Origin: Flavobacterium sp. MDT1-60
Lineage (GTDB): Bacteria; Bacteroidota; Bacteroidia; Flavobacteriales; Flavobacteriaceae
Length of the DNA stretch: 64,000 nt
Assembly (NCBI RefSeq): GCF_014844035.1
Contig: NZ_CP062159.1
Span: 186,001-250,000 of the forward strand
Direction of reading: 5' to 3'
Each line of letters starts with the position of its first letter. Positions within the stretch are counted from its first letter, which is position 1. Of this stretch, positions 1 to 64,000 are shown piece after piece. The notes below the pieces were generated by a model that worked only from the letters and a program-made list of their open reading frames with translations, was not told the origin of the DNA and made no database searches. Position numbers and translations under genes: made by a program.

Positions 1-205
1 AGTAACCGTTTTCCCGAATGCAACGATGAAATTCGAACCTCAGTTTCCTAAAGATTCTGTTGCTTATGATACCATCAAAATCGACAGTATTCTGCACGCT
101 CGTTTAGTTGATTTCCCAAAAGTGAATCCGGCAATTAAACGTGGAATTCCGGTTAAAACACAATTTATTTTGCCTGTTATTATCAAGGCTAAAGATCAGA
201 AATGA
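1..205 (+). CDS. 3' end of an unidentified gene
   Basis: An open frame enters from the left edge (first full codon at base 2) and stops with TGA at 203-205, leaving about 67 residues. The tail is rich in Val, Ile and Pro and ends in basic residues. I do not recognise the family, and with the N-terminus outside the window no function can be assigned. It is convergent with the glycosyltransferase that begins downstream on the other strand. The stop is followed within 10 bases by a copy of a dispersed 20-bp repeat. Confidence 0.6.
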   Translation, partial: VTVFPNATMKFEPQFPKDSVAYDTIKIDSILHARLVDFPKVNPAIKRGIPVKTQFILPVIIKAKDQK

Positions 206-213
206 TTTTTTTT

Positions 214-233
214 CACCATATAAGTGATATAAG
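214..233 (+). repeat. Dispersed 20-bp repeat, copy 1
   Basis: CACCATATAAGTGATATAAG. The core is two direct copies of ATATAAG separated by TG. The same sequence recurs at 38381-38400, 39446-39465 and 44218-44237 on this strand, inverted at 38617-38636 and 38678-38695, and degenerate at 22635-22652. All copies are intergenic or touch a stop codon. Confidence 0.85.
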
Positions 234-312
234 ATCATTTAATTACTAGTTTTTTTTAGGAGCTTTTTACTTCGTCAGTCGCTATCGCTCGTGCCCTGCT
301 GTCCTTCCAAAT

Positions 313-342
313 CTTTTGTGTCCGCCGCGACGGACACAAAAG
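313..342. repeat. 12-bp inverted repeat in intergenic element
   Basis: CTTTTGTGTCCG at 313-324 pairs perfectly with its inverse at 331-342 across a 6-nt loop. It sits in a GC-richer block (about 265-375) that also contains opposed GTGCCCT and AGGGCAC segments. The block lies between two convergent genes. It looks like an intergenic palindromic element rather than a simple terminator, because no T-run follows the stem. Confidence 0.6.
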
Positions 343-459
343 GATTTTCCCTCCCATCAGGGCTAGGGCACTCTTTTTCAAAAGACATTTAGTTTATTTG
401 TCATCCCAAGAAACAAAGGATCATACGATTACCCTTTTTAATTGTTGGAATTTAAAATT

Positions 460-1563
460 TTAAACTTTAAACCTTCTTCCCTTCCATTCATAAGAACCAA
501 ATAAACTATACAAAACCACAGCCGAACTAAAAAAAGGATAAAGCAAACTGCTTAAAAACAAGCTTTTTATTCGGGTGCTCGTCAAAAATTGATTCGTGAT
601 ATAAAGCAAACCAAAATCTATCCCGAATTTAAAAAAGGCAAACAACACAAAAATTGGATACGACCAAATTCCGAATAGTAAAAAGAAAAATCCAATTACA
701 AAACTTAGATTTCCGAAAAAAACAATCAATCCCAAGGACTTTCCAAAACTGCTTTTATACGAACTTGTTTTGGCTGCCCAGCGCACTCTCTGATAAAATA
801 ACGATTTCCAATTTTCTGTTGGCTTTGTAATTACGATCGCTTCTTCTGCTTTTAAATAATGAACTTCTCCCGGGAATTCCTCTACTGCTTTTTGAAGTAA
901 AAAAACATCGTCACCACTTGCAATTTTATTGTTTCCATCAAAACCATTAAGCTTTTCAAACAATGATTTTGTGTAGGCAAAATTAGCTCCATTACACATA
1001 AAAGCTTTATTAAGTCCGAAGCTTCCAATGGTTGTGCCTTGCAAACTCGTTAAATCTAATTGCTGAAAATGATGCAAGAACGAATTTTTACATTCATATG
1101 AAACGGCGCTCGCAAGCATTGAAACCTGATTTTCCTGAATATAATTATCGAAGGTTAAAAGCCAGTTTTGAGGAACAATACAGTCGGCGTCAGTCGTAAT
1201 AACCCAATTGGTTTTTACATGTTGCATCGCGGTTGAAATAGCATCTTTTTTAGGAGAATTTGACACCCTAATGTTATCTACAATCTTAACTTGGAATTTG
1301 CAATTTAAAATTTGGAATTTCTCTCGAGAGTTATCATCAACTAAAATTACTTCGAATAAATCTGTTGGATAATTTAGTTTTGAAAAGCTATTTAAAAGAT
1401 TTGGAAGATTCTCTTCTTCATCCCGAAATGGAACTATAATCGTAAAACTAGTTTGCGGTTTTAAATCTGTTTTTTGATATTTTTTTATTCGGCTAAAACC
1501 AAAAATCAACAGAGCAATGCTGCAACAGTAAATGGCTAATATGACAAATAATACCAAAATCAT
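460..1563 (-). CDS. Family 2 glycosyltransferase, membrane-anchored
   Basis: GT-A type glycosyltransferase (GT2) of 367 aa. An N-terminal membrane segment (about 1-24) precedes the catalytic core. Visible motifs are VPFRDEE (44-50), LVDDNS (74-79), the nucleotide-sugar and metal-binding TTDADC (123-128), SGDD (216-219) and the acceptor-side QRVRW (258-262) seen in processive GT2 enzymes. Two or three hydrophobic segments close the protein, so it should act at the inner membrane on a lipid or polysaccharide acceptor that cannot be named from sequence. Its ATG overlaps the TGA of the upstream UPF0104-like gene (ATGA), so the two are probably translationally coupled. Confidence 0.9.
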   Translation of the reverse strand: MILVLFVILAIYCCSIALLIFGFSRIKKYQKTDLKPQTSFTIIVPFRDEEENLPNLLNSFSKLNYPTDLFEVILVDDNSREKFQILNCKFQVKIVDNIRVSNSPKKDAISTAMQHVKTNWVITTDADCIVPQNWLLTFDNYIQENQVSMLASAVSYECKNSFLHHFQQLDLTSLQGTTIGSFGLNKAFMCNGANFAYTKSLFEKLNGFDGNNKIASGDDVFLLQKAVEEFPGEVHYLKAEEAIVITKPTENWKSLFYQRVRWAAKTSSYKSSFGKSLGLIVFFGNLSFVIGFFFLLFGIWSYPIFVLFAFFKFGIDFGLLYITNQFLTSTRIKSLFLSSLLYPFFSSAVVLYSLFGSYEWKGRRFKV

Positions 1564-2486
1564 TCGGCAGTTTTTGTTTTAAAATTCAACACATAATAAC
1601 TTCCCCAAACCACTGGTAAAACCACATTTAAAAACCACATTAGCGTACTTATAAAAACAACAATCCATTCGTTTACATGCAAAATTCCGAAGAAATAAAC
1701 CGCAACACTTCCTTTTACAGCAAAATCTAAAAACTGAAAGGTCGGTAATGATGAAGCTAAAAAATATACAACCGCAATCGTCGAAATCAAGGTTAAATAA
1801 GGCAAATCAACATCAAAAGCCAAAAACAAAAAGTAATATTGATGCGAGAAAACCAAATATCTTAAAATCCCCAAAAGAATATTTTTACGATGAATTGGTT
1901 TCGGAATTTCATTGATTTTCTGAATTAGTTTTTCAATTGAATATCCTTTGATTTTTATTTTTTTTAAGAAAATAGAAGAAAGAAGAAAGAAGAAAGATAA
2001 TGCGATTATTACCAGAACCCATTTCCAATATCCGAGAAAAAGCAAGCCGATTGTTCCGAAAATCACTGTCAAAATCATCTGGATTCCGTTGCAGATTAAA
2101 TTCAGAAAAACCACATTTTTAGCTTCAGATTTTGGGTAATACAACGCTTTTCCGGCGTACTCTCCTACTCCATTTGGTGTGAAAATTCCGGCTGTTAACG
2201 CCGCTAAAACTTGTTTTGTGGCTTCTCCTAGCGAAATTTCATGAATAACTTTAGCCAGATTCTGCCATTTTAAAATCTCGAAATACCTATTCAAAACACT
2301 CAAAAGCAATATAAACCCAATTCCTAAAACCGATTGATTTTTACGAAACAATACAATGAACTTCTGCCAATCGAGTTTATCGTTGTTGGCAAGCTGATTG
2401 TAAATAAAATAAAATGCACCGCCTACAATCAAAAGTTTGATCAGAAGAACGAGGAATTGCTTAGCTTTGTGAGGAATTGAAATCAT
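1560..2486 (-). CDS. UPF0104/LPG-synthase-TM-like membrane protein
   Basis: Integral membrane protein of 308 aa with about eight hydrophobic segments. It resembles the lysylphosphatidylglycerol synthase transmembrane region family (UPF0104, AglD-like). The motif TPNGVGEYAGKALYY in the middle fits this family. I chose the ATG at 2486 (MISIPHKAKQ) because the longer open frame adds an atypical low-complexity leader. Members often sit next to glycosyltransferases and are thought to help handle lipid-linked substrates. That fits the 4-base overlap with the GT2 gene downstream, but the specific role is inferred. Confidence 0.8.
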   Translation of the reverse strand: MISIPHKAKQFLVLLIKLLIVGGAFYFIYNQLANNDKLDWQKFIVLFRKNQSVLGIGFILLLSVLNRYFEILKWQNLAKVIHEISLGEATKQVLAALTAGIFTPNGVGEYAGKALYYPKSEAKNVVFLNLICNGIQMILTVIFGTIGLLFLGYWKWVLVIIALSFFFLLSSIFLKKIKIKGYSIEKLIQKINEIPKPIHRKNILLGILRYLVFSHQYYFLFLAFDVDLPYLTLISTIAVVYFLASSLPTFQFLDFAVKGSVAVYFFGILHVNEWIVVFISTLMWFLNVVLPVVWGSYYVLNFKTKTAE

Positions 2487-2599
2487 GCCGCAAAAGTAAT
2501 CAATTTGAAAATGTGGCAATTTGAAAATGAGAAAATGAATTAGAATCAATTTTCAGCAAACTTTCAACCTGAAACTTCAAACTTGAAACAAAAAAACAC

Positions 2600-3154
2600 T
2601 TGACAAAAGAACGCATCATATTAGGTATTGACCCAGGAACCACAATCATGGGTTTTGGATTGATTAAAGTCACCAATAAAAAAATGGAGTTTTTGCAGTT
2701 GAACGAATTGCAATTGTCCAAATACGACAATCATTACCAAAAACTAAAAATCATTTTTGAGCGTACCATCGAATTAATCGAAACGCATCATCCTGACGAA
2801 ATTGCCATTGAAGCACCTTTCTTCGGAAAGAATGTTCAATCGATGTTAAAGCTTGGACGCGCACAAGGCGTTGCCATGGCCGCGGGACTTTCAAGAGATA
2901 TTCCGATTACTGAATACGAACCCAAAAAGATAAAAATGGCCATTACCGGAAACGGAAATGCCAGCAAAGAACAAGTCGCGAAAATGCTCCAACAGCTATT
3001 AGGTTTGAAAGAATTGCCTAAAAACCTGGATTCAACCGATGGTTTAGCGGCCGCAGTTTGTCATTTCTTTAATTCCGGAAAAATCGTAGCCGGAAAAAGT
3101 TATTCAGGTTGGGATGCTTTTGTGAAACAAAATGAAGACAAAGTGAGGAAATGA
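2600..3154 (+). CDS. ruvC: Crossover junction endodeoxyribonuclease RuvC
   Basis: Holliday-junction resolvase of 184 aa, which cuts four-way junctions with RuvAB during recombinational repair. The RNase H-like fold is recognisable from [12 protein letters not shown] (catalytic D11), IEAPFFGKN (E71) and the late DSTDG segment (D144/D147). Length is normal for the family. The start appears to be TTG at 2600 because the conserved first strand begins only six residues later and no closer ATG exists. The gene is divergent from the UPF0104/GT2 pair, with about 110 bp between start codons. Confidence 0.93.
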
Positions 3155-3280
3155 GAAAATGTGCCAATTAGAAAATTAGATAATTCTTGTATCGTACATT
3201 TTTTAATTTTCTAATTTATTAATTCTTTTTTGGCTAACAATCTCATTATCTAATTGTCGCATTATCTAATTATCTAATTA

Positions 3281-4414
3281 ATGAGTGGTATCTACATCCA
3301 TATTCCTTTTTGCAAGCAGGCTTGCCATTACTGCGACTTTCATTTTTCGACTTCGATAAAGAAGAAAGATGAGATGGTTTTGGCTTTGTCCAAGGAAATT
3401 ATCATGCGCAAAAATGAGTTTGAAAATGATGTAGTTGAAACTATTTATTTTGGTGGCGGAACTCCTTCCGTATTGACAAATGAGGAAATAAGCTTTCTAA
3501 TCTCAGAAGTTTATAAAAACTACAAAGTCTCCGAAAATCCGGAAATTACGCTTGAAGCCAATCCGGACGATTTATCTTCAGAACGAATTTTTGAATTATC
3601 AAAAAGCCAAATAAACCGTTTGAGCATTGGAATTCAGTCTTTTTATGAAGAAGATTTAAAGATGATGAATCGCGCTCATAATTCGGCGGAAGCCAAAAAA
3701 TGTTTAGAAGAAGCAACCAAATATTTCGATAATATCTCGCTTGATTTGATTTACGGAATTCCGGGATTGACCGATGAAATGTGGAAACGAAATATTGAAA
3801 CTGCTTTGAGTTTTGGCATTCCGCATATTTCGAGTTATGCCTTGACTGTTGAACCAAAAACGGCTTTGAGAAAATTAATCGATACCGGAAAAATTGCTGA
3901 ACCACAAGACGAAGTGGCTTCAAATCATTTTATGATTTTGGTCGATACACTTCAAAAAAATGGTTTTATTCATTATGAATTATCGAATTTTGGGAAAGAG
4001 AATTATTTTTCCAGAAATAATTCGGCTTATTGGCTTGGTAAAAAATATATCGGAATTGGCCCATCAGCCCACAGTTATGACGGCGAAAAAAGAGGCTGGA
4101 ATATTGCGAATAATTCACTTTACTTAAAATCTATTCAGGAAAATGTTTTACCGATAGAAACTGAGATTCTGTCAAAATCAGATCGTTATAATGAATATAT
4201 TATGACGGGATTAAGAACGATTTGGGGTGTTTCGTTAGAACGAATTGAAAAAGAATTTGGTTTGGAGTATTTAAATTATTTGAAAAAACAAAGTCAGAAA
4301 TTCTTAAATGATGATTTGCTTTCGATTGAAAATAATATTCTAAAACCAACTGCAAAAGGAAAATTCCTGACAGATGGAATTGCAAGTGATCTGTTTTACT
4401 TAAATTTGGAATGA
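3281..4414 (+). CDS. hemW: Radical SAM heme chaperone HemW
   Basis: Radical SAM protein of 377 aa, the HemW group formerly annotated as oxygen-independent coproporphyrinogen III oxidase. The cluster motif C11-x3-C15-x2-C18 lies in CKQACHYCDF, followed by GGGTPS, the ANPDD strand and the HemW C-terminal domain. HemW lacks CPO activity in studied species and delivers heme to proteins. The Cys pattern alone does not separate HemW from HemN, but length and the early cluster position favour HemW. About 125 bp of AT-rich repeats lie between ruvC and this gene. Confidence 0.92.
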   Translation: MSGIYIHIPFCKQACHYCDFHFSTSIKKKDEMVLALSKEIIMRKNEFENDVVETIYFGGGTPSVLTNEEISFLISEVYKNYKVSENPEITLEANPDDLSSERIFELSKSQINRLSIGIQSFYEEDLKMMNRAHNSAEAKKCLEEATKYFDNISLDLIYGIPGLTDEMWKRNIETALSFGIPHISSYALTVEPKTALRKLIDTGKIAEPQDEVASNHFMILVDTLQKNGFIHYELSNFGKENYFSRNNSAYWLGKKYIGIGPSAHSYDGEKRGWNIANNSLYLKSIQENVLPIETEILSKSDRYNEYIMTGLRTIWGVSLERIEKEFGLEYLNYLKKQSQKFLNDDLLSIENNILKPTAKGKFLTDGIASDLFYLNLE

Positions 4415-4418
4415 AAGC

Positions 4419-4460
4419 TTAACCGCAAGGTTCGCTAAGGGTTTACGCAAAGGGCGCAAG
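4419..4460. repeat. Left inverted repeat bracketing the GxxExxY gene
   Basis: A 42-nt segment starting TTAACCGCAAGG and containing CGCTAAGGGTTTACGCAA. Its inverse occurs at 4949-4991 with roughly 85% identity, so the GxxExxY gene sits between matched ends. The same TTAACCGCAAAG-type ends recur around 25512-25621 without a gene inside. Confidence 0.8.
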
Positions 4461-4498
4461 TTTTTTAAACCATAAGAATAATCTTATTTTTTTACATT

Positions 4499-4534
4499 TT
4501 AATTGTATTTTTACAAATCTTAAAATACAATTAA
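4499..4534. promoter_or_regulatory. Perfect 13-bp inverted repeat before the GxxExxY start
   Basis: TTAATTGTATTTT (4499-4511) and its exact inverse (4522-4534) are separated by 10 nt and end 8 bases before the ATG at 4543. There is no T-run after the right arm and it is AT-rich, so an operator or a leader hairpin controlling expression is more likely than a terminator. This is inference from symmetry alone. Confidence 0.5.
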
Positions 4535-4542
4535 ATTTACTT

Positions 4543-4920
4543 ATGTCAGAGAATGAATTATCAAGAATTGTTTTTGATTGTGCCTTAAAAGTTCATCAAA
4601 CTTTAGGACCCGGACTTTTAGAAAGCGCTTATGAAGAATGCCTTTTTTTTGAATTAAAGAAGACAGGTTTAAGAATTGAAAAACAAAAGCCATTACCATT
4701 AATTTACGAAGAAATAAAACTAGAAATTGGTTATCGATTAGATATCATAATCGAAAATAAATTAATTTTGGAAATAAAATCAGTCGATGCCTTAAATGAA
4801 ATTCATTTTGCTCAACTATTGACTTATTTAAAATTAACGGATTGCAAATTAGGTTTATTGCTAAATTTTAATGTCATTTTAATAAAAAATGGAATTAAGA
4901 GAGTTGTAAATAAACTATAG
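4543..4920 (+). CDS. GxxExxY family protein
   Basis: Small protein of 125 aa with the family signature G24-x2-E27-x2-Y30 in LGPGLLESAYEECL. The later segment RLDIIIENKLILEIKSVD looks like a PD-(D/E)xK nuclease core (D, then ExK), as proposed for the GxxExxY/PDDEXK_3 family. The biological role of this family is not established. The gene lies in about 570 bp bounded by 42-nt inverted repeats, and a perfect dyad precedes the start. No partner gene is present inside the repeats. This arrangement suggests a gene carried by, or captured in, a small repeat element. Confidence 0.9.
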   Translation: MSENELSRIVFDCALKVHQTLGPGLLESAYEECLFFELKKTGLRIEKQKPLPLIYEEIKLEIGYRLDIIIENKLILEIKSVDALNEIHFAQLLTYLKLTDCKLGLLLNFNVILIKNGIKRVVNKL

Positions 4921-4948
4921 ATTCTAAATTTAAAAAGCAAAAAATAAA

Positions 4949-4991
4949 CCTTGCGAACCTTGCGTAAACCCTTAGCGACCCTTGCGGTTAA
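4949..4991. repeat. Right inverted repeat bracketing the GxxExxY gene
   Basis: Inverse of 4419-4460, ending in CTTGCGGTTAA. It stops 6 bases before the ATG of the cyclase-family gene, so if the element inserted here it now supplies that gene's immediate upstream sequence. Confidence 0.8.
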
Positions 4992-4997
4992 ATAATC

Positions 4998-5774
4998 ATG
5001 CTAGCAAAAATCAACAACTTCGAAATCGACTTATCAAAACCCATTGATATTTCAATTCCGTTAACCAATACAGACGAAAATCCGATTGCGTGGTATATCG
5101 AAAAACCGGTTATCGAACCTGTAGTTTTTGGTGACTGGATTGGAAATGTTTCTGAAGGAAAATCTTCAACTAACTTCAATAATATTTTCTTTAATCCTCA
5201 TGGGCATGGAACGCATACGGAATGTTTCGGGCATATTACAAATGATTTTTACAGCATTAATCAGGCTCTAAAGCAGTTTTTCTTTTTTGCCAAATTGATT
5301 ACCGTTGAACCTGAAAAGATTGGAGAGGATTTAGTTATAGCCAAAGATCAAATTGAAAGAGCAATGATCACTTCGACTCCGCTAAATGTGACAACCGAAG
5401 CTTTAATTATCAGAACGCTTCCAAACCAAAAAGAAAAGAAATCAAGAAAATATTCCAATACAAATCCGCCTTATTTATCTGAAGATGCTGCGATTTTCAT
5501 CCGCGAAAGCGAAATTCAGCATTTATTGATCGATTTGCCAAGCGTTGACAAAGAGCATGACGAGGGAAAATTATTGGCTCATAAAGCATTTTGGAATGTC
5601 AAAGACACGCATCAGTTAAATGCCGACGCACGACTCAATGCAACAATTACTGAAATGATTTTTGTTCCCAACGAAATTCAGGATGGAGATTATGTTTTAA
5701 ACCTGCAAATCGCCTCTTTTGAAAACGATGCAAGTCCGAGTAAACCTATTTTATATTCTGTAGTAAATTATTGA
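4998..5774 (+). CDS. Cyclase / kynurenine-formamidase-like hydrolase
   Basis: Protein of 258 aa in the cyclase family (PF04199), metal-dependent hydrolases that include bacterial kynurenine formamidase. The diagnostic metal-binding segment HGHGTHTECFGH spans residues 68-79. A second family segment, DLPSVDKEHDEGKLLAHKAFW, lies near residue 185. No tryptophan-catabolism neighbours are present, so the substrate is unknown. The ATG at 4998 follows directly on the inverted repeat that closes the GxxExxY element. Confidence 0.82.
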   Translation: MLAKINNFEIDLSKPIDISIPLTNTDENPIAWYIEKPVIEPVVFGDWIGNVSEGKSSTNFNNIFFNPHGHGTHTECFGHITNDFYSINQALKQFFFFAKLITVEPEKIGEDLVIAKDQIERAMITSTPLNVTTEALIIRTLPNQKEKKSRKYSNTNPPYLSEDAAIFIRESEIQHLLIDLPSVDKEHDEGKLLAHKAFWNVKDTHQLNADARLNATITEMIFVPNEIQDGDYVLNLQIASFENDASPSKPILYSVVNY

Positions 5775-5824
5775 TTATTAATTAGTAGTTTTATATTAGT
5801 ACTAATTTAAGTAACTTTTTCGAA

Positions 5825-6883
5825 TTGAAAACAGCTAATAGACAAAGCGTAAATCAGAAAAATCAACCTGCATTTATACGTGTCTTTTTGGTCGCTTTTT
5901 TCTTGAATTTCACTGCAGTATTTAGTCAGAACGAGAAACCCAAAGACACTGCAAATTTTATTTATTATCCTGACAAAATAATGGTGAGGGCAAATATGAG
6001 TACTCAAAGTGACAACTATTTGCTTAATAGTAAAAATGGAACAAATCTGAATCTCGAGACTAATAACAGCTACAAACTTTTTCTAAGTGTCGATTATAAA
6101 TTTATCGGTTTCAGTTACGGATTTTACCCGAAGTTTTTCGGTGGAAATAAAGACGAAGATCTGAAAGGAAAATCTTCTTTTTCGGATTATAACTTTCGTT
6201 TCTTTTTAGGCCGCTGGCTTCAAACGGTAAATTATAGTAAAACAAAAGGTTATTATGTGGCGAATATGTCTGAATTTGACCCCACATGGGTTGAAGGAAA
6301 AGACCCATATCTTCAATTTCCGGATTTTAAAACCATGCAATTCGGAATGTCAACATCTTATCTTTTCAATCCTAAATTTTCGCTAAAAAGTATCACCTCA
6401 TTTACCGAATGGCAAAAAAAGAGTGCCGGTAGTTTTCTTCCATCCCTAATTTATAGCTACAACACGATTCGATCAAAATCAGATGATCTTGACGGAAAAC
6501 AAAAAGAGTTTGATCTTAAGCTAGCGGCAGGATATTACTATAATTTTATTATTCATAAGCGATTTTATGTTGCGCCTAATTTGTCTCCTTCGCTTGGTGT
6601 AAAATTCATAAAGGATAAAAGTAAAGATGCTGGAGTAGAAAGTATTGAAAAAAAAACATACTTTACCCGAAATCTTGACGGAGGCATAAAGATGGGGTAC
6701 AATTCGGATCGAATACTTTTTGGAGCCAGTTTAAATTTCAGCGTTAGTTCTTATAATGAAGATAAAAACAATGTTATTAGTAATGATAAAGTTTATGGAT
6801 TATTGTATTTTGGTTACCGTTTTAATGCGCCGGGTTTTATTGCAAAACCTGTAGAAAAAATTGACGATAAAATTAAAATGTAA
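5825..6883 (+). CDS. DUF4421 family outer-membrane/secreted protein
   Basis: Protein of 352 aa starting at TTG, with a signal peptide ending near residue 35 (FTAVFSQ). The mature part alternates aromatic and polar residues (YKLFLSVDYKFIGFSYGFYPKFF and later strands) as in an outer-membrane beta-barrel. It matches what I know of the Bacteroidetes-specific DUF4421 family. Function is unknown. There is no in-frame ATG near the signal peptide, so a TTG start is the best fit. The neighbours are unrelated, and it may be monocistronic. Confidence 0.75.
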   Translation: MKTANRQSVNQKNQPAFIRVFLVAFFLNFTAVFSQNEKPKDTANFIYYPDKIMVRANMSTQSDNYLLNSKNGTNLNLETNNSYKLFLSVDYKFIGFSYGFYPKFFGGNKDEDLKGKSSFSDYNFRFFLGRWLQTVNYSKTKGYYVANMSEFDPTWVEGKDPYLQFPDFKTMQFGMSTSYLFNPKFSLKSITSFTEWQKKSAGSFLPSLIYSYNTIRSKSDDLDGKQKEFDLKLAAGYYYNFIIHKRFYVAPNLSPSLGVKFIKDKSKDAGVESIEKKTYFTRNLDGGIKMGYNSDRILFGASLNFSVSSYNEDKNNVISNDKVYGLLYFGYRFNAPGFIAKPVEKIDDKIKM

Positions 6884-6933
6884 AATACTAAACTGCTTTA
6901 AAAACGGTTTAGACTATTGAAATTCCAAAAATC

Positions 6934-7338
6934 ATGAATCAAATTACTGTTTCGACCGATAAAAACAAACTTGATGTTCCCTTCATTCAAAACTTTTTAA
7001 AAGATATTTATTGGGCCGCCGGAAGAACTATTGAAGAAGTTCAGACGACCATTGATGCTTCGGTTTGTTTTGGAATTTACTTAGACGACAAACAAATTGG
7101 TTTCGCACGCGTTATTACAGATTATGTGGTTTTTGGATATGTAATGGATGTTTTTATTACAGAAGAACATCGTGGCAAAGGCTATTCGTCTATTTTAATC
7201 GAGAATATGATGAACGAACCAATTTTAAAAGACATTCAAATTTGGAGATTGGCTACAACTGATGCTCATTTTTTATATGAGAAATTTGGTTTTAAGGCTT
7301 TGGAACATCCTGAAAAAATGATGGAAAAGAAAATTTAA
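6934..7338 (+). CDS. GNAT family N-acetyltransferase
   Basis: Acetyltransferase of 134 aa. Motif A, which binds acetyl-CoA pyrophosphate, is visible as VFITEEHRGKGYSS around residue 80-93, and the C-terminal segment FLYEKFGF is the usual family ending. The acceptor substrate cannot be predicted. It starts 50 bp after the DUF4421 gene on the same strand, but the functions are not obviously related. Confidence 0.88.
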   Translation: MNQITVSTDKNKLDVPFIQNFLKDIYWAAGRTIEEVQTTIDASVCFGIYLDDKQIGFARVITDYVVFGYVMDVFITEEHRGKGYSSILIENMMNEPILKDIQIWRLATTDAHFLYEKFGFKALEHPEKMMEKKI

Positions 7339-7438
7339 CAACACAAATTTCACTAATTTACACGAAATTATTTTGCTTTGCACATAATTCGGATTGGTAA
7401 AAATTTGTGCAATTCGTGTTTAATTTATATTTAAGAAA

Positions 7439-7807
7439 ATGAATCTAGAAACGTATTATGAATATTGTCTGTCGAAAAAGGGTGTCAGTGAACATTTTCC
7501 TTTTGATGAAGACACTTTAGTTTTTAAAGTGGGCGGAAAAATGTTTGCTCTATCTTCCTTATCGCAATGGGAAAAGAACGAACCATCCGTCAATTTAAAA
7601 TGTGATCCTGAACGTGCCCAGGAATTGCGAGCCGAATATGATGAGATAAAACCAGGTTTCCATATGAGTAAAGTGCATTGGAATACTGTCACTTTGAACG
7701 GAAATTTATCGATCGCTTTTGTGAAAGAACTCATTGATCATTCGTATGAATTGGTTTTCAAAAGTTTGACAAAGAAAATTCAGAATGAAATTATCGACCC
7801 GAGGTAA
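7439..7807 (+). CDS. MmcQ/YjbR family protein
   Basis: Protein of 122 aa of the MmcQ/YjbR family, which has a CyaY-like fold and is often annotated as DNA-binding without strong proof. Typical features are the opening YYEYCLSKKGVSEHFPF, a central VNLKCDPERAQELR and the GFHMSKVHWNTVTL segment. Length is normal. It follows a short inverted-repeat element (about 7340-7425, ACACAAATTTCAC against GTGCAATTCGTGTTT) that separates it from the GNAT gene. Confidence 0.88.
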   Translation: MNLETYYEYCLSKKGVSEHFPFDEDTLVFKVGGKMFALSSLSQWEKNEPSVNLKCDPERAQELRAEYDEIKPGFHMSKVHWNTVTLNGNLSIAFVKELIDHSYELVFKSLTKKIQNEIIDPR

Positions 7808-7905
7808 TTTTTTTACCGAACTGGCGGAGCAATTAGAAAATTAGGCATTACATTTGCAGCATCAGTCAAAAACTTAGCAACTCAGTTACTTAGCAATTTA
7901 TCAAC

Positions 7906-8625
7906 ATGAAAGAACAATTTAAAAAATTTCTAAACGAAGAACAAGATCCAAAAGCGATTGAAAAAATCACCTCAAAACTCAATGATTTATTGATGAAAGG
8001 TGAAGAAGTTGGATATATCGCGGTTCAAAAAAAACCAGCAATTACTGTTTTTCCAGATAGCATTGTATTAACAAACAAAAGAATTATTATCTGCAAGCCT
8101 AAAAATTTAGGTCTTTCGATGGACTTTACAGATTACACCTGGGACGAAATTGTTGGGACTTTTGTAAAAGAAAATATTTTAGGTTCAGAGTTTTCTTTTT
8201 CTACCAAAACTGATATTCAGGTTTCAATAGATTACATTCCTAAAATTCAGGCAAGAAAAATCTATACGTATGCTAAAGAACAATTGGATATTTTAAAAAA
8301 TCCTGCAGCAACTTCAGCGCCAGTTACAGAAACTGCACAACTAATTGAAGACGAAACTGATTTTGAAGAAGATGAAATCGAAGAAGTTGAAGCAGAAGAA
8401 GTAACGAATTTTGCTGAAATTATGCCAGCAACAACGCCTTCTTACACAGAGACTTTTGAGCCAATTCAGCCAACGCAACCTTCAACAGGAGAACGCAAAT
8501 TAAGTGAATTATCTAAAGAAGAACTTTTTGATAAATTGCAGAATTATAAAAAACTTCTTGATAATGGATTGATCATGCAAGGTGAATATGATGCGTTCAA
8601 AAAAGAGATTTTAAGTTATATGTAA
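7906..8625 (+). CDS. PH-domain protein with C-terminal SHOCT domain
   Basis: Protein of 239 aa. Residues about 25-130 look like a bacterial PH domain of the YokE/YvbH type (VLTNKRIIICKPK, then a basic/aromatic strand and KIQARKIYTYAKEQLDIL). A highly acidic linker (about 140-165) and a Pro/Thr-rich stretch lead to a SHOCT domain at about 198-239 (LSKEELFDKLQNYKKLLDNG). No signal peptide is visible, so it is cytoplasmic or peripheral. Role unknown. It shares a bidirectional terminator with the convergent DUF4407 gene. Confidence 0.75.
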   Translation: MKEQFKKFLNEEQDPKAIEKITSKLNDLLMKGEEVGYIAVQKKPAITVFPDSIVLTNKRIIICKPKNLGLSMDFTDYTWDEIVGTFVKENILGSEFSFSTKTDIQVSIDYIPKIQARKIYTYAKEQLDILKNPAATSAPVTETAQLIEDETDFEEDEIEEVEAEEVTNFAEIMPATTPSYTETFEPIQPTQPSTGERKLSELSKEELFDKLQNYKKLLDNGLIMQGEYDAFKKEILSYM

Positions 8626-8669
8626 GTCTTAAAGTCGAAAGTCTTAAAGTTTACTTTGTCTAAAATAAA

Positions 8670-8703
8670 AAAGCCAGAAATAGAAAATTCTATTTCTGGC
8701 TTT
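8670..8703. terminator. Bidirectional terminator
   Basis: AAAGCCAGAAATAGAA (8670-8685) pairs perfectly with 8688-8703, with A and T runs outside. It lies between convergent genes. A wider, weaker inverted repeat surrounds it (AAGTCTTAAAGTCGAAAG at about 8625-8642 against 8741-8758). Confidence 0.85.
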
Positions 8704-8757
8704 ATCTTTTTAAATCTGTACTGCGGCTTTATGACTTTTGACTTTAAGACTTTCGAC

Positions 8758-9858
8758 TTATAAAGTAGCCTTCTGTTTTTCTACAAAACTATTCGATTGC
8801 AGTTCTAATAATTCTGTTGCATTTTTGCGTTGCAGATCATATAAACTTTTATCTTGTGCAATATCAGCATAAACTCTATCATGCATTTCGGCGCTTGTTT
8901 TCTTGAGCAATTCACGTTGATATTTGTTTTGTTCTAACGTCGCTTTCATAGCCGTTTCAGCTTCTTCCTGTTTGATGTCAAATTCACCTTTTGGTGCTAA
9001 TAATTTGGCAATAATAGGAGAAGTTTCAATCGCCAGAAACAGTAACATTATAAAAAACGATGGCATCCATGGCAATTTATTCAAAGCATTAATTCGGGCC
9101 ATTAAGCCATCAAACCCTTCAATAATGGGTTGCGTTTGCGAAACTTTTTTATCCAAATCGGCTTGTAATTGTTTGCCTGTTTTTTCCTTCTCAGCAATTT
9201 TTGCTTCGTTGATTGTTTTTAAATCAGCAAATTCTTTTAAAGAGGCGTCGTGTTTTTCTCGTTTCTCTTTATAAACTGGTCCTTTTCCTAACCTCTTAGT
9301 TCCGGCAGTTCCTTCCGCTTCGGTAATGTAAGTGGAATATAAAGCGTTTACTTCTTTTTCTTTTTTCAGAATATCTGCTTTTAAAGAAGCAATTTCAGCT
9401 TTGTTTTTATCTAAATCCGATTTGAAATAATTCCCAACTTGTTTTTTATTGGCCAATTCCATTTCGTTTTTTTCCTTCAATAAAACGGTATTGATTTCTT
9501 TTTCAAAAATTTTAATTTCCAATGGTTTCGAAATTACGATCGCAATAATAATCGCCAATATAATTCGGGGGGTCGCTTGCAGAAATTCATCCATAAAACG
9601 ATCTCTTTTTTTGATAGTCGAAACAATAAATCGGTCTAAATTGAAGATTAACAAACTCCAGACAAATCCAAAAATTAAGGCAGGATAAATAGAATCAAAA
9701 ACAGTAAAAAGTGCGTAGGCGCTGGCAAGGAAAGCCATAACTGCGGTAAAAAAAACGGTGGCTCCAATACCAACATATTTGGTTTGTTCGCCTTCTGAAC
9801 AGCCTTCAAGAAGATCTCTGTCGGCGCCAGAACAAAGGATAAAAAATTGTTTTAACAT
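8758..9858 (-). CDS. DUF4407 family membrane protein
   Basis: Protein of 366 aa. Hydrophobic segments at about 30-50, 55-75 and 92-110 are followed by a long charged helical region (about 115-250, Lys/Glu-rich coiled coil), then another membrane segment (about 262-282) and a helical tail. This layout and the N-terminal FILCSGADRDLLEGC match the DUF4407 family of Bacteroidetes and Actinobacteria. Function is unknown, and the coiled coil suggests oligomerisation. It is the only gene on its strand in this stretch, with about 230 bp of AT-rich DNA upstream. Confidence 0.85.
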   Translation of the reverse strand: MLKQFFILCSGADRDLLEGCSEGEQTKYVGIGATVFFTAVMAFLASAYALFTVFDSIYPALIFGFVWSLLIFNLDRFIVSTIKKRDRFMDEFLQATPRIILAIIIAIVISKPLEIKIFEKEINTVLLKEKNEMELANKKQVGNYFKSDLDKNKAEIASLKADILKKEKEVNALYSTYITEAEGTAGTKRLGKGPVYKEKREKHDASLKEFADLKTINEAKIAEKEKTGKQLQADLDKKVSQTQPIIEGFDGLMARINALNKLPWMPSFFIMLLFLAIETSPIIAKLLAPKGEFDIKQEEAETAMKATLEQNKYQRELLKKTSAEMHDRVYADIAQDKSLYDLQRKNATELLELQSNSFVEKQKATL

Positions 9859-10090
9859 GATTGATGATTTTTGATTGATTGATAGGGCAAATTTAACGCC
9901 AAAAATTTAATTCTAAGGTAAATAGTTGATTTGTTTTTACTTGCGACTAGATTATTTAGGTTTAATTAAAGTTATTTAAACATTAATAAGTTTGTTTTTT
10001 ATAAGATTAATCATAACAGTATGTTAATTTCTATGAAGGGTTTTAGTAACACTAAGGTTATAGTTTCGCAACAAATCAAACTAAACCAAA

Positions 10091-12901
10091 ATGAAAAAAA
10101 TTTATTTATTACTAACTTTTATGTTATTTGCCTTTTCAGGTTATGCTCAAAAAGCGATAATTTCCGGAAAAGTATTAGATATTGATGACAAACTTCCCTT
10201 ACCAGGAGCAATGATTCAGATTGTAGGCGAAAACAAATACACTGTTTCAGATTACAATGGCCGTTTTGAATTGCTAAATATTAATGAAGGAACTTACCAG
10301 GTACAAGTAAAATATATAGGATACACCGCTATAACTCAGGAAATCAAGGTAGAAGCAGGAAAAAATAATGTTATCGATTTTGCACTTAAAACTTCAGGAA
10401 CAGAATTGAACGAAGTAGTTGTTGGAGACATTTTAAAAGGTCAGGCCAAAGCGCTGAATCAACAAAAAAATAATAAAAACATCGGAAACGTAATTTCATC
10501 GGATCAAATGGGTCGTTTTCCTGATGCTAACGTTGGAGACGCTTTAAAACGTGTTCCGGGTATCACGATGCAGAATGATCAGGGCGAGGCTCGTAACATT
10601 ATTATTAGAGGTTTAGCTCCGTCATTGAATTCAGTAACTTTAAATGGAGACCGAATTCCATCGGCAGAAGGAGACAACAGAAACGTGCAAATGGACTTGA
10701 TTCCGTCTGATATGATTTCGACTATTGAAGTAAACAAAACCTTAACTTCAGATATGGATGCCGATGCAATTGGAGGTTCTGTAAACTTAATTACAAGAGC
10801 AACTCCAAATGGCGAAAGAATTTCTGCAACACTTGCGGGAGGTTATTTGCCAATACGTGAACATGCTTCTTACACGGCAGGATTAGTTTACGGAAATCGT
10901 TTTTTAGACAATAAATTAGGAGCCGTTTTCAGCGGATCCTATAATAATGTAGATTACGGATCTGATAATATTGAAAACGAATGGGTAAAAGATGATTTCG
11001 GAAATGAATATTTACAAGCTTCTGAAGTTAGAAAATACGACGTACAACGTATTCGCCGAAGCGGTTCTGTGGCTTTAGACTATAAGTTTGATGAAAACAA
11101 TACGATTTTCGCTAATGCCATTTATAATTGGAGAGACGATAGAGAAAATCGTTTCAGAACTACTTATGATGACATCGAACCTATTTATAACGGTGAAGAA
11201 ATCACTGGTTTTGAAGGACGCGTAAAACGCCAGACAAAAGGTGGAGTTGACAATAGCAGAAACAAAAACAGAAGATTAGAAGATCAGCGTGTTCAGAATT
11301 ATTCGATTCGAGGAGAACATTTAATCAACTCTAAATTAGACTTAGACTGGTCCGCCAATTACGCAAAAGCGAGAGAATATCGCCCGGGAGAACGTTACAT
11401 CGAATACCGTCAAAAAGGCTTAGAAATGATGGAAGATTTATCTAATCCAAGATTTCCCTTAATGACAACTGTTGGCGAATCAACAGATGAATTTGAATTT
11501 GATTCTGTTACCGAAAATACAGATGAGACAAGTGAAAGTGAATTTGGAGCAAAAATTAACATTCGTTTTCCTTTCACGATTATTCCATCTGAAAAAGGGA
11601 GATTAAGAACCGGTCTTAGACTTCGCTTGAAAGAAAAAGAAAGAAATAACATGTTCTATTCTTATGAGCCAATCAATGACGGAATGGAATTATTATCTGA
11701 AATTCCAACCAGTTATTATGATGGAAAAAACTTTAATCCGGGAAGTAAATATGTACCGGGAACTTTTGCTTCGGCTAATTTTTTAGGAAGTTTAGACTTG
11801 AACAATCCTGCTTTATTTGATAAAGAAGCAAGCCCATCAGAATATCTGGCGGTTAATTACAACGCTAAGGAAAATATTTATGCGGCTTATGTAAGATGGG
11901 ATCAGGATTTTAATGACAAACTTTCGATGGTTTTAGGTTTCCGTTTAGAGAACACTCATATTGATTATACAGGAAACAGGGTTTTGGACGAAGAGGAATT
12001 AGAAAGTCAAATCAACAATACAAACTCTTACACTAATTTATTACCAAGTATTTCATTTCAATATAATGCTACAAAAGATTTAGTTTTAAGAGCGGCCGCT
12101 ACAACAGCTTTGGCCCGACCAAACTATTATGCATTGGCTCCTTATGTAAATAATATTGCTGCAGACAAAGAAATTACAGCTGGAAATCCAGATCTTGACG
12201 CAACATATTCATACAATTATGATTTCATGGCAGAGAATTATTTCAAATCAGTTGGATTAATTTCCGGAGGTGTTTTCTACAAAAGATTAAATGATTTCAT
12301 TTACAATTACAGTGATAATCAATATGACAGCGTAAAATTTGCCAGCGATTTTCCAAATCAGAACAATCCAATTCCGGTTGGTGAAAACTGGTCATTTGTC
12401 CAATCAAGAAACGGAGACAAAGTTGATGTTTACGGTTTTGAAGTTGCCTTTCAGCGTCAGTTAGATTTCTTGCCTGGTAAATTTTTGAAAGGATTTGGAA
12501 TCTATTTGAACTACACTTATACAAAATCTAAAGCAAAAGGAATTGCTGATGAAGATGGAAATGAAAGAAACGACATAAGCCTTCCGGGAACAACTCCACA
12601 TATGTTTAACGGATCATTGTCTTGGGAAAACAAACGTTTTTCTGCGAGAATTTCAACCAATTTCACATCAGATTATTTAGATGAATTGGGTTCTGAGTCT
12701 TACAAAGACAGTTATTATGACAAACAATTTTTCTTAGATGCAAATGCTTCTTATAAAATCACAAAACAACTTCGCGTTTTTGCTGAAGCCAACAACTTAA
12801 CAAACCAACCGTTGCGTTACTATCAGGGAGTTGAAGCGCACACCAAACAAGCAGAATACTATCAGGCCCGATACAATTTGGGATTGAAATTTGACTTGTA
12901 A
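10091..12901 (+). CDS. TonB-dependent receptor (phytase-linked)
   Basis: Outer-membrane receptor of 936 aa. The signal peptide (cleavage near AFSGYAQ) is followed by a carboxypeptidase-regulatory-like domain (about 22-110), the plug (about 120-240, with VGDALKRVPGITMQNDQG and IIIRGLAPSLNSVTLNGDR) and a long beta-barrel ending in NLGLKFDL with a terminal aromatic/Leu. It imports a substrate with TonB-ExbBD energy. The 72-bp gap to a phytase lipoprotein on the same strand suggests an operon for uptake of phytate or its inositol phosphate products. This substrate call rests on the neighbour, not on receptor sequence. No SusD-like gene accompanies it. Confidence 0.92.
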   Translation: MKKIYLLLTFMLFAFSGYAQKAIISGKVLDIDDKLPLPGAMIQIVGENKYTVSDYNGRFELLNINEGTYQVQVKYIGYTAITQEIKVEAGKNNVIDFALKTSGTELNEVVVGDILKGQAKALNQQKNNKNIGNVISSDQMGRFPDANVGDALKRVPGITMQNDQGEARNIIIRGLAPSLNSVTLNGDRIPSAEGDNRNVQMDLIPSDMISTIEVNKTLTSDMDADAIGGSVNLITRATPNGERISATLAGGYLPIREHASYTAGLVYGNRFLDNKLGAVFSGSYNNVDYGSDNIENEWVKDDFGNEYLQASEVRKYDVQRIRRSGSVALDYKFDENNTIFANAIYNWRDDRENRFRTTYDDIEPIYNGEEITGFEGRVKRQTKGGVDNSRNKNRRLEDQRVQNYSIRGEHLINSKLDLDWSANYAKAREYRPGERYIEYRQKGLEMMEDLSNPRFPLMTTVGESTDEFEFDSVTENTDETSESEFGAKINIRFPFTIIPSEKGRLRTGLRLRLKEKERNNMFYSYEPINDGMELLSEIPTSYYDGKNFNPGSKYVPGTFASANFLGSLDLNNPALFDKEASPSEYLAVNYNAKENIYAAYVRWDQDFNDKLSMVLGFRLENTHIDYTGNRVLDEEELESQINNTNSYTNLLPSISFQYNATKDLVLRAAATTALARPNYYALAPYVNNIAADKEITAGNPDLDATYSYNYDFMAENYFKSVGLISGGVFYKRLNDFIYNYSDNQYDSVKFASDFPNQNNPIPVGENWSFVQSRNGDKVDVYGFEVAFQRQLDFLPGKFLKGFGIYLNYTYTKSKAKGIADEDGNERNDISLPGTTPHMFNGSLSWENKRFSARISTNFTSDYLDELGSESYKDSYYDKQFFLDANASYKITKQLRVFAEANNLTNQPLRYYQGVEAHTKQAEYYQARYNLGLKFDL

Positions 12902-12973
12902 TAATCCTTTATAAAATTCTTAAATTAGACAGGGCTTATCGGTTCTGTCTAATTTTATTCAAATGAAACTCAA

Positions 12974-14029
12974 ATGAAAAATAAATCTATAATCACTTTT
13001 TTACTTTTAAGTGTTTTATTCATTTCTTGTAAAGATGATAAATTAGCGCCTGTTTCTAAAAATGCAGTTAAACCAACAACGGTTACGGAAGCTTTGCCTC
13101 ATGATACAGATGATCCTTCAATCTGGATTCATCCAACTGATGCTACAAAAAGTATTATAGTTGGAACCGATAAAGATACCGATGGCGGTTTGTACGCATT
13201 TGATTTAAATGGAAAAATTGTCGGTAAATCAGAAGTTTTAAAACGCCCGAATAATGTTGATATCGCTTATAGTTTACTAATTGATGGAAAAAAAGTGGAC
13301 ATTGCTGTTACAACAGAACGTGAAAGCAACAAAATCAGAATCTTCAGTTTGCCTGATTTAAAACCAATTGACAACGGCGGAATTCCCGTTTTTGAAAACG
13401 AAGAATTACGCGACCCAATGGGAATTGCATTGTACACACGCAAAAGCGATGGTAAAATTTTTGCCGTTGTAGGCAGAAAATCCGGACCTTCAGGGAGTTA
13501 TTTATGGCAATATGAACTTTCCGGAAACGGAAAATTTGCAACTGCAAAAGTAGTCCGCAAATTTGGCTCCTATAGCGGAAAGAAAGAAATCGAAGCTATT
13601 GCGGTTGATAACGAATTGGGAACTATTTTATATTGTGACGAGCAATTTGGAATCAGAAAATACAAAGCTGATCCTGCATTAAAAGACAATAAAGAAATGG
13701 CATTATTCGGAAAAACGGGCTTTACAGCCGATAACGAAGGAATCGCGATTTACAAAAAAACAGATTCTACAGGTTATATTTTAGTATCTAACCAGCAAGC
13801 CAATACTTTTATGGTTTATCCGAGAGAAGGTGCAAAAGGCAATGCGAATAATTATCCTTTATTGGCAGAAATTCCAACTTCAACAATTGAATGCGATGGT
13901 GCTGATGTTACCAGCATTAATTTGGGAGGAAAATATAAAAACGGACTTTTTGTAGCCATGAGCAACGGAATGACTTTTCATTATTATGCATGGGATTTGA
14001 TGCAGCAACGTATCGACGGGAAGAAATAG
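12974..14029 (+). CDS. Beta-propeller phytase, lipoprotein
   Basis: Protein of 351 aa with a lipobox ending at C19 (LFISC), so probably anchored in the outer membrane. The remainder matches beta-propeller (3-)phytases: DTDDPSIWIHP near the start, GTDKDTDGGLYAFDL, RPNNVD, DNEGIAIY and IPTSTIECDGAD provide the acidic calcium-binding and phosphate-binding residues of the six-bladed fold. It hydrolyses inositol hexakisphosphate to release phosphate. The upstream TonB receptor is the likely uptake partner. A T-rich terminator follows at 14126-14157. No clear Pho box was found upstream of the receptor. Confidence 0.9.
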   Translation: MKNKSIITFLLLSVLFISCKDDKLAPVSKNAVKPTTVTEALPHDTDDPSIWIHPTDATKSIIVGTDKDTDGGLYAFDLNGKIVGKSEVLKRPNNVDIAYSLLIDGKKVDIAVTTERESNKIRIFSLPDLKPIDNGGIPVFENEELRDPMGIALYTRKSDGKIFAVVGRKSGPSGSYLWQYELSGNGKFATAKVVRKFGSYSGKKEIEAIAVDNELGTILYCDEQFGIRKYKADPALKDNKEMALFGKTGFTADNEGIAIYKKTDSTGYILVSNQQANTFMVYPREGAKGNANNYPLLAEIPTSTIECDGADVTSINLGGKYKNGLFVAMSNGMTFHYYAWDLMQQRIDGKK

Positions 14030-14076
14030 TTTTCAGTTTTCAGTCGCAGTTTTCAGTTTCTTAACTGTGACTGAAA

Positions 14077-14120
14077 ACTGAGACTGAGACTGAGACTGAG
14101 ACTGAGACTGAGACTGAGAC
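14077..14120. repeat. GAGACT hexamer tandem repeat
   Basis: About seven uninterrupted copies of CTGAGA between the phytase stop and its terminator. They are preceded by a repeated GTTTTCAGT/ACTGAAAAC motif. The unit is a multiple of three but lies outside any frame, so length changes would affect only the 3' untranslated region. Confidence 0.9.
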
Positions 14121-14125
14121 CAAAC

Positions 14126-14157
14126 AAAAAAGCTGTTCATAACGAACAGCTTTTTTT
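14126..14157. terminator. Bidirectional terminator phytase / pckA
   Basis: AAAAAAGCTGTTC pairs with GAACAGCTTTTTT across a 5-nt loop, with flanking A and T runs, between the convergent phytase and pckA genes. Confidence 0.9.
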
Positions 14158-14178
14158 AGTTTGAATTAGTAATTTTCC

Positions 14179-15783
14179 TTATTCCGTTTTTGGCGCTCCG
14201 GCCAAGATTTCTTCGTTTGCAAACTCTTCAAATTTGGCAAAATTCGCTTTGAATTTTTGAGCCAATTCGATTGCTTTTTTATCGTACAACTCAGGATTTT
14301 CCCAAGTATTTCTAGGATTTAAAATTTCGCTTGGAACATTCGGGCAAGATTGTGGTTTTGCAATTCCAAACACTGCATGATTTTTATATTCTACGTTGTC
14401 TAATTCTCCGTTTAATGCAGCGGTAATCATGGCACGCGTGTATTTTAATTTCATACGGCTTCCTGTTCCGTAGGCTCCGCCTGTCCAACCTGTGTTGATC
14501 AGCCAAACTTTTACATTTGCATCTTTCATTTTTTTAGTCAGCATTTCTGCATAACGTGTTGGGTGCAAAGGCATAAATGGCGCTCCAAAACAAGCTGAAA
14601 AGTTAGGTTGTGGTTCTGTTACACCAGCTTCAGTTCCGGCAACTTTTGCAGTATATCCTGAAATAAAATGGTAAGCAGCCTGACCTGGAGTCAATTTTGA
14701 AATTGGAGGCAAAATTCCGAAAGAATCCGCCGTTAAGAAAAATATATTTTTAGGATTGTGGCCAATAGAACCTGGCTGAATATTATCAATATGTGTTATT
14801 GGGTAACTTACACGTGTATTTTGAGTGATCGAAACATCATCATAATCAACTTCGTTTGTTCCCGCTTTGAAAACCACATTTTCTAAAAGCGCTCCTTTTT
14901 TGATTGCTCTAAAAATGTCCGGTTCATTTTCTTCAGATAAATTAATCACTTTTGCATAACAACCGCCTTCAAAGTTAAAAACAGTGTTTTCAGCAGTCCA
15001 TCCGTGCTCGTCGTCACCAATTAATTTACGTGCAGGGTCTGCAGATAAAGTTGTTTTTCCTGTTCCTGATAATCCGAAGAAAATGGCAGTATCACCACCT
15101 TCACCAACATTGGCGCTGCAGTGCATTGGTAATGTATTTTCGAAAACCGGCAAAATGAAATTCAAGGCTGAGAAAATACCTTTTTTCATTTCTCCTGTAT
15201 ATCCTGTTCCGCCAATAAGAGCTACTTTTTTAGTAAAATCTAAAATCGCAAAATTAGACTGACGTGTTCCGTCTACAGCAGGATCTGCCATAAAACTTGG
15301 CGCACAAATTACAGTCCATTCCGGAGTAAAGTTGGCTAATTCAGACTCTTCTGGTCTTAAAAACATATTGTAGCAAAACAAATTCGACCAGGCCGTTTCT
15401 GTTACTACTCGAACATTTAATCTGTAATTGGCATCTGCACAAACGTATGAATCGCGTACAAATACTTCTTTATTTGATAAAAACTGCGTTACTTTATTAT
15501 ATAATTTTTCAAAAGCTTCTGATGAAAACGGAATATTTACATTTCCCCACCAAACTTTATCTTCAGTAATACTATCTTTTACAATAAAACGATCCTGTGG
15601 AGAACGTCCTGTAAACTCGCCTGTATTGATCGCCAATGCGCCTGTAGCGTTTTCGACACCTTGTCCTGATTGCACTGTAATAGCATGCAGTTCATCCGCA
15701 GATAATTGATAGTGAACTTTAGCATTTTCAATTCCTAATCCGTTTAACGAAATCGATTGCGAGAAAAGTGTGTTAGTGTCCAT
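14179..15783 (-). CDS. pckA: Phosphoenolpyruvate carboxykinase (ATP)
   Basis: ATP-dependent PEP carboxykinase of 534 aa, converting oxaloacetate to PEP at the entry to gluconeogenesis. Family motifs are GRSPQDRF near residue 55, the PEPCK-specific P-loop GLSGTGKTTLS (about 240), the metal-binding LIGDDEHGW (about 260), and SYPI and GYTAKVAGTE further on. I start at the ATG at 15783 (MDTNTLFSQS). The longer frame adds 14 unconserved residues. The upstream 205 bp contain no gene. Confidence 0.96.
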   Translation of the reverse strand: MDTNTLFSQSISLNGLGIENAKVHYQLSADELHAITVQSGQGVENATGALAINTGEFTGRSPQDRFIVKDSITEDKVWWGNVNIPFSSEAFEKLYNKVTQFLSNKEVFVRDSYVCADANYRLNVRVVTETAWSNLFCYNMFLRPEESELANFTPEWTVICAPSFMADPAVDGTRQSNFAILDFTKKVALIGGTGYTGEMKKGIFSALNFILPVFENTLPMHCSANVGEGGDTAIFFGLSGTGKTTLSADPARKLIGDDEHGWTAENTVFNFEGGCYAKVINLSEENEPDIFRAIKKGALLENVVFKAGTNEVDYDDVSITQNTRVSYPITHIDNIQPGSIGHNPKNIFFLTADSFGILPPISKLTPGQAAYHFISGYTAKVAGTEAGVTEPQPNFSACFGAPFMPLHPTRYAEMLTKKMKDANVKVWLINTGWTGGAYGTGSRMKLKYTRAMITAALNGELDNVEYKNHAVFGIAKPQSCPNVPSEILNPRNTWENPELYDKKAIELAQKFKANFAKFEEFANEEILAGAPKTE

Positions 15784-15988
15784 AATTTTGTAGTTGTGTA
15801 TATTATTTTTTGAGTACAAAAACATTCTTAATTCTGATTCTTAAACACTTATATTAAAGAATACTGAATTGTTATATTTTTTATCGATAACGACAAAAAG
15901 GAATAAAAATTCACAGAAGTAAAGTTTTATGTTATTTATGATACAAAATTAAAGATTAATTTTTAGATAGAATTTTTTATTCTGTATT

Positions 15989-16375
15989 TTATGATTTTTG
16001 CTTAAAAATACTAACGAATAATGCCAACCAAGCGAGAATTAATAGAAGACCGCCGAAAGGTGTTGCGAATACGATAATTTTAGAATCGAATAATGTAAGG
16101 TTTTTTGTAGCTAATAAATAGATCGAACCACTAAACAGAACGACACCGGCAACCGTTAAATTATAGATTGTTTTTAAAGCTTTAGGAGTAAACTCTTTTC
16201 GGGTTGAAAGAAAAAGCAAAAAGAAAGCATGATACATTTGGTAACGAACTCCGGTTTCAAAAGTAACCAGTTGCTCCACCGATAAATATTTTTTTAGAAG
16301 ATGTGCTCCAAAAGCTCCCAAAATAATAGCTAACATTCCAATAAATGCACCAGTGAGTATGATCCTTCTTTTCAT
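15989..16375 (-). CDS. DUF423 family membrane protein
   Basis: Protein of 128 aa with four predicted membrane helices. The opening (IGMLAIILGAFGAHLLKKYLS) and the ETGVRYQMYHAFFLL segment are typical of DUF423 (YwdK/YgdD) proteins. Function is unknown in any species. It is divergent from the saccharopine-dehydrogenase-like gene. Confidence 0.9.
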   Translation of the reverse strand: MKRRIILTGAFIGMLAIILGAFGAHLLKKYLSVEQLVTFETGVRYQMYHAFFLLFLSTRKEFTPKALKTIYNLTVAGVVLFSGSIYLLATKNLTLFDSKIIVFATPFGGLLLILAWLALFVSIFKQKS

Positions 16376-16567
16376 AATTTTCTATACTTTTAATTTTAAA
16401 ACAAAAATACTTCAAAGTATTCAAAAAGCTTTTTACTTTCTAAAATCTTTTTGCGGAAAAAGAATCCTTTACTTTTTTGTCAGAAATAAAAAAGAATTCA
16501 TTTTTTTAAATCATTTCAATTGTTATATTTGTAACAATTTAATATATTTGTGTTATATATTTAAAAC

Positions 16568-17932
16568 ATGAGAAGCATTTTAATTATCGGAGCCGGAAGA
16601 TCAGCCTCTTCCTTGATACGTTATTTACTATCAAAATCAGAAAGCGAAAATCTACATCTTATTGTAGCCGACTTATCATTGGCTTTAGCCGAAAAAAAGA
16701 CAGAAAACCATCCTAATGCTACTCCAATTGCTTTAAACATATTTGATACCGACGAAAGAAAAGCCGCGATAGAAAAAGCCTCTATCGTGATCTCGATGTT
16801 GCCGGCTCATTTACATATAGAAATTGCAAAAGATTGTCTTCAGTTCAAAAAACATCTTGTAACCGCTTCTTATATAAGTGATGCAATGCAGGCACTTGAT
16901 GAAGAAGCTAAAAAAAACAATCTGATTTTCATGAATGAAATTGGTCTTGATCCCGGGATCGATCATATGAGTGCCATGAAAGTTATTGATGAAATTAGAT
17001 CAAAGGGCGGAAATATGCTGCTTTTTGAATCGTTTTGTGGCGGCTTGGTAGCCCCGGAATCAGATAATAATTTGTGGAATTACAAATTTACCTGGGCGCC
17101 AAGAAATGTAGTATTAGCGGGTCAGGGTGGTGCAGCAAAATTTATCCAGGAAGGTACTTATAAATACATTCCATACGGAACTTTATTTCGTAGAACGGAG
17201 TTTCTTGAAGTAGAGGAATACGGTAAATTTGAAGCCTACTCCAACCGTGATTCGCTTAAGTATCGCTCTATTTATGGATTGGATGATATTCTGACTTTAT
17301 ATCGGGGAACGGTCAGAAGAGTTGGTTTTTCGAAAGCCTGGAATATGTTTGTCCAATTAGGTATGACAGACGACAGTTACATCATGGAAGATTCTGAAAA
17401 CATGAGTTACCGACAATTTACAAACTCCTTCTTGCCCTATCATCCAACAGATTCTGTTGAAATTAAAACACGATTGATTTTAAAAATTGATCAGGACGAT
17501 ATTATGTGGGACAAACTTTTGGAACTGGATTTATTTAATCCGGACAAAAAAGTGAATTTACCGAATGCCACTCCTGCTCAAATATTAGAAAAAATATTGT
17601 CTGACAGCTGGACATTAGCACCAGACGACAAAGATATGATTGTGATGTACCATAAATTCGGTTATGAATTGTATGGTGAGAAAACACAAATCGATTCGAA
17701 AATGGTTTGCATTGGAGACGACCAAACCTATACTGCGATGGCAAAAACTGTTGGACTTCCGGTGGCTATAGCTACATTATTGATTTTGAATGGAAAAATC
17801 ACAACTCCCGGTGTACAGCTTCCTATTAAGAAAGAAGTTTATTTGCCTATTTTAAAAGAATTAGAAGAGTATGGTGTTGTTTTTAACGAACAAACCATGC
17901 CTTACTTTGGATATAATCCGGACCTGTTTTAG
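16568..17932 (+). CDS. Saccharopine dehydrogenase-like oxidoreductase
   Basis: Protein of 454 aa. The Rossmann nucleotide-binding motif IGAGRSASSLI lies at about 6-16, followed by SMLPAHLHIEIAKDC and NEIGLDPGIDHMSAM, which are hallmarks of the glutamate-forming saccharopine reductase (LYS9-like) group and its C-terminal domain. In bacteria such proteins may take part in lysine degradation or related amino-acid interconversion. No lysine gene is adjacent, so pathway assignment is uncertain. The ATG is preceded by AT-rich DNA with TATATTTG about 16 bp upstream, a likely -7 element. Confidence 0.88.
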   Translation: MRSILIIGAGRSASSLIRYLLSKSESENLHLIVADLSLALAEKKTENHPNATPIALNIFDTDERKAAIEKASIVISMLPAHLHIEIAKDCLQFKKHLVTASYISDAMQALDEEAKKNNLIFMNEIGLDPGIDHMSAMKVIDEIRSKGGNMLLFESFCGGLVAPESDNNLWNYKFTWAPRNVVLAGQGGAAKFIQEGTYKYIPYGTLFRRTEFLEVEEYGKFEAYSNRDSLKYRSIYGLDDILTLYRGTVRRVGFSKAWNMFVQLGMTDDSYIMEDSENMSYRQFTNSFLPYHPTDSVEIKTRLILKIDQDDIMWDKLLELDLFNPDKKVNLPNATPAQILEKILSDSWTLAPDDKDMIVMYHKFGYELYGEKTQIDSKMVCIGDDQTYTAMAKTVGLPVAIATLLILNGKITTPGVQLPIKKEVYLPILKELEEYGVVFNEQTMPYFGYNPDLF

Positions 17933-18103
17933 TTCTGATTACTTTTTTTTTGAGAATTTTTTTTTTAGTTTTTAATTTTATCCGCTTCTATGATGCAAGA
18001 AGCGGATTTTTTATTTTTGAGGTTCAATGGTGCAGAGGCTTCTCTTTATGACTGAACCTTTGAACCTTTGTCCCTCTGCACCTTTGTTCCTTTTTTTTAA
18101 AAC

Positions 18104-18574
18104 TTATTTTGCTGCCTGAATCGTTATTGGCAAACTATACATTACCCGAACAGGACTTCCCTGATAAGTTGCAGCGGTCCATTTCGGGCTAAGTTTTAAA
18201 ACTCGAATTACCTCATCACCTATTCCGTATCCGGCATCTTTTAAGGTTTTAATATCAGATAAACTTCCATCTTTTTCAATGATGAATTGCATGTATGCTT
18301 TTCCTTCAATTTTATTTTTCACGGCATCCGTTGGTGTTTTAAAGTTAGAACCAATGAATTTATAGAACTCAGGAAGGCCTCCTGGAAATTCAGGCATATT
18401 TTCAATATCAGCCATCATGTAAAGATCTTTTTCTTTAACATCAGATTTATTAGTTAATTTCTGAGCCATAGTTTTTGTACTAAAGACAAATAATAATAAA
18501 ACATACACTACACCTACACTAAACACTTTTAGTACAGGAGCGGTATCTCCGGATTTAGCAGATAGCCCGACCAA
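18104..18574 (-). CDS. TonB C-terminal-domain protein, start unclear
   Basis: The C-terminal 105 residues resemble the TonB C-terminal domain of Bacteroidetes energy transducer family proteins (MPEFPGGLPEFYKFIGSNFK, then GKAYMQFIIEKDGS, and VRVMYSLPITI). A hydrophobic stretch ending STKTMAQ looks like a signal or anchor segment. No ATG precedes that stretch in frame; only TTG at 18572-18574 or GTG further in are available. The first 13 codons overlap a short repeat sequence (CCCGACCAAAGGGAAC inverted). The original start may have been lost by insertion, or a GTG start may be used. It could be non-functional. Confidence 0.65.
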   Translation of the reverse strand: MVGLSAKSGDTAPVLKVFSVGVVYVLLLFVFSTKTMAQKLTNKSDVKEKDLYMMADIENMPEFPGGLPEFYKFIGSNFKTPTDAVKNKIEGKAYMQFIIEKDGSLSDIKTLKDAGYGIGDEVIRVLKLSPKWTAATYQGSPVRVMYSLPITIQAAK

Positions 18575-18589
18575 AGGGAACGCCCATAA

Positions 18590-18616
18590 AAAAATCCGTT
18601 CATTTCTGAACGGATT
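18590..18616 (-). terminator. Terminator after the M20 peptidase gene
   Basis: AATCCGTTCA pairs with TGAACGGATT. Read on the minus strand it is followed by seven T residues. It separates the dipeptidase gene from the TonB-domain gene, so the two are not co-transcribed efficiently. Confidence 0.8.
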
Positions 18617-18679
18617 TAGAATATTTATAATCTTTACAAAGAATCTAAACTTAAAACTTAGCGCCTTCGTGGCAAAACC

Positions 18680-20068
18680 TTATTTACTTAATTCCACAAA
18701 ATACTTGTAAAACAACGGAATAGTTTCAATTCCTTTTAAGTAATTGAAGATTCCGAAATGCTCGTTTGGTGAGTGAATTGCATCAGAATCTAATCCGAAT
18801 CCCATCAAAATGGTTTTGCTTTTCAGTTCTTTTTCGAACAAAGCTACAATCGGAATACTACCTCCTGAACGAACCGGAATTGCAGGAACTCCAAACGTTT
18901 CTGTGTATGCTTTATTGGCTGCCTGATATCCAACACTGTCAATTGGCGTTACATAACCCTGACCTCCGTGGTGCGGCGTCACTTTTACCGTAACTCCGGC
19001 CGGTGCAATGCTTGTGAAATGTTTAGTAAAAAGTTCTGTAATTTCATGCCAATCCTGATTTGGAACCAAACGCATGGAGATTTTAGCAAAAGCTTTGCTC
19101 GCAATAACCGTTTTTGCTCCTTCGCCCTGGTAACCACCCCAAATTCCGTTTACGTCTAACGTTGGACGAATCGAGTTGCGTTCGTTGGTTACATAGCCTT
19201 TTTCGCCGTAAACATCGTTTAGGTCTAACGCTTTTTTATATTTTTCTAAACTGAAAGGTGCTTTTGCCATTTCAGCTCTTTCTTCAGTCGATAATTCCTG
19301 AACTTTATCGTAGAAACCCGGAATCGTAATATGATTGTCTTCGTCGTGTAATGAAGCAATCATTTTTGCCAAAATATTAATTGGGTTCGCCACAGCTCCA
19401 CCGTATAAACCTGAATGCAAATCGCGATTCGGACCTGTAACTTCAACCTCAACATAACTCAAACCTCTTAAACCTGTCGTAATTGACGGTTGTTGATTCG
19501 AAATCATTCCAGTATCTGAAATTAAAATCACGTCGTTTTTTAGTTTTTCCTGATTGCGTTCTACAAACCAGGCTAAACTTGCCGATCCTACTTCTTCTTC
19601 TCCTTCAATCATGAATTTTACGTTACAAGGCAGAGTGTTGCTTTGTACCATATATTCTAACGCTTTTACGTGCATGTACATTTGGCCTTTGTCATCGCAG
19701 GCACCACGCGCGAAAATGGCTCCTTCGGGATGAATTTCGGTTGTTTTGATAACAGGTTCAAATGGTGGCGATGTCCATAATTCCATTGGATCTGGTGGCT
19801 GAACATCATAATGTCCGTAAACTAAAACGGTAGGTAATTTTGGGTCGATTATTTTCTCTCCATAAATAATTGGATAACCCGGAGTGTCGCAAGTTTCGAC
19901 AAAATCGCAGCCTGCTTTTGATAAACTTTCTTTCACAGCCTCTGCTGTGTCGATAACATCTTGCGAATATGCGGTGTCGGCACTTACTGACGGAATTTTT
20001 AATAATTCGATCAATTCATTGATAAACCGATCTTTATGTTGTTGAACGTATGCCTTAATGTTTTCCAT
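18680..20068 (-). CDS. M20 family dipeptidase
   Basis: Zinc metallopeptidase of 462 aa in the M20 family (CNDP/PepV-like dipeptidases). Metal-site motifs are YGHYDVQPPDP (H86), GACDDKGQ (about 120) and EGEEEVGS (about 155), with RSGGSIPI and the late HSPNEHF histidine. The inserted dimerisation domain (DLHSGLYGGAVANP onward) is present. It is probably cytoplasmic because no signal peptide is visible. It starts at the ATG at 20066-20068, 109 bp from the divergent tRNA-Leu gene. Confidence 0.93.
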   Translation of the reverse strand: MENIKAYVQQHKDRFINELIELLKIPSVSADTAYSQDVIDTAEAVKESLSKAGCDFVETCDTPGYPIIYGEKIIDPKLPTVLVYGHYDVQPPDPMELWTSPPFEPVIKTTEIHPEGAIFARGACDDKGQMYMHVKALEYMVQSNTLPCNVKFMIEGEEEVGSASLAWFVERNQEKLKNDVILISDTGMISNQQPSITTGLRGLSYVEVEVTGPNRDLHSGLYGGAVANPINILAKMIASLHDEDNHITIPGFYDKVQELSTEERAEMAKAPFSLEKYKKALDLNDVYGEKGYVTNERNSIRPTLDVNGIWGGYQGEGAKTVIASKAFAKISMRLVPNQDWHEITELFTKHFTSIAPAGVTVKVTPHHGGQGYVTPIDSVGYQAANKAYTETFGVPAIPVRSGGSIPIVALFEKELKSKTILMGFGLDSDAIHSPNEHFGIFNYLKGIETIPLFYKYFVELSK

Positions 20069-20135
20069 TTAAATGATTTTTATAGAATTTCAAAAATACA
20101 AAAAAGAGAATTAATATTTTTTTTGAAAAATTTCT

Positions 20136-20164
20136 TTGAATATTCGAAGTTATGCTTATCTTTG
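20136..20164 (+). promoter_or_regulatory. Promoter of tRNA-Leu
   Basis: TTG at 20136-20138, 18-nt spacer, then TATCTTTG at 20157-20164. This matches the Bacteroidetes sigma-A consensus TTG-N19-TAnnTTTG. The tRNA begins 13 bases downstream. Confidence 0.85.
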
Positions 20165-20177
20165 CACCCACAATTAC

Positions 20178-20259
20178 GCGGATATGGTGAAATTGGTAGA
20201 CATGCCAGACTTAGGATCTGGTGCCGCAAGGCGTGTAGGTTCGAGTCCTATTATCCGCA
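20178..20259 (+). tRNA. tRNA-Leu (anticodon TAG)
   Basis: The acceptor stem GCGGATA pairs with TATCCGC. The anticodon stem CCAGA/TCTGG encloses loop CTTAGGA with anticodon TAG. A class II variable arm (TGCCGCAAGGCG) and the T-loop GTTCGAGTC follow. No CCA is encoded. Confidence 0.97.
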
Positions 20260-20262
20260 CTG

Positions 20263-20297
20263 AAAAAGCTTCTGAGATAACTCAGGAGCTTTTTTGT
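20263..20297 (+). terminator. Terminator of tRNA-Leu
   Basis: AAAAAGCTTCTGAG and CTCAGGAGCTTTTTT form a 14-bp stem with a 4-nt loop, starting 4 bases after the tRNA. Confidence 0.9.
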
Positions 20298-20400
20298 TTT
20301 TGGGCTCTTCTTCTATGCAATATATTTTTGAAAATTAAATCCTTGCTTAAATTTCATAAGAATTGTTTTCTATATTTGATTAAATCAATAAATCGTAAAC

Positions 20401-21336
20401 ATGAGTGAAATTAAGTTAGAAGAATTCCTAAAGAATTATCCCTTATATAAACCATTTAAAATTGTAGAAAATTATCAGGCTAAAAATCCTGTTTATAATA
20501 AACCTTACGCTTTTAAAGGGGAAACTTTCATGTATTATTGTGAAAATGAAAAATCGGAAAAAACTTTTGAATTAGAACTTCCATCAAGTTCAAAACATTG
20601 GTGGGGAATTCAAGACGGAAACAAAATACCAGAAAATTTATTCGACAATAAAGAACATTTAAACTTTACTGAACACTTCTTGGGGCGTTGTAAATCTTGC
20701 AAAACTTATAAAATTGAACTCACCTTACACATTTGGAGTGATGCTAAAATTCCTGCAACTCAACTTTATAGTTTTTCTGGTCCCCCTGGAAGTGCAAACA
20801 ATAATGAATTCGATGGAGTTACGGCTAATATTTTTATTGAAAAAGTTGGAATTTTACCTGAACAAATTATAAATGTAGACTCTGAAATTAAAAAGCATTT
20901 TGATAGGGAAACAAATAATTGGTATTTTAAAGCTTGTAAATGTATACAACAAAACTATGGAATTGGAGCATTTGCTTATTTTAGAAGAATTATTGAAAAA
21001 GAACTAATTACCATTGTGAAAGAGATTTCAGAATTAGATGTTGCTGATTCTCAAATAAAAAAGCTTTACGAAGAATACATCTCTACTAATCAAGTATATT
21101 CAATCTATGAAAATATATTTGAGTTTCTACCAAAATCGTTACAGTCATTGGGAATTAATCCAATTAAAACTCTTTATAATCAAACATCAGAAGGCCTACA
21201 TTCTCTAGATGAACAAGATTGTTTGGCTAGGGCATCGAGTATTGATTTATTATTGAAATTTGTAATAAAGAAAATAAACGAAGAGCAATCTGAAATTTTA
21301 AAAGTGAGAGAAGCAATTAAAAATTTAAGGCTATGA
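20401..21336 (+). CDS. DUF4145-like (HEPN-type) protein
   Basis: Protein of 311 aa. An N-terminal region contains scattered cysteines (YYCEN, then GRCKSC) that could bind zinc. The C-terminal half is helical, and YFRRIIEKELITIV followed by SEGLHSLDEQDCLARASSIDLLL resembles DUF4145, a HEPN-superfamily domain found in many defence-linked proteins. The canonical HEPN R-x4-6-H motif is not evident, so RNase activity should not be assumed. It lies 140 bp after tRNA-Leu and 70 bp before the FRG-domain gene. The pair probably forms an accessory unit. Confidence 0.6.
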   Translation: MSEIKLEEFLKNYPLYKPFKIVENYQAKNPVYNKPYAFKGETFMYYCENEKSEKTFELELPSSSKHWWGIQDGNKIPENLFDNKEHLNFTEHFLGRCKSCKTYKIELTLHIWSDAKIPATQLYSFSGPPGSANNNEFDGVTANIFIEKVGILPEQIINVDSEIKKHFDRETNNWYFKACKCIQQNYGIGAFAYFRRIIEKELITIVKEISELDVADSQIKKLYEEYISTNQVYSIYENIFEFLPKSLQSLGINPIKTLYNQTSEGLHSLDEQDCLARASSIDLLLKFVIKKINEEQSEILKVREAIKNLRL

Positions 21337-21406
21337 TAATGTGATTGAATTAATTTAAGGAAATTTGACAAAAATAAGCACAATAATATAGCCATTTAAT
21401 AGAAAA

Positions 21407-22114
21407 ATGATAAAAGCTCGTATTAAATCATTCAAAGATTTTTTAAATCACATCGAAGACATTGAATTAATGGATTACGATATTAACCTCTTTCGTGGTC
21501 AATCATCCAATAATCCCTTGTTACCTTCAATTTGTAGAGAAAATCCAAGAATTGATACCACACAAATTGAAAAAAAAATGTTAGCGGATTTTAAGCGTCG
21601 TTCTCCTTTATTAATCATGAAGACTTTTGAAAACGATTGGGAATGGTTAGTGTATGCTCAACATTTTGGATTGAAAACCAGATTGCTAGATTGGAGCAGT
21701 AACCCATTAGTGGCTCTATGGTTTGCTTGTCAAAATGAATATACCATTAAAGAGAACTCATACTTATATATCTTATCATGTGATGAAGATTTACAAGTAG
21801 ACTTATCAAAAAATCAATCTCCCTTTGACAGTTCTAGCACAAGGATCCTTAGACCTAATTTAAACAATGAAAGAATTGTTTCTCAATCTGGATGGTTCAC
21901 CGCTCACAAATATTCAAAAAAAAGTAAAAAATTTGTTACTTTGGAGACTAATTCAAAGATAAAAACAAACTTAACAGAGATTGAAATTCCTTCTAGTATA
22001 AAAAAAGATATACTTAATAAATTATCATTGTTTGGTGTAAACAATCGAACAATATTTCCAGATATAAATGGTTTAAGTATGCATTTAAATTGGAAATACC
22101 TAGTGAAAAAATAG
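21407..22114 (+). CDS. FRG domain-containing protein
   Basis: Protein of 235 aa with a full FRG domain (PF08867): LFRGQSSNNPLLPSICRE near the start, KRRSP in the middle and QHFGLKTRLLDWSSNPLVALWFACQN around residue 85-110. The FRG domain is named for its F-R-G motif. Its activity is unknown, but the genes cluster with mobile and defence loci. No second domain is visible. It is codirectional with the DUF4145-like gene 70 bp upstream. A truncated copy of a palindromic element follows at about 22113-22190. Confidence 0.85.
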   Translation: MIKARIKSFKDFLNHIEDIELMDYDINLFRGQSSNNPLLPSICRENPRIDTTQIEKKMLADFKRRSPLLIMKTFENDWEWLVYAQHFGLKTRLLDWSSNPLVALWFACQNEYTIKENSYLYILSCDEDLQVDLSKNQSPFDSSSTRILRPNLNNERIVSQSGWFTAHKYSKKSKKFVTLETNSKIKTNLTEIEIPSSIKKDILNKLSLFGVNNRTIFPDINGLSMHLNWKYLVKK

Positions 22115-22192
22115 ACAAATCTCCACAGGCTGAGCACGCACTGTTGTCGAGTTACTTGCGAAGATTTCTCGTTCCTCGAAATGACAAACTGT
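22113..22192. repeat. Partial copy of 93-bp palindromic element
   Basis: It shares the spacer CTGAGCACGCACTGTTG and the right arm TTCTCGTTCCTCG...ATGACAAA with the complete element at 23446-23538. The left arm is mostly lost. It ends just after the stop codon of the FRG gene and lies downstream of the 77-aa gene. Confidence 0.75.
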
Positions 22193-22211
22193 GCGCAAAA
22201 CCAACCATACT

Positions 22212-22445
22212 TCACTCAACCTCCAAATAAGGATCTAAAACTTCTGCCAATTTATTCAACCAATAAAAATTATCTTCGAGATTGTTGAATTCAGTTTCTA
22301 CAGTTTCGCATCCTTTAATTGCGCATAACGAAAGAACATAATTTACTTGTCGTATTGTCTTTGCCATTTCTTCAGGATCAATAGTCTTTGTGAAAAATTC
22401 TATTAACCTGATTTCAGTTTCTTTTGAAAAGCTATTTTCATTCAT
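22212..22445 (-). CDS. 77-aa conserved small protein, paralogue 1
   Basis: Protein of 77 aa with no signal peptide, predicted all-helical. It is clearly paralogous to the 77-aa protein at 37375-37608: both contain the pattern E-x-RLI-x-FF, then DPE-x-(M/L)AKTIR, ending FYWLN-x-LAE-x-L-x-PY-x-E. The domain is not one I recognise. Both copies have a palindromic ATGACAAA-type element just downstream. Conserved length and substitutions at matching positions argue that it is a real gene. Confidence 0.75.
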   Translation of the reverse strand: MNENSFSKETEIRLIEFFTKTIDPEEMAKTIRQVNYVLSLCAIKGCETVETEFNNLEDNFYWLNKLAEVLDPYLEVE

Positions 22446-22578
22446 AATCTCAATTTTTATATTACAAAAATCATGAGATTTAATTCTAAATTGAACTCAT
22501 ATATGCGTTCAATTCTATTTTATTTTTCTTTATGCAAAAAATCAAATTTCGGCTAAAGCCTTTCTTTTCAAACATAAA

Positions 22579-22652
22579 TAACCCCCAGTTAAAACTGGAG
22601 GCTATTCAATTACGTCCATTTTTTTTTAAATGAACTTATATTTCTTATATGG
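22579..22652. repeat. Palindrome and degenerate 20-bp repeat
   Basis: AATAACCCCCAGTT and AACTGGAGGCTATT face each other at about 22579-22608. A degenerate inverted copy of the dispersed repeat (CTTATATTTCTTATATGG) lies at 22635-22652. The 330-bp gap between the 77-aa gene and the DUF1080 gene contains no other gene. Confidence 0.55.
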
Positions 22653-22773
22653 TTTAAAAACCATTTCAAAACAAAAAAACAGAAAAGTCTATTTTTTATA
22701 TTAGCGGGTATCCTTATTTTTACTTTATTAAATCACCAATCGGGTTAATCTACTTCGTTTTAAACTTTTACAT

Positions 22774-23430
22774 ATGTTCAAAAAATCATCTTTTGCTATT
22801 ATTGTTCTTTTTATTTTAAGTTCCTGTGCCGTTCAGCAAAAAAACTTAGAAATAAGCGATTGGTACGCTTTTACAAAAACAAATACAGCACAACAGGAAC
22901 CATCAACAGTGTATGAGTTCGCAGACGGAATGATTCGCATGCATGGAAATGACAATAGCTGTTTGATGACCAAAAAAAGCCATAAAAATTTTGAACTCAC
23001 CTTAGAATACAGATGGAATTTGGAAGAAAAATACAAAACAACCAGCACAAAAAACAGCGGTGTAATGTATAATATTCCTTTAGACGCCTCTGACAAAATC
23101 TGGCCAAAAGGAATCCAATTTCAAATAAAAGAAAACACTACTGGTGATTTTATCTTTTTGGATCAGGTAACGGCAAAAGTAAATGGAAAATTAATTGAAG
23201 CCGGTGCAAGTGTTGTTTCTCCAAAGTTTTTAGCCAACGAGAATCCGTATGGTGAATGGAATTCTGTTGTTATTAAATCTTTCAACGGAAAAATCACGCA
23301 ATATTTAAATGGCAAATTGGTAAATGAGTGTACGGATGCTTCTTCGATAGAAGGTAAAATTTCTTTGAATTATGAGCGCTCGCCGATTGATTTTAGGAAT
23401 ATTACGATAAAAGAGATTTCGAAAGAATAA
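22774..23430 (+). CDS. DUF1080 (3-keto-disaccharide hydrolase-like) lipoprotein
   Basis: Protein of 218 aa with a lipobox ending at about C18 (LSSCAV). The mature part fits DUF1080 (PF06439), a concanavalin-like sandwich: NFELTLEYRWNLEE, KNSGVMYNIP, GIQFQIKENTTGDF and EWNSVVIKSFNGKITQYLNGKLV. Members act on carbohydrates, and some are 3-keto-glycoside hydrolases. No sugar operon is adjacent, so the substrate is unknown. It is followed by a perfect palindromic element. Confidence 0.88.
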   Translation: MFKKSSFAIIVLFILSSCAVQQKNLEISDWYAFTKTNTAQQEPSTVYEFADGMIRMHGNDNSCLMTKKSHKNFELTLEYRWNLEEKYKTTSTKNSGVMYNIPLDASDKIWPKGIQFQIKENTTGDFIFLDQVTAKVNGKLIEAGASVVSPKFLANENPYGEWNSVVIKSFNGKITQYLNGKLVNECTDASSIEGKISLNYERSPIDFRNITIKEISKE

Positions 23431-23445
23431 AGCTAAATTCGTTTA

Positions 23446-23538
23446 TTTGTCATTCCGAGGAACGAGGAATCCCCACACGCTGAGCACGCACTGTTGGCGA
23501 GTTTCTTGCGGGGATTCCTCGTTCCTCGGAATGACAAA
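23446..23538. repeat. Complete 93-bp palindromic element
   Basis: A 29-bp arm (TTTGTCATTCCGAGGAACGA...) at 23446-23474 and its exact inverse at 23510-23538 enclose a 35-nt spacer. Related partial copies lie at 22113-22192, about 37275-37318, about 37835-37950 and inside the 215-bp tandem repeat. It resembles a MITE without coding capacity. Confidence 0.85.
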
Positions 23539-23560
23539 CTTTGTGTTAATTGGAATTTGG

Positions 23561-23576
23561 TCCCGAGGCTTCGGGA
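23561..23576. repeat. 16-bp palindrome TCCCGAGGCTTCGGGA, copy 1
   Basis: Near-perfect palindrome, also found at 25460-25475, 25587-25602, 39720-39735 and 46127-46142. Here it interrupts AATTGGAATTT-type repeat sequence. Confidence 0.85.
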
Positions 23577-23593
23577 TAAAAATTGGAATTTTA

Positions 23594-24253
23594 TTATCCC
23601 TTCAACAACTCTATTATCTTATCCACATTCACCTCACTATAATCATTAATATAAAAGTCACACGGAGGTAATTGTTCTTTTGTATGCGTACTCAAAACAC
23701 CAACCACTTTCATTCCGGCATTTAAGCCCGCTGTAACGCCCGAAAAAGAATCTTCGAAAACAATACAGTCTGATGGAGCAACACCAACACGTTTGGCAGA
23801 TTCTAAATAAACTTCCGGATTTGGTTTATGCGCTTTCACATCTTCGCTTGACATCATCGAATCCATTTTGTCTGCGATTTTTAATGTACTTATGATCAGG
23901 TCAAGATTCGCGCGCGGTGCCGATGTAGCAACAGCGGTTTTAAAACCTCGGGATTTCAATTCGTTTAAAAAATCCAGATAATGCGGAATCGTTTCGACTT
24001 TGTCTTTATAAACTTCACGAAACATTCCCTCTTTTTCGTCTTCCAGTTTTGTTAGCTCTTCTCCGGTAATGGGACGCTTGAAGAAATGCGTCATTATATA
24101 ACCATTATGTTTTCCGTACATATGTTCTTCAAACTCTTGTTCTGAATGCCGAATTTCATATTTATCGAAAAATGCCTCGAAAGCTTTTGCATGATGTGGA
24201 TTGGTGTGACAAATCACGCCGTCCATATCAAAAATAACACATTGCTGCTTCAT
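23594..24253 (-). CDS. HAD family phosphatase/phosphoglucomutase-like
   Basis: Protein of 219 aa, HAD superfamily subgroup I (beta-phosphoglucomutase-like). Motif I is FDMDGVICHT with nucleophile Asp, motif II is TSAP, motif III contains KPNPEVYLESAKR, and motif IV is FEDSFSGVTAG. It hydrolyses or isomerises a phosphorylated metabolite of unknown identity. I start at the ATG at 24251-24253. A longer frame from TTG at 24280 reads into repeat DNA. The start codon is immediately next to the first unit of a 215-bp tandem repeat, so its leader and probably its promoter are repeated upstream. Confidence 0.9.
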   Translation of the reverse strand: MKQQCVIFDMDGVICHTNPHHAKAFEAFFDKYEIRHSEQEFEEHMYGKHNGYIMTHFFKRPITGEELTKLEDEKEGMFREVYKDKVETIPHYLDFLNELKSRGFKTAVATSAPRANLDLIISTLKIADKMDSMMSSEDVKAHKPNPEVYLESAKRVGVAPSDCIVFEDSFSGVTAGLNAGMKVVGVLSTHTKEQLPPCDFYINDYSEVNVDKIIELLKG

Positions 24254-24780
24254 TATAAATTTTGTTTTTAACGGTCGCAAGATAGGGCAATAAAGGGTTA
24301 TTTCACAGAGATTCGCAGAGGTTTTTCGCAGAGATTCGCGAAGATTTGTTATTAAATAATTGATTAACCATATAGTTTGTCATTTCAAGGAACGAGACTC
24401 GGGCGATAGTGAATGGCAAAGCAAATCTCCACGAGAAGCTCGACAAAGATTGGATTTTCGTTGCGGAGTATAAATTTTGTTTTTAACGGTCGCAAGATAG
24501 GGCAATAAAGGGTTATTTCACAGAGATTCGCAGAGGTTTTTCGCAGAGATTCGCGAAGATTTGTTATTAAATAAATTGATTAACCATATAGTTTATCATT
24601 TCAAGGAACGAGACTCGAGCGATAGTGAATGGCGAAGCAAATCTCCACGAGAAGCTCGACAAAGATTGGATTTTCGTTGCGGAGTATAATTTTTGTTTTT
24701 AACGGTCGCAAGATAGGGTAATAAAGGGTTATTTCACAGAGATTCACGGAGATTTGTTATTAAATAAATTGATTAACCAT
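24254..24780. repeat. 215-bp tandem repeat, 2.4 copies
   Basis: Units begin at TATAAATTTTG: 24254-24468, 24469-24684, and a truncated third unit from 24685. Units 1 and 2 differ by few bases. Each holds the HAD leader sequence, CACAGAGATTCGCAGAG motifs and a GTCATTTCAAGGAACGAG element related to the 93-bp palindrome. The third unit has an internal deletion. No gene lies in this stretch. Confidence 0.92.
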
Positions 24781-24841
24781 TGCAACCCTTGCGTAAATCT
24801 TAGCGCTCATTGCGGTTAAGTTCTAAATTCCTATAAAAAAC

Positions 24842-24876
24842 AAAAATGCCTTTCCGTTAAGAAAGGCATTTTTAAA
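24842..24876. repeat. Hairpin direct repeat, copy 1 (terminator-like)
   Basis: AAAAATGCCTTTC and GAAAGGCATTTTT form a 13-bp stem with a 6-nt loop. The 35-nt sequence is repeated exactly at 25229-25263, one copy on each side of the GIY-YIG gene. On the minus strand it follows a tRNA-like remnant, as expected for a tRNA terminator. Confidence 0.85.
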
Positions 24877-24879
24877 TAT

Positions 24880-24954
24880 TGTCTCGTTCTTAAAACGAGG
24901 ACTCGAACCCGTCTCGTCCCTGGACGAGATGCCAGGCATGTATTCTAACCAACC
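24880..24954 (-). pseudogene. Decayed tRNA-Asp-like copy
   Basis: Read on the minus strand it keeps GGTTGGTTAGAATACATGCC (D-arm to anticodon stem of tRNA-Asp) and GGGTTCGAGTCC (T-loop). The 5' acceptor strand, the anticodon loop and the pairing 3' strand are lost or rearranged, and an extra CTCGTCC/GGACGAG hairpin is present. It begins right at the GIY-YIG stop codon. Confidence 0.6.
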
Positions 24955-25206
24955 TTACGTTTCTTTCTGATCCTTAATTAAAGCCTCGAGTGATTTTCTA
25001 TTTAACTTTTTCAATCTCAATTCTTCAATCAAAGCTTCTTTTTTAGTTTCAAATGCCCTCGAATAAACCAACTCCCATGGTCCTTTATTAGAAGTATATT
25101 TACTTCTATTTTCATTATGATACAATAATCTTTGAACAATATTTTCACTAAAACCTTTGTAATAAACATCAAAAGTTTTAGAATAAATTATATAAACGTA
25201 AAACAT
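24955..25206 (-). CDS. GIY-YIG nuclease domain protein
   Basis: Protein of 83 aa starting at MFYVYIIYSKTFD. The GIY-YIG core is present: YVYII as the first half, VYYKGFSENI in place of YIG, and R-x4-H (RLLYHNENR), ending in a Glu/Lys helix. Such single-domain UvrC-C/URI-type proteins are common in this group with no proven role. I reject the longer frame because it reads through the terminator and tRNA-Asp. The gene lies between a functional tRNA-Asp and a decayed copy, and identical 35-nt hairpins flank the unit. Confidence 0.88.
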   Translation of the reverse strand: MFYVYIIYSKTFDVYYKGFSENIVQRLLYHNENRSKYTSNKGPWELVYSRAFETKKEALIEELRLKKLNRKSLEALIKDQKET

Positions 25207-25228
25207 AAATGAAGCTTTAATTATAAAA

Positions 25229-25263
25229 AAAAATGCCTTTCCGTTAAGAAAGGCATTTTTAAA
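25229..25263. terminator. Terminator of tRNA-Asp (1); direct repeat copy 2
   Basis: Same 35-nt hairpin as 24842-24876. On the minus strand it follows the tRNA-Asp 3' end by 6 bases and ends in a T-run. Confidence 0.85.
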
Positions 25264-25269
25264 CTTAAG

Positions 25270-25343
25270 CGGTCTGGACGGGACTCGAACCCGCGACCCC
25301 ATGCGTGACAGGCATGTATTCTAACCAACTGAACTACCAAACC
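25270..25343 (-). tRNA. tRNA-Asp (anticodon GTC), copy 1
   Basis: The acceptor stem GGTTTGG pairs with CCAGACC (one G-T pair), with discriminator G. The anticodon stem CATGC/GCATG encloses loop CTGTCAC with anticodon GTC. The T-loop is GGTTCGAGTCC. No CCA is encoded. Confidence 0.97.
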
Positions 25344-25362
25344 CACTGCTTTATTGTGAGTG

Positions 25363-25392
25363 CAAAAATACGATAGAACTTTGATTCTACAA
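25363..25392 (-). promoter_or_regulatory. Promoter of tRNA-Asp copy 1
   Basis: On the minus strand TTG (25392-25390), 19-nt spacer, then TATTTTTG (25370-25363). It matches the Bacteroidetes consensus, 19 bases before the tRNA. Confidence 0.85.
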
Positions 25393-25459
25393 GGGTTTTT
25401 ACGAATAAAAATTGAGAAAATTTTAATCCTCTGATTTCTAGATAAATTCCAATCCTCTA

Positions 25460-25475
25460 TCCCGAGGCTTCGGGA
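25460..25475. repeat. 16-bp palindrome, copy 2
   Basis: TCCCGAGGCTTCGGGA, flanked by AATTCC-type repeats as at 23561. Confidence 0.85.
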
Positions 25476-25511
25476 CCAAATTCCAATGTTGGAATGCAAA
25501 AAAACCGTTAT

Positions 25512-25621
25512 TTAACCGTAAAGAACGCAAGGTTAAAAGCGCAAAGGTTCGCAAAGCTATATATAAACTTTGCGAACCTTTGCGTATCCCGAGGCTTCGG
25601 GATTGCGCCCTTTGCGGTTAA
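25512..25621. repeat. Gene-less inverted-repeat element with nested palindrome
   Basis: It starts TTAACCGTAAAG and ends CCCTTTGCGGTTAA, with perfect internal arms GCAAAGGTTCGCAAAG (25541-25556) and inverse (25568-25583). The ends match those flanking the GxxExxY gene. The right arm is interrupted by the 16-bp palindrome at 25587-25602. The rest of the gap between the two tRNA-Asp genes contains no gene. Confidence 0.8.
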
Positions 25622-25753
25622 ATCAAAAGTGTTGTAAATCAAAAAAGCCATCCACAAAAGTGGAAAGCTTTTCATTGGTCTAACTACTAAACCAGCTACG
25701 AGTTACAAAGTCGTAGCAAACAACACAACTAATCTTAGATACCGTATTTGGGC

Positions 25754-25784
25754 AAAAAAGCCTTTCTGTTACGAAAGGCTTTCC
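25754..25784 (-). terminator. Terminator of tRNA-Asp copy 2
   Basis: AAAGCCTTTC and GAAAGGCTTT form a stem with loop TGTTAC. On the minus strand it follows the tRNA by 9 bases and ends in TTTTTT. It is a diverged version of the 35-nt hairpin at copy 1. Confidence 0.8.
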
Positions 25785-25793
25785 CCAATATTG

Positions 25794-25867
25794 CGGTCTG
25801 GACGGGACTCGAACCCGCGACCCCATGCGTGACAGGCATGTATTCTAACCAACTGAACTACCAAACC
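25794..25867 (-). tRNA. tRNA-Asp (anticodon GTC), copy 2
   Basis: Sequence identical over 74 nt to the tRNA at 25270-25343. It has its own promoter and a related terminator. Confidence 0.97.
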
Positions 25868-25885
25868 TCTGCGTTATTGCGGTTG

Positions 25886-25915
25886 CAAAGATAGTACAGA
25901 ATTTCATTTCTGCAA
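25886..25915 (-). promoter_or_regulatory. Promoter of tRNA-Asp copy 2
   Basis: On the minus strand TTG (25915-25913), 19-nt spacer, TATCTTTG (25893-25886). It has the same layout as copy 1 but different bases. Confidence 0.85.
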
Positions 25916-25953
25916 GTGTTTTGATAAAAAAAATTAAATATATTTTTAAATTC

Positions 25954-26880
25954 TTAGCCAAAGTTTTGTTTTTCAACTAAATATGTAGTCAGGATTTTTT
26001 CGAAATTATCGCCAACATTCACCGGAACGTACTTAATTTGGTTCTTGGCACAGGTTAAAGCCAGGTTTTTAAAGTACGCTTCTGCCCTTTTTTCATATTC
26101 CACTTTTACATTATCAGCAAAAATCGACACTTCTTCACCTGATTCTACGTCGATAAACTTCCTTGGTGTGTTATCAAAATCGAATTTTAGCTCCGTTTCA
26201 TGATCAACCACATGAAACAAAACTACTTTATGTTTGTTGTGTTTAAGATGTTGCAAGGCATTAAAAAGCTTTTCATCGTCTTCTGACTGAAACATATCCG
26301 TAAACAGAATAATCATCGAACGGCGGTGCATTTTCTCCGCAATCTGATGCAAATAGGTAATCGTATCGGTGCTTTTTTTGACTTTGGGCTGTTCTAACAA
26401 TTGCTCCAGTTTATTGAGCAACATTCTATGATGGCGATCGCTTCCTTTTTCGGGAGCGTAATATTCGTAGCTATCTGAGAAAACGCTTAAACCAACAGCA
26501 TCGCGCTGTTTCTTTAAAATGTTCATTAAAACGGCCGAAGCCAAAACCGCAAAACCAATCTTCTTTTCGTAAAAAGGCTGATTCGATTTTAATTCGGGAT
26601 AATGCATCGACGACGAATTATCGACAATAAGATGACAGCGTAAATTGGTTTCTTCCTCAAAACGCTTCGTGTACAAACGATCGGTTTTGGCAAATAACTT
26701 CCAATCAATATGTTTGGTACTTTCTCCGGCATTATAGACTTTATGCTCAGCAAATTCAGCCGAAAAGCCATGAAACGGACTCTTGTGCATTCCGGATATA
26801 AAACCTTCTACAACCTGATTCGCCAGCATTTCAAGATGCTGAAAACTGGAGACTTTCTCTATTTCCGATTCAATTTTCAT
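25954..26880 (-). CDS. DUF58 domain-containing protein
   Basis: Protein of 308 aa. The DUF58 motif region YNAGESTKHIDWKLFAKTDRLYTKRFEEE is at about 50-80, followed by a vWA-like fold starting HLIVDNSSSMHYP with DxSxS metal-site residues. DUF58 proteins usually sit with MoxR ATPases and vWA proteins. Here the partner is instead an M1 aminopeptidase whose TGA overlaps this gene's ATG (ATGA), so translation is probably coupled. Role unknown. It is cytoplasmic, with no signal peptide. Confidence 0.88.
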   Translation of the reverse strand: MKIESEIEKVSSFQHLEMLANQVVEGFISGMHKSPFHGFSAEFAEHKVYNAGESTKHIDWKLFAKTDRLYTKRFEEETNLRCHLIVDNSSSMHYPELKSNQPFYEKKIGFAVLASAVLMNILKKQRDAVGLSVFSDSYEYYAPEKGSDRHHRMLLNKLEQLLEQPKVKKSTDTITYLHQIAEKMHRRSMIILFTDMFQSEDDEKLFNALQHLKHNKHKVVLFHVVDHETELKFDFDNTPRKFIDVESGEEVSIFADNVKVEYEKRAEAYFKNLALTCAKNQIKYVPVNVGDNFEKILTTYLVEKQNFG

Positions 26881-29453
26881 TCGGTTTCTTTTTTAATATT
26901 TTGGGCGCGGTACAAACCGTCTGTCGCCTGAAATAATTTTCGTTTTAATATGGGACTAAAATTAGGGTTTTCTTTTAAGAAACGCTGCACTTCATCAAAA
27001 GCATATTTCGATGAATATTTCCCAATCGTATTATTCAGCCAGTCTTTTGGAAAGAAAATATCTCCCGTGCGCTGGATTTCTTCTGTTAAATCTAATGAAA
27101 AACGAATGTATTTCTGCGCACTTTCCTGACGCAACGGATGATGAATATTCGCCAGACCAACTGAAACCCAGGATTCTTTTTCCCTGTTTTTATCGTCTTT
27201 TAAAGATTCCATGAAAGCAGCACGAACCGATTCGTCTTTGGATAATGAAGGAAGCAAAAACTCAAATCGCTTTTGTTTATCCGGATTGGTAATGGTTGTT
27301 CTTGTTTTTTCCAAAATTTCAGCTGCTTTTTCATGCTTGAAAATCGCCAGATTCATCGCAATATTCGTGTAATCGTCTTCGTTTAATTTCAAATTCGGAA
27401 TCACAGTTTCTTTATTCCAAATCTGATATAATTTGACTTTCGCCGAATCAGAATACGCAACGGAACTGAATAAATTGAATAACGTCTTTTTGATATTGCT
27501 TGTCAAATTCGTTTGCAATCTTTCGTATAAAACAGCCTCAAGTTGTTGCTGAACTTTATGCTGTTGCTTCTCTGTAAGGAATTTCCAAAAAATAGAATTC
27601 AGATTATTAGAGGCAATTCTTAAGACTAATTCATTTTCTTCTGTTTGAATTCCTTTCAAAAAACAATCAAAAGCTTTGATTGGCGCAATATTTCCAATTA
27701 AAGTGTTTTCATATAGATTACTATAAGAAGAAGCTCTTGCAACCTCATCTTTTAAATTTGAAATAGCATTTAAATAATTCCCGTCAAGCGGAAAAACACC
27801 GTATCCAAAACCATTATAATTATAAACAACAAGTATCGGTTTTTCAAGTCCGATTGCTTCTTTCAAAAGAAGGTTTTTCTCTTTTATATTGACGTTTAAA
27901 ACCTTCACCTTATCTGTATAAACCAAACCAACCTGAAAAACCTGAGGCCAAATATTTACTGATTTACCTTCTGCTTCCTGCTCAATTTCAAATGCCGAAA
28001 TTCGACCTTGAGCATCGTATTTTATTCTATCCGTAAAAATAGCCCTGCCCGATTGATTCACCCAAACCTTGCTCCATTTTTGCATATCAAGCGGCGTTTC
28101 AGCATCCAGAATTTCAACCAGATTATTCCAGTCGGCATTGTCGTTGGCATATTTTTTAATGTATTTTTCGATTCCTTTTTGAAATGCTTCCTTTCCCATC
28201 GAAGCTTCTAACTGGCGCATCATAATAGGGGCTTTGTTGTAAATAATAGCTCCGTAAAGCGAACCGGCATCTTTCAGATTGGCTAAATGCTGTTTGATCG
28301 GATGTGTACCCAACGAACGGTCTTCCGCGTAAGCGTTACTATAATGCGCGCTAAAAAACTGCAAATTATGATTGACTTTCGGGAAAATCGGATTCATGAT
28401 TTTGTCTGCCATAAAATTCGCAAACACTTCTTTCATCCAGACATCATCAAACCATTTCATTGTTACCAAATCGCCAAACCACATATGCGAAGTTTCATGT
28501 GCAATAAGTTTCGCACGGTCTAATTTCTCGCTGTCAGTAGCGCTATTATCCAAAAACAAAGTCGATTCGCGATACTGAATTGCGCCAACATGCTCCATTC
28601 CGCCATACTGAAAAACCGGAATCGAAGCAAAATCCAACTTCTGAAAAGGAAATTTATAATTAGTATATTTTTCTAAGAATTCTAATGATTGTTCATGCAA
28701 TTTGAAAAGCGTGTCCGTACTAACCTGAATCTTCTCCGGATTATTTTCGCGATACAACATCGTCATTTCTAAATTGCCTGGCTTCTGTGTTGCGCTTTTA
28801 AATTTCCCTGCTACAAAGGAGAATAAATACGTACTCATTTTGTCTGATTCTCCAAAAGTATAAGCTGTAAAATCGCCTTTTTCGACTTTCTCTTTTACAT
28901 CGGCACCAGCCAAAACCGACCAGTCTTTTGGTACAGTCAAACTCAGTTTATAAGTTGCCTTAATATCCGGCTGATCAAAACACGGAAACAACGTACTCGC
29001 GCGATCCGGAACCAATAAAGTGTATAGAAAATCATCATTGCGGTTCAACGATAAATTGCCTGCGATGAAAGAAATGACAATCACATTTTTTCCTGAAATC
29101 AAACTTTCAACCGGAATAACAATATGCCCTTTTTCGTGCAAAATGGTGATATTTTTCCCGTTTACTGAAACTGATTTTATATTTTGAGATTTCTCTTTAA
29201 AATCTAAATACAAAGGCTGACTTAAATCGGATAAAGTCAAATTCAAATTTAAATTGGAAATAATATTCTGCTCTTTCTGATTCGGAATTTCAAAAGACAA
29301 TCCGTAAGAAACATTGGAGATTTGCTGTTTACGAAAAATAGCCATTTGCTCTGAAACACCATTTTCCAAAACAAGATTTCCTTTTTGTTTCGACTGAGAA
29401 AAACCAATTGTAATAAAAGTAAAAAGACAAAGAAAGCTGTAGCGGATTTTCAT
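26877..29453 (-). CDS. M1 family aminopeptidase, secreted
   Basis: Zinc aminopeptidase of 858 aa, starting at MKIRYSFLCLF with a signal peptide ending GFSQ. M1 hallmarks are the substrate-binding GGMEH (in place of GxMEN), and the zinc site HETSH followed by a downstream Glu (WMKEVFANF). The ERAP/APN-like C-terminal helical repeats are present. It trims N-terminal residues from peptides in the periplasm or outside. The first 24 residues of the longest frame are repeat-derived and rejected. It is upstream of and overlapping DUF58 by 4 bases. Confidence 0.93.
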   Translation of the reverse strand: MKIRYSFLCLFTFITIGFSQSKQKGNLVLENGVSEQMAIFRKQQISNVSYGLSFEIPNQKEQNIISNLNLNLTLSDLSQPLYLDFKEKSQNIKSVSVNGKNITILHEKGHIVIPVESLISGKNVIVISFIAGNLSLNRNDDFLYTLLVPDRASTLFPCFDQPDIKATYKLSLTVPKDWSVLAGADVKEKVEKGDFTAYTFGESDKMSTYLFSFVAGKFKSATQKPGNLEMTMLYRENNPEKIQVSTDTLFKLHEQSLEFLEKYTNYKFPFQKLDFASIPVFQYGGMEHVGAIQYRESTLFLDNSATDSEKLDRAKLIAHETSHMWFGDLVTMKWFDDVWMKEVFANFMADKIMNPIFPKVNHNLQFFSAHYSNAYAEDRSLGTHPIKQHLANLKDAGSLYGAIIYNKAPIMMRQLEASMGKEAFQKGIEKYIKKYANDNADWNNLVEILDAETPLDMQKWSKVWVNQSGRAIFTDRIKYDAQGRISAFEIEQEAEGKSVNIWPQVFQVGLVYTDKVKVLNVNIKEKNLLLKEAIGLEKPILVVYNYNGFGYGVFPLDGNYLNAISNLKDEVARASSYSNLYENTLIGNIAPIKAFDCFLKGIQTEENELVLRIASNNLNSIFWKFLTEKQQHKVQQQLEAVLYERLQTNLTSNIKKTLFNLFSSVAYSDSAKVKLYQIWNKETVIPNLKLNEDDYTNIAMNLAIFKHEKAAEILEKTRTTITNPDKQKRFEFLLPSLSKDESVRAAFMESLKDDKNREKESWVSVGLANIHHPLRQESAQKYIRFSLDLTEEIQRTGDIFFPKDWLNNTIGKYSSKYAFDEVQRFLKENPNFSPILKRKLFQATDGLYRAQNIKKETE

Positions 29454-29930
29454 TTTTAAGAATATAAGATTCGTTAAAAATAAAAAAAGCATTCGGATTA
29501 AAAGAGGGTTTGCCACGAATTGCACGAATTTCCACTAATTTTATTTTAATGCTGCTTAAAAAAGTTTAGCCACAGATTAAAGGATTCTCACAGATTAAAA
29601 ATGTTTGCCATCACTCGACCGATAACGAACTGGCGAAACAAATCTGCATGCTAAATTTTTCACGCAGATTTTAAAAGATTTAAGCAGATGCACGCAGATT
29701 GCTATTTAATAGGGAAAGTTTAGGAAGATTTAAAAAAATTTAGATAAATACTTTTAAATAAATCTGCGCTGATCTGCAAAAATCTGCAGAATCTGCGTGA
29801 AACAAAATCATTTTAATCTGTGTTAATCTGTGGCAAAAAAAATCCAATTTTCAAGCCAGTATAAATTCGTGAAAATTCGCGCAATTCGTGGCAAACTAAT
29901 ATAATTCGCGGCAAAAAAATAAATCCAAAT
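29454..29930. repeat. Three nested inverted-repeat elements
   Basis: No gene is present. Outer pair: GCCACGAATTGC (29512-29523) and inverse (29881-29892). Middle pair: GCCACAGATTAA (29569-29580) and inverse (29823-29834). Inner pair: TTTCACGCAGATT (29658-29670) and inverse (29790-29802). Each arm pair is exact and lies strictly inside the previous one, as expected if small elements inserted into each other. Confidence 0.85.
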
Positions 29931-29963
29931 AAAAAAGGCTTGACTTTCGCCAAACCTTTTTTA
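29931..29963 (-). terminator. Terminator of trxA
   Basis: AAAAAAGG and CCTTTTTT with an extended imperfect stem lie 20 bases after the thioredoxin stop codon. Confidence 0.75.
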
Positions 29964-29983
29964 TATCAATTATAATCTTACGA

Positions 29984-30301
29984 TTACAACAAAGCGTCTA
30001 AACTATCTGCGTAAGTTTGTTTCGGAGCAACTCCTACTTGTTTACCTACTACTTCACCGTTATGAAAAACCAAAACGGTCGGTATGTTACGCACACCATA
30101 TTTTGCAGCGAATTCCTGGTTAGCATCTACATCTACTTTACCAACAACAACTTTACCTGCGTATTCGTCGCTTAATTGGTCAATGATTGGTCCAACCATT
30201 CTACAAGGACCGCACCATGCTGCCCAAAAATCTACCATTACTGGTTTATCTGATTTTAAAACTACTTCGTCAAAAGTAGCATCTGTTATTGCTAATGCCA
30301 T
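29984..30301 (-). CDS. trxA: Thioredoxin
   Basis: Thioredoxin of 105 aa with the classical active site W29-C-G-P-C33, the buried Asp (VMVDFWAAW) and the cis-Pro loop RNIPT. It is a cytoplasmic thiol-disulfide reductant. Length is standard and the gene is monocistronic, with a terminator downstream. An AT-rich leader with TAAATTTG lies about 50 bp upstream on the minus strand, but no convincing -33 TTG accompanies it. Confidence 0.97.
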   Translation of the reverse strand: MALAITDATFDEVVLKSDKPVMVDFWAAWCGPCRMVGPIIDQLSDEYAGKVVVGKVDVDANQEFAAKYGVRNIPTVLVFHNGEVVGKQVGVAPKQTYADSLDALL

Positions 30302-30542
30302 AATATCTTAGGTTTAAATTATGTCTGAATTATTAATCTTCAAACTAGAGTACAAATTTAAAAATTAAATACGAATGAAACACCATTCCCAAATTAGTTT
30401 TGATTATAAATGCATTGTCAATAGTTATATAATTAACATGTCTGTTATTCGGGCGTCTTTTGATCTTAATAAATTGAAAACCAAATTATTAAAATAACAT
30501 TAATTTTTATCTTATCTTTAATGATTAAGAAAAGTCGTCCAG

Positions 30543-33017
30543 ATGAGAGAAACTTTACATAAAATGCAACTTTTTTTGCAATCGGTTCGTTTTAAAAAAT
30601 ACGCTAAACGTTTTGGCTTTTTTGTTTTAGCCCTTATCGCATTAGTGTTACTTGCCGGTGGCGGACTGTCCATTTATTTTAATCGGAACAAAACCGAAAT
30701 AATGGCGAAAATCAATACCAAAATCAACGACAATATAAACGGTGATTTTCATATTGGCGATTTTCAGTATAAATTTTTAACCGGTTTACCCAATTTCACT
30801 TTAGCGTTAAAAGATGTCGAACTCAAAGACAAACAATGGAAAACCCACAAACATACTTTACTAAAAGCCAAAGAAATAGAAGTGCGTTTAAACGTTTGGA
30901 GTTTGCTGCAAAAGGAAATCAGCATTCATAAAATCCTGATCAACGACGCCCAGATTTATCTTTATAAAGCCGAAAATGGGTATTCAAATTCGGATATTTT
31001 TAAACCGAAAAAGAAAAAATCTCCCGAAGATAAAACCGATACTGAAACCACAATTGATCAGATCGACCTCAGCAAAGTTCATTTTATTTTAGACAATCAT
31101 GTTGGGCATAAATTATTTGATTTTGATGTCGCCAGCCTAAAATCAAAAGTAAATTACGATGGAGACGATTGGGAAACTGATGTTTTTTTAGACACTCAAA
31201 TTGCCAGTTTGGCGTTTAATACCATTCACGGAAGCTTTGCCAAACAAAAACAACTCAAAGGTACTTTCGCGGTTTCCTATTCGGCAGAAAGACAAAAAAT
31301 AGACGTTAAAACAGATGGTCTAAAAATTGGATCTGATTCCTTTGATATTGTGGCTTTTTTCAATTTAGCTAAAGGCAGCGCGTTGTTCGGAATCAATATC
31401 AGCACTACGATTTTATGGCGAAACGCTTCCAATTTATTATCCGCAAACATCAGTTCGAAGCTGAATCACTTTAATTTAAAAAAAGAAATCGATGTGAATT
31501 GTGACATCAAAGGCGATTTTAATGCCGAAGGCGATCCGCGAATTGTCGTTCAGGCCGAAGTGCACAATAACGAACTGAGCATTCCCGATGGATTATTGAC
31601 TGATTGTAATTTCAAAGGAATTTTCACCAATAACTTCAAGCCAAAGGAAGGTTTTAGCGATGCGAATTCGGCTGTAATTCTAACGCGTTTTTCTGCCAAA
31701 TACAGAAACGTGCCGCTTAAAATTGCGCAGTTATCGATCAACAATCTCGAAAAACCATTGGCAACCGGAATCGTGAATTCTGATTTTGACCTTCCTGTTT
31801 TTAATGAAGAAAGCACCGAAAAATGGATTCATTTTACCGAAGGTCACGCCACAATAAACCTTAAATTTCAGTTTGATATTGTCAATTTATACATTACCAA
31901 ACCGCGTTTTATTGGCAATGTCGACGTTAAAAATGTCTCTTTCCATTTCATTCCTAAAAACATTCATGCCGAAAAAATCAACGTGCAGCTTGAGTTTACA
32001 CAAGAGGCTCTGATCATTAATAAAATTGCCTACAAAAATAAAAACAACACCATTTTTATAGACGGAAGAATCAATAATTTCCTCAATCTCTATTACGATG
32101 CTCCCGAAAAAATGGTCGTAAACTGGAATATCTATTGCCCAAGTATCGATGTCAGACAGTTTCTGGGCGTTCTGGCTACTTCTCAAAAAAAGAAAGTGAC
32201 TTCAAAAAAACCATCTATGTCGCATCAATTGCGAACTGCCATCGAAAAATGTATTGTCGACATTAACCTCAAAGCAGATAAAATCACGTACAATAAATTG
32301 ACCGCAACCAACACCAAAGCGCAAATCCAGATGATCGATTCCCGACTTGTGATCAAAAACGGTTCACTACAAACATGTGGCGGAAGTATTAATTTTAACA
32401 CCACGCTTTCGCCAAATGGCAAAAACTATAATTTCACTTCCAACGCGCAGGTCAATAAGGTGGATATTACGAGCTTTTTAAAGTCATTTAACAACTTCGG
32501 AATCAAATCATTTACGCCAAATAATATCCACGGACAGCTCACCAGCAAAGCCGATGTAACCGGTTCAATCAACAGCAACGGCGAATTGATCCCAAATTCG
32601 GCACACGGAAATCTGGCTTTCAATGTCAGTCACGGCGCTTTAGTAAACTTTGAACCTATTATGAAAGTGGGGAAATTTGCGTTTCCGTTTCGCGATGTCG
32701 AAAACATCACCTTCAGCGATTTATCCGGCGATTTCAAACTGCGTGGTGAACTCGTCGATGTAAAAAAACTCACCATAAGCTCCAGCGTGTTAAACCTCGA
32801 TGCCGAAGGTATTTATTCCTTTGGCCGTGGCACCAATATGGCGCTCACCATCCCACTCCGAAACTCCAAAGACGACGCCCAACTCGCCACCAAAGCCGAA
32901 CGCGACGCCGTCCGCGACCGCGGAATTGTCCTGCATTTAATTGCTGTGGATGATGGCGGGAAAATGAAAATTAAGTGGGGGAAGAAGGATAAGGGGAAGA
33001 ATAGGAAAGAGAGATAA
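30543..33017 (+). CDS. AsmA-like family protein
   Basis: Protein of 824 aa with one N-terminal membrane helix (about 22-44) and a long beta-strand-rich periplasmic part, as in AsmA/TamB-type proteins that bridge the envelope and are linked to lipid transport or outer-membrane assembly. N-terminal AsmA features (FHIGDFQYKFLTGLPNFTLALKDVEL) and a C-terminal AsmA_2-like domain (VNVSHGALVNFEPIM-type segment, then FPFRDVENITFSDL) are present. The tail is very basic. The vsr gene starts 13 bp downstream, but its A+T-rich composition differs sharply from the GC-richer 3' end of this gene. Confidence 0.87.
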   Translation: MRETLHKMQLFLQSVRFKKYAKRFGFFVLALIALVLLAGGGLSIYFNRNKTEIMAKINTKINDNINGDFHIGDFQYKFLTGLPNFTLALKDVELKDKQWKTHKHTLLKAKEIEVRLNVWSLLQKEISIHKILINDAQIYLYKAENGYSNSDIFKPKKKKSPEDKTDTETTIDQIDLSKVHFILDNHVGHKLFDFDVASLKSKVNYDGDDWETDVFLDTQIASLAFNTIHGSFAKQKQLKGTFAVSYSAERQKIDVKTDGLKIGSDSFDIVAFFNLAKGSALFGINISTTILWRNASNLLSANISSKLNHFNLKKEIDVNCDIKGDFNAEGDPRIVVQAEVHNNELSIPDGLLTDCNFKGIFTNNFKPKEGFSDANSAVILTRFSAKYRNVPLKIAQLSINNLEKPLATGIVNSDFDLPVFNEESTEKWIHFTEGHATINLKFQFDIVNLYITKPRFIGNVDVKNVSFHFIPKNIHAEKINVQLEFTQEALIINKIAYKNKNNTIFIDGRINNFLNLYYDAPEKMVVNWNIYCPSIDVRQFLGVLATSQKKKVTSKKPSMSHQLRTAIEKCIVDINLKADKITYNKLTATNTKAQIQMIDSRLVIKNGSLQTCGGSINFNTTLSPNGKNYNFTSNAQVNKVDITSFLKSFNNFGIKSFTPNNIHGQLTSKADVTGSINSNGELIPNSAHGNLAFNVSHGALVNFEPIMKVGKFAFPFRDVENITFSDLSGDFKLRGELVDVKKLTISSSVLNLDAEGIYSFGRGTNMALTIPLRNSKDDAQLATKAERDAVRDRGIVLHLIAVDDGGKMKIKWGKKDKGKNRKER

Positions 33018-33030
33018 ATGTTTTTTTAAA

Positions 33031-33492
33031 ATGGAATATTCTGAAAATAGAATAAAAGTTTTGCGATTTGAAGAGTCTAATGGTTTTTACACTACTCCTC
33101 AAAGAAGCAAACTTATGGCTAAAATCAAATCCAAAGACACAAAACCTGAAATATTATTTAGAAAAGAGTTATGGAATGCTGGAATAAGATATCGAAAACA
33201 CAATAAAAAACTTCCTGGAAATCCTGATATAGTTAATAAGAAACTTAAACTAGTTATTTTTATTGATGGTGAATTTTGGCATGGGTTCAATTGGGAAGAA
33301 AAGAAAAAAAAGATAAAGTCAAACCGAGACTTTTGGATCCCTAAAATAGAAAGAAATATGCAAAGGGATATCGAAAATAATATCAAGCTTAAAAATATAG
33401 GATATAAAGTTTTTCGCTTTTGGGAACATGACGTAAAAAAAGAAAGTCAAAAATGTATTCAGTTAATTTGCTCTTATCTAAATGATTTTTAA
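33031..33492 (+). CDS. vsr: Very short patch repair endonuclease
   Basis: Vsr-type endonuclease of 153 aa, which nicks at T:G mismatches produced by deamination of 5-methylcytosine. Family segments are TPQRSKLMAKIKSKDTKPE, RYRKHNKKLPGNPDIV (catalytic Asp), VIFIDGEFWHG and the zinc/DNA-contact tail RFWEHDV. It precedes a 5-methylcytosine methyltransferase gene, as expected for a repair enzyme guarding its sites. It starts 13 bp after the AsmA-like gene, at the left border of the restriction island. Confidence 0.94.
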   Translation: MEYSENRIKVLRFEESNGFYTTPQRSKLMAKIKSKDTKPEILFRKELWNAGIRYRKHNKKLPGNPDIVNKKLKLVIFIDGEFWHGFNWEEKKKKIKSNRDFWIPKIERNMQRDIENNIKLKNIGYKVFRFWEHDVKKESQKCIQLICSYLNDF

Positions 33493-33543
33493 TGAATTAA
33501 AAAAACAACTACTTTTTGTTCCAATTTATAACAAAAAATACTC

Positions 33544-33573
33544 TTGATTCTGAAATTTTTTCATTTATTTTTG
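33544..33573 (+). promoter_or_regulatory. Promoter of the m5C methyltransferase
   Basis: TTG (33544-33546), 19-nt spacer, TATTTTTG (33566-33573): an excellent Bacteroidetes promoter between vsr and the methyltransferase. It suggests independent expression of the methyltransferase. It also supports the ATG at 33605 over that at 33587, which would leave almost no leader. Confidence 0.8.
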
Positions 33574-33604
33574 TAACCATTGTATAATGTTAAACAACTT
33601 GGTT

Positions 33605-34843
33605 ATGAGTGATTATATTTCATTGTCTGAAGCATCAGAATTGTTAGGAAAGAGTAAAGAGACTTTGAGACGTTGGGATAATGAAGGGAAATTAAATGCT
33701 GTACGTGAACCTATGAGCAATTATAGAATGTACAAAAAATCAGAAATTAACACTCTTTTTTCAAGTTTCATAGATGATACTATACAAGAAACCGTTTCAA
33801 ATTATGTAATCCCCGAAAACAATTATACTGTTCTTGAACTTTTCGCTGGCGCTGGCGGCTTAGCCATTGGAATGGAAAAAGCTGGATTAAAATGTGTGGC
33901 TTTAAATGAAATAGACAAGTGGGCATGTGAAACTTTAAGAACCAACAGACCAAACTGGAATGTTCTTGAAGGAGATATAAAACAGTTTAATTTTTCAGAA
34001 TATCATAATACCGTAGATGTTGTTACTGGCGGTTTCCCATGTCAAGCATTTAGTTATGCAGGAAAAAAACTTGGCTTGGCTGATGCTAGAGGGACATTAT
34101 TTTATGAATTTGCAAGAGCAGTAAAAGAAGTAAATCCACCAATTTGTATAGGAGAAAATGTACGAGGGTTATTAAATCATGACAATGGCAAGACCCTTCA
34201 AGGAATGATTTCTATTTTAGATGAAATTGGATACAATGTTGTTCCTGTACAAGTCTTAAAAGCAATTAATTTTAATGTCCCACAGAAAAGGGAAAGATTA
34301 ATCTTGGTTGGAATTAGAAAAGATATTGATTTGAAATATGAATATCCAAAGCCTTATAAGAAAATTTACAACTTAAAAGATGCATTAAAGAAGGGTGATT
34401 TATTTGATTGTGATGTTCCAAATTCAGGAGGTTCAAAATATCCTAAAAGTAAAATTGACGTTTTAAAATTAGTTCCTCAAAAAGGGTATTGGAGAGATTT
34501 ACCAATTGAAATTCAGAAAGAATTTATGGGTGGTAGTTTTTATCTTGGAGGAGGAAAAACAGGAATTGCTAGAAGAATTGGTTGGGATGAACCTTGCCTA
34601 ACATTAACTTGCAGTCCTGCGCAAAAGCAAACGGAAAGATGCCATCCAGAAGAGACAAGACCATTTACAGTTCGCGAATATGCGAGGATTCAAACATTTC
34701 CTGATGAATGGGGATTTTCAGGATCGATTGCCCAGCAATACAAACAGATTGGAAATGCGGTTCCCGTTAACTTAGGAAAGGAAGTTGGATATTCTATTGT
34801 GAAATTTTTAAATCAATACTATAATTTATCAAAACCTAAGTAA
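33605..34843 (+). CDS. DNA (cytosine-5) methyltransferase with N-terminal HTH
   Basis: m5C methyltransferase of 412 aa from the ATG at 33605. Residues about 1-50 form a MerR/excisionase-like helix-turn-helix (ISLSEASELLGKSKETLRRWDNEGKL). The catalytic part follows: motif I LELFAGAGGLAIGMEKAG, motif IV GGFPCQAFSYAGKK with the nucleophilic Cys, motif VI GENVRGLL, motif VIII QKRERLILVGI, and motifs IX-X (RPFTVREYARIQTFPD, QIGNAVPVNLG). The HTH may autoregulate the island. It protects sites cut by the convergent Eco47II-like enzyme. The two genes overlap by 25 bp at their 3' ends. Confidence 0.95.
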   Translation: MSDYISLSEASELLGKSKETLRRWDNEGKLNAVREPMSNYRMYKKSEINTLFSSFIDDTIQETVSNYVIPENNYTVLELFAGAGGLAIGMEKAGLKCVALNEIDKWACETLRTNRPNWNVLEGDIKQFNFSEYHNTVDVVTGGFPCQAFSYAGKKLGLADARGTLFYEFARAVKEVNPPICIGENVRGLLNHDNGKTLQGMISILDEIGYNVVPVQVLKAINFNVPQKRERLILVGIRKDIDLKYEYPKPYKKIYNLKDALKKGDLFDCDVPNSGGSKYPKSKIDVLKLVPQKGYWRDLPIEIQKEFMGGSFYLGGGKTGIARRIGWDEPCLTLTCSPAQKQTERCHPEETRPFTVREYARIQTFPDEWGFSGSIAQQYKQIGNAVPVNLGKEVGYSIVKFLNQYYNLSKPK

Positions 34844-35583
34844 TAACCGTAGCTCTCAAAAGTAATTTGATCTAAAAGACTTCTTTTTGAAGAATCTGTT
34901 ATAGCTTTTATTTCCTTTATTGCTGTATTTTCACTCAATGTTTGATCTCTGGTAATTGAATTTAAATAATCATCAATAGCAACAGGCAATTTTTGATATA
35001 ATTGAAAAAGAGCATCCTCTTGACCAGTAAGCAAAGCATAGAACTTATCACCTGAAATTCGATAAACACGTGAGTGACTGTATTCTTTCCCATTGATGTC
35101 TCCATGCCATAAAGTATTAAAACTATTTTTAGCTAAAATTTGAACCCAATAGCAATTTGCCTTTTTATAAGTATCGGCATATCTAGCAAGTTTCTGAAAA
35201 AGAGCTTCAGACGAACTACTATTCATTGTATTATGCTTATTTTTAATATCTGCAAATAATGTATCATTAGTCGCCTTTATATCAAATCCACTTAAATTCC
35301 CAATTTCATAACCATTTATTCCGCCCAAAATTTGCTCATGAAATGTTCCAATTGAATTGTTTATTGATTTATCTATCTGCCTCAATATTTCCGATTGAAT
35401 AAGACTCTCTTCTTCTATGTCATTGAACTTTGAATCCAAAGTTAACTTTATAGTATCTACTTTATTATTATAAAACTTCTTCTTAGTAATATTCTTTTTA
35501 GCTTTCACATATGATTTATGTAAATTAGAAATGCACAATAAGAAATGCTCATCAGATATGAAATTTAAATATTTATTTGCCAT
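34819..35583 (-). CDS. Eco47II-like type II restriction endonuclease
   Basis: Protein of 254 aa. The opening NFISDEHFLLCISNLHKSY, the LGGINGYEIGNLSGFDIKATNDTLFADIKNKHNTMNSSS core (Asp, then D-x-K) and the WVQILAKNSF segment resemble the Eco47II restriction endonuclease family (PF09553), whose named member recognises GGNCC. The exact site here is a prediction from family. It converges on the methyltransferase and shares 25 bp of 3' sequence with it. Its promoter lies in the AT-rich gap upstream. Confidence 0.85.
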   Translation of the reverse strand: MANKYLNFISDEHFLLCISNLHKSYVKAKKNITKKKFYNNKVDTIKLTLDSKFNDIEEESLIQSEILRQIDKSINNSIGTFHEQILGGINGYEIGNLSGFDIKATNDTLFADIKNKHNTMNSSSSEALFQKLARYADTYKKANCYWVQILAKNSFNTLWHGDINGKEYSHSRVYRISGDKFYALLTGQEDALFQLYQKLPVAIDDYLNSITRDQTLSENTAIKEIKAITDSSKRSLLDQITFESYGYYLGFDKL

Positions 35584-35934
35584 GAAGTATAGTTTTAAAT
35601 TAATTGCTAAATTAACTTTTTTTAATTAGTATGTTTTAAATTCAAATTTAATTTAAGATAAAAGTTAGTGGGGAATTTTCATACTTTACTTGTTACTCAT
35701 TTTATTTTATATGGAAGCAATTATAAATCGACAATAAAAATTAGTTGATCAATTGTCCATAAAAAGCCTCTATATTTATTTCCAATCTTTCAATATCCAA
35801 ATAGATAAACTTCAATTCATGAATTATATTAAATATTAATTCTTCCACATTTACATATTTCCCAAAATTAAGAACGTTTTTTATTGTTACTTTTGGTACA
35901 AATAGGTAAGTAATTAAATTTAAGCATGTAATTT
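35584..35934. other. AT-rich gap without convincing gene
   Basis: About 350 bp between the divergent endonuclease and DUF3883 genes. TACTTTTG at 35888-35895 fits a -7 element for the DUF3883 gene, but no well-spaced -33 TTG is visible. A 35-codon GTG-started frame on the minus strand (35741-35848) is too weak to call. Confidence 0.5.
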
Positions 35935-36705
35935 ATGACTCAAAATAGCAATAAACATGAAAATTATGAAGTTCTAAATTTGATTGGTTATGGATTATCT
36001 AAATTTGATAAGCTATTCATAAAGGAGTTTGGTTTTACCACACAAACTAGTTTTTTTCAATATTTTGTAAAAATTGGACTAGCCGAAACGCCAAGCGTTG
36101 TAAAAAATAGAATGGACATATTTGACCCCTTTTTTCCAAATGAAAGAAAAGGTTGGTGGCAAAAAGGTAATGCATACCTTCACAGAAAACATTTAATTGA
36201 CAGTTTATTTGGCAATGAAAATGTAAAAAGCTATGCCGATATCGTAAAATTATACTTAAAGGAAAATTACAAGATAAAAGAACTTTATGTTGAAGTTAAA
36301 CCAATCGTAAAATCAAGATTTAAAAAACTTCAAGAAACAGGTTTAGAAGCCGAGTTATACTTTATAAATAATTACAATGAAATTTCTAACTTTAAGAATG
36401 GAATTTTAGAAGATGCAAGATTATACGGAGATGGTTATGATTTTCAAATTAATGTTAATGAAAGTTCATTTTTAGCAGAAGTTAAAGGAATTAGGGAGAA
36501 AAGAGGAAAGTTTAGATTAACTGAAAAAGAGTTTTTAATGGCTTCAGAATATAAAAATGATTATATTATTGCTTTAGTTTTAAACATGAATGATTCACCA
36601 AATTTTTTGACAATTGAAAATCCTATTGGTAATTTAAAATTTGAAGAAAGAACTATAAGATCTAAAGAAATTAAAGAATATCATTTAATTTCAGATATTA
36701 ATTGA
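35935..36705 (+). CDS. DUF3883 domain protein (putative nuclease)
   Basis: Protein of 256 aa. The N-terminal half (about 1-120) is helical and unrecognised. The C-terminal half matches DUF3883 (NO VEIN C-terminal): DARLYGDGYDFQINVNESSFLAEVKGIREKRGKFRLTEKEF gives the D, then E-x-K core of a PD-(D/E)xK nuclease fold. DUF3883 often appears in restriction and defence loci. It is downstream of the restriction-modification genes with similar low GC. Partner proteins could be the two small genes that follow. Function is inferred. Confidence 0.75.
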   Translation: MTQNSNKHENYEVLNLIGYGLSKFDKLFIKEFGFTTQTSFFQYFVKIGLAETPSVVKNRMDIFDPFFPNERKGWWQKGNAYLHRKHLIDSLFGNENVKSYADIVKLYLKENYKIKELYVEVKPIVKSRFKKLQETGLEAELYFINNYNEISNFKNGILEDARLYGDGYDFQINVNESSFLAEVKGIREKRGKFRLTEKEFLMASEYKNDYIIALVLNMNDSPNFLTIENPIGNLKFEERTIRSKEIKEYHLISDIN

Positions 36706-36714
36706 AAAAACATT

Positions 36715-36984
36715 ATGTTAAGCTTTAATAAAAAAATTCAGCATTTAGAAAATTACTTGTCTCGACCAAATGAAAATTACGCAGATAGTTTTAAAGAAGA
36801 TATTGTTATGTTCATAGATGATTTTACAAATCAAAATAAGCTTTTGTCTTTTCTAAATAACATTAATTCTTTAGAAGAAATTGAAAATTGGGTTGATAAT
36901 TTATGCTCTAGAATTATTTTAAAATTTGATTCTGAAGGAGAAGATATCAATGATTTTATATTTGACTATATACAGTTTGGATAA
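36715..36984 (+). CDS. 89-aa protein of unknown function
   Basis: Starts 9 bases after the DUF3883 stop, so it is probably in the same operon. It is acidic and predicted to be helical (EDIVMFIDDFTNQNKLLSFL, then EEIENWVDNLCSRI), with no signal peptide or membrane segment. I recognise no family. Coding is supported by tight spacing and low-GC codon use like its neighbour. Confidence 0.6.
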   Translation: MLSFNKKIQHLENYLSRPNENYADSFKEDIVMFIDDFTNQNKLLSFLNNINSLEEIENWVDNLCSRIILKFDSEGEDINDFIFDYIQFG

Positions 36985-37041
36985 ATTGAAAATATTAAAA
37001 GAAAGATTTTAGATAATTAAAAAACTAGCTGAAAATATAAA

Positions 37042-37233
37042 ATGATTATGATAGAATATTCAATTTTAGACATTCCAACTGTACTTAATCCGCCTATAAA
37101 ACTTATAGATATTATTTACAATTGTCCTATTTGTGATTACGAAATTGAAATAGATATGGATGTAGATGATAGTAGTTTTATTAAGTGTGATTGCTGTGAT
37201 CACATAATTAAATTTAGAATTAAGAAAATCTGA
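37042..37233 (+). CDS. 63-aa zinc-ribbon-like protein
   Basis: Small protein with CPIC (29-32) and CDCC, the pattern of a minimal zinc ribbon, ending in basic residues. It may start at the first or third codon (both ATG). It lies 57 bp after the 89-aa gene in the same direction and closes the AT-rich accessory block. Function unknown. A DNA- or RNA-binding accessory role is only a guess. Confidence 0.55.
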   Translation: MIMIEYSILDIPTVLNPPIKLIDIIYNCPICDYEIEIDMDVDDSSFIKCDCCDHIIKFRIKKI

Positions 37234-37274
37234 ATAGGAATAACTGCCTATTGCTCTTTTGGTTTCTTATGATC

Positions 37275-37318
37275 ATCGAGCTACTTGCGAAGATTTCTCG
37301 TGCCTCGAAATGACAAAA
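37275..37318. repeat. Partial palindromic element
   Basis: CGAGCTACTTGCGAAGATTT followed by CTCGTGCCTCGAAATGACAAAA. This is the same right half as the element at 22137-22190, again just downstream of a 77-aa paralogue. Confidence 0.7.
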
Positions 37319-37339
37319 CAGACGGAAAAAACAAAACAA

Positions 37340-37366
37340 AAAAAGCCACTTCTAGTGGCTTTTTCA
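37340..37366. terminator. Bidirectional terminator
   Basis: AAAAAGCCACT and AGTGGCTTTTT form a short stem between the zinc-ribbon gene and the convergent 77-aa gene. Confidence 0.8.
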
Positions 37367-37374
37367 ATTTCTAA

Positions 37375-37608
37375 TTATTCAATCTCAAAATAAGGATTTA
37401 AAATTTCTGCTAATTCATTCAACCAATAAAAACCATTTTCTACGGTTGTAATATTGGTTTGAAGGGTTTCGCATTCTCGCATTACACTTAAGGCGAAAAG
37501 GTAATTTATTCGTCTAATTGTTTTTGCCAGAGTTTCCGGATCGACTGATTTGTTGAAAAAATCAATTAGCCGGACTTCGGCTTCTTTTGAAAGGGTGTTT
37601 GTACTCAT
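37375..37608 (-). CDS. 77-aa conserved small protein, paralogue 2
   Basis: Same length and architecture as the 77-aa protein at 22212-22445, roughly half identical by eye, including DPE-x-(M/L)AKTIR and FYWLN-x-LAE-x-L-x-PY. It is helical, cytoplasmic and unassigned. Upstream, its leader sequence (TAACGTTTAGG before the ATG, inverted) is duplicated about 124 bp away, where it precedes a separate short frame. Expression may therefore start at the distal TATCTTTG (37760-37753, minus strand). Confidence 0.75.
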   Translation of the reverse strand: MSTNTLSKEAEVRLIDFFNKSVDPETLAKTIRRINYLFALSVMRECETLQTNITTVENGFYWLNELAEILNPYFEIE

Positions 37609-37760
37609 AATTTTTAACGTTTAGGGGAAATATAAAACCCGCATAGCTAAGGTGTCCTACGCCGTTAAATGCGTTGCAGTTGTTTCCAATACCGCCACCA
37701 TACCACACGGGCAAAAGTTTTGTCGAAGTCATAATTTTAACGTTTAGGACTGCAAAGATA
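37606..37760 (-). promoter_or_regulatory. Duplicated leader with short upstream frame
   Basis: CATAATTTTTAACGTTTAGG (37606-37625) recurs as CATAATTTTAACGTTTAGG (37730-37748). The distal copy starts a 56-codon frame (37732 down to 37562) beginning MTSTKLLPVWYGGGIGNN, which overlaps the start of the 77-aa gene in another frame. A -7 box TATCTTTG lies 21 bases upstream of it. The intervening 100 bases are GC-richer and could be a structured leader RNA. Confidence 0.45.
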
Positions 37761-37834
37761 CCAAAAAACACGGGCGTTCAGTATCAATTGAAAAAAGTTG
37801 TAGGAATTAATTTTACTTTTGATTTGCTTTTGAT

Positions 37835-37950
37835 TGTTGAGCTACTTGCGGGGGGCTTCGACTCCGCTCAGCCTGACAAACGACTCCGCTCAGCCTGACA
37901 AAAATTTTTGAGTTTCTTTACCAGAGACTCGGGATCGGAATGACAAAAAA
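37835..37950. repeat. Rearranged palindromic element remnants
   Basis: GAGCTACTTGCGG followed by two direct copies of CGACTCCGCTCAGCCTGACA (about 37859-37900) and a GGAATGACAAA end. The gap 37761-38044 between the 77-aa gene and the hibernation factor gene contains no other gene. Confidence 0.65.
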
Positions 37951-38044
37951 AGGGCAACGAAATTTCATAATGTTTTATTAACTCACTTGGCATTTCATCT
38001 TAAAAAAGATAGCTTTGAGAAACAATCATTAAAATATAACCCAT

Positions 38045-38359
38045 ATGAAAATTCAAATCAATACCGATAAAAACATCGAAGGACACGAAAGATTAGAAGC
38101 TTATTTTTCTGGAGAATTAGAAAAAGGGCTTACCCGTTTTGAAGAAAAAATTACCCGCGTTGAGGTTCATTTCGGAGATGAAAATGGCGAGAAATTCAGC
38201 TTGAACGATAAAAAATGCGTAATCGAAGTCCGCACAGCAAAACTACAACCCATAACCGTTACAGAACACTCTGATACACTTGAAAAAGCTTTTAGTGGCG
38301 CTTTGGCCAAAGCCAAAAAAACATTAACGACTACTTTCGAAAAGCAAAAAACTTTTTAA
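38045..38359 (+). CDS. HPF/RaiA family ribosome-associated protein
   Basis: Protein of 104 aa of the ribosome hibernation promoting factor family (short form). Features are the opening strand MKIQINTDKNIEG, the acidic-then-basic helix FSGELEKGLTRFEEKITRVEVHFGDENG and the late helix LEKAFSGALAKAKKTL. It binds the 30S subunit in stationary phase to silence ribosomes. The short form lacks the long-HPF C-terminal domain. It is monocistronic and followed by dense repeats. Confidence 0.88.
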   Translation: MKIQINTDKNIEGHERLEAYFSGELEKGLTRFEEKITRVEVHFGDENGEKFSLNDKKCVIEVRTAKLQPITVTEHSDTLEKAFSGALAKAKKTLTTTFEKQKTF

Positions 38360-38380
38360 ATATATAGCAACCGGTTTTTT

Positions 38381-38695
38381 CACCATATAAGTGATATAAG
38401 TTCATTTAATAAACTTTGTGTTTATTTTTTTTACCTAATATGATATAAGGACATATAAAGTTGCTCATAGGAGCAATTCTCACGCAAAGTCGCGAAGCCG
38501 CAAAGTTTATTTTCTTTGCGGCTTCGTGACTTTGGTGAAATCTATGTTCAACACTTATGTGAGCTTCTATCCTTTACAAAATTAGGCGCAAAGTTCAACA
38601 CCCCAATTAAAATGAACTTATATCACTTATATGGTGAAAAAAAATTAAGCGCAAAGTAAACACCCCAATTAAATGAACTTACATCACTTATATGG
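38381..38695. repeat. Cluster of repeats: inverted 20-mers around a CGCAAAG hairpin
   Basis: A direct copy of the 20-bp repeat (38381-38400) faces two inverted copies (38617-38636, 38678-38695). Between them CGCAAAGTCGCGAAGCCGCAAAG (about 38485-38507) pairs with CTTTGCGGCTTCGTGACTTTG (about 38515-38535). The 375-bp gap holds no gene. Confidence 0.8.
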
Positions 38696-38734
38696 TTTTT
38701 ACTTTCGACTTTTGACCTTCGACTTTCGACTAAT

Positions 38735-39406
38735 TTAAGATTTTGGTAACGGCGCACCTACTGCGATGTCGCAACGGTGTCCGGGTTGTCCGTGAGCGGG
38801 ATTCATTCCTTCAGCAACTTTAGGCGCTTCGGTGCTTAATAAAGCCGGAACTGCATTTTGATTAGCCGCTGGTGGTGTAACCGTAAAAGTTTGAGAAGTG
38901 CTTCCGCTTTGGGCTGGTGTCGCCGCAACTGGTTTTGCAACCGGAGAATTTAATGGTGCTCCAACCGGAATATCACATCTGTGACCTGGTTGTCCGTGCG
39001 ATGGATTCATTCCTTTCGCCACTTTTGCCGGTGCCGCAACAGTTGTTGTTGTGGTAACCCTATTATTCTGATTCGGATTTACCTGTACCGTTTGTGTTGG
39101 TTGTGCCGTTGCCGTTTGTCCTTGCGTTGGAGCCGAATTCAACGGCGCGCCAACCGCAATATCACAACGATGCCCTGGCTGTCCGTGTGCAGGATTCATT
39201 CCTTTTGTTTCTCCCAATACCGTATTCGGATTAGTTTGTGGCTGTGGTGCCTCTACTACCGACTTGACTTTGGCCGTATCTTTTACCAATCCCAATTTAA
39301 CTAATTCAGAAGTTGGCGTACTTTCCTGAGGTTCTAATTCCTTTTTGCAAGACACAAAAAACAATGAACTAATAACAATCGAACTGATAAAGATTCTCGG
39401 ATTCAT
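38735..39406 (-). CDS. Lipoprotein with three HGQPGHRCDI repeats
   Basis: Lipoprotein of 223 aa (lipobox SLFFVSC, Cys near residue 20). The mature part is Pro/Thr/Gln-rich and disordered. It carries three spaced copies of a module GMNP(A/S)HGQPGHRCDI-(A/P)-VGAPL at about residues 69-92, 133-156 and 200-223. Each contains two His and one Cys, so metal or heme binding is conceivable. The last copy is the exact C-terminus. No function is known to me. The start ATG at 39404-39406 is chosen because it directly precedes the signal peptide. Confidence 0.85.
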   Translation of the reverse strand: MNPRIFISSIVISSLFFVSCKKELEPQESTPTSELVKLGLVKDTAKVKSVVEAPQPQTNPNTVLGETKGMNPAHGQPGHRCDIAVGAPLNSAPTQGQTATAQPTQTVQVNPNQNNRVTTTTTVAAPAKVAKGMNPSHGQPGHRCDIPVGAPLNSPVAKPVAATPAQSGSTSQTFTVTPPAANQNAVPALLSTEAPKVAEGMNPAHGQPGHRCDIAVGAPLPKS

Positions 39407-39445
39407 AATGTGGTATTTTAAAGCATTCAAATATAAAAAAATTTA

Positions 39446-39465
39446 CACCATATAAGTGATATAAG
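39446..39465 (+). repeat. Dispersed 20-bp repeat
   Basis: CACCATATAAGTGATATAAG, located 40 bases upstream of the triple-repeat lipoprotein gene. Confidence 0.85.
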
Positions 39466-39504
39466 AGATTTTAAGTTTTATGTTGAATTGCTTTGTCATT
39501 TAAT

Positions 39505-39678
39505 CTCGCAAAGGCGCAGAGTCGCAAAGTTTTATTTATAGCTACAGATTAAAAAGATTATTTCACGCAGATTCTGCAGATTTAAGCAGATTTAATTTAG
39601 AAATGATCTGCGTAAATCTGCTTAAATCTTTTTAAATCTGCGTGAAACAAAAACTTTGCGCCTCTGCGACTTTGCGAG
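39505..39678. repeat. Nested inverted repeats
   Basis: Outer arms: CTCGCAAAGGCGCAGAGTCG... (39505-39529) and 39654-39678. Inner arms: TTTCACGCAGATT (39561-39573) and exact inverse (39635-39647). The inner element is the same family as the inner pair at 29658-29802. No gene is present in 39407-39793. Confidence 0.85.
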
Positions 39679-39719
39679 AGATATTATGCGCAAAGCCTAA
39701 AAAAACCTTTGAACCTTGC

Positions 39720-39735
39720 TCCCGAAGCCTCGGGA
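39720..39735. repeat. 16-bp palindrome, copy 4
   Basis: TCCCGAAGCCTCGGGA, inserted in a CTTTGAACCTTG/CTCTGAACCTT simple repeat upstream of the NTF2-like gene. Confidence 0.85.
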
Positions 39736-39793
39736 CTGTGCCTCTGAACCTTTAAAAGAAATTTTCTTACCTTTAACTCAAATAACCAAAGCC

Positions 39794-40285
39794 ATGAAAA
39801 AAACCATCTTACTTTTATTATTTGTTACTACTTTTCTAAATGCACAAAACGCGGAAAAAGAAAAAGTCAACAAAACACTCGATGCCTGGCACAAAGCGGC
39901 CGCCGATGTGAAATTTGATGACTATTTTAATGCAATGACGGAAGATGCGATTTTCATTGGGACGGATGCTACAGAAAACTGGATCAAACCAGACTTTCAA
40001 ATCTGGGCGAAACCTTTTTTCAAAAGTGGCAAAACATGGAATTTCACCGCATTGGAACGTCATATCTTTTTTGACAAAACCGGAAATGTTGCCTGGTTTG
40101 ATGAATTGCTGAATACGCAAATGAAAATTTGTCGCGGTTCTGGTGTTTTGGTGAAAGTGGGAAAAGAATGGAAAATTCAGCATTATGTTTTATCAATGAC
40201 CGTTCCGAATGATGAAGTTAGTGCGGCAATTAAAATAAAAGCGCCAATCGAAGACGCTTTGATTGATAAGCTTAAGAAAAAATAA
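39794..40285 (+). CDS. NTF2-like (SnoaL/DUF4440-type) secreted protein
   Basis: Protein of 163 aa starting MKKTILLLLFVTT, with signal peptide cleavage near FLNAQN. The mature domain has the cone-shaped NTF2 fold pattern: TLDAWHKAAADVKFDDYFNAMTEDAIFIGTDATENW, then NVAWFDELL and GSGVLVKVGKEWKIQHYVLS. Such domains are used for ligand binding or small hydrolase functions; this one is periplasmic and unassigned. Longer upstream starts lie within repeat DNA and are rejected. Confidence 0.85.
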   Translation: MKKTILLLLFVTTFLNAQNAEKEKVNKTLDAWHKAAADVKFDDYFNAMTEDAIFIGTDATENWIKPDFQIWAKPFFKSGKTWNFTALERHIFFDKTGNVAWFDELLNTQMKICRGSGVLVKVGKEWKIQHYVLSMTVPNDEVSAAIKIKAPIEDALIDKLKKK

Positions 40286-40548
40286 AACAATTTTTAAGTT
40301 TCTTCTTATAATCCTAACTTTTCTAGGGCTTTACAAAAAACAATAGCAATTTAATTATAATACAATTGACAATATTAGCCTGAATTTAGAAGCTCAAAAT
40401 AACATTGTCTCAAAAAAACAACCCGAATTTTACAATATTGACTAAAATAAAAACTTAGCCTCTATTTTTACAGCCCTCAAAATCAAAATCTTTATTTTTT
40501 TTTAACTTTGACCCCAAAAAAAATAGGGTTCAATAAAGTATTTGAAAA

Positions 40549-41931
40549 ATGAAAATAGAAAGACGCTGGATCATTTCCTTTATTATTATAAGTTTAGTTT
40601 GTATTACGGGTGCATTTTGGCCAACAGTTACGGAGAACAATTATGTTTTATCAGAATTTGGCACTATCGATCAAATTGTTCCTGCCGACGTTGCCTGGAT
40701 GTTAACTTCATGTTGTCTCGTTTTAATCATGACGCCGGGATTATCGTTTTTCTATGGCGGAATGGTAGGCAAGAAAAATGTCATTTCTACCATGTTGCAA
40801 AGTTTCATCTGTCTGGGCGTTGTAACACTTTTATGGGTTACGGTTGGTTTTAGTCTGGCTTTTGGAGATCCTGTAGGTTTTGGATCTGGAGAACATTTTT
40901 ACAGCTTCTTCGGGAATCCGACCACTTTTGCCTTTATGGATTACGTTAATATTTTACCACATAAAAAATTAGCGAGCACGATTCCGTTTATGCTTTTTGC
41001 TTTGTTCCAAATGAAATTTGCCATTATTGCTCCGGCTATTATTACGGGTTCATTTGCAGAGCGCGTTCGTTTTATCTCCTATTTAATTTTCATCAGTTTA
41101 TTTACCATTTTCATATACGCTCCTTTGTGTCATGCCGTTTGGTATCCGACCGGAGTTTTAGGAAGTTATTTTGGCGTTAAAGATTTCGCCGGAGGAACTG
41201 TAGTACACATGAGTTCAGGATTCGCTGCGCTTGCCGGAGTTATCGTTTTAGGAAAAAGAAAAAACAGTGATCATATACCAACCAATATTCCGTTTGTATT
41301 ATTAGGAACGGGAATGCTTTGGTTTGGCTGGTTCGGATTCAACGCTGGTTCTGCACTTGCAGCCAACGGAACTGCCGCAATGGCTTTTGCAACCACAACC
41401 ACTTCATCGGCAGCAGCCATGTTAACCTGGGTTTTCTTTGACCGAATGAACGGCAGAAAAGTTTCGGCTTTAGGTGCTTGTATTGGTGCTGTAGTAGGTT
41501 TAGTTGCCATTACTCCTGCTGCAGGATATGTATCAGTACCTGAAAGTATGTTCTTTGGATTCGTTACCGCTTTGGTTTCAAACTCTGTTGTAAACTGTCG
41601 TTTCTCAAAAAGATTTGATGATACGCTGGACGTTTTTGCCTGTCACGGTGTTGGCGGAATTATGGGAATGATTCTGACTGCTATTTTTGCTCACGGTGAA
41701 GACGCGAGCTTGTTACACGGAGGATGGAATGTTTTTGGACATCATATGATGGCGTTGGTACTGGTTTCTATTTTTACTTTCTTCGGAGCTTATTTCCTAT
41801 TCAAAGTAACGAACTTTATAATCCCACTAAGAGTTTCAGAAGAATCAGAACACATCGGATTGGATTTATCACAACACGATGAAACACTTGATCCAAAATC
41901 AAAACCCATTACGGAACCTCATTACGGGTAA
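40549..41931 (+). CDS. amt: Ammonium transporter
   Basis: Amt/Rh-family channel of 460 aa with about eleven or twelve membrane helices. Family signatures are FFYGGMVGKKNV and the DFAGGTVVHMSSGFAAL region, with twin-His-type residues in the pore and CHGVGGIMGMILTAIF near the end. It mediates ammonium uptake across the inner membrane. No PII (glnK) gene is adjacent, unlike many amt loci. TAACTTTG at 40503-40510 is a likely -7 element. Its last codons are duplicated downstream (see the relic). Confidence 0.95.
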   Translation: MKIERRWIISFIIISLVCITGAFWPTVTENNYVLSEFGTIDQIVPADVAWMLTSCCLVLIMTPGLSFFYGGMVGKKNVISTMLQSFICLGVVTLLWVTVGFSLAFGDPVGFGSGEHFYSFFGNPTTFAFMDYVNILPHKKLASTIPFMLFALFQMKFAIIAPAIITGSFAERVRFISYLIFISLFTIFIYAPLCHAVWYPTGVLGSYFGVKDFAGGTVVHMSSGFAALAGVIVLGKRKNSDHIPTNIPFVLLGTGMLWFGWFGFNAGSALAANGTAAMAFATTTTSSAAAMLTWVFFDRMNGRKVSALGACIGAVVGLVAITPAAGYVSVPESMFFGFVTALVSNSVVNCRFSKRFDDTLDVFACHGVGGIMGMILTAIFAHGEDASLLHGGWNVFGHHMMALVLVSIFTFFGAYFLFKVTNFIIPLRVSEESEHIGLDLSQHDETLDPKSKPITEPHYG

Positions 41932-41939
41932 AAAAATAA

Positions 41940-42343
41940 GTTTGCCACGACCCGACCAAAGGGAACAGGCGAAGCAATTTCACTAATTTCCACTAATTTT
42001 TTTCAATCCTACCGATTAAATTAATTTGTGGTAATTTGTGTAATTTGTGGTTAAAAAAAAGATCCACAATGTAAAATTTTGTGGCAAAAAATTTTAAACC
42101 ACAATCACTACACGACGAAACTTTAGATCCCAAATCAAAAGCAATAGCAGAACCGTATTACTGGGAAAAAATATTGAAAAAGGTTTACCACGACCCGACC
42201 AAAGGGAACAGGCGAAGCAATTACACTAATTTTTACTAATTTTTTTTCAATCATTCCGATTAAATTAATTTGTGGAAATTCGTGAAATTCGTGGCAAAAA
42301 AAAGATCTGAAATATGAAAATTCGTGGCAAAAAATTTTAAACC
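41940..42343. repeat. Duplicated intergenic unit after amt
   Basis: Both units contain CCACGACCCGACCAAAGGGA followed by ACAGGCGAAGCAAT, then CACTAATTT and a GTGGCAAAAAATTTTAAACC end. The CCCGACCAAAGGGAACAGG segment interrupts the common GCCACGAATTTCAC repeat, so it looks inserted. Apart from the amt relic, the gap holds no gene. Confidence 0.75.
42102..42170 (+). pseudogene. Relic 3' end of a second amt gene
   Basis: Reads SLHDETLDPKSKAIAEPYY, matching the C-terminus of the intact Amt (SQHDETLDPKSKPITEPHYG). Many codon differences are synonymous (GAT/GAC, ACA/ACT, CTT/TTA, CCA/CCC), so it was once coding. No upstream part remains. The following intergenic repeat is also duplicated, giving about 240-bp units 41870-42100 and 42102-42343. 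Confidence 0.8.
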
Positions 42344-42402
42344 CTAATTACGCTACATTCATTCGTTTATATTCCTTAATTTTGCTGAAAATTTTTGTAA
42401 AA

Positions 42403-43080
42403 GTGGGAAGTAAAAATAAACTAAAAAGATTCAGAGAAAACGAAACATTTCAAAACGTTTTTCAACCAACCAGAGAAGAAGTTGTAGGCGATTTAATGCC
42501 TTTAAAAGGAAAATGGAATTCTGATTTCTTTAAAAATGACAATCCATTAGTTTTAGAATTAGGATGTGGAAAAGGAGAATATTCTGTTGGATTAGCAGAA
42601 AGATATCCCAACAAAAATTTTATCGGAATCGATATTAAAGGAGCCCGTTTCTGGAGAGGTGCCAAAACTGCTGTTGAAACTGGTCTTCATAATGTTGCTT
42701 TTATTCGAACTCAAATCGAATTGATCAATCATATTTTTGCTGATAATGAAGTAGACGAAATCTGGATTACTTTTCCGGATCCGCAAATCAAATACAAAAG
42801 GACAAAACACAGAATGACGAATTCTGAGTTTTTGAAATTATATAAAAAAATCCTTAAAAAAGACGGTGTCGTAAACCTTAAAACCGACAGCGAATTCATG
42901 CACGGTTATACCCTTGGATTGCTTCATGGTGAAGGCCACGAAGTTTTGTATGCAAATCATAATGTTTACACAAATGAAGGAAGTCCGGAAGAAGTAACTG
43001 CTTTTCAGACCTTTTATGAAAAACAATATTTAGAAATTAACAAGGCAATTACGTATATTCGTTTCAAAATTAAAGACTAA
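42403..43080 (+). CDS. trmB: tRNA (guanine-N7)-methyltransferase
   Basis: SAM-dependent enzyme of 225 aa that makes m7G46 in tRNAs. Motifs are LELGCGKGEYSVGLA (SAM binding), GIDIKGARFWRGAK, and FPDPQIKYKRTKHRMT, the TrmB signature. The start is GTG at 42403, giving VGSKNKLKRFREN, which matches the usual family N-terminus. An earlier TTG would add seven residues. Codirectional with the LysE gene 42 bp downstream. Confidence 0.93.
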   Translation: MGSKNKLKRFRENETFQNVFQPTREEVVGDLMPLKGKWNSDFFKNDNPLVLELGCGKGEYSVGLAERYPNKNFIGIDIKGARFWRGAKTAVETGLHNVAFIRTQIELINHIFADNEVDEIWITFPDPQIKYKRTKHRMTNSEFLKLYKKILKKDGVVNLKTDSEFMHGYTLGLLHGEGHEVLYANHNVYTNEGSPEEVTAFQTFYEKQYLEINKAITYIRFKIKD

Positions 43081-43122
43081 TTTATTTTTTGAAACCAACT
43101 TTCTAACCGATTTTATTACTGA

Positions 43123-43761
43123 ATGGCATTACTTACTCCATTACTTTCAGGTTTTATTGCCGCTTTCATTGGGATTATTCCACCTGGTTTAATCAACATG
43201 ACCGCAGCAAAAGTAAATTTGAAAGAAGGAAAAAAGAATGCTTTGTGGTTTGTTGCCGGTGCGCTTTTGGTTATTTTTTTTCAGGTTTATGTGGCACTTT
43301 TATTTGCACATGTTATTGATAATCGCCCTGATGTTGTAACGTTGCTGCGCGAAGTAGGATTTGTAATTTTTTCAATCTTGACGATATACTTTTTATTTAT
43401 TGCTAAAGAACCGAAAACCAAAAAGAAATCAAAAATCAAAAAGAGCAGTAAAAAAAGTCGTTTCTTTTTAGGAATGCTGCTTTCAGGCTTAAACTTTTTC
43501 CCGATTCCCTATTATGTGTTGGTAAGTGTTACTTTAGCATCTTACCATCTTTTCGTGTTTGAAAACAATATCATTTTTACTTTTGTAATGGGTTCTGTTT
43601 TGGGTTCGTTTGCTGCTTTGTACAGTTATATTGGCTTCTTCGGAAAAATAGAAAAGAAAACCGATTACCTAATGCGCAACATGAATACTATTATTGGAAG
43701 CATTACGGGGTTAGTTGCTGTGGTTACTCTTTTCAATATTTTGAATTACTATTTTGGGTAA
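43123..43761 (+). CDS. LysE family transporter
   Basis: Membrane protein of 212 aa with about six helices and the LysE-type start (LSGFIAAFIGIIPPGLINMTAAKVNLKEGKKNA). A basic cytoplasmic loop KEPKTKKKSKIKKSSKKSR separates the two halves. LysE proteins export amino acids or related molecules; the substrate here is unknown. It probably forms an operon with trmB, from the short gap. Confidence 0.85.
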   Translation: MALLTPLLSGFIAAFIGIIPPGLINMTAAKVNLKEGKKNALWFVAGALLVIFFQVYVALLFAHVIDNRPDVVTLLREVGFVIFSILTIYFLFIAKEPKTKKKSKIKKSSKKSRFFLGMLLSGLNFFPIPYYVLVSVTLASYHLFVFENNIIFTFVMGSVLGSFAALYSYIGFFGKIEKKTDYLMRNMNTIIGSITGLVAVVTLFNILNYYFG

Positions 43762-43769
43762 AGATTAGT

Positions 43770-43890
43770 TTGCCACGAATTTCACTAATCTCCACGAATT
43801 AATTTTATTTTTACATTCATATAAATAAGTGCTAAAAAAAAGTTTCTCCAGATTTAACGCAATACAATAATTCGTGAAATTCGTGGCAAA
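43770..43890. repeat. GCCACGAATTTCAC inverted repeat
   Basis: GCCACGAATTTCAC and GTGAAATTCGTGGC face each other across about 90 bp. The right arm provides spurious upstream start codons for the alkyltransferase-like gene. Confidence 0.75.
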
Positions 43891-43897
43891 AATAACT

Positions 43898-44227
43898 ATG
43901 GCTGAAGATAATTTTTTTGAAAGAGTTTATGAGATCGCCAGACAAATTCCGTACGGGAAAGTAACTTCTTATGGTGCTATTGCAAAGGCCTTAGGAACCG
44001 CTCGCTCTGCCCGTATGGTGGGCTGGGCGATGAACGCCTGTCATAATAGGGATGATGTTCCGGCGCACAGAGTCGTAAACCGAAAAGGACTTCTAACCGG
44101 AAAACATCATTTTGACGGAACCAATTTAATGCAGCAACTTCTCGAAAGCGAAGGCATTGAAGTCGTGAACAATCAAATTATTGATTTGGAAAAACACTTT
44201 TGGCAACCGGAAATTTCCACCATATAA
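43898..44227 (+). CDS. Alkyltransferase-like protein (MGMT family, no catalytic Cys)
   Basis: Protein of 109 aa from the ATG at 43898 (MAEDNFFERVY). It has the DNA-binding domain of O6-alkylguanine DNA alkyltransferases (YGKVTSYGAIAKALG, then ARMVGWAMNA), but the active-site segment is PAHRVVN rather than PCHRV. It should therefore be an ATL protein, which binds O6-alkylguanine lesions without repairing them and can recruit nucleotide excision repair. The last codons (ACC ATA TAA) belong to a copy of the 20-bp dispersed repeat. Confidence 0.9.
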   Translation: MAEDNFFERVYEIARQIPYGKVTSYGAIAKALGTARSARMVGWAMNACHNRDDVPAHRVVNRKGLLTGKHHFDGTNLMQQLLESEGIEVVNNQIIDLEKHFWQPEISTI

Positions 44228-44237
44228 GTGATATAAG
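44218..44237 (+). repeat. Dispersed 20-bp repeat supplying a stop codon
   Basis: CACCATATAAGTGATATAAG overlaps the end of the ATL gene; the TAA in CATATAAG is its stop codon. Confidence 0.85.
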
Positions 44238-44252
44238 TTCATTTTAGAGCTT

Positions 44253-44337
44253 CCTGCAAGGTTTTCAAAACCTTGTAGGTTTACATTCCTTTTCATCATC
44301 AAATAACATACCTACAAGGTTTTGAAAACCTTGCAGG
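44253..44337. repeat. Perfect 28-bp inverted repeat
   Basis: Arms 44253-44280 and 44310-44337 are exact inverses (CCTGCAAGGTTTTCAAAACC...), with a 29-nt spacer. Each arm contains its own smaller palindrome AAGGTTTTCAAAACCTT. It lies between convergent genes and may act as a terminator, but the structure is a REP-like element. Confidence 0.85.
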
Positions 44338-44349
44338 AAAGAAAAAAAC

Positions 44350-45675
44350 CTAAATTAAACAAATAACAAAGCTCGTTTTATCTTCATCAGTTTGATAGCT
44401 TAAGTATCCTCCATGGGCTTCGATGATGTTTTTTGAGAGTGTTAAACCAATTCCGGCACCGTCTTTTCTGGTGGTGAAAAAAGGCAGAAAAACTTTGTCC
44501 CGAATCTCAGAATCGATACCTTTTCCGTTATCCGAAATCGTGATGAAAAAACGATTGTTTTCGGTATAACTGGATAGAAACATTTTCTTTTCCTGTTTTT
44601 CTTTTAAAGCATAAATACTATTCGTAATCAAATTGATAATCACCTGCTCCATTTGATTTTTATCAATCAAAATTGAACGCGAACTATTTATTTCATTGAT
44701 CAATTCAATATTCTCCGCTTTTAAAATCGGACTCATGATTCGGAGGCAATCATCGAAAAGTGCGTTTATTGGCGTCATTACTTTTGTTGGAGTTGGAAGC
44801 ATGGCCAACTTTCTGTAATTCTCCACAAAAACCTGAATATGGTCACTCCTATTTATAATGGTAGAAATACTGCTTTTGATGTCGTCAAAATCATCTTCTT
44901 CCAATTTTTCCTGATCGACAATCTGGAGTAAATTCTGCGAAAGCGCACGAATTGGAGTTAAGGAATTCATTAATTCATGGGAGATAATTTTCATCAAATT
45001 GATCCAGGCTTCTTTTTCCTTTTTCTCAATCACACGCTGAATACTGTCTAATAAAATAATGAAATATTCTTTGTTATACGTTTTGGTAAGCGATGTTTGG
45101 AGCATAAAAGTCTGCAGATCCTGCTCTTCAATTTTAATCGAAATCGCCGATTTTAATTCGGCAAAATCAGACTTTTCGATTTCATTACAAAGTGATGGCA
45201 AATAGTTTTTTAAGTAACTCCAATGACTCACTTTTGGCACTTTGAATAAATTGGAGAAACAATCATTCATTAAAAAGATATTCCACTCGTCATTTTCTTT
45301 TTCTAAAATTAAAGCGCCGGTATCGATACTATTTAAGATAGATTGATATACTAATTCCTTTGAGGTTTGCTCCTGCTGCTGGATTTTTAAAGCTTCGTAT
45401 AAAAGATATAAACTTTTGAAATTGTCTTTTTTATTCTCTTCCGGAAAATTGGTCGAAAAGTCTTTTTGAAGCATAGAGAGCAAAGTTCTGTCATAAAACA
45501 GCAATTGGTTTTTGACATAAAAATACATTTCAAATAACATTACAACCGCAAAAAGCCCGACCAAAATGGCGTTGTAATAAAACATTTTATAAATTAGAAA
45601 AACGCAAAAGAAAAAGAGCGCCATAACAAACAAGACTCTCACAAATAAGGCGTTATAAAACTTCCAATTTTTCAT
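44350..45675 (-). CDS. Sensor histidine kinase
   Basis: Kinase of 441 aa with two N-terminal membrane helices, a PAS-like middle (about 100-200) and the catalytic core. The H-box is IISHELMNSLTPIRA, N-box NLITNSIYALKEK, G1 ISDNGKGID, G2 GAGIGLTLSKNIIEAHGG. It lies 133 bp downstream of the sigma-54 response regulator gene on the same strand and is its probable partner. The stimulus is unknown, but the divergent efflux operon points to an envelope or toxic-compound signal. The small periplasmic loop suggests sensing at or in the membrane. Confidence 0.92.
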   Translation of the reverse strand: MKNWKFYNALFVRVLFVMALFFFCVFLIYKMFYYNAILVGLFAVVMLFEMYFYVKNQLLFYDRTLLSMLQKDFSTNFPEENKKDNFKSLYLLYEALKIQQQEQTSKELVYQSILNSIDTGALILEKENDEWNIFLMNDCFSNLFKVPKVSHWSYLKNYLPSLCNEIEKSDFAELKSAISIKIEEQDLQTFMLQTSLTKTYNKEYFIILLDSIQRVIEKKEKEAWINLMKIISHELMNSLTPIRALSQNLLQIVDQEKLEEDDFDDIKSSISTIINRSDHIQVFVENYRKLAMLPTPTKVMTPINALFDDCLRIMSPILKAENIELINEINSSRSILIDKNQMEQVIINLITNSIYALKEKQEKKMFLSSYTENNRFFITISDNGKGIDSEIRDKVFLPFFTTRKDGAGIGLTLSKNIIEAHGGYLSYQTDEDKTSFVICLI

Positions 45676-45808
45676 TTATTTTTTCTTAATAATGTTTAAA
45701 ATTTAACCGCAAAGGTCGCTACACAAAGCTTTGCGAACTTAATAATCTCAATTACAAACACAACGAAAAAAATACTTTGCGTGCTTTGCGGTAAAATCAA
45801 CACCCTGA

Positions 45809-47167
45809 CTAAGTATTCTTCAAGTCGTATTTCTCAATTCTTCTGTACAAAGCGGCTCTTGACAAACCTAATTCCTCAGCAGTTTTGCTGATGTTTCCGT
45901 GGTGTTTGAATAAGGCTTTTTCGATGGCTGTTTTTTCCATTTCAGATAACGGATTTTCGTCGTTTTGCTGAATATCTTCAAAATCCAGAATATCTAAGTC
46001 GTGAACCGTAATTGTATTATTGTCGGCTAAAATCAAAGCGCGCTCGATCTTGTTTTCCATTTCGCGGACATTTCCTTTCCATGGATATTTTTCTAAATAC
46101 GGACCTGCATTTTCTTCAAATTGCCATCCCGAAGCTTCGGGACCATGATTGTATTTTTCAGCAATCTGATCGAGGATAAAATTGGCCATCGGAACAATAT
46201 CATCTTTTCGTTCTCTCAAGGATGGCAAATGAATTTCCATTGTATTGATTCGGTACAGCAAATCTTCACGGAAGGTTTTGCTTTTTACCTCAGCCTTAAT
46301 ATCGCTGTTTGTAGCCGAAATAATTCGGACATTTAAAGGTCTTGGCTTGCTTTCACCCAAACGTGTAACGGTTTTTGTTTGTAAAACGTGTAATAATTTG
46401 GCTTGCAAATGAAGCGGAATATTCCCAATTTCATCGAGAAAAATAGTGCCATTTGAAGCCATTTCGAATCTTCCGGGAGTATCAGTTTTGGCATCGGTAA
46501 AAGCACCTTTTGCGTAGCCAAAAAGTTCACTTTCAAATAAATTATCACTCAAAGAACCCAAATCAACATGCACAAAAGGCTGTTTTTTTCGTTCAGAATG
46601 TTGATGGATAAACTCCGCAAAAACATATTTTCCGGTTCCGTTTTCGCCTAAAATCAAAACGTTGGCATCAGTTTTCGCTACTCTTTCAGCAATAGAATAG
46701 GCTTGTTTTATTTTTTGGGAAGTTCCGACGAAATATCTTTTTTCGGTTTTTTCGATTACCGGTTTTTTGCTATTTTTTCTGCTTTCGGCGACAGCCTTAT
46801 CAATCGTTTCCAGTAATTTTTCGTTGTGCCAGGGTTTCAAAACATAATCAAAAGCACCTATTTTTATTCCTTCAACAGCTGTTTCAATTTTACCAAACGC
46901 TGTCATTAAAATCACAATGGTTTGAGGCGAAAGTGTTTTAATTTCTTTCAGCCAATGAATTCCTTCGCGTCCGTCTTCAAAACCAATTCGGTAATTCATG
47001 TCCAATAAAACCACATTTATCTCATTTTCACTTAAAAGAGAAATGATTTTTTTGGGATTGTTTGTCGTAAAAATAGTTTCAAAATGCTTTTTGAGAATCA
47101 TTTTTGCCGAAAAAAGAATTTCTTCCTGATCGTCAACAATTAATATTTGGGCTAGTTTTTTTCGCAT
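45809..47167 (-). CDS. Sigma-54-dependent response regulator (NtrC family)
   Basis: Protein of 452 aa with three domains. The receiver (1-120) has D11/D12, phosphoacceptor D56 and K111. The AAA+ domain (about 145-385) has Walker A GENGTGK (174-180), the sigma-54 contact loop GAFTDA (221-226; GAFTGA in most others) and Walker B TIFLDEIG. A Fis-type HTH ends the protein (ISKTAEELGLSRAALYRRI). Residues 342-347 (GPEASG) are encoded by a 16-bp palindrome also seen in four intergenic places, suggesting an in-frame insertion. The divergent efflux operon has a sigma-54 promoter and is the probable target. Confidence 0.94.
   Translation of the reverse strand: MRKKLAQILIVDDQEEILFSAKMILKKHFETIFTTNNPKKIISLLSENEINVVLLDMNYRIGFEDGREGIHWLKEIKTLSPQTIVILMTAFGKIETAVEGIKIGAFDYVLKPWHNEKLLETIDKAVAESRKNSKKPVIEKTEKRYFVGTSQKIKQAYSIAERVAKTDANVLILGENGTGKYVFAEFIHQHSERKKQPFVHVDLGSLSDNLFESELFGYAKGAFTDAKTDTPGRFEMASNGTIFLDEIGNIPLHLQAKLLHVLQTKTVTRLGESKPRPLNVRIISATNSDIKAEVKSKTFREDLLYRINTMEIHLPSLRERKDDIVPMANFILDQIAEKYNHGPEASGWQFEENAGPYLEKYPWKGNVREMENKIERALILADNNTITVHDLDILDFEDIQQNDENPLSEMEKTAIEKALFKHHGNISKTAEELGLSRAALYRRIEKYDLKNT
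46127..46142. repeat. 16-bp palindrome inside a coding region, copy 5
   Basis: TCCCGAAGCTTCGGGA is perfectly palindromic and lies in codons 342-347 of the response regulator, between the AAA+ core and its C-terminal helical part. The reading frame is kept. Confidence 0.85.
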
Positions 47168-47189
47168 CTGTCTTTTTTTGTCCGATTTT

Positions 47190-47215
47190 GAACGGTCAAC
47201 TGTTCATTATCGAAC
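47190..47215. promoter_or_regulatory. Dyad sites, probable enhancer of the sigma-54 promoter
   Basis: Overlapping dyads GAACGGTCAACTGTTC (47190-47205) and GTTCATTATCGAAC (47202-47215). They lie about 65-90 bp upstream of the -24 element, the usual distance for an NtrC-type activator, and just before the regulator's own start. Confidence 0.6.
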
Positions 47216-47280
47216 ACTCCTTTTTTTGAATGGTTTATAAGGCTTCTTTAAAATCAAGGCCTTACAAATAATAAATTTTG

Positions 47281-47295
47281 TGGCACAATATTTAC
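47281..47295 (+). promoter_or_regulatory. Sigma-54-type promoter of the efflux operon
   Basis: TGGCACAATATTTAC fits TGGCAC-N5-TTGC with one mismatch (TTAC), with the correct 24/12 spacing. Transcription would start near 47306, about 20 bases before the HlyD start codon. Confidence 0.75.
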
Positions 47296-47324
47296 CTATT
47301 GGTAATCAACAAATTATTTATAAA

Positions 47325-48569
47325 ATGGACAAGGTAATTCCTCGTAAAAATAGAAAATTTAGATATCTCACAATAGCAATTGGAGTTTTTTTAGTTTTGG
47401 CTGTCATCATCTTTTTTTCATTTAACACCAAAAGAAGTTTAAATGTAAAAGCAGAAGAACTATCAATTCAAAAAATCGAAAAAGCCTTTTTTGAAGATTT
47501 TGTGGTTTTTCAGGCTAAAGTTGAACCTTTGAACGTGATGCTTGTAAATGTTACAGAAGGAGGATCTGTAAAAGAGATTTTTGTTGAAAACGGCGCCATG
47601 GTTACACAAGGACAATCACTGGCTCGTTTGTACAACCCCAACACAGAATTGAATTATCTGACTCAGGAAACAGCCATTATTGAGCAAATCAATAATTTGA
47701 ATACAGGAAAACTAAACATTAGAAATCAGGAATTGAATTTAAATAAAGATTTAGTTTTGATCGAACACGATTATAACGATGCCAAAAGATTATACGATAT
47801 GAATGCGAGATTGTACGAGAAAGAAGTAATCTCGAAAAACGACTGGAACACGTTTAAGGAAAGTTTACGTTTTCAGGAAGAACGCAAAAGAACGATTCAA
47901 CAAAGTATTCAGAAAGAAAAACAAACCAATCAGGTTCAGATTTCTCAAATCAACCGTTCGATTCAGACGATGGAAAAAAGTTTGGATATTTTAAGAAACA
48001 ACAAAAAGAACTTTTTGATTACTGCGCCGGAAACTGGTCGATTAACTTCATTTGAACCTGTTTTAGGAAAAACATTCCAGGCAGGAGAAAGCATCGGAAA
48101 AATCGATTCGAAAAAAGGTTACAAATTGGCTGCCGATGTTGATGAGTTTTATTTGGAAAAAGTTCGCGAAGGCTTAAAAGGTCAGGTTGAATTTAAAGGA
48201 AAAACATTAGAAGTTTTAGTAACTAAAGTAATTCCGGAAGTAAAAAGCGGGCACTTTACAGTTGAATTGGCTTTCACTTCTAAAGAAGAAATCGTTCTAC
48301 AAGACGGACTTAGTTTTGGCGTAAAACTGATTTTATCAGAGAAAAACAAAACATTAGTGGTTCCAAAAGGAAGCTTCAATCAGGAAACGGCCGGAAAATG
48401 GATTTTTGTGGTAAAAGGAAATAAAGCCGAAAGAAGAAACATCAAATTAGGCAGAGAAAATCCTTCATACTATGAAATTCTGGAAGGCTTAAAAGAAGGC
48501 GAATCTGTGATTACATCCTCTTATACAGATTATAAAGATGTAGAAGAATTGTCTATTAGTTCTCAGTAG
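47325..48569 (+). CDS. HlyD/RND-type periplasmic adaptor protein
   Basis: Membrane-fusion protein of 414 aa starting at the ATG at 47325 (MDKVIPRKNR). One N-terminal membrane helix (about 12-32) is followed by a lipoyl-like half motif (EGGSVKEIFVENGAMVTQGQ), a long coiled-coil hairpin (about 110-225), the second lipoyl half (ITAPETGRLTSF) and beta-barrel and membrane-proximal domains. It bridges an inner-membrane MacB-type transporter to the outer membrane. It is the first gene of an operon with ATPase and permease downstream, under the sigma-54 promoter. No TolC-like gene lies within the operon. Confidence 0.9.
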   Translation: MDKVIPRKNRKFRYLTIAIGVFLVLAVIIFFSFNTKRSLNVKAEELSIQKIEKAFFEDFVVFQAKVEPLNVMLVNVTEGGSVKEIFVENGAMVTQGQSLARLYNPNTELNYLTQETAIIEQINNLNTGKLNIRNQELNLNKDLVLIEHDYNDAKRLYDMNARLYEKEVISKNDWNTFKESLRFQEERKRTIQQSIQKEKQTNQVQISQINRSIQTMEKSLDILRNNKKNFLITAPETGRLTSFEPVLGKTFQAGESIGKIDSKKGYKLAADVDEFYLEKVREGLKGQVEFKGKTLEVLVTKVIPEVKSGHFTVELAFTSKEEIVLQDGLSFGVKLILSEKNKTLVVPKGSFNQETAGKWIFVVKGNKAERRNIKLGRENPSYYEILEGLKEGESVITSSYTDYKDVEELSISSQ

Positions 48570-48750
48570 CAGTTTTCAGTCACAGTTTTCAGCATGCAAT
48601 TAAAAAAAGTTCGCCACGAATTTTTACATTCTAAGTAAAAAAATAATTAGCGGAAATTAGTGTAATTCGTGGCAAAAAAATAGAAGTTTCAATCATCAAT
48701 CAAAATCATCAATCAAAAAACGAATAATAACATTTAACACCTTAAGCATT

Positions 48751-49458
48751 ATGATAACAATTCAAAATTTAACCAAAGTTTTTAGAACCGAAGAAGTAGA
48801 AACATCAGCATTAAGCAGTATTTCTTTAGAAATTAAAAAAGGTGATTTTTTAACTATCATGGGGCCTTCAGGTTGTGGAAAATCGACTTTATTGAATATC
48901 ATCGGGCTTTTGGACAGCGCTACCGATGGAAGTTATAAATTATTAGATCAGGAAATGATTGGCCTAAAAGAAAAAGGAAGAGCCGCGGTTCGTAAAGAAA
49001 ATATCGGATTCATTTTCCAAAATTTCAACCTAATCGACGAGCTTTCTGTTTACGACAATATCGAATTGCCTTTGCTTTACAACAATGTAAAAGCATCAGA
49101 CAGAAAACAAAAAATTGAGGCTATTGCTGAGAAATTGAATATCTCTCACCGCTTAAAACATTATCCGCAACAGCTTTCAGGAGGTCAACAACAAAGAGTT
49201 GCCGTTGCAAGAGCTTTGGTAAATGATCCGAAAATCATTTTGGCCGATGAGCCAACCGGAAATCTGGACAGTAAAAACGGTAATGAAGTAATGGAACTTT
49301 TAACTGATTTGCACGCTAAAGGTGCGACAATTTTGATGGTAACCCACTCTGATTATGATGCTTCGTTTTCTCAAAAAACGATACATATGAAAGATGGCGT
49401 AATATTCTCTGAACGATTAAATCAGAGAAATGTAGATGTTTTTATGGACGCTAAATAA
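48751..49458 (+). CDS. ABC transporter ATP-binding protein (MacB/LolD type)
   Basis: ATPase of 235 aa with Walker A GPSGCGKST, Q-loop FIFQNFNLID, signature LSGGQQQR, Walker B IILADEPTGNLDS and the H-loop MVTHS. It belongs to the MacB/LolD/FtsE group that powers mechanotransmission permeases. It is preceded by a GCCACGAATT-type repeat (about 48612-48672) and followed, 7 bases after its stop, by a possible 23-codon gene and the permease. Confidence 0.95.
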   Translation: MITIQNLTKVFRTEEVETSALSSISLEIKKGDFLTIMGPSGCGKSTLLNIIGLLDSATDGSYKLLDQEMIGLKEKGRAAVRKENIGFIFQNFNLIDELSVYDNIELPLLYNNVKASDRKQKIEAIAEKLNISHRLKHYPQQLSGGQQQRVAVARALVNDPKIILADEPTGNLDSKNGNEVMELLTDLHAKGATILMVTHSDYDASFSQKTIHMKDGVIFSERLNQRNVDVFMDAK

Positions 49459-49465
49459 TTTCAAA

Positions 49466-49537
49466 ATGATAAAATTTATTGTAACCGCAATCACAATCCT
49501 AATTGGATTGGTTTGCCAAATATTAGCAATGATCTAA
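49466..49537 (+). CDS. Possible 23-aa membrane peptide
   Basis: ATG-TAA frame encoding MIKFIVTAITILIGLVCQI followed by LAMI: a basic residue followed by about 18 hydrophobic residues, a typical single-pass membrane helix. It sits in the 145-bp gap between the ABC ATPase and permease genes, same strand, 7 bases after the ATPase stop. It may be a small accessory subunit, or chance. Confidence 0.4.
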   Translation: MIKFIVTAITILIGLVCQILAMI

Positions 49538-49603
49538 AAAATCTAATGGGTCCAAAAACCTTTTAGACTTTATAAAAAAACTAACAACTATAAAAGATAC
49601 ACC

Positions 49604-52039
49604 ATGATTTTTAACTGGTTTAAAATATTTATTTATCATTTAAAGCAAAGCAAACTGTTTTCGTTTTTAAATGTTTTGGGATTAAGCATTGGGGTTGCCG
49701 GTGTGATTTTCGCAATATTATATTGGAACAATGAAAACGCTTATGATCAATGGAATCCTGAAAAAGAAAACACTTATCAGGTGCTGAACAAAATAGGAAT
49801 GACGGGCAATACCTGGGCATCCAATTCAATTCCCTTTGGAGAAACCTGCAAAGCCACAATTCCTGAAATTGAATCTGTTTGTTTTTTTAACAATACCTGG
49901 TATGACAATGCTCCAATAAAATTCCAGAACAAAAAAATAATGGCGGACAAAATCACTGTTGCCGACAATGGCTTTTTTGATGTTTTTCCATTTCCAATTG
50001 TACAAGGAGCCAAAACTAATATCCTGAAAGAAGACAACAGTGTTGCAATCTCTGAAGAAACGGCGAAATTGCTCTTTAACAATCAGGACCCAATTGGTCA
50101 GTCGATCAATTATAGCAATAAATTTTATACTGTAAAATCGGTTTATCGTTTAATGAAACCGTCTTCTATACAACCTAACTACGTTTTTGGAGGTGTTCAA
50201 CGCGAAGGCGACAAAACGAGTTGGGGAAACTTTAATTATGGCATGATGATTAAAGCCAAAAAAGGTACTGATCCTGTTGCCCTTTTAAAGAAGATGCAGA
50301 ATGTAAACTTTGTCAACAGAACAGCTAAAGACGCAAAAGAAAGTGGTCAGACTGTAGCACAATATGTTAAGGAAAATGGCGAAACGACAGTTATAATAGA
50401 TCAATTACAAACGGCCCGTTTGCATGGAACAAAATCTTCTCAGGGAATTAATTTTCCGGAAGGAAGAGGTAATTTGCAATTGCTTTACATCATGGTTGGT
50501 TTGTCTATTTTGATTCTGGTTTTATCTCTGGTAAATTACATTAACCTGGCTACAGCCTCAGCTATAAAACGCGCAAAAGAGGTTGGTGTGCGTAAAATTG
50601 TGGGCGCCACAAAAGGCCAGATTACAACGCAGTTTATCTTTGAAACATCCATAATTGTTATTCTATCGATAATATTCGCTTTGGCAATTGTTGAGCTTTC
50701 CCTGCCTTATTATAACAACTTTTTGAAGAAAACTTTAACCATGAATGGTGGTGAATTTTACCTGCAGCTCATTTTTATATTTGGATTAGTAATTGTTCTT
50801 GCGGGTATTTTCCCTGCTGTTTATATCTCCAATTTTGAAACATTAAAAGTTCTAAAAGGTAATTTTTCCCGAAGCAAAAGCGGAATCTGGATCCGAAATT
50901 CCATGTTGATTTTTCAGTTTGGAATTGCTGCCTTTTTTATCATTGGTGCCTTAATTGTAAATTCGCAGGTTGATTATATGATGAACAAGGAACTTGGTTT
51001 TAATGGTGATCAGGTATTAAGGATTCAGTTTAATACTCCTGAACGAAAACAAAGAACAGACCAATACCTGACGATGAAACAAGAAATCAGGAAAATTTCA
51101 GGAGTTCAGGAAATTTCTACTTTTGCAGGAACTTTTGGAAACAGTACCAATTCGAGTTCAGGGTTCACACACAATGGTATTGTCGTTCAACCAAGAAATG
51201 TTGAAATGGATTTTGGTTTTCTTGAAATGATGAAAATCAAAATTGTTCAGGGTCGTGATTTATCTCCTGAGTTTGCTTCAGATACGGTTAGTAATATGCT
51301 GATGAACGAAACTTTGGTAAAAACTTTAAACCTTAAAAACCCAATAAACACAGTAATAACATCTGGTTGGGGAGACGAAGGCGGAGAAAATTTAAAATTT
51401 AAAATCGTGGGTGTTGTAAAAGATTTTCATATTACAGGGCTTCAGGACAAAGTTCCGCCTATGGTTTTTGTCAACCTTAAAACTTTAAAGTGGAATAACT
51501 TTAATAATGTTTACATAAAAGTTTCTCCCAATAATTTAAGCGAAACTTTAGCAAAACTTAAAAGCTACTGGGAGAAAAATGTAAATCCGGATTATCCTTT
51601 TGACTATGAATTTGTAAATAAAGGTTTTGCTAAAACCTATCAGGAACAGGTGAAACAAAAAGATTTGTTTTTTATCTTAAATCTTGTTGTTATCGTGATT
51701 GCCATTTTTGGATTATTTGCTTTGGCATCATTTTCGATGGAAAGAAGATTAAAAGAAATTGCGATCAGAAAAACTTTAGGCGCAGAAACAGATATTCTGC
51801 TTAAAGAATTATCAAAACAATATGTGATTTTTTGTTTGATGGGATTTGCAATCGGAATTGTTCCTGCCTATATTTTGTTACAAAAATGGCTGGAGAATTT
51901 CGCTTTCAGAATCAATGTTTCAATAGTTCCTTTTAGCATTGCGTTAGTTTCTTTATTAGTTTTGACTTTAATGATTGTTTTGGCAAAAGCCTATCAGGTA
52001 ACCAAAATAGACATTTTAAAATATTTAAAATACGAATAG
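49604..52039 (+). CDS. ABC transporter permease (FtsX/MacB-like), double-domain
   Basis: Permease of 811 aa with eight predicted membrane helices. Helix 1 (about 20-42) is followed by a large periplasmic MacB_PCD domain, an FtsX domain (about 285-405, NYINLATASAIKRAKEVGVRKIVGA), a second helix-periplasmic domain unit and a final FtsX domain (about 690-805, RRLKEIAIRKTLGAE). Bacteroidetes genomes contain many such duplicated-FtsX permeases. With the HlyD and ATPase genes it should form a tripartite efflux pump; the substrate is unknown. Confidence 0.93.
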   Translation: MIFNWFKIFIYHLKQSKLFSFLNVLGLSIGVAGVIFAILYWNNENAYDQWNPEKENTYQVLNKIGMTGNTWASNSIPFGETCKATIPEIESVCFFNNTWYDNAPIKFQNKKIMADKITVADNGFFDVFPFPIVQGAKTNILKEDNSVAISEETAKLLFNNQDPIGQSINYSNKFYTVKSVYRLMKPSSIQPNYVFGGVQREGDKTSWGNFNYGMMIKAKKGTDPVALLKKMQNVNFVNRTAKDAKESGQTVAQYVKENGETTVIIDQLQTARLHGTKSSQGINFPEGRGNLQLLYIMVGLSILILVLSLVNYINLATASAIKRAKEVGVRKIVGATKGQITTQFIFETSIIVILSIIFALAIVELSLPYYNNFLKKTLTMNGGEFYLQLIFIFGLVIVLAGIFPAVYISNFETLKVLKGNFSRSKSGIWIRNSMLIFQFGIAAFFIIGALIVNSQVDYMMNKELGFNGDQVLRIQFNTPERKQRTDQYLTMKQEIRKISGVQEISTFAGTFGNSTNSSSGFTHNGIVVQPRNVEMDFGFLEMMKIKIVQGRDLSPEFASDTVSNMLMNETLVKTLNLKNPINTVITSGWGDEGGENLKFKIVGVVKDFHITGLQDKVPPMVFVNLKTLKWNNFNNVYIKVSPNNLSETLAKLKSYWEKNVNPDYPFDYEFVNKGFAKTYQEQVKQKDLFFILNLVVIVIAIFGLFALASFSMERRLKEIAIRKTLGAETDILLKELSKQYVIFCLMGFAIGIVPAYILLQKWLENFAFRINVSIVPFSIALVSLLVLTLMIVLAKAYQVTKIDILKYLKYE

Positions 52040-52059
52040 ACTTGTAGACCATTTTTTTT

Positions 52060-52100
52060 AAGAAACCCGTCAGATTTAGTAAATCTGACGGGTTTCTTTT
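52060..52100 (+). terminator. Terminator of the efflux operon
   Basis: AAGAAACCCGTCAGATTT pairs perfectly with 52081-52098, loop AGT, followed by TT. A strong intrinsic terminator. Confidence 0.9.
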
Positions 52101-52308
52101 CTTAGAAAACTAAGTTGTCAGACTTCATAATTTTTATTTGCTGGCCTAAAAAGCGCAATAGTATCATTTTGAATAATTTCGATATCGATAAATACGATTC
52201 AAAAAGGGCAGAAATCCAAACATAATCTGTTATCTTTGCAGTCTGAAACGAGTTTAAATAAACATAGTGTTTAAATACGTTTCACCAATAGAAACACCTA
52301 CATTAAAA

Positions 52309-53442
52309 ATGAAATTAGATAGAAAAGAAATTCTTAAAGCTCTGGAAACAATTACCATAGCCGGAGAAGGAAAAAATATGGTTGAAAGTGGTGCTGTTGC
52401 CAATGTTATTACTTTTGGTGATGAAGTTGTCGTAGATTTACTATTACACACACCGGCAATGCACATTAAAAAAAGAGCTGAAGATGATATCAAAAAAACA
52501 ATTCATAAATTGGTATCTCCTGAAGCTAAAGTTAAAGTAAACATCAAGGTAGAAGCGAAGGAAAATCCTAATGAAATAAAAGGAAAAGCCATTCCGGGAA
52601 TCAAAAATATTATTGCCGTTGCTTCTGGAAAAGGTGGTGTGGGAAAATCAACTGTTACCGCAAATCTTGCCGTAACACTTGCCAAAATGGGTTTTTCAGT
52701 TGGAGTTTTAGACGCTGATATTTACGGGCCTTCGATGCCAATTATGTTTGACGTTGAAAATGAAAAACCAATTTCTATTACCGTTGACGGAAAATCAAAA
52801 ATGAAACCAATTGAAAGTTTTGAAGTCAAAATACTTTCTATCGGATTCTTTACAGCACCAAGTCAGGCAGTAATCTGGAGAGGTCCTATGGCTGCAAAAG
52901 CGCTAAATCAAATGATCTTTGATGCAGATTGGGGAGAATTGGATTTCATGCTAATCGATTTACCTCCCGGAACCGGAGACATTCACCTTTCGATTATGCA
53001 ATCATTGCCAATTACCGGAGCTGTAGTTGTAAGTACACCTCAGGCCGTGGCTCTTGCCGATGCTAAAAAAGGAGTTTCGATGTTTATGCAGGACAATATT
53101 AATGTTCCTGTTTTGGGAATTATTGAAAATATGGCGTACTTTACACCAGAAGAATTACCTGACAATAAATACTATATCTTTGGACAGGAAGGAGCTAAAA
53201 ATCTTGCAGAAGATTTAGATGTTCCATTCTTAGGAGAAGTGCCAATTGTACAGTCAATACGTGAAGCAGGAGATTACGGTCGCCCGGCAGCTTTGCAGAC
53301 AGCCTCTGTAATTGAAACTATTTTTGAAGAAATTACCAGAAATGTGGTACAGGAAGTAGTAAACAGAAACGATAGTTTACCTGCAACAGAAGCCATTAAA
53401 ATTACAACAATGGCTGGATGTTCAGCGGTTAAAAAGAATTAG
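52309..53442 (+). CDS. apbC: Mrp/NBP35 family Fe-S carrier ATPase
   Basis: P-loop ATPase of 377 aa from the ATG at 52309 (MKLDRKEIL). An N-terminal DUF59/MIP18-like domain (about 1-85) precedes the deviant Walker A ASGKGGVGKST, the Mrp signature LDADIYGPSMPIMF and LIDLPPGTGDIHL. Members bind and transfer [4Fe-4S] clusters. Clustering with a NifU-type scaffold and a ferredoxin supports a role in Fe-S biogenesis. An upstream frame of 14 codons is rejected as it lacks family similarity. Confidence 0.94.
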   Translation: MKLDRKEILKALETITIAGEGKNMVESGAVANVITFGDEVVVDLLLHTPAMHIKKRAEDDIKKTIHKLVSPEAKVKVNIKVEAKENPNEIKGKAIPGIKNIIAVASGKGGVGKSTVTANLAVTLAKMGFSVGVLDADIYGPSMPIMFDVENEKPISITVDGKSKMKPIESFEVKILSIGFFTAPSQAVIWRGPMAAKALNQMIFDADWGELDFMLIDLPPGTGDIHLSIMQSLPITGAVVVSTPQAVALADAKKGVSMFMQDNINVPVLGIIENMAYFTPEELPDNKYYIFGQEGAKNLAEDLDVPFLGEVPIVQSIREAGDYGRPAALQTASVIETIFEEITRNVVQEVVNRNDSLPATEAIKITTMAGCSAVKKN

Positions 53443-53451
53443 ATAATTGAG

Positions 53452-53522
53452 ATAATGAGAAAATTAGAAAATGTGCCAATTAGAAAATTATCTAATTATC
53501 TCATTTTCTAATTGGCACATTG
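53452..53522. repeat. Inverted repeat between apbC and the NifU-like gene
   Basis: GAAAATGTGCCAATTAGAAA and its inverse (TTTCTAATTGGCACATT) flank a short centre. A related GTGCCAATTAGAAAATTAG copy occurs after ruvC at about 3160, so it belongs to a dispersed family. Confidence 0.75.
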
Positions 53523-53542
53523 TTTAATTGACAAATAAAATT

Positions 53543-53782
53543 ATGACAACAGAAGAATTAACAAGCAACGTATTACTAGCTCTGGATGAGATCAGACCTT
53601 TTTTAAATTCTGATGGAGGAGATATTACGCTTATTTCCATAGACGATGACAAACATGTCAAAGTTCGTCTTGAAGGAGCATGCATTAGCTGTAGTGTAAA
53701 TCAGATGACGCTAAAAGCAGGAGTTGAAACAACGATAAAAAAATACGCTCCGCAGATAGAAACTGTGGTAAATATTATGTAA
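53543..53782 (+). CDS. NifU C-terminal-domain Fe-S scaffold
   Basis: Protein of 79 aa (MTTEELTSNV...) with the NifU C-terminal domain: LDEIRPFLNSDGGDITLISI and the cluster-binding GACISCSVNQMTLKAGVE with CxxC. It assembles or carries Fe-S clusters. Placed 100 bp after the Mrp ATPase gene and likely functionally linked. Confidence 0.93.
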   Translation: MTTEELTSNVLLALDEIRPFLNSDGGDITLISIDDDKHVKVRLEGACISCSVNQMTLKAGVETTIKKYAPQIETVVNIM

Positions 53783-53994
53783 TAAAAAAGTACTTTTCTG
53801 CTCTTTAAGACTTTGTGTCATTAACAAGAATAGTATGCCTTTTACGCATTTATCTTATAATTTCGAAATAAAACATTGAAAACAATGACAGATATTGCGA
53901 AATTATTAAAAAACAACTTAAAGATTTAAGAGTTTTGTTTAAGGAATTATTACAGATTTAACTTAAATTTGTAAACATCCCTAAATCTTAAACT

Positions 53995-54477
53995 ATGAAG
54001 AAATTTTACGTTCTATTTTTATTGTTCTTTCTTGTGTCTGTAAATTACGCACAACAAAGTCAAACTTTAATTGTTGACAAAGCCTGGGTAAATGATTCAG
54101 AAGAATGGTCAGATTTTAAATATGCAGGACAAATTGTTTTTTCAATTAATCCTGCAGCTGAAGAAGGAAGTTTAAGAATTGGCAATTATGATTTTCTATA
54201 TGATATCTGTGAAGGAAAAGCAAAATTTTCAAACAAGGCAACATATAGCGCTGCAGAATTTTCACATCCGAGAAAATTAACTGTAACAACTGATAAACAA
54301 GGTGTAGTAAACTCAACATATGAGGGAACTTTAATTTTTCAGTCAGACAAAGATTATTATTCGGTTATTGCGATAGTGACAATATTAGAAAAAAGCGGTA
54401 ACACACTTGGCTTAAAAATGCATCTTAAAGAGAGCAGTAAAAAGGAATACGCATTCAGTCTAAAACCAACTAGTTAA
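53995..54477 (+). CDS. Secreted protein of unknown function
   Basis: Protein of 160 aa with a clear signal peptide (MKKFYVLFLLFFLVSVNYAQ). The mature part is beta-rich (VDKAWVNDSEEWSDFKYAGQIVFSIN) and ends without a T9SS-like tail. I recognise no domain. It lies between the Fe-S genes but is probably unrelated to them, given the signal peptide and the 212-bp upstream gap. Confidence 0.75.
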   Translation: MKKFYVLFLLFFLVSVNYAQQSQTLIVDKAWVNDSEEWSDFKYAGQIVFSINPAAEEGSLRIGNYDFLYDICEGKAKFSNKATYSAAEFSHPRKLTVTTDKQGVVNSTYEGTLIFQSDKDYYSVIAIVTILEKSGNTLGLKMHLKESSKKEYAFSLKPTS

Positions 54478-54542
54478 CTAACTATAAACAAGGATTTTTT
54501 CACGTTATAAAATCCTGACCCATAAAATTCCAATTAATTAAA

Positions 54543-54860
54543 ATGGATGTATTAATAAAGATTAAGGATCGAGAAGGAGTTATACACGAGTTACAGGCTC
54601 CAACTGATATGGCAATGAATATAATGGAGTTATGCAAGGCATACGAACTTCCTGTTGAAGGAACCTGTGGCGGAATGGCCATGTGTGCTTCTTGTCAGTG
54701 TTATGTTCTAAATGATGTTGCATTACCAGAAATGGGCGATGATGAAGAAGCCATGCTTTCGGAGGCATTTTATGTTAAATCTAATAGTCGTTTAGGCTGT
54801 CAGATTCCGATTACTACAGAATTAGAAGGACTGGAATTAGAGCTGGCTCCTGAATATTAA
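54543..54860 (+). CDS. [2Fe-2S] ferredoxin
   Basis: Ferredoxin of 105 aa of the adrenodoxin/ISC type: the cluster ligands lie in GTCGGMAMCASCQCY (C-x5-C-x2-C) plus the distal C in RLGCQIPI. It donates electrons in Fe-S assembly or to oxygenases. The nearby Mrp and NifU genes favour an Fe-S biogenesis role. Confidence 0.92.
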   Translation: MDVLIKIKDREGVIHELQAPTDMAMNIMELCKAYELPVEGTCGGMAMCASCQCYVLNDVALPEMGDDEEAMLSEAFYVKSNSRLGCQIPITTELEGLELELAPEY

Positions 54861-54881
54861 AATAATAAATTACAATATTGT

Positions 54882-54931
54882 AAAATTCCAAATTCCAATA
54901 GAACATTCATACTATTGGAATTTGGAATTTT
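54882..54931. repeat. Perfect 20-bp inverted repeat
   Basis: AAAATTCCAAATTCCAATAG (54882-54901) and exact inverse (54912-54931), 10-nt spacer. A similar AATTCCAA-type sequence flanks two of the 16-bp palindromes. It may double as a terminator of the ferredoxin gene. Confidence 0.85.
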
Positions 54932-54967
54932 TGTTTGGAACTATCTGACTCCGAAATATTAAAATAC

Positions 54968-55000
54968 AAAAAAGCGAGAATTAGGTTCTCGCTTTTTTTA
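54968..55000 (+). terminator. Terminator
   Basis: AAAAAGCGAGAA and TTCTCGCTTTTTT with a 5-nt loop. Nothing else is seen in the 325-bp gap up to 55185 apart from AT-rich sequence. Confidence 0.85.
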
Positions 55001-55185
55001 TATCATAATCTCATCGATTGAAATAGAAAAGTCTTAAACAATTTAGATATTAATTATGTAGTGTTTTTTTTACATTATTAATTTTTTCATTAGTTTTGAA
55101 AAGCTTTTATTTTATAGTTGAAAACCTATAAAATAAAATTTAATAACCTTTCTTCTTTAAATAATTATAATTAATTTGTATAAAT

Positions 55186-56625
55186 ATGAAGCAACCATTA
55201 AAAAGGACTATAAGAGTAGTTTTAATCTCTTTTGTCTTAATTTTATTTAGCTGTGAAAATGATAGCTCATCATCTGGTACACAAATTTCTCAGGCTAAAA
55301 ATATTCAATCAGCTAAAAAGTGGTTTGATGATTATCACGATAAAGGTGACAATATTGTATTGATGCAAAATCTAGATTACAACTGGGACGATGCTCAGAT
55401 TACAAAATCACAAGACGGAACAGAGACAATTATTGTTCCCGTCAATGAATTGAAAAAAGATCAACGCGACTTTTGGGAACAAAGATTGTATATTTATAAA
55501 ACAGGCCAAGAAGATTATAAGGCATTGGTTTACGAAATATATACTAATAAAGAGGTTAAACCGAGTAGTCAATCCATCGATGGTGTTGATTTTACAGGGT
55601 TCATGAGTGTTTGGGATTTAAAAAATGGTTTTGTCAGAGCTGCCAGATTTGAAAACAATCAGGTTGTAGAAACTGGAAGTGTCGAAGTTATAGATTATAC
55701 TCAAAGAAACACAACAAACAAAGCTCCAATTGAAGCTCCTTGTATTTATGCTGATTTTGGTGATGGTGGATGTGGTGGTAAATCAGGCGGTGATACCGCA
55801 ACTCCTCTAAGACCGGTTATTGTAAATGCTCCAAGTAAAGGGACTCCAATCGTATACTACGGGCCACGTTCACCTGTAATTGGAGGTTCAACTACAGGTG
55901 GCTATACCTCACCTAATGGTGGCGGGGGGAGTAGCGGTGGTGGAGGTATTACAGCACCTTCACCGGTAAAAATTATAGATGCACTTATAGGAAAAGCAAA
56001 ATGTCTTAATGATTTATTAAATAAAAATGGAGACTCTTTTGTTCAGAATTTATTATCTAATTTTCAGGGTCAATCGGAGTTTGATGTTTTGATTGTTTCT
56101 AAAGATGTAATTACAGGTAAGGATAGTCAGGGCGTGGAGAGAGAAATTAATGGAAGAACTTTACCCCCAGAAGGTAAATCAATAACAATAGAGATTAGTA
56201 CATCAAAATCTAATAGTAATGCTTCTCTTGAAGTTGCTAGAACAATTTTGCACGAATACATTCATGCAGATATTTTTAGAAAATTAGAAACAAAACTCGG
56301 AACAAATGCAGAAAGATTAGATTTTAAAACAACATTTGATGCCTATGGAAATCAACATAATACTATCGCAAATTTATATCTTAATAGCATGAAAGAAGCT
56401 TTAAAGACATTTCATAAAAATGTTCTTGTTGATGATTATAATAAATACACTCAATATTATGGTGAAGTTCCAAATGATGCTTTCTATGAAGCATTAGCGT
56501 GGGGTGGATTACGTGAAAACAATGTAAAAGCGTGGTCAGATTTACCTGCGGACAAAAAAGCAGTAATAGAAGCTCTTGCTAGCAGAACGACTATGTTAAG
56601 CAAAGGGACTCCTTGTACTAATTAA
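55186..56625 (+). CDS. Lipoprotein with C-terminal HExxH domain
   Basis: Protein of 479 aa. The lipobox LFSC (Cys near residue 23) implies membrane anchoring. The N-terminal region (about 30-190) starts QAKNIQSAKKWFDDYH and is shared, as far as I recall, by other Flavobacterium lipoproteins. A Gly/Ser-rich linker (about 235-258) joins it to a C-terminal domain with ARTILHEYIHADIF, an HExxH zinc-protease motif (HEYIH), and a later NDAFYEALAWGGLRE segment that may give the third ligand. The modular layout and the downstream small secreted genes resemble effector/immunity loci, but this is only inference. Confidence 0.75.
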   Translation: MKQPLKRTIRVVLISFVLILFSCENDSSSSGTQISQAKNIQSAKKWFDDYHDKGDNIVLMQNLDYNWDDAQITKSQDGTETIIVPVNELKKDQRDFWEQRLYIYKTGQEDYKALVYEIYTNKEVKPSSQSIDGVDFTGFMSVWDLKNGFVRAARFENNQVVETGSVEVIDYTQRNTTNKAPIEAPCIYADFGDGGCGGKSGGDTATPLRPVIVNAPSKGTPIVYYGPRSPVIGGSTTGGYTSPNGGGGSSGGGGITAPSPVKIIDALIGKAKCLNDLLNKNGDSFVQNLLSNFQGQSEFDVLIVSKDVITGKDSQGVEREINGRTLPPEGKSITIEISTSKSNSNASLEVARTILHEYIHADIFRKLETKLGTNAERLDFKTTFDAYGNQHNTIANLYLNSMKEALKTFHKNVLVDDYNKYTQYYGEVPNDAFYEALAWGGLRENNVKAWSDLPADKKAVIEALASRTTMLSKGTPCTN

Positions 56626-56641
56626 ATTCAAAAAAAATATT

Positions 56642-57040
56642 ATGAAAACAGTTGCTCTTATTTTACTGTCTCTATTTTCAACATTTATAGCGGCTCAAGA
56701 AAATCCAAAAGACACGCTTTTCTTTTCTTACGATAAAAATTACATTAGAACCTATGTTAAGATTCCAAATCATTTTTATTTAAAAGATAGCAATGGCACT
56801 AACAATGGTGCTTTTTACTTTACGGAAGTTAAAACTTTGGAAAATCAAAAAATAAAATCAAAAGAAATTTGTCTTAGGAAATTTGTACGTTCCTCAAAAT
56901 ATTTTGATAAAAACACAGACCCAAAATTAAATGATTACGAACTTTGGAAATACCTTAGAGATTATTTTGTTTTTTTAGTCAAGGAGGTAGATAGCAAAAA
57001 GAAATACATTCAAGTAAAATCAAGTTATGAAATTGAATAA
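56642..57040 (+). CDS. Small secreted protein of unknown function
   Basis: Protein of 132 aa with a signal peptide (cleavage near TFIAAQ). It starts 16 bp after the HExxH lipoprotein and is probably co-transcribed. A frameshifted homologue follows immediately. Conserved points between the two are KDTLFF/KTRFFF, E(I/V)(C/L)-x2-KF and YIQ near the end. No known family. It could be an inhibitor or partner of the lipoprotein. Confidence 0.7.
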   Translation: MKTVALILLSLFSTFIAAQENPKDTLFFSYDKNYIRTYVKIPNHFYLKDSNGTNNGAFYFTEVKTLENQKIKSKEICLRKFVRSSKYFDKNTDPKLNDYELWKYLRDYFVFLVKEVDSKKKYIQVKSSYEIE

Positions 57041-57056
57041 GTAAAAGAAGCATCTA

Positions 57057-57398
57057 GTGAATATATATATTATTATAATTATTTTATCATTCTTTCCTAT
57101 GAATACCTTAAGGGCTCAGGAAAAAGGAAAGACACGCTTTTTTTTTAAATTAGATGGCAAGTATCTTTTTACATCTAAAAATGATGAACCTAAACGATAC
57201 ATAATTAAGAATAATTATGATGCAAGGAAGGTGCAGTTTATTTTAAAAAACATAAGGATGTAAAGTGCAATAAGCCTCGAGAGGTTCTTTGCTTTAAAAA
57301 ATTTGCAGAATCATCAAAATTATATAAATAAACATATTATTTATTTAGTTCGAAGAAATGAATATATTCAATTAGTAGCTACTCATCAAATTGATTAA
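57057..57398 (+). pseudogene. Frameshifted duplicate of the small secreted protein
   Basis: Starts with a signal peptide (MNIYIIIIILSFFPMNTLRA). The frame breaks near 57243, continues in another frame as KCNKPREVLCFKKFAESSK (matching KEICLRKFVRSSK of the intact gene), then returns to the first frame as YLVRRNEYIQLVATHQID to a stop at 57396-57398. At least two indels inactivate it. Confidence 0.8.
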
Positions 57399-57402
57399 AT
57401 CA

Positions 57403-57439
57403 AAAAAACCGTAATTACATTACTGCAATTACGGCTTTT
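57403..57439. terminator. Bidirectional terminator
   Basis: CCGTAATT and AATTACGG with flanking A and T runs, between the pseudogene and convergent asd. Confidence 0.8.
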
Positions 57440-57470
57440 CCTTTATAACAATTTTCTTTAATCTCTCTTT

Positions 57471-58460
57471 TTATACCAAACCAGCTGCAATTAAATATTC
57501 AGCGATTTGAATGGTGTTTGTAGCTGCACCTTTTCTTAAGTTATCAGCAACAATCCACATGTTTAATGTATTTGGCTGGCTTTCGTCACGACGGATTCTT
57601 CCAACAAAAACATCATTTTTACCTTCTGCATATAATGGCATCGGGTATGTAAAAGTGTCTAAATTATCCTGCACTACTACTCCATCAGTGTGGTGCAAAA
57701 TTTCACGAACTTCGTTTACATCAAAATCATTGGTAAACTCAACATTTACTGCCTCACTATGTCCGCCAACAACAGGAACACGTACTGCAGTAGCCGTAAC
57801 TCTGATCGTGTTATCACCAAGAATCTTTTGAGTTTCGCGAACTAACTTCATTTCTTCTTTAGTGTATCCGTTTTCTTCAAAACTATCGCAATGTGGAATC
57901 GCATTTCTGTGAATTGGATATTTGTAAGCCATATCACCCTGAATTCCTGCGTATTCGTTTTCTAATTGTTTTACCGCTTTTACACCAGTTCCGGTGATCG
58001 ATTGGTAAGTAGAAACGATAACTCTTCTAATGTTGTATTTTTTATGCAAAGGAGCCAATGCCAATACCATTTGAATAGTAGAGCAGTTTGGGTTTGCAAT
58101 AATTTTATCTTCTTTAGTTAGTGTTGAAGCATTGATTTCAGGCACTACCAATTTTTTAGTAGGATCCATTCTCCACGCAGATGAATTATCAATAACTGTT
58201 GTTCCGGCTGCAGCAAATTTTGGAGCCCATTCTAATGAAGTATCACCTCCGGCAGAAAAAACTGCAATATCAGCTTTCATATCAACTGCTGTTTGCATTC
58301 CTACAACTTTATATTTTGTTCCTTTATATTCAATCTCTTTTCCTACTGATCTTTCAGATGCAACAGGAATCAATTCTGTAACCGGAAAATTTCTTTCTGC
58401 TAAAACTTTAAGCATTACCTCGCCAACCATACCAGTGGCACCTACAACCGCTATTCTCAT
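57471..58460 (-). CDS. asd: Aspartate-semialdehyde dehydrogenase
   Basis: Enzyme of 329 aa from the ATG at 58460 (MRIAVVGATGMVG). It reduces aspartyl phosphate to the semialdehyde, on the path to lysine, threonine, methionine and diaminopimelate. The NADP motif VGATGMVGEVML, the catalytic ANPNCSTIQM (Cys) and the GGHSEAVNVEF His-containing segment are present. A 14-codon upstream extension is rejected. It is monocistronic, with a terminator hairpin separating it from mscL. Confidence 0.95.
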   Translation of the reverse strand: MRIAVVGATGMVGEVMLKVLAERNFPVTELIPVASERSVGKEIEYKGTKYKVVGMQTAVDMKADIAVFSAGGDTSLEWAPKFAAAGTTVIDNSSAWRMDPTKKLVVPEINASTLTKEDKIIANPNCSTIQMVLALAPLHKKYNIRRVIVSTYQSITGTGVKAVKQLENEYAGIQGDMAYKYPIHRNAIPHCDSFEENGYTKEEMKLVRETQKILGDNTIRVTATAVRVPVVGGHSEAVNVEFTNDFDVNEVREILHHTDGVVVQDNLDTFTYPMPLYAEGKNDVFVGRIRRDESQPNTLNMWIVADNLRKGAATNTIQIAEYLIAAGLV

Positions 58461-58577
58461 TTTTATATTTTTAGTATGAATTAAATCTAAATTATAATGC
58501 AAAAGTATACATAATACAAGTCAAAACAAGACGCTTCACAAAAAATAACAAAATGTTACAAATTAAACAAAAACAAA

Positions 58578-58605
58578 AAAACCGCTCCAATTAAGGAACG
58601 GTTAA
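58578..58605 (-). terminator. Terminator of mscL
   Basis: AACCG(C)TCC and GGA(A)CGGTT with an A-rich flank, 30 bases after the mscL stop. Confidence 0.7.
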
Positions 58606-58633
58606 ATTAGACTTAGTGTAGCGGTATAGTATA

Positions 58634-59014
58634 TTATTGTTTATTTTTTAACAGATCTCTAATTTGAGTAAGCAATTCTTCTTGCGTTGGTCCTGCAGGT
58701 GGCGCAACAACTTCTTCTTTCTTTTTTACTCTATTTATTCCTTTAATAATTAAGAACAATACAAAAGCTACAATTACAAAGTTAATTACTGCCGATAGAA
58801 ACAAACCATATTTTACACCTCCAAAAGCAGTTAGCTCTTCGATTGTAGATAAATGCGCCGCATCTAATGCCGGTTTTAACATCAATGGAGTAATTACATT
58901 TTCAATTAATGAGCTTACAATTTTACCAAAAGCAGCTCCAATGATTACACCGACAGCCAAATCGACTACGTTGCCTTTCATTGCAAATTCCTTAAATTCC
59001 GAAAGTACACTCAT
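58634..59014 (-). CDS. mscL: Large-conductance mechanosensitive channel
   Basis: MscL of 126 aa with two membrane helices. The N-terminal helix and TM1 (FKEFAMKGNVVDLAVGVIIGAAFGKIV) are diagnostic, TM2 is AVINFVIVAFVLFLIIKGINR, and the cytoplasmic helix ends EELLTQIRDLLKNK. It releases solutes on hypo-osmotic shock. Confidence 0.96.
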   Translation of the reverse strand: MSVLSEFKEFAMKGNVVDLAVGVIIGAAFGKIVSSLIENVITPLMLKPALDAAHLSTIEELTAFGGVKYGLFLSAVINFVIVAFVLFLIIKGINRVKKKEEVVAPPAGPTQEELLTQIRDLLKNKQ

Positions 59015-59082
59015 AATTGTTTCTTTAAATTTATAATTAAGTATATCGAAAATACGTATTTTTCTTTAAAAAATACTGAAAA

Positions 59083-61554
59083 CTATCTGAAAAATACCCT
59101 TTTTACTCGTTGTGAAATACTTGTCATAATTTCATACGGAATCGTTTTTAACGCTTCTGCCATTTCCATCACGGTTGGGCTTTCACCGAAAATAATAACT
59201 GAATCTCCTTCTTTGCAATCAATTTCACTTACATCAACCATCAACATATCCATACAAACACTTCCAACAATAAATGCTTTTTGATTTTTAATTGTAACAA
59301 ATCCAACCTGATTTCCCCATAATCTCGAAATTCCGTCAGCATAACCAATTGGAATTGTGGCAATTTTTGTTTCTTTCTCTGCCATAAAACGACGTCCGTA
59401 ACCAACGCTATCATTAGCAGGAATTGTTCTCACCTGGGAAATAATCGATTTTAATGTCCCCACATTTTCCAGATATTTTTGTTCCGATGGATCATTGGAA
59501 ACTCCGTATAAACCAATTCCTAATCGTACCATATTATATTGCTCATTCGGAAAATTACTAATTCCGGAAGTATTCAGAATATGGCGAATTGGATTAATGC
59601 TTAATTCTGAAATTAATTTTGAAGACAACTTTTCGAACAAATTAATCTGCGAAAGCGCAAATTCATAATGCTTCATTTCGTCACTCGTTGCCATATGCGA
59701 CAAAACACTCTGAATACGAACGGTTGTATTTCCTTTTAAAGTTTCAATCAATTCATCAATTGTATTTTCTTCAAAACCCAAACGATGCATTCCTGTATCC
59801 AATTTTATATGAATCGGGAAATTCTTCAGATTCTTTTCACGGGCAATCTTCAAAAAGGCATTTAATCCTTTTATACTATAAATTTCAGGTTCTAATTGGT
59901 ATTGGATTATAGAAGGAAAACTGGTGGACTCCGGATTCAAAACCATAATAGGCAATTTAATTCCTCCATTTTTCAATGAGATTCCTTCATCGGCGAATGC
60001 CACACCTAAATAATCTACTTTATGATGTTCAAGTAATTTTGCAATTTCAAGACCTCCATTTCCATATCCAAAAGCTTTCACCATCACCATGATTTTTACT
60101 TCAGGATTCAATTTAGCTTTAAAGAAATTCAGGTTATGACTAATTGAATCTAGGTTTATTTCGAGAACCGTTTCATGCGTTTTTTCTTCAAGTAAAGAAA
60201 CAATTTCTTCAAATTGAAACGATCTCGCACCTTTAATTAAAATCGTCTCATTATTGAAATTCAAGCTTTCGAACTTCGAAATAAATTCGGCTGTATTTTC
60301 AAATGTAACAATGTTGGGAAATTTGTTTTTGAAAGATGTGATAGTCTTTCCTATTCCAATTACCCTGTTGACTTTATTATCAGCAATAAGTTGTGCTACT
60401 TTTGAGTATAGCTCTTCATTTGAAAATCCGCTTTGGAAAATATCTGATAAAATTACGGTTTTTGTTGCGTTCTTTTTCTGCTGACTTTCCAGAAAATCCA
60501 AAGCGATTTTTAGGGACTGAAAATCGGAACTATAACTATCATCAATAATACTGCAACTGTTGATTCCGTTTTTTACTTCCAAACGCATTTCGACCGGATA
60601 CAACATTTTCATGCGACCCTGAATCGTTTCAAAATCATAATTAAAATAAAGCAAAACCAATAAACAGGAAATCGCGTTTTCGATAGAAGCAGAATCCTGA
60701 AAAGGAATTTCTAAATCGAAAAATTCGTTTTGATATTGATATTGAATAGTGGTTTTTTCATTTCTATTTTCCTTTTCCAGAATAAACACATCTGCAGAAT
60801 TATCGCTAAAACTCCAGGAAAAAAGCTCCCTTTCCTTTATCGGATATTGCTCAGAAAATACCTTTAAACATTGATCAACAAGTTTGTTTTTTTGATAAAT
60901 AATAACTTTTGATTTTTTGAAAAGCAATAATTTCTCTTTGATTTTCTGTTCTAAATGCTCAAAACCCTCATCGTGTGCGGGACCAATATTGGTTAAAACA
61001 CCAATTGTAGGCTTAACGATATTTTCGAGTTTATTCATCTCATTAACCGTCGAAATTCCGGCTTCGAAAATACCCAAATTATGTTTTTCGTTAATGGCAA
61101 TCACCGAAAGTGGAACGCCAACCTGAGAATTATAACTTTTAGGACTTCTGATAACATTATAATCAGGACTTAATAAAAAATTAAGCCATTCTTTTACAAT
61201 CGTCTTTCCATTGCTTCCGGTTATTCCGAGTATCGGAAAATCAAAGATATCACGGTAATAACCTGCAAATTGCTGCAAAGCTTTGAGCGTGTTTTTTACC
61301 ACCAAAAAATTAGCTTTTCCTTCACTATTCTTCGGAATGTGGTGAACCACAAAATTCTGAACACCTTTTTCTATCAATTCCGGAATATATAAATGAGCAT
61401 CATTATTAACACCTGATAAAGCAAAAAATAATGTTTCTGATCCGTTTTGCAACGAACGGCTGTCGATAGAAATATGGTCAACAAAAATATCAGTGCCCAG
61501 ACCGATCCATTTGGCGTCAAGAACCGAAATAAGGTTTTTTAAATTTATGCTCAT
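59083..61554 (-). CDS. murF-alr: Bifunctional MurF ligase / alanine racemase
   Basis: Fusion protein of 823 aa. Residues about 1-450 are MurF-like (UDP-MurNAc-tripeptide:D-Ala-D-Ala ligase) with the ATP motif GITGSNGKTIVKEW and VLTNIGPAHDEGF. Residues about 455-823 are alanine racemase, with the PLP Lys in VMVKAFGYGNGG (YGNG instead of the usual YGHG) and VCMDMLMVDVS near the C-terminal tyrosine domain. It couples D-Ala supply to peptidoglycan precursor synthesis. This fusion is a known Bacteroidetes arrangement. Full-length, with no frameshift. Confidence 0.95.
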   Translation of the reverse strand: MSINLKNLISVLDAKWIGLGTDIFVDHISIDSRSLQNGSETLFFALSGVNNDAHLYIPELIEKGVQNFVVHHIPKNSEGKANFLVVKNTLKALQQFAGYYRDIFDFPILGITGSNGKTIVKEWLNFLLSPDYNVIRSPKSYNSQVGVPLSVIAINEKHNLGIFEAGISTVNEMNKLENIVKPTIGVLTNIGPAHDEGFEHLEQKIKEKLLLFKKSKVIIYQKNKLVDQCLKVFSEQYPIKERELFSWSFSDNSADVFILEKENRNEKTTIQYQYQNEFFDLEIPFQDSASIENAISCLLVLLYFNYDFETIQGRMKMLYPVEMRLEVKNGINSCSIIDDSYSSDFQSLKIALDFLESQQKKNATKTVILSDIFQSGFSNEELYSKVAQLIADNKVNRVIGIGKTITSFKNKFPNIVTFENTAEFISKFESLNFNNETILIKGARSFQFEEIVSLLEEKTHETVLEINLDSISHNLNFFKAKLNPEVKIMVMVKAFGYGNGGLEIAKLLEHHKVDYLGVAFADEGISLKNGGIKLPIMVLNPESTSFPSIIQYQLEPEIYSIKGLNAFLKIAREKNLKNFPIHIKLDTGMHRLGFEENTIDELIETLKGNTTVRIQSVLSHMATSDEMKHYEFALSQINLFEKLSSKLISELSINPIRHILNTSGISNFPNEQYNMVRLGIGLYGVSNDPSEQKYLENVGTLKSIISQVRTIPANDSVGYGRRFMAEKETKIATIPIGYADGISRLWGNQVGFVTIKNQKAFIVGSVCMDMLMVDVSEIDCKEGDSVIIFGESPTVMEMAEALKTIPYEIMTSISQRVKRVFFR

Positions 61555-61587
61555 TTAGAAAGTTTCTTTTGTCAAATTTAGAAAAAG

Positions 61588-61738
61588 GTTTGCCACGAAT
61601 TTCACAAATTTTCACTAATATTTAGCTTAAATAATTAGCCACAGATTAAGAGATTTTCATAGATTTAATTCTTATTCACTTCTAAAATGAGGTAAAGATT
61701 TTAAATATAATTTGTGAAAATTTGTGTAATGCGTGGCA
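61588..61738. repeat. GCCACGAATTTCAC-type inverted repeat
   Basis: GCCACGAATTTCACAAATTT near 61592 and its inverse ending ATGCGTGGC near 61737. A half copy of the GCCACAGATTAA element lies inside. It separates the divergent murF-alr gene from the PAP2-like gene. Confidence 0.75.
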
Positions 61739-61781
61739 AAAAACATTATTATATTTGTTGAATACCACAAAATATAGCATT

Positions 61782-62387
61782 TTGAAAAAGATACTTCCAC
61801 TATTCTCCTATATATTACATCCGATTTTTATTTCGATGTATGCTACTTTGTTTTATCTTTTTTGCAAAGGAGATATTTTTACCAATCAGGAGAAATATTA
61901 TGTATTATTTCAAATTTTGATTATTACGATTTTAGTTCCGGTTTTATTTTTCTTGCTGCTTCGCTCCACAGGACATGTCGATTCTATAATGGTAGCAGAA
62001 ACATCGCAACGTAAAATCCCACTTGTTTTACAGTGTTTTTTATATATCCTACTGGTAAAAAGAAGCATTGTAATTATGCGTTATCCTGAACTTCATTTCT
62101 TTTTTCTGGGTGCATTGTTCAGTACTATTTTAGCTTTGATATGTTCGCTTTTTAAAATAAAAGCAAGTTTACATACCATGGCTATGAGTGGTTTTACCAT
62201 TTTTGTGATTGGTTTGAACATCCACTTGCAAATGCAAAATCCGTATTGGGCTGCTTTTATGATTTTAATGACTGGAGTTGTGGCTTCTTCAAGACTGGAA
62301 ATGGAAGCACACACGGGCAAAGAAGTACTAATTGGTTTATTATTGGGTGTATTACCGCAGTTATTGTTTTTGTATTTGTGGTTATAA
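61782..62387 (+). CDS. Divergent PAP2-like membrane protein
   Basis: Membrane protein of 201 aa from TTG at 61782 (KKILPLFSYILHPIF), with about six helices. It is placed after a -7 box TATATTTG (61750-61757). The segment SSRLEMEAHTGKEVLIG fits PAP2 motif C3 (SR-x5-H-x3-D) with Glu in place of Asp, and KASLHTMAMSG could be a degraded PSGH motif. TSQRKIP is a weak match to motif C1. It may be a lipid phosphatase or an inactive relative. The last six bases overlap the convergent PorT-like gene. Confidence 0.6.
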   Translation: MKKILPLFSYILHPIFISMYATLFYLFCKGDIFTNQEKYYVLFQILIITILVPVLFFLLLRSTGHVDSIMVAETSQRKIPLVLQCFLYILLVKRSIVIMRYPELHFFFLGALFSTILALICSLFKIKASLHTMAMSGFTIFVIGLNIHLQMQNPYWAAFMILMTGVVASSRLEMEAHTGKEVLIGLLLGVLPQLLFLYLWL

Positions 62388-63089
62388 AATATAAAAAATC
62401 AAACCCAGATTCAATGTTCTCATACTGACATCTTCGCCATTTAATGTCTTAACATCAGATTTATACAATGTATTTAAGCCATAATAGGCATAAATATTCC
62501 AGGTATTATATCCCGCTGAAAGATAAACCCCGTATTGAAAATCATTTAAATCAGGATTATTTTTAATTTTATAAGTGTTTTCACCATCTTTTAAAACTGA
62601 TTTAGCAGCAAAAACATAGCTAAATTTTAAACCCGCATAAATTCTCCAAAATTTGGTGCTTTCATAAGTTGAATTTCTCCATCTAAATTCTATTGGTACA
62701 TCAACTAAATATTGCCTGAATCTATTTGCAACAAATTCATCATAACTATTGACACCATAAATTAATGATCCGTCAGCACTTTTTGAGACCGTCAGATTTT
62801 GATAATAATTCTGATAACTTATTCCTAAACCAGGAGCTATCGCAAATGTTCGTTTTTTATTGAGAGGAAAATCGCGTAGAAAACCACCGGAAAGTCCGGC
62901 AGAAAATTTATCTTGTTTTAAGCCATTCGGCCCCTGAACCAGAAGATTATACGTAACGGAGAAATAAAACTGATCTTCACGATATAAGGAATCAATTTTA
63001 ATCACCGGTTTTATTTCAGGTTTCACTTCGTCCTGCGAAAAAACGTTTAAAAACGAAACTAAAAACAAACAACTAAAAAGGAATCGCAT
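62382..63089 (-). CDS. PorT-like outer-membrane beta-barrel protein
   Basis: Protein of 235 aa starting MRFLFSCLFLV, signal peptide ending NVFSQ. The mature part is a run of amphipathic strands (FYFSVTYNLLVQ, GLSGGFLRDFPL, AIAPGLGISYQNYYQNL, FWRIYAGLKFSYVF) ending in NLGLIFYIL. It resembles the PorT family; PorT itself is needed for type IX secretion, but several paralogues exist and no por/gld genes are nearby. Its role is therefore open. Confidence 0.72.
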   Translation of the reverse strand: MRFLFSCLFLVSFLNVFSQDEVKPEIKPVIKIDSLYREDQFYFSVTYNLLVQGPNGLKQDKFSAGLSGGFLRDFPLNKKRTFAIAPGLGISYQNYYQNLTVSKSADGSLIYGVNSYDEFVANRFRQYLVDVPIEFRWRNSTYESTKFWRIYAGLKFSYVFAAKSVLKDGENTYKIKNNPDLNDFQYGVYLSAGYNTWNIYAYYGLNTLYKSDVKTLNGEDVSMRTLNLGLIFYIL

Positions 63090-63308
63090 ATCGTATTTTG
63101 GTTTTAAAGTGGTTTTCAAATAAACGTTTTTTAGCGTTAATTTATTTCACACAAATATAATATAATGCCAGTTCAGGATACCATTTGAAAGTAATTATTC
63201 TCTTTTTCACGACGAATAAAACTATTTGTTGCTTTTTTTTCAACAAATTAGCAACAGAATCTAAAAAATGAATCAATTTTTCATTGCTCTTTTATACCTT
63301 TGTCCTGC

Positions 63309-63662
63309 ATGAAAAAAAAGCAGCTCATATTAAGTGTTTCTTTCGCGCTGACAATATTGTTCTCGATATTGTTTCAGTCGATACACAGTTATGAGCATAT
63401 TGTAAAGCAACTTTCAGAAAAACAATGTCATCACGACTATAGTGATCCGAGTGGTGAAATAACGCATCAGCATCATGATTATGATTTGTGTTATGTGTGT
63501 CATTTTGCTTTTGGAAGTTATATTGTTCCTGAAAATTTTTCTTTTTCATTTCAAACTTTTCATGAAGAAATACCTTTTTTCTTTACCTTTTCAGAGAACA
63601 TATTTTCGTTTTCAGGAAGTGCTTATTTATTACGTGGTCCTCCTACAGTTATAGTTTCTTAG
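63309..63662 (+). CDS. His-rich membrane-associated protein
   Basis: Protein of 117 aa from the ATG at 63309 (MKKKQLILSV). One N-terminal hydrophobic segment (about 5-25) is followed by a His/Cys-rich stretch: KQCHHDYSDPSGEITHQHHDYDLCYVCHFAF. The ligand density suggests metal binding. In Bacteroidetes, similar proteins precede TonB receptors for metal ions, and such a receptor follows 150 bp downstream on the same strand. The metal is not known. Confidence 0.7.
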   Translation: MKKKQLILSVSFALTILFSILFQSIHSYEHIVKQLSEKQCHHDYSDPSGEITHQHHDYDLCYVCHFAFGSYIVPENFSFSFQTFHEEIPFFFTFSENIFSFSGSAYLLRGPPTVIVS

Positions 63663-63814
63663 ATTTCGAAATATTCGAAGTAAACTCAAATTCTTATTAT
63701 AAAATTCGAAAAAGAATAAATTTTCCATCCTGAAACCTATCAGGATTGGCAAGTTTGATCTGATTTCTGTTTTTATTCTAAAAAAAATCAATTAAACTAT
63801 AGCATCATTTTCAA

Positions 63815-64000
63815 ATGAAAAAAATCATATTAGCCCTTATTTTAGGGTTTTCGGGCATACTAACTGCTCAAAATTCTGTTACCGGAACAGTAACTGATCT
63901 TCAAAATCAACCATTACCGGGTGTTTCGGTTTATGCACCGGAATTACACAAAGGAACAACCACTGACGCAAACGGAAAATACGAATTCACCAATCTTCCA
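63815..64000 (+). CDS. TonB-dependent receptor, N-terminal part
   Basis: First 62 codons of a gene that runs off the right edge. A signal peptide (MKKIILALILGFSGILTAQ) is followed by NSVTGTVTDLQNQPLPGVSVYAPELHKGTTTDANGKYEF, the carboxypeptidase-regulatory-like domain that opens many Bacteroidetes TonB receptors. With the His-rich gene just upstream, transition-metal uptake is a reasonable guess. Confidence 0.85.
   Translation, partial: MKKIILALILGFSGILTAQNSVTGTVTDLQNQPLPGVSVYAPELHKGTTTDANGKYEFTNLP

What the first reader, a model, noticed from the sequence alone, without database searches (positions are those of the whole stretch)
4419..4991. GxxExxY gene bracketed by 42-nt inverted repeats, with a gene-less counterpart
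The gene lies exactly between matched ends (TTAACCGCAAGG...). A 110-bp element at 25512-25621 has the same type of ends but no gene. This looks like an autonomous/non-autonomous pair. GxxExxY proteins carry a PD-(D/E)xK-like core and have no known function; a role in moving or maintaining such repeats would be new.
Basis: partly seen in the sequence, partly recalled or inferred. Interest (0 to 1): 0.75.

Follow-up and report, generated by a model that had tools for sequence, protein, structure and literature searches.

The report
Nuclease gene inside its own palindrome
A small protein of unknown function that looks like a DNA-cutting enzyme is encoded inside a DNA palindrome, and palindromes of the same kind lie scattered without the gene in genomes that carry it, across many groups of bacteria and one archaeal draft genome, which suggests an undescribed kind of repeat-spreading element.

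Summary
The GxxExxY gene (4543-4920) lies between 46-nt inverted arms (4419-4464 / 4946-4991, 89% complementary); 25512-25621 is a gene-less palindrome with the same ends and words. The pairing is general. All six GxxExxY genes of this genome are bracketed, by different arm sequences, and relatives of those arms lie gene-less in the window's intergenic gaps. Of 173 parsed loci from many phyla, 109 have a strong bracket (score 20 or more); in a non-redundant set 49 of 86, against 9 of 299 neighbouring ORFs. Arms share a grammar: a ~7-nt word (often CRCRRAG) repeated at 9-12 nt pitch, inverted on the far side. Word-pair counts are much higher in genomes with the gene than without, with exceptions, and arm and protein sequences co-vary. 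The protein is predicted as a Cas4-like PD-(D/E)xK nuclease. Best reading: a REPtron-like repeat system with a nuclease unrelated to RAYT transposases. Binding, cutting and movement by this protein are inferred; no clear target-site duplication was found. Four-helix-bundle (23S-IVS-type) genes, and some GIY-YIG genes, have similar brackets. No paper found in the held library describes this.

The parts
4419..4991 (+). gene-bearing element: palindrome with the GxxExxY gene in its loop
   Evidence: arms and ORF
4419..4464 (+). left arm (F1 family)
   Evidence: sequence
4543..4920 (+). GxxExxY gene, 125 aa, PD-(D/E)xK nuclease fold
   Evidence: TIGR04256; PF13366; AlphaFold2 pLDDT 96.7
4946..4991 (-). 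right arm, imperfect reverse complement of the left arm
25512..25621 (.). gene-less F1-type palindrome, with a short CCCGAGGCTTCGGG palindrome inside its right arm
45703..45795 (.). gene-less F1 palindrome between two ORFs; 88% and 85% similar stretches at C1:5185520-5185613 and 5185405-5185498 of the same genome
24780..24819 (-). single F1-type arm (half element)
39504..39679 (.). gene-less F2 palindrome (arms like those of GxxExxY locus L002) with an F4 palindrome (39558-39650) nested between its arms
29508..29896 (.). gene-less F3 palindrome (arms like L003) with an F4 palindrome (29658-29805, arms like L004) nested between its arms
38375..38642 (.). gene-less F6 palindrome (arms like L006), with an F2-like palindrome (38485-38534) between its arms
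61589..61740 (.). gene-less F3 palindrome
43769..43890 (.). gene-less F3 palindrome
42219..42298 (.). gene-less F3 palindrome
41976..42050 (.). gene-less F3/F5-type palindrome
7340..7420 (.). gene-less F5/F3-type palindrome in the gap between two ORFs (6934-7338 and 7439-7807)

Best explanation
The 573-bp unit is the gene-bearing ('autonomous') copy of a family of dispersed intergenic palindromes, and the gene-less palindromes are its non-autonomous copies. Each arm is a short array of a ~7-nt word at about one helical turn, inverted on the other side. SHOWN: the pairing, its spread over phyla, the shared grammar, genome-specific match of arms to dispersed copies, repeat load associated with gene presence, different families at one orthologous site, mainly intergenic location in the window, and purifying selection with invariant nuclease residues. 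INFERRED: the GxxExxY protein, a Cas4-like PD-(D/E)xK nuclease, recognises the phased words when the two arms lie close together (as hairpin or cruciform), cuts there, and break repair copies the element, with or without its gene, into other palindromes or intergenic sites. A gene in the loop would separate the arms and spare the gene-bearing copy, as in homing endonuclease genes. This would give loop-nested copies and no fixed target-site duplication. It works like a RAYT/REP 'REPtron' but with another enzyme.
Against: 19 of 86 non-redundant genes score below 16, so the bracket is not universal or is decayed. No clear target-site duplication: weak 6-nt signal (0.349 vs 0.296 background, 212 palindromes), none visible to the eye at 34 ends. 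Exceptions to the load rule: gene-less genomes above control, e.g. G165 13 vs 0, G103 22 vs 5, G074 31 vs 12, G097 10 vs 1 (15 of 40 gene-less genomes are above control, counted by hand, against 33 of 40 with the gene); in the genus the gene-less genomes together also exceed control, 21 vs 5; 5 of 37 gene-bearing genomes of other phyla do not exceed control. Load correlates with gene number and also with genome size (Spearman 0.65 and 0.48), and relatedness of genomes was not modelled. PD-(D/E)xK nucleases are not strand-transfer enzymes in general (recalled), so movement needs repair or a partner. Four-helix-bundle genes, not known as nucleases (recalled), have similar brackets, so the bracket need not mean cutting. 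Relatives of this protein are rare on plasmids (6 of 72,556 records) and not found in phages (0 of 50,697), unlike many mobile genes.
Confidence: 0.6

Rival explanations
1. The palindromes are spread by something else (a RAYT or other transposase, or host replication slippage) and the GxxExxY gene is a passenger, or a host-maintained nuclease that trims, resolves or regulates palindromes.
For: Gene kept at one site in related species under purifying selection; RecQ fusion present in three species of one genus; few relatives on plasmids and none found in phages; similar brackets around other protein families.
Against: A passenger would not be expected to be bracketed by the genome's own repeat family again and again, nor load to be associated with its presence. 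RAYT genes in these genomes were not searched for, so this is not excluded.
Confidence: 0.17
2. An RNA-level element like the 23S rRNA intervening sequences: the arms pair in the transcript, are processed by RNase III, and the protein binds the RNA stem.
For: 23S IVS have a like plan (ORF between terminal inverted repeats forming a 28-bp stem, PMC4990558 passages), and their protein family has similar brackets here.
Against: The window's gene-less copies lie between genes; no palindrome of the window matched an Rfam family at gathering score; the closest structural match is a DNA nuclease, Cas4, though tRNA-splicing endonucleases also stand in the Foldseek list from rank 9 down.
Confidence: 0.1
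3. The palindromes are ordinary transcription terminators or mRNA-stabilising hairpins kept by selection; a gene between two of them is bracketed by coincidence.
For: Many copies begin within tens of nucleotides of an ORF end; some GIY-YIG genes do seem to sit between plain terminators (L179, L181, L182, by eye).
Against: Neighbour ORFs are bracketed in 9 of 299 cases against 49 of 86; left arms seldom match right arms of other loci (17 of 297; 35 of 370); word families are genome-specific.
Confidence: 0.05
4. A defence or self-recognition system: the Cas4-like nuclease uses the palindromes as marks or as bait.
For: Cas4-like fold; weak PADLOC hit Cas4b, E 0.002.
Against: The two genes beside it at this locus are a hemW-type gene and a cyclase gene; defence genes around other loci were not looked for.
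Confidence: 0.04

Closest known systems
RAYT / REP system (REPtron; REP-associated tyrosine transposases)
   Same: Gene bracketed by inverted copies of an intergenic palindrome dispersed in the same genome; several gene/repeat pairs in some genomes; gene and repeat co-evolve (PMC2817692 and PMC3733652, passages)
   Different: Enzyme is a PD-(D/E)xK nuclease, not an HUH/Y1 tyrosine transposase; no GTAG/GTGG tag seen; arms are phased arrays of ~7-nt words; found over many phyla and in one archaeal MAG
23S rRNA intervening sequences with four-helix-bundle (S23) ORF
   Same: ORF in the loop of terminal inverted repeats; called selfish, mobility debated (PMC4990558 passages)
   Different: IVS lie inside 23S rRNA; here intergenic, many gene-less copies, nuclease instead of four-helix bundle
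MITEs with an insertion-sequence transposase
   Same: Short inverted-repeat elements without a gene, next to copies with one (description in PMC3733652 passage)
   Different: No known transposase gene in the element; no clear target-site duplication; each arm is itself internally repeated
Homing endonuclease genes
   Same: Nuclease gene would interrupt its own recognition site (inference)
   Different: Not in an intron or intein; recognition and cutting untested
Cas4 / RecB-type PD-(D/E)xK nucleases
   Different: No CRISPR genes beside it at this locus; 125 aa, single domain; no PDB sequence relative (best E 0.18); Foldseek E not below 1e-3; iron-sulfur cysteines were not examined

Membership tests
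GxxExxY family (TIGR04256 / PF13366) | score over the curated cut-off | tested here: met
   146.2 bits vs 35; 142.8 bits vs 22
PD-(D/E)xK nuclease superfamily | fold and D / ExK residues | tested here: met
PD-(D/E)xK nuclease superfamily | nuclease activity | not testable with these tools
   needs the bench
RAYT / REP | gene flanked by two inverted palindromes that recur in the genome | tested here: met
RAYT / REP | Y1/HUH tyrosine transposase (Pfam01797) | tested here: not met
   only Pfam hit of the encoded protein at E <= 0.001 is PF13366; fold PD-(D/E)xK
RAYT / REP | GT(A/G)G tag at one end of the palindrome | tested here: not met
   ends of this element TTAACC/GGTTAA and of 34 others ACC/GGT (a script that looked only for ends of that type); by eye
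MITE / DDE insertion sequence | target-site duplication of fixed length | tested here: inconclusive
   weak 6-nt signal in 212 palindromes, none visible at 34 ends
Homing endonuclease gene | cleaves the gene-less allele and converts it | not testable with these tools
   gene lies between the arms; nothing tested
23S rRNA IVS | located in 23S rRNA and excised from it | tested here: not met
   element lies between two protein genes; Rfam scan of the window at gathering scores shows no rRNA

The most novel reading that the evidence does not exclude
A large, previously unrecognised class of prokaryotic mobile repeats: palindromes built of helically phased words, spread by a small Cas4-like nuclease carried in the palindrome's loop, with parallel systems in which a four-helix-bundle (23S-IVS-type) or GIY-YIG protein takes the nuclease's place. 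Many of the unexplained intergenic palindromes of Bacteroidota, and CACAGAG-type repeats of other phyla, would be their gene-less copies, and 23S rRNA intervening sequences would be the same kind of element landed in a ribosomal hairpin loop.
Probability: 0.4. Interest if true: 0.93.

Novelty: categorically new. Interest (0 to 1): 0.85.

Why it matters
It would give a function to a widespread protein family of unknown role, name the likely makers of a large share of the intergenic repeats in Bacteroidota and other phyla, and add a nuclease class to the short list of enzymes known to drive dispersed palindromes. It makes the question of what spreads these repeats directly testable: one small protein, a defined DNA target of about 80 bp, and natural gene-present / gene-absent species pairs.

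Tried and rejected
Target-site duplications: tested on 212 palindromes and looked for by eye at 34 ends, no clear result; the excess at the first base on either side follows from where a palindrome is made to end, so I did not count it. Rfam: no palindrome of the window matches a family at gathering score. PDB by sequence: nothing below E 0.18. Phages: no match; plasmids: 6 records (tblastn with this one protein, E <= 1e-5). Literature (held open-access library only): GxxExxY 2 papers, one seen at its single passage (a pipeline that labelled a gene beside an RT as GxxExxY where another tool saw cas4; PMC8934634), the other on an algal virus seen in the listing only; PDDEXK_3 0; repeat-word strings 2 papers on animal tissues, listing only; further combinations (with listings; 84 and 90 with no paper) showed nothing in titles or abstract starts linking GxxExxY or four-helix-bundle genes to dispersed palindromes; one paper places a four-helix-bundle gene between guanylate kinase and a nucleotidyltransferase gene in Flavobacterium columnare, in a table of phage regions (PMC5524665, passages); a MITE review's main text holds none of GxxExxY, Bacteroid, Flavobacter, endonuclease, RAYT (PMC10969869, term search). 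Subscription papers are not covered.

Terminator-only reading rejected by the neighbour-ORF control. 'One end sequence for all GxxExxY genes' rejected. The coding overlap first computed used a hand-picked list of 46 of the 70 ORFs (short overlapping and some GTG/TTG ORFs left out), giving 1% against 75%; redone with all 70 it is 2.6% against 82%, the figure used here.

Full report
OBSERVATION. The arms 4419-4464 and 4946-4991 are 46 nt, 89% complementary, and enclose the GxxExxY ORF 4543-4920. The element fills the gap between a hemW-type gene and a cyclase gene. The palindrome 25512-25621 has the same ends and words and no gene.

IN THIS GENOME. The window lies in a single-contig genome of 5.56 Mb with six GxxExxY genes. 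All six are bracketed by inverted repeats, each with its own arm sequence: F1 TTAACCGCAAGGTTCGC, F2 AATCTCGCAAAGACGCAGAGTCGCAAAG, F3 TTTGCCACGAATTTCACTAATTCACAC, F4 TTTCACGCAGATTTTGCAGATTTAAGCAGATT, F5 AACACAGATTTCACAAATTTGCAC, F6 TTTTTCACCATATAAGCCATATAAG; F3 and F5 resemble each other and hit many of the same places. BLAST of these arms finds relatives of every family in the window outside the gene, and an inverted-repeat scan made without the arms finds several of the same places. Nineteen listed palindromes (from, some of other families) overlap ORFs of 90 aa or more over 2.6% of their length, while 82% of the window is covered by such ORFs. Nesting is seen: F4 palindromes lie between the arms of F2 (39504-39679) and of F3 (29508-29896).

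BREADTH. In the genus 49 of 61 sampled genomes have the gene, up to nine copies, some with internal stops; in the phylum sample 59 of 118. I scored the best local match between 220 nt upstream and the reverse complement of 220 nt downstream. Scores of 20 or more: own 6 of 6, genus 50 of 66, other Bacteroidota 13 of 27; cross-locus pairs 17 of 297; neighbour ORFs 8 of 204 (99 of 103 loci parsed). With 80 named loci (74 parsed): Bacteroidota with Ignavibacteria and Chlorobi 18 of 40, other phyla 22 of 34; cross-locus 17 of 200 and 18 of 170, neighbours 4 of 210 and 5 of 205 (grouping by record titles, Hatepunaea checked). After greedy removal of proteins at 70% identity or more: 49 of 86 score 20 or more and 60 score 18 or more, against 9 and 17 of 299 neighbour ORFs; 19 of the 86 score below 16. 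The loci are the best-scoring matches the tools returned plus 40 that I took from the upper part of the genus list, so they are not a random sample. Cases at 20 or more include Planctomycetota, Chloroflexota, Cyanobacteria, Proteobacteria, Verrucomicrobia, a Treponema MAG and a Methanosarcinales MAG; many are MAGs, in which stray contigs cannot be excluded.

GRAMMAR. Arms repeat a short word at a pitch of 9-12 nt: autocorrelation z 9.7, 6.8, 1.9, 4.0 at lags 9, 10, 11, 12, and 3.9 and 2.5 at 21 and 22, over one arm of each of 109 loci. In other phyla the usual form is ACC followed by CRCRRAG words, e.g. AACCACAGAGGACACAGAGGGCACAGAGA beside the archaeal gene. Seven gene-less copies of that archaeal genome, picked because their words stood in facing pairs, have three words, a loop and three inverted words in six cases and 3+2 in one, in 56-77 nt. 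Word orientation: upstream 347 sense and 119 anti, downstream 80 and 331, in 173 loci.

REPEAT LOAD. CRCARAGN{2,6}CRCARAG in 61 genus genomes: 12 without the gene 21 hits (control 5), 49 with it 2150 (control 53); p=1.4e-6, and 2.6e-4 among genomes of 2.9-4.0 Mb (8 vs 24); Spearman with gene number 0.65, with genome size 0.48. CRCRRAGN{2,4}CRCRRAG in 80 of the 115 phylum handles G061-G175: 40 without the gene 254 hits against 286 control, 40 with it 1203 against 143, p=1.1e-6 on hits minus control per Mb; above control 33 of 40 with the gene and 15 of 40 without (counted by hand). One gene-less genome, G115, is of the own genus; the status of the 20 unlisted gene-less genomes used is inferred from the tally. 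In 37 genomes of other phyla that hold the gene: 4373 against 546, 32 of 37 above control; no gene-less genomes of those phyla were counted. Only this word class was counted, and relatedness was not modelled.

CO-VARIATION. The six own arms match the window outside the gene element far above shuffles (mean excess 13.2), arms from the genus less (5.1, n=50), phylum 2.3 (n=31), other phyla 0.2 (n=22). Protein similarity and arm similarity correlate, Mantel r=0.385 (500 permutations, maximum 0.144), and r=0.21 without close pairs (300 permutations, maximum 0.11).

SITES. At the hemW-cyclase gap in 30 Flavobacterium loci, the best 30 of 55 genomes with the cyclase: GxxExxY with F1 arms in 7 (two not parsed as intact), gene-less palindromes of CACAAAG-like type in 11, CGCTGAT/ATCCGCGTT-type repeats in 7, a GIY-YIG-like gene between repeats in 2, other states in 3 (read by eye). 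At the 45675-45809 gap in 49 loci (46 genomes, three fetched twice; 46 of the 128 genomes with any match to the query): F1 palindromes in 5, none in 4, the rest mostly other palindrome families, several with an F4-type palindrome nested inside another (read by eye; for two of the four empty sites the left flank aligned only in part, and emptiness rests on the spacing). The F1 copy there has 88% and 85% similar stretches elsewhere in the same genome. No clear target duplication.

EXTENSION. The same genome has 11 matches to the four-helix-bundle family TIGR02436 (two are pieces of one place) and 11 to GIY-YIG. Of nine four-helix loci scored, seven reach 20. BLAST of bracket arms against the window puts L166 arms at 8625-8759, L170 arms at 3146-3284 and 53437-53536, L173 arms at 54860-54940, and GIY-YIG L175 arms at 23447-23552 and other places; L167 and L169 arms gave weak or no hits. 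In the genus 18 of 29 four-helix loci reach 20; cross-locus 11 of 145, neighbours 2 of 60. Of ten GIY-YIG genes scored three reach 20: L175 (score 47) has a long bracket of this type, the two others look like plain terminators. The bracket plan is therefore not confined to nucleases.

MECHANISM. I commit to a repeat system in which the nuclease acts on its cognate palindromes and break repair copies them (0.6 for the protein driving spread or maintenance; the homing-like route is my preferred form, not shown). It works like a REPtron. It is not a RAYT member: HUH enzyme and GTAG tag are not met (definitions from passages of PMC2817692 and PMC3733652).

NOVELTY. No paper seen in the held library linked this family to repeats; subscription papers are outside it. 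I call it categorically new because the enzyme class and the phased-word palindromes are, to my knowledge, not among the known drivers of dispersed repeats; if only the organisation is weighed it is a new variant of the REPtron plan.

Noticed in passing
window 3146-3284, 8625-8759, 53437-53536, 54860-54940: Palindromes whose words (AATTAGAT, AAAGTC, AAATTCC) match the brackets of four-helix-bundle (TIGR02436) genes L170, L166 and L173 of the same genome.
   Followed up: partly
window 23446-23552, 22144-22187, 37276-37316; L175: TTTGTCATTCCGAGGAACGAGGAATC-type repeats matching the long bracket of a GIY-YIG gene elsewhere in the genome.
   Followed up: partly
L111, L116: A small GIY-YIG-like gene between CTGAACTAGTTTCAGGAT and GATGCTGAAATAAATTCAGCAT repeats at the hemW-cyclase site, where other species have GxxExxY or gene-less palindromes (label by eye, no profile run).
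   Followed up: no
L365 2289-4937, L366 301-2949, L367 2712-5360: GxxExxY domain in one open frame with a RecQ helicase in three species of one genus.
   Followed up: partly
window about 25585-25603 and 25459-25476; L329, L330, L341: Very short palindromes (CCCGAGGCTTCGGG, CCCGATAGCTATCGGG and a variant) inside arms of larger palindromes; possibly a separate mobile repeat.
   Followed up: no
L321, L338, L353, L359, L361: A further palindrome family (CCAGCTTTAGCTGG ... GGCTTTAGCC) at the 45675-45809 site; no associated gene was looked for.
   Followed up: no
window 44251-44339: Palindrome TTCCTGCAAGGTTTTCAAAACCTTGTAGGT, 30-nt perfect arms; no associated gene found among those examined.
   Followed up: no
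L186-L189, L191, L194, L199, L206, L208: Four-helix-bundle genes that seem to share one site in several species, judged from alike flanks; in F. columnare such a gene lies between guanylate kinase and a nucleotidyltransferase gene (PMC5524665 passage).
   Followed up: no
window 288-368 and 37635-37712: Rfam matches Flavo-1 RNA (RF01705) and c4-2 RNA (RF02944).
   Followed up: no
window 25270-25343 and 25794-25867: Two tRNA genes on the minus strand with equal Rfam scores, either side of the gene-less F1 palindrome.
   Followed up: no
G088:C1:1593381-1594196 (L368): Two GxxExxY matches in tandem.
   Followed up: no
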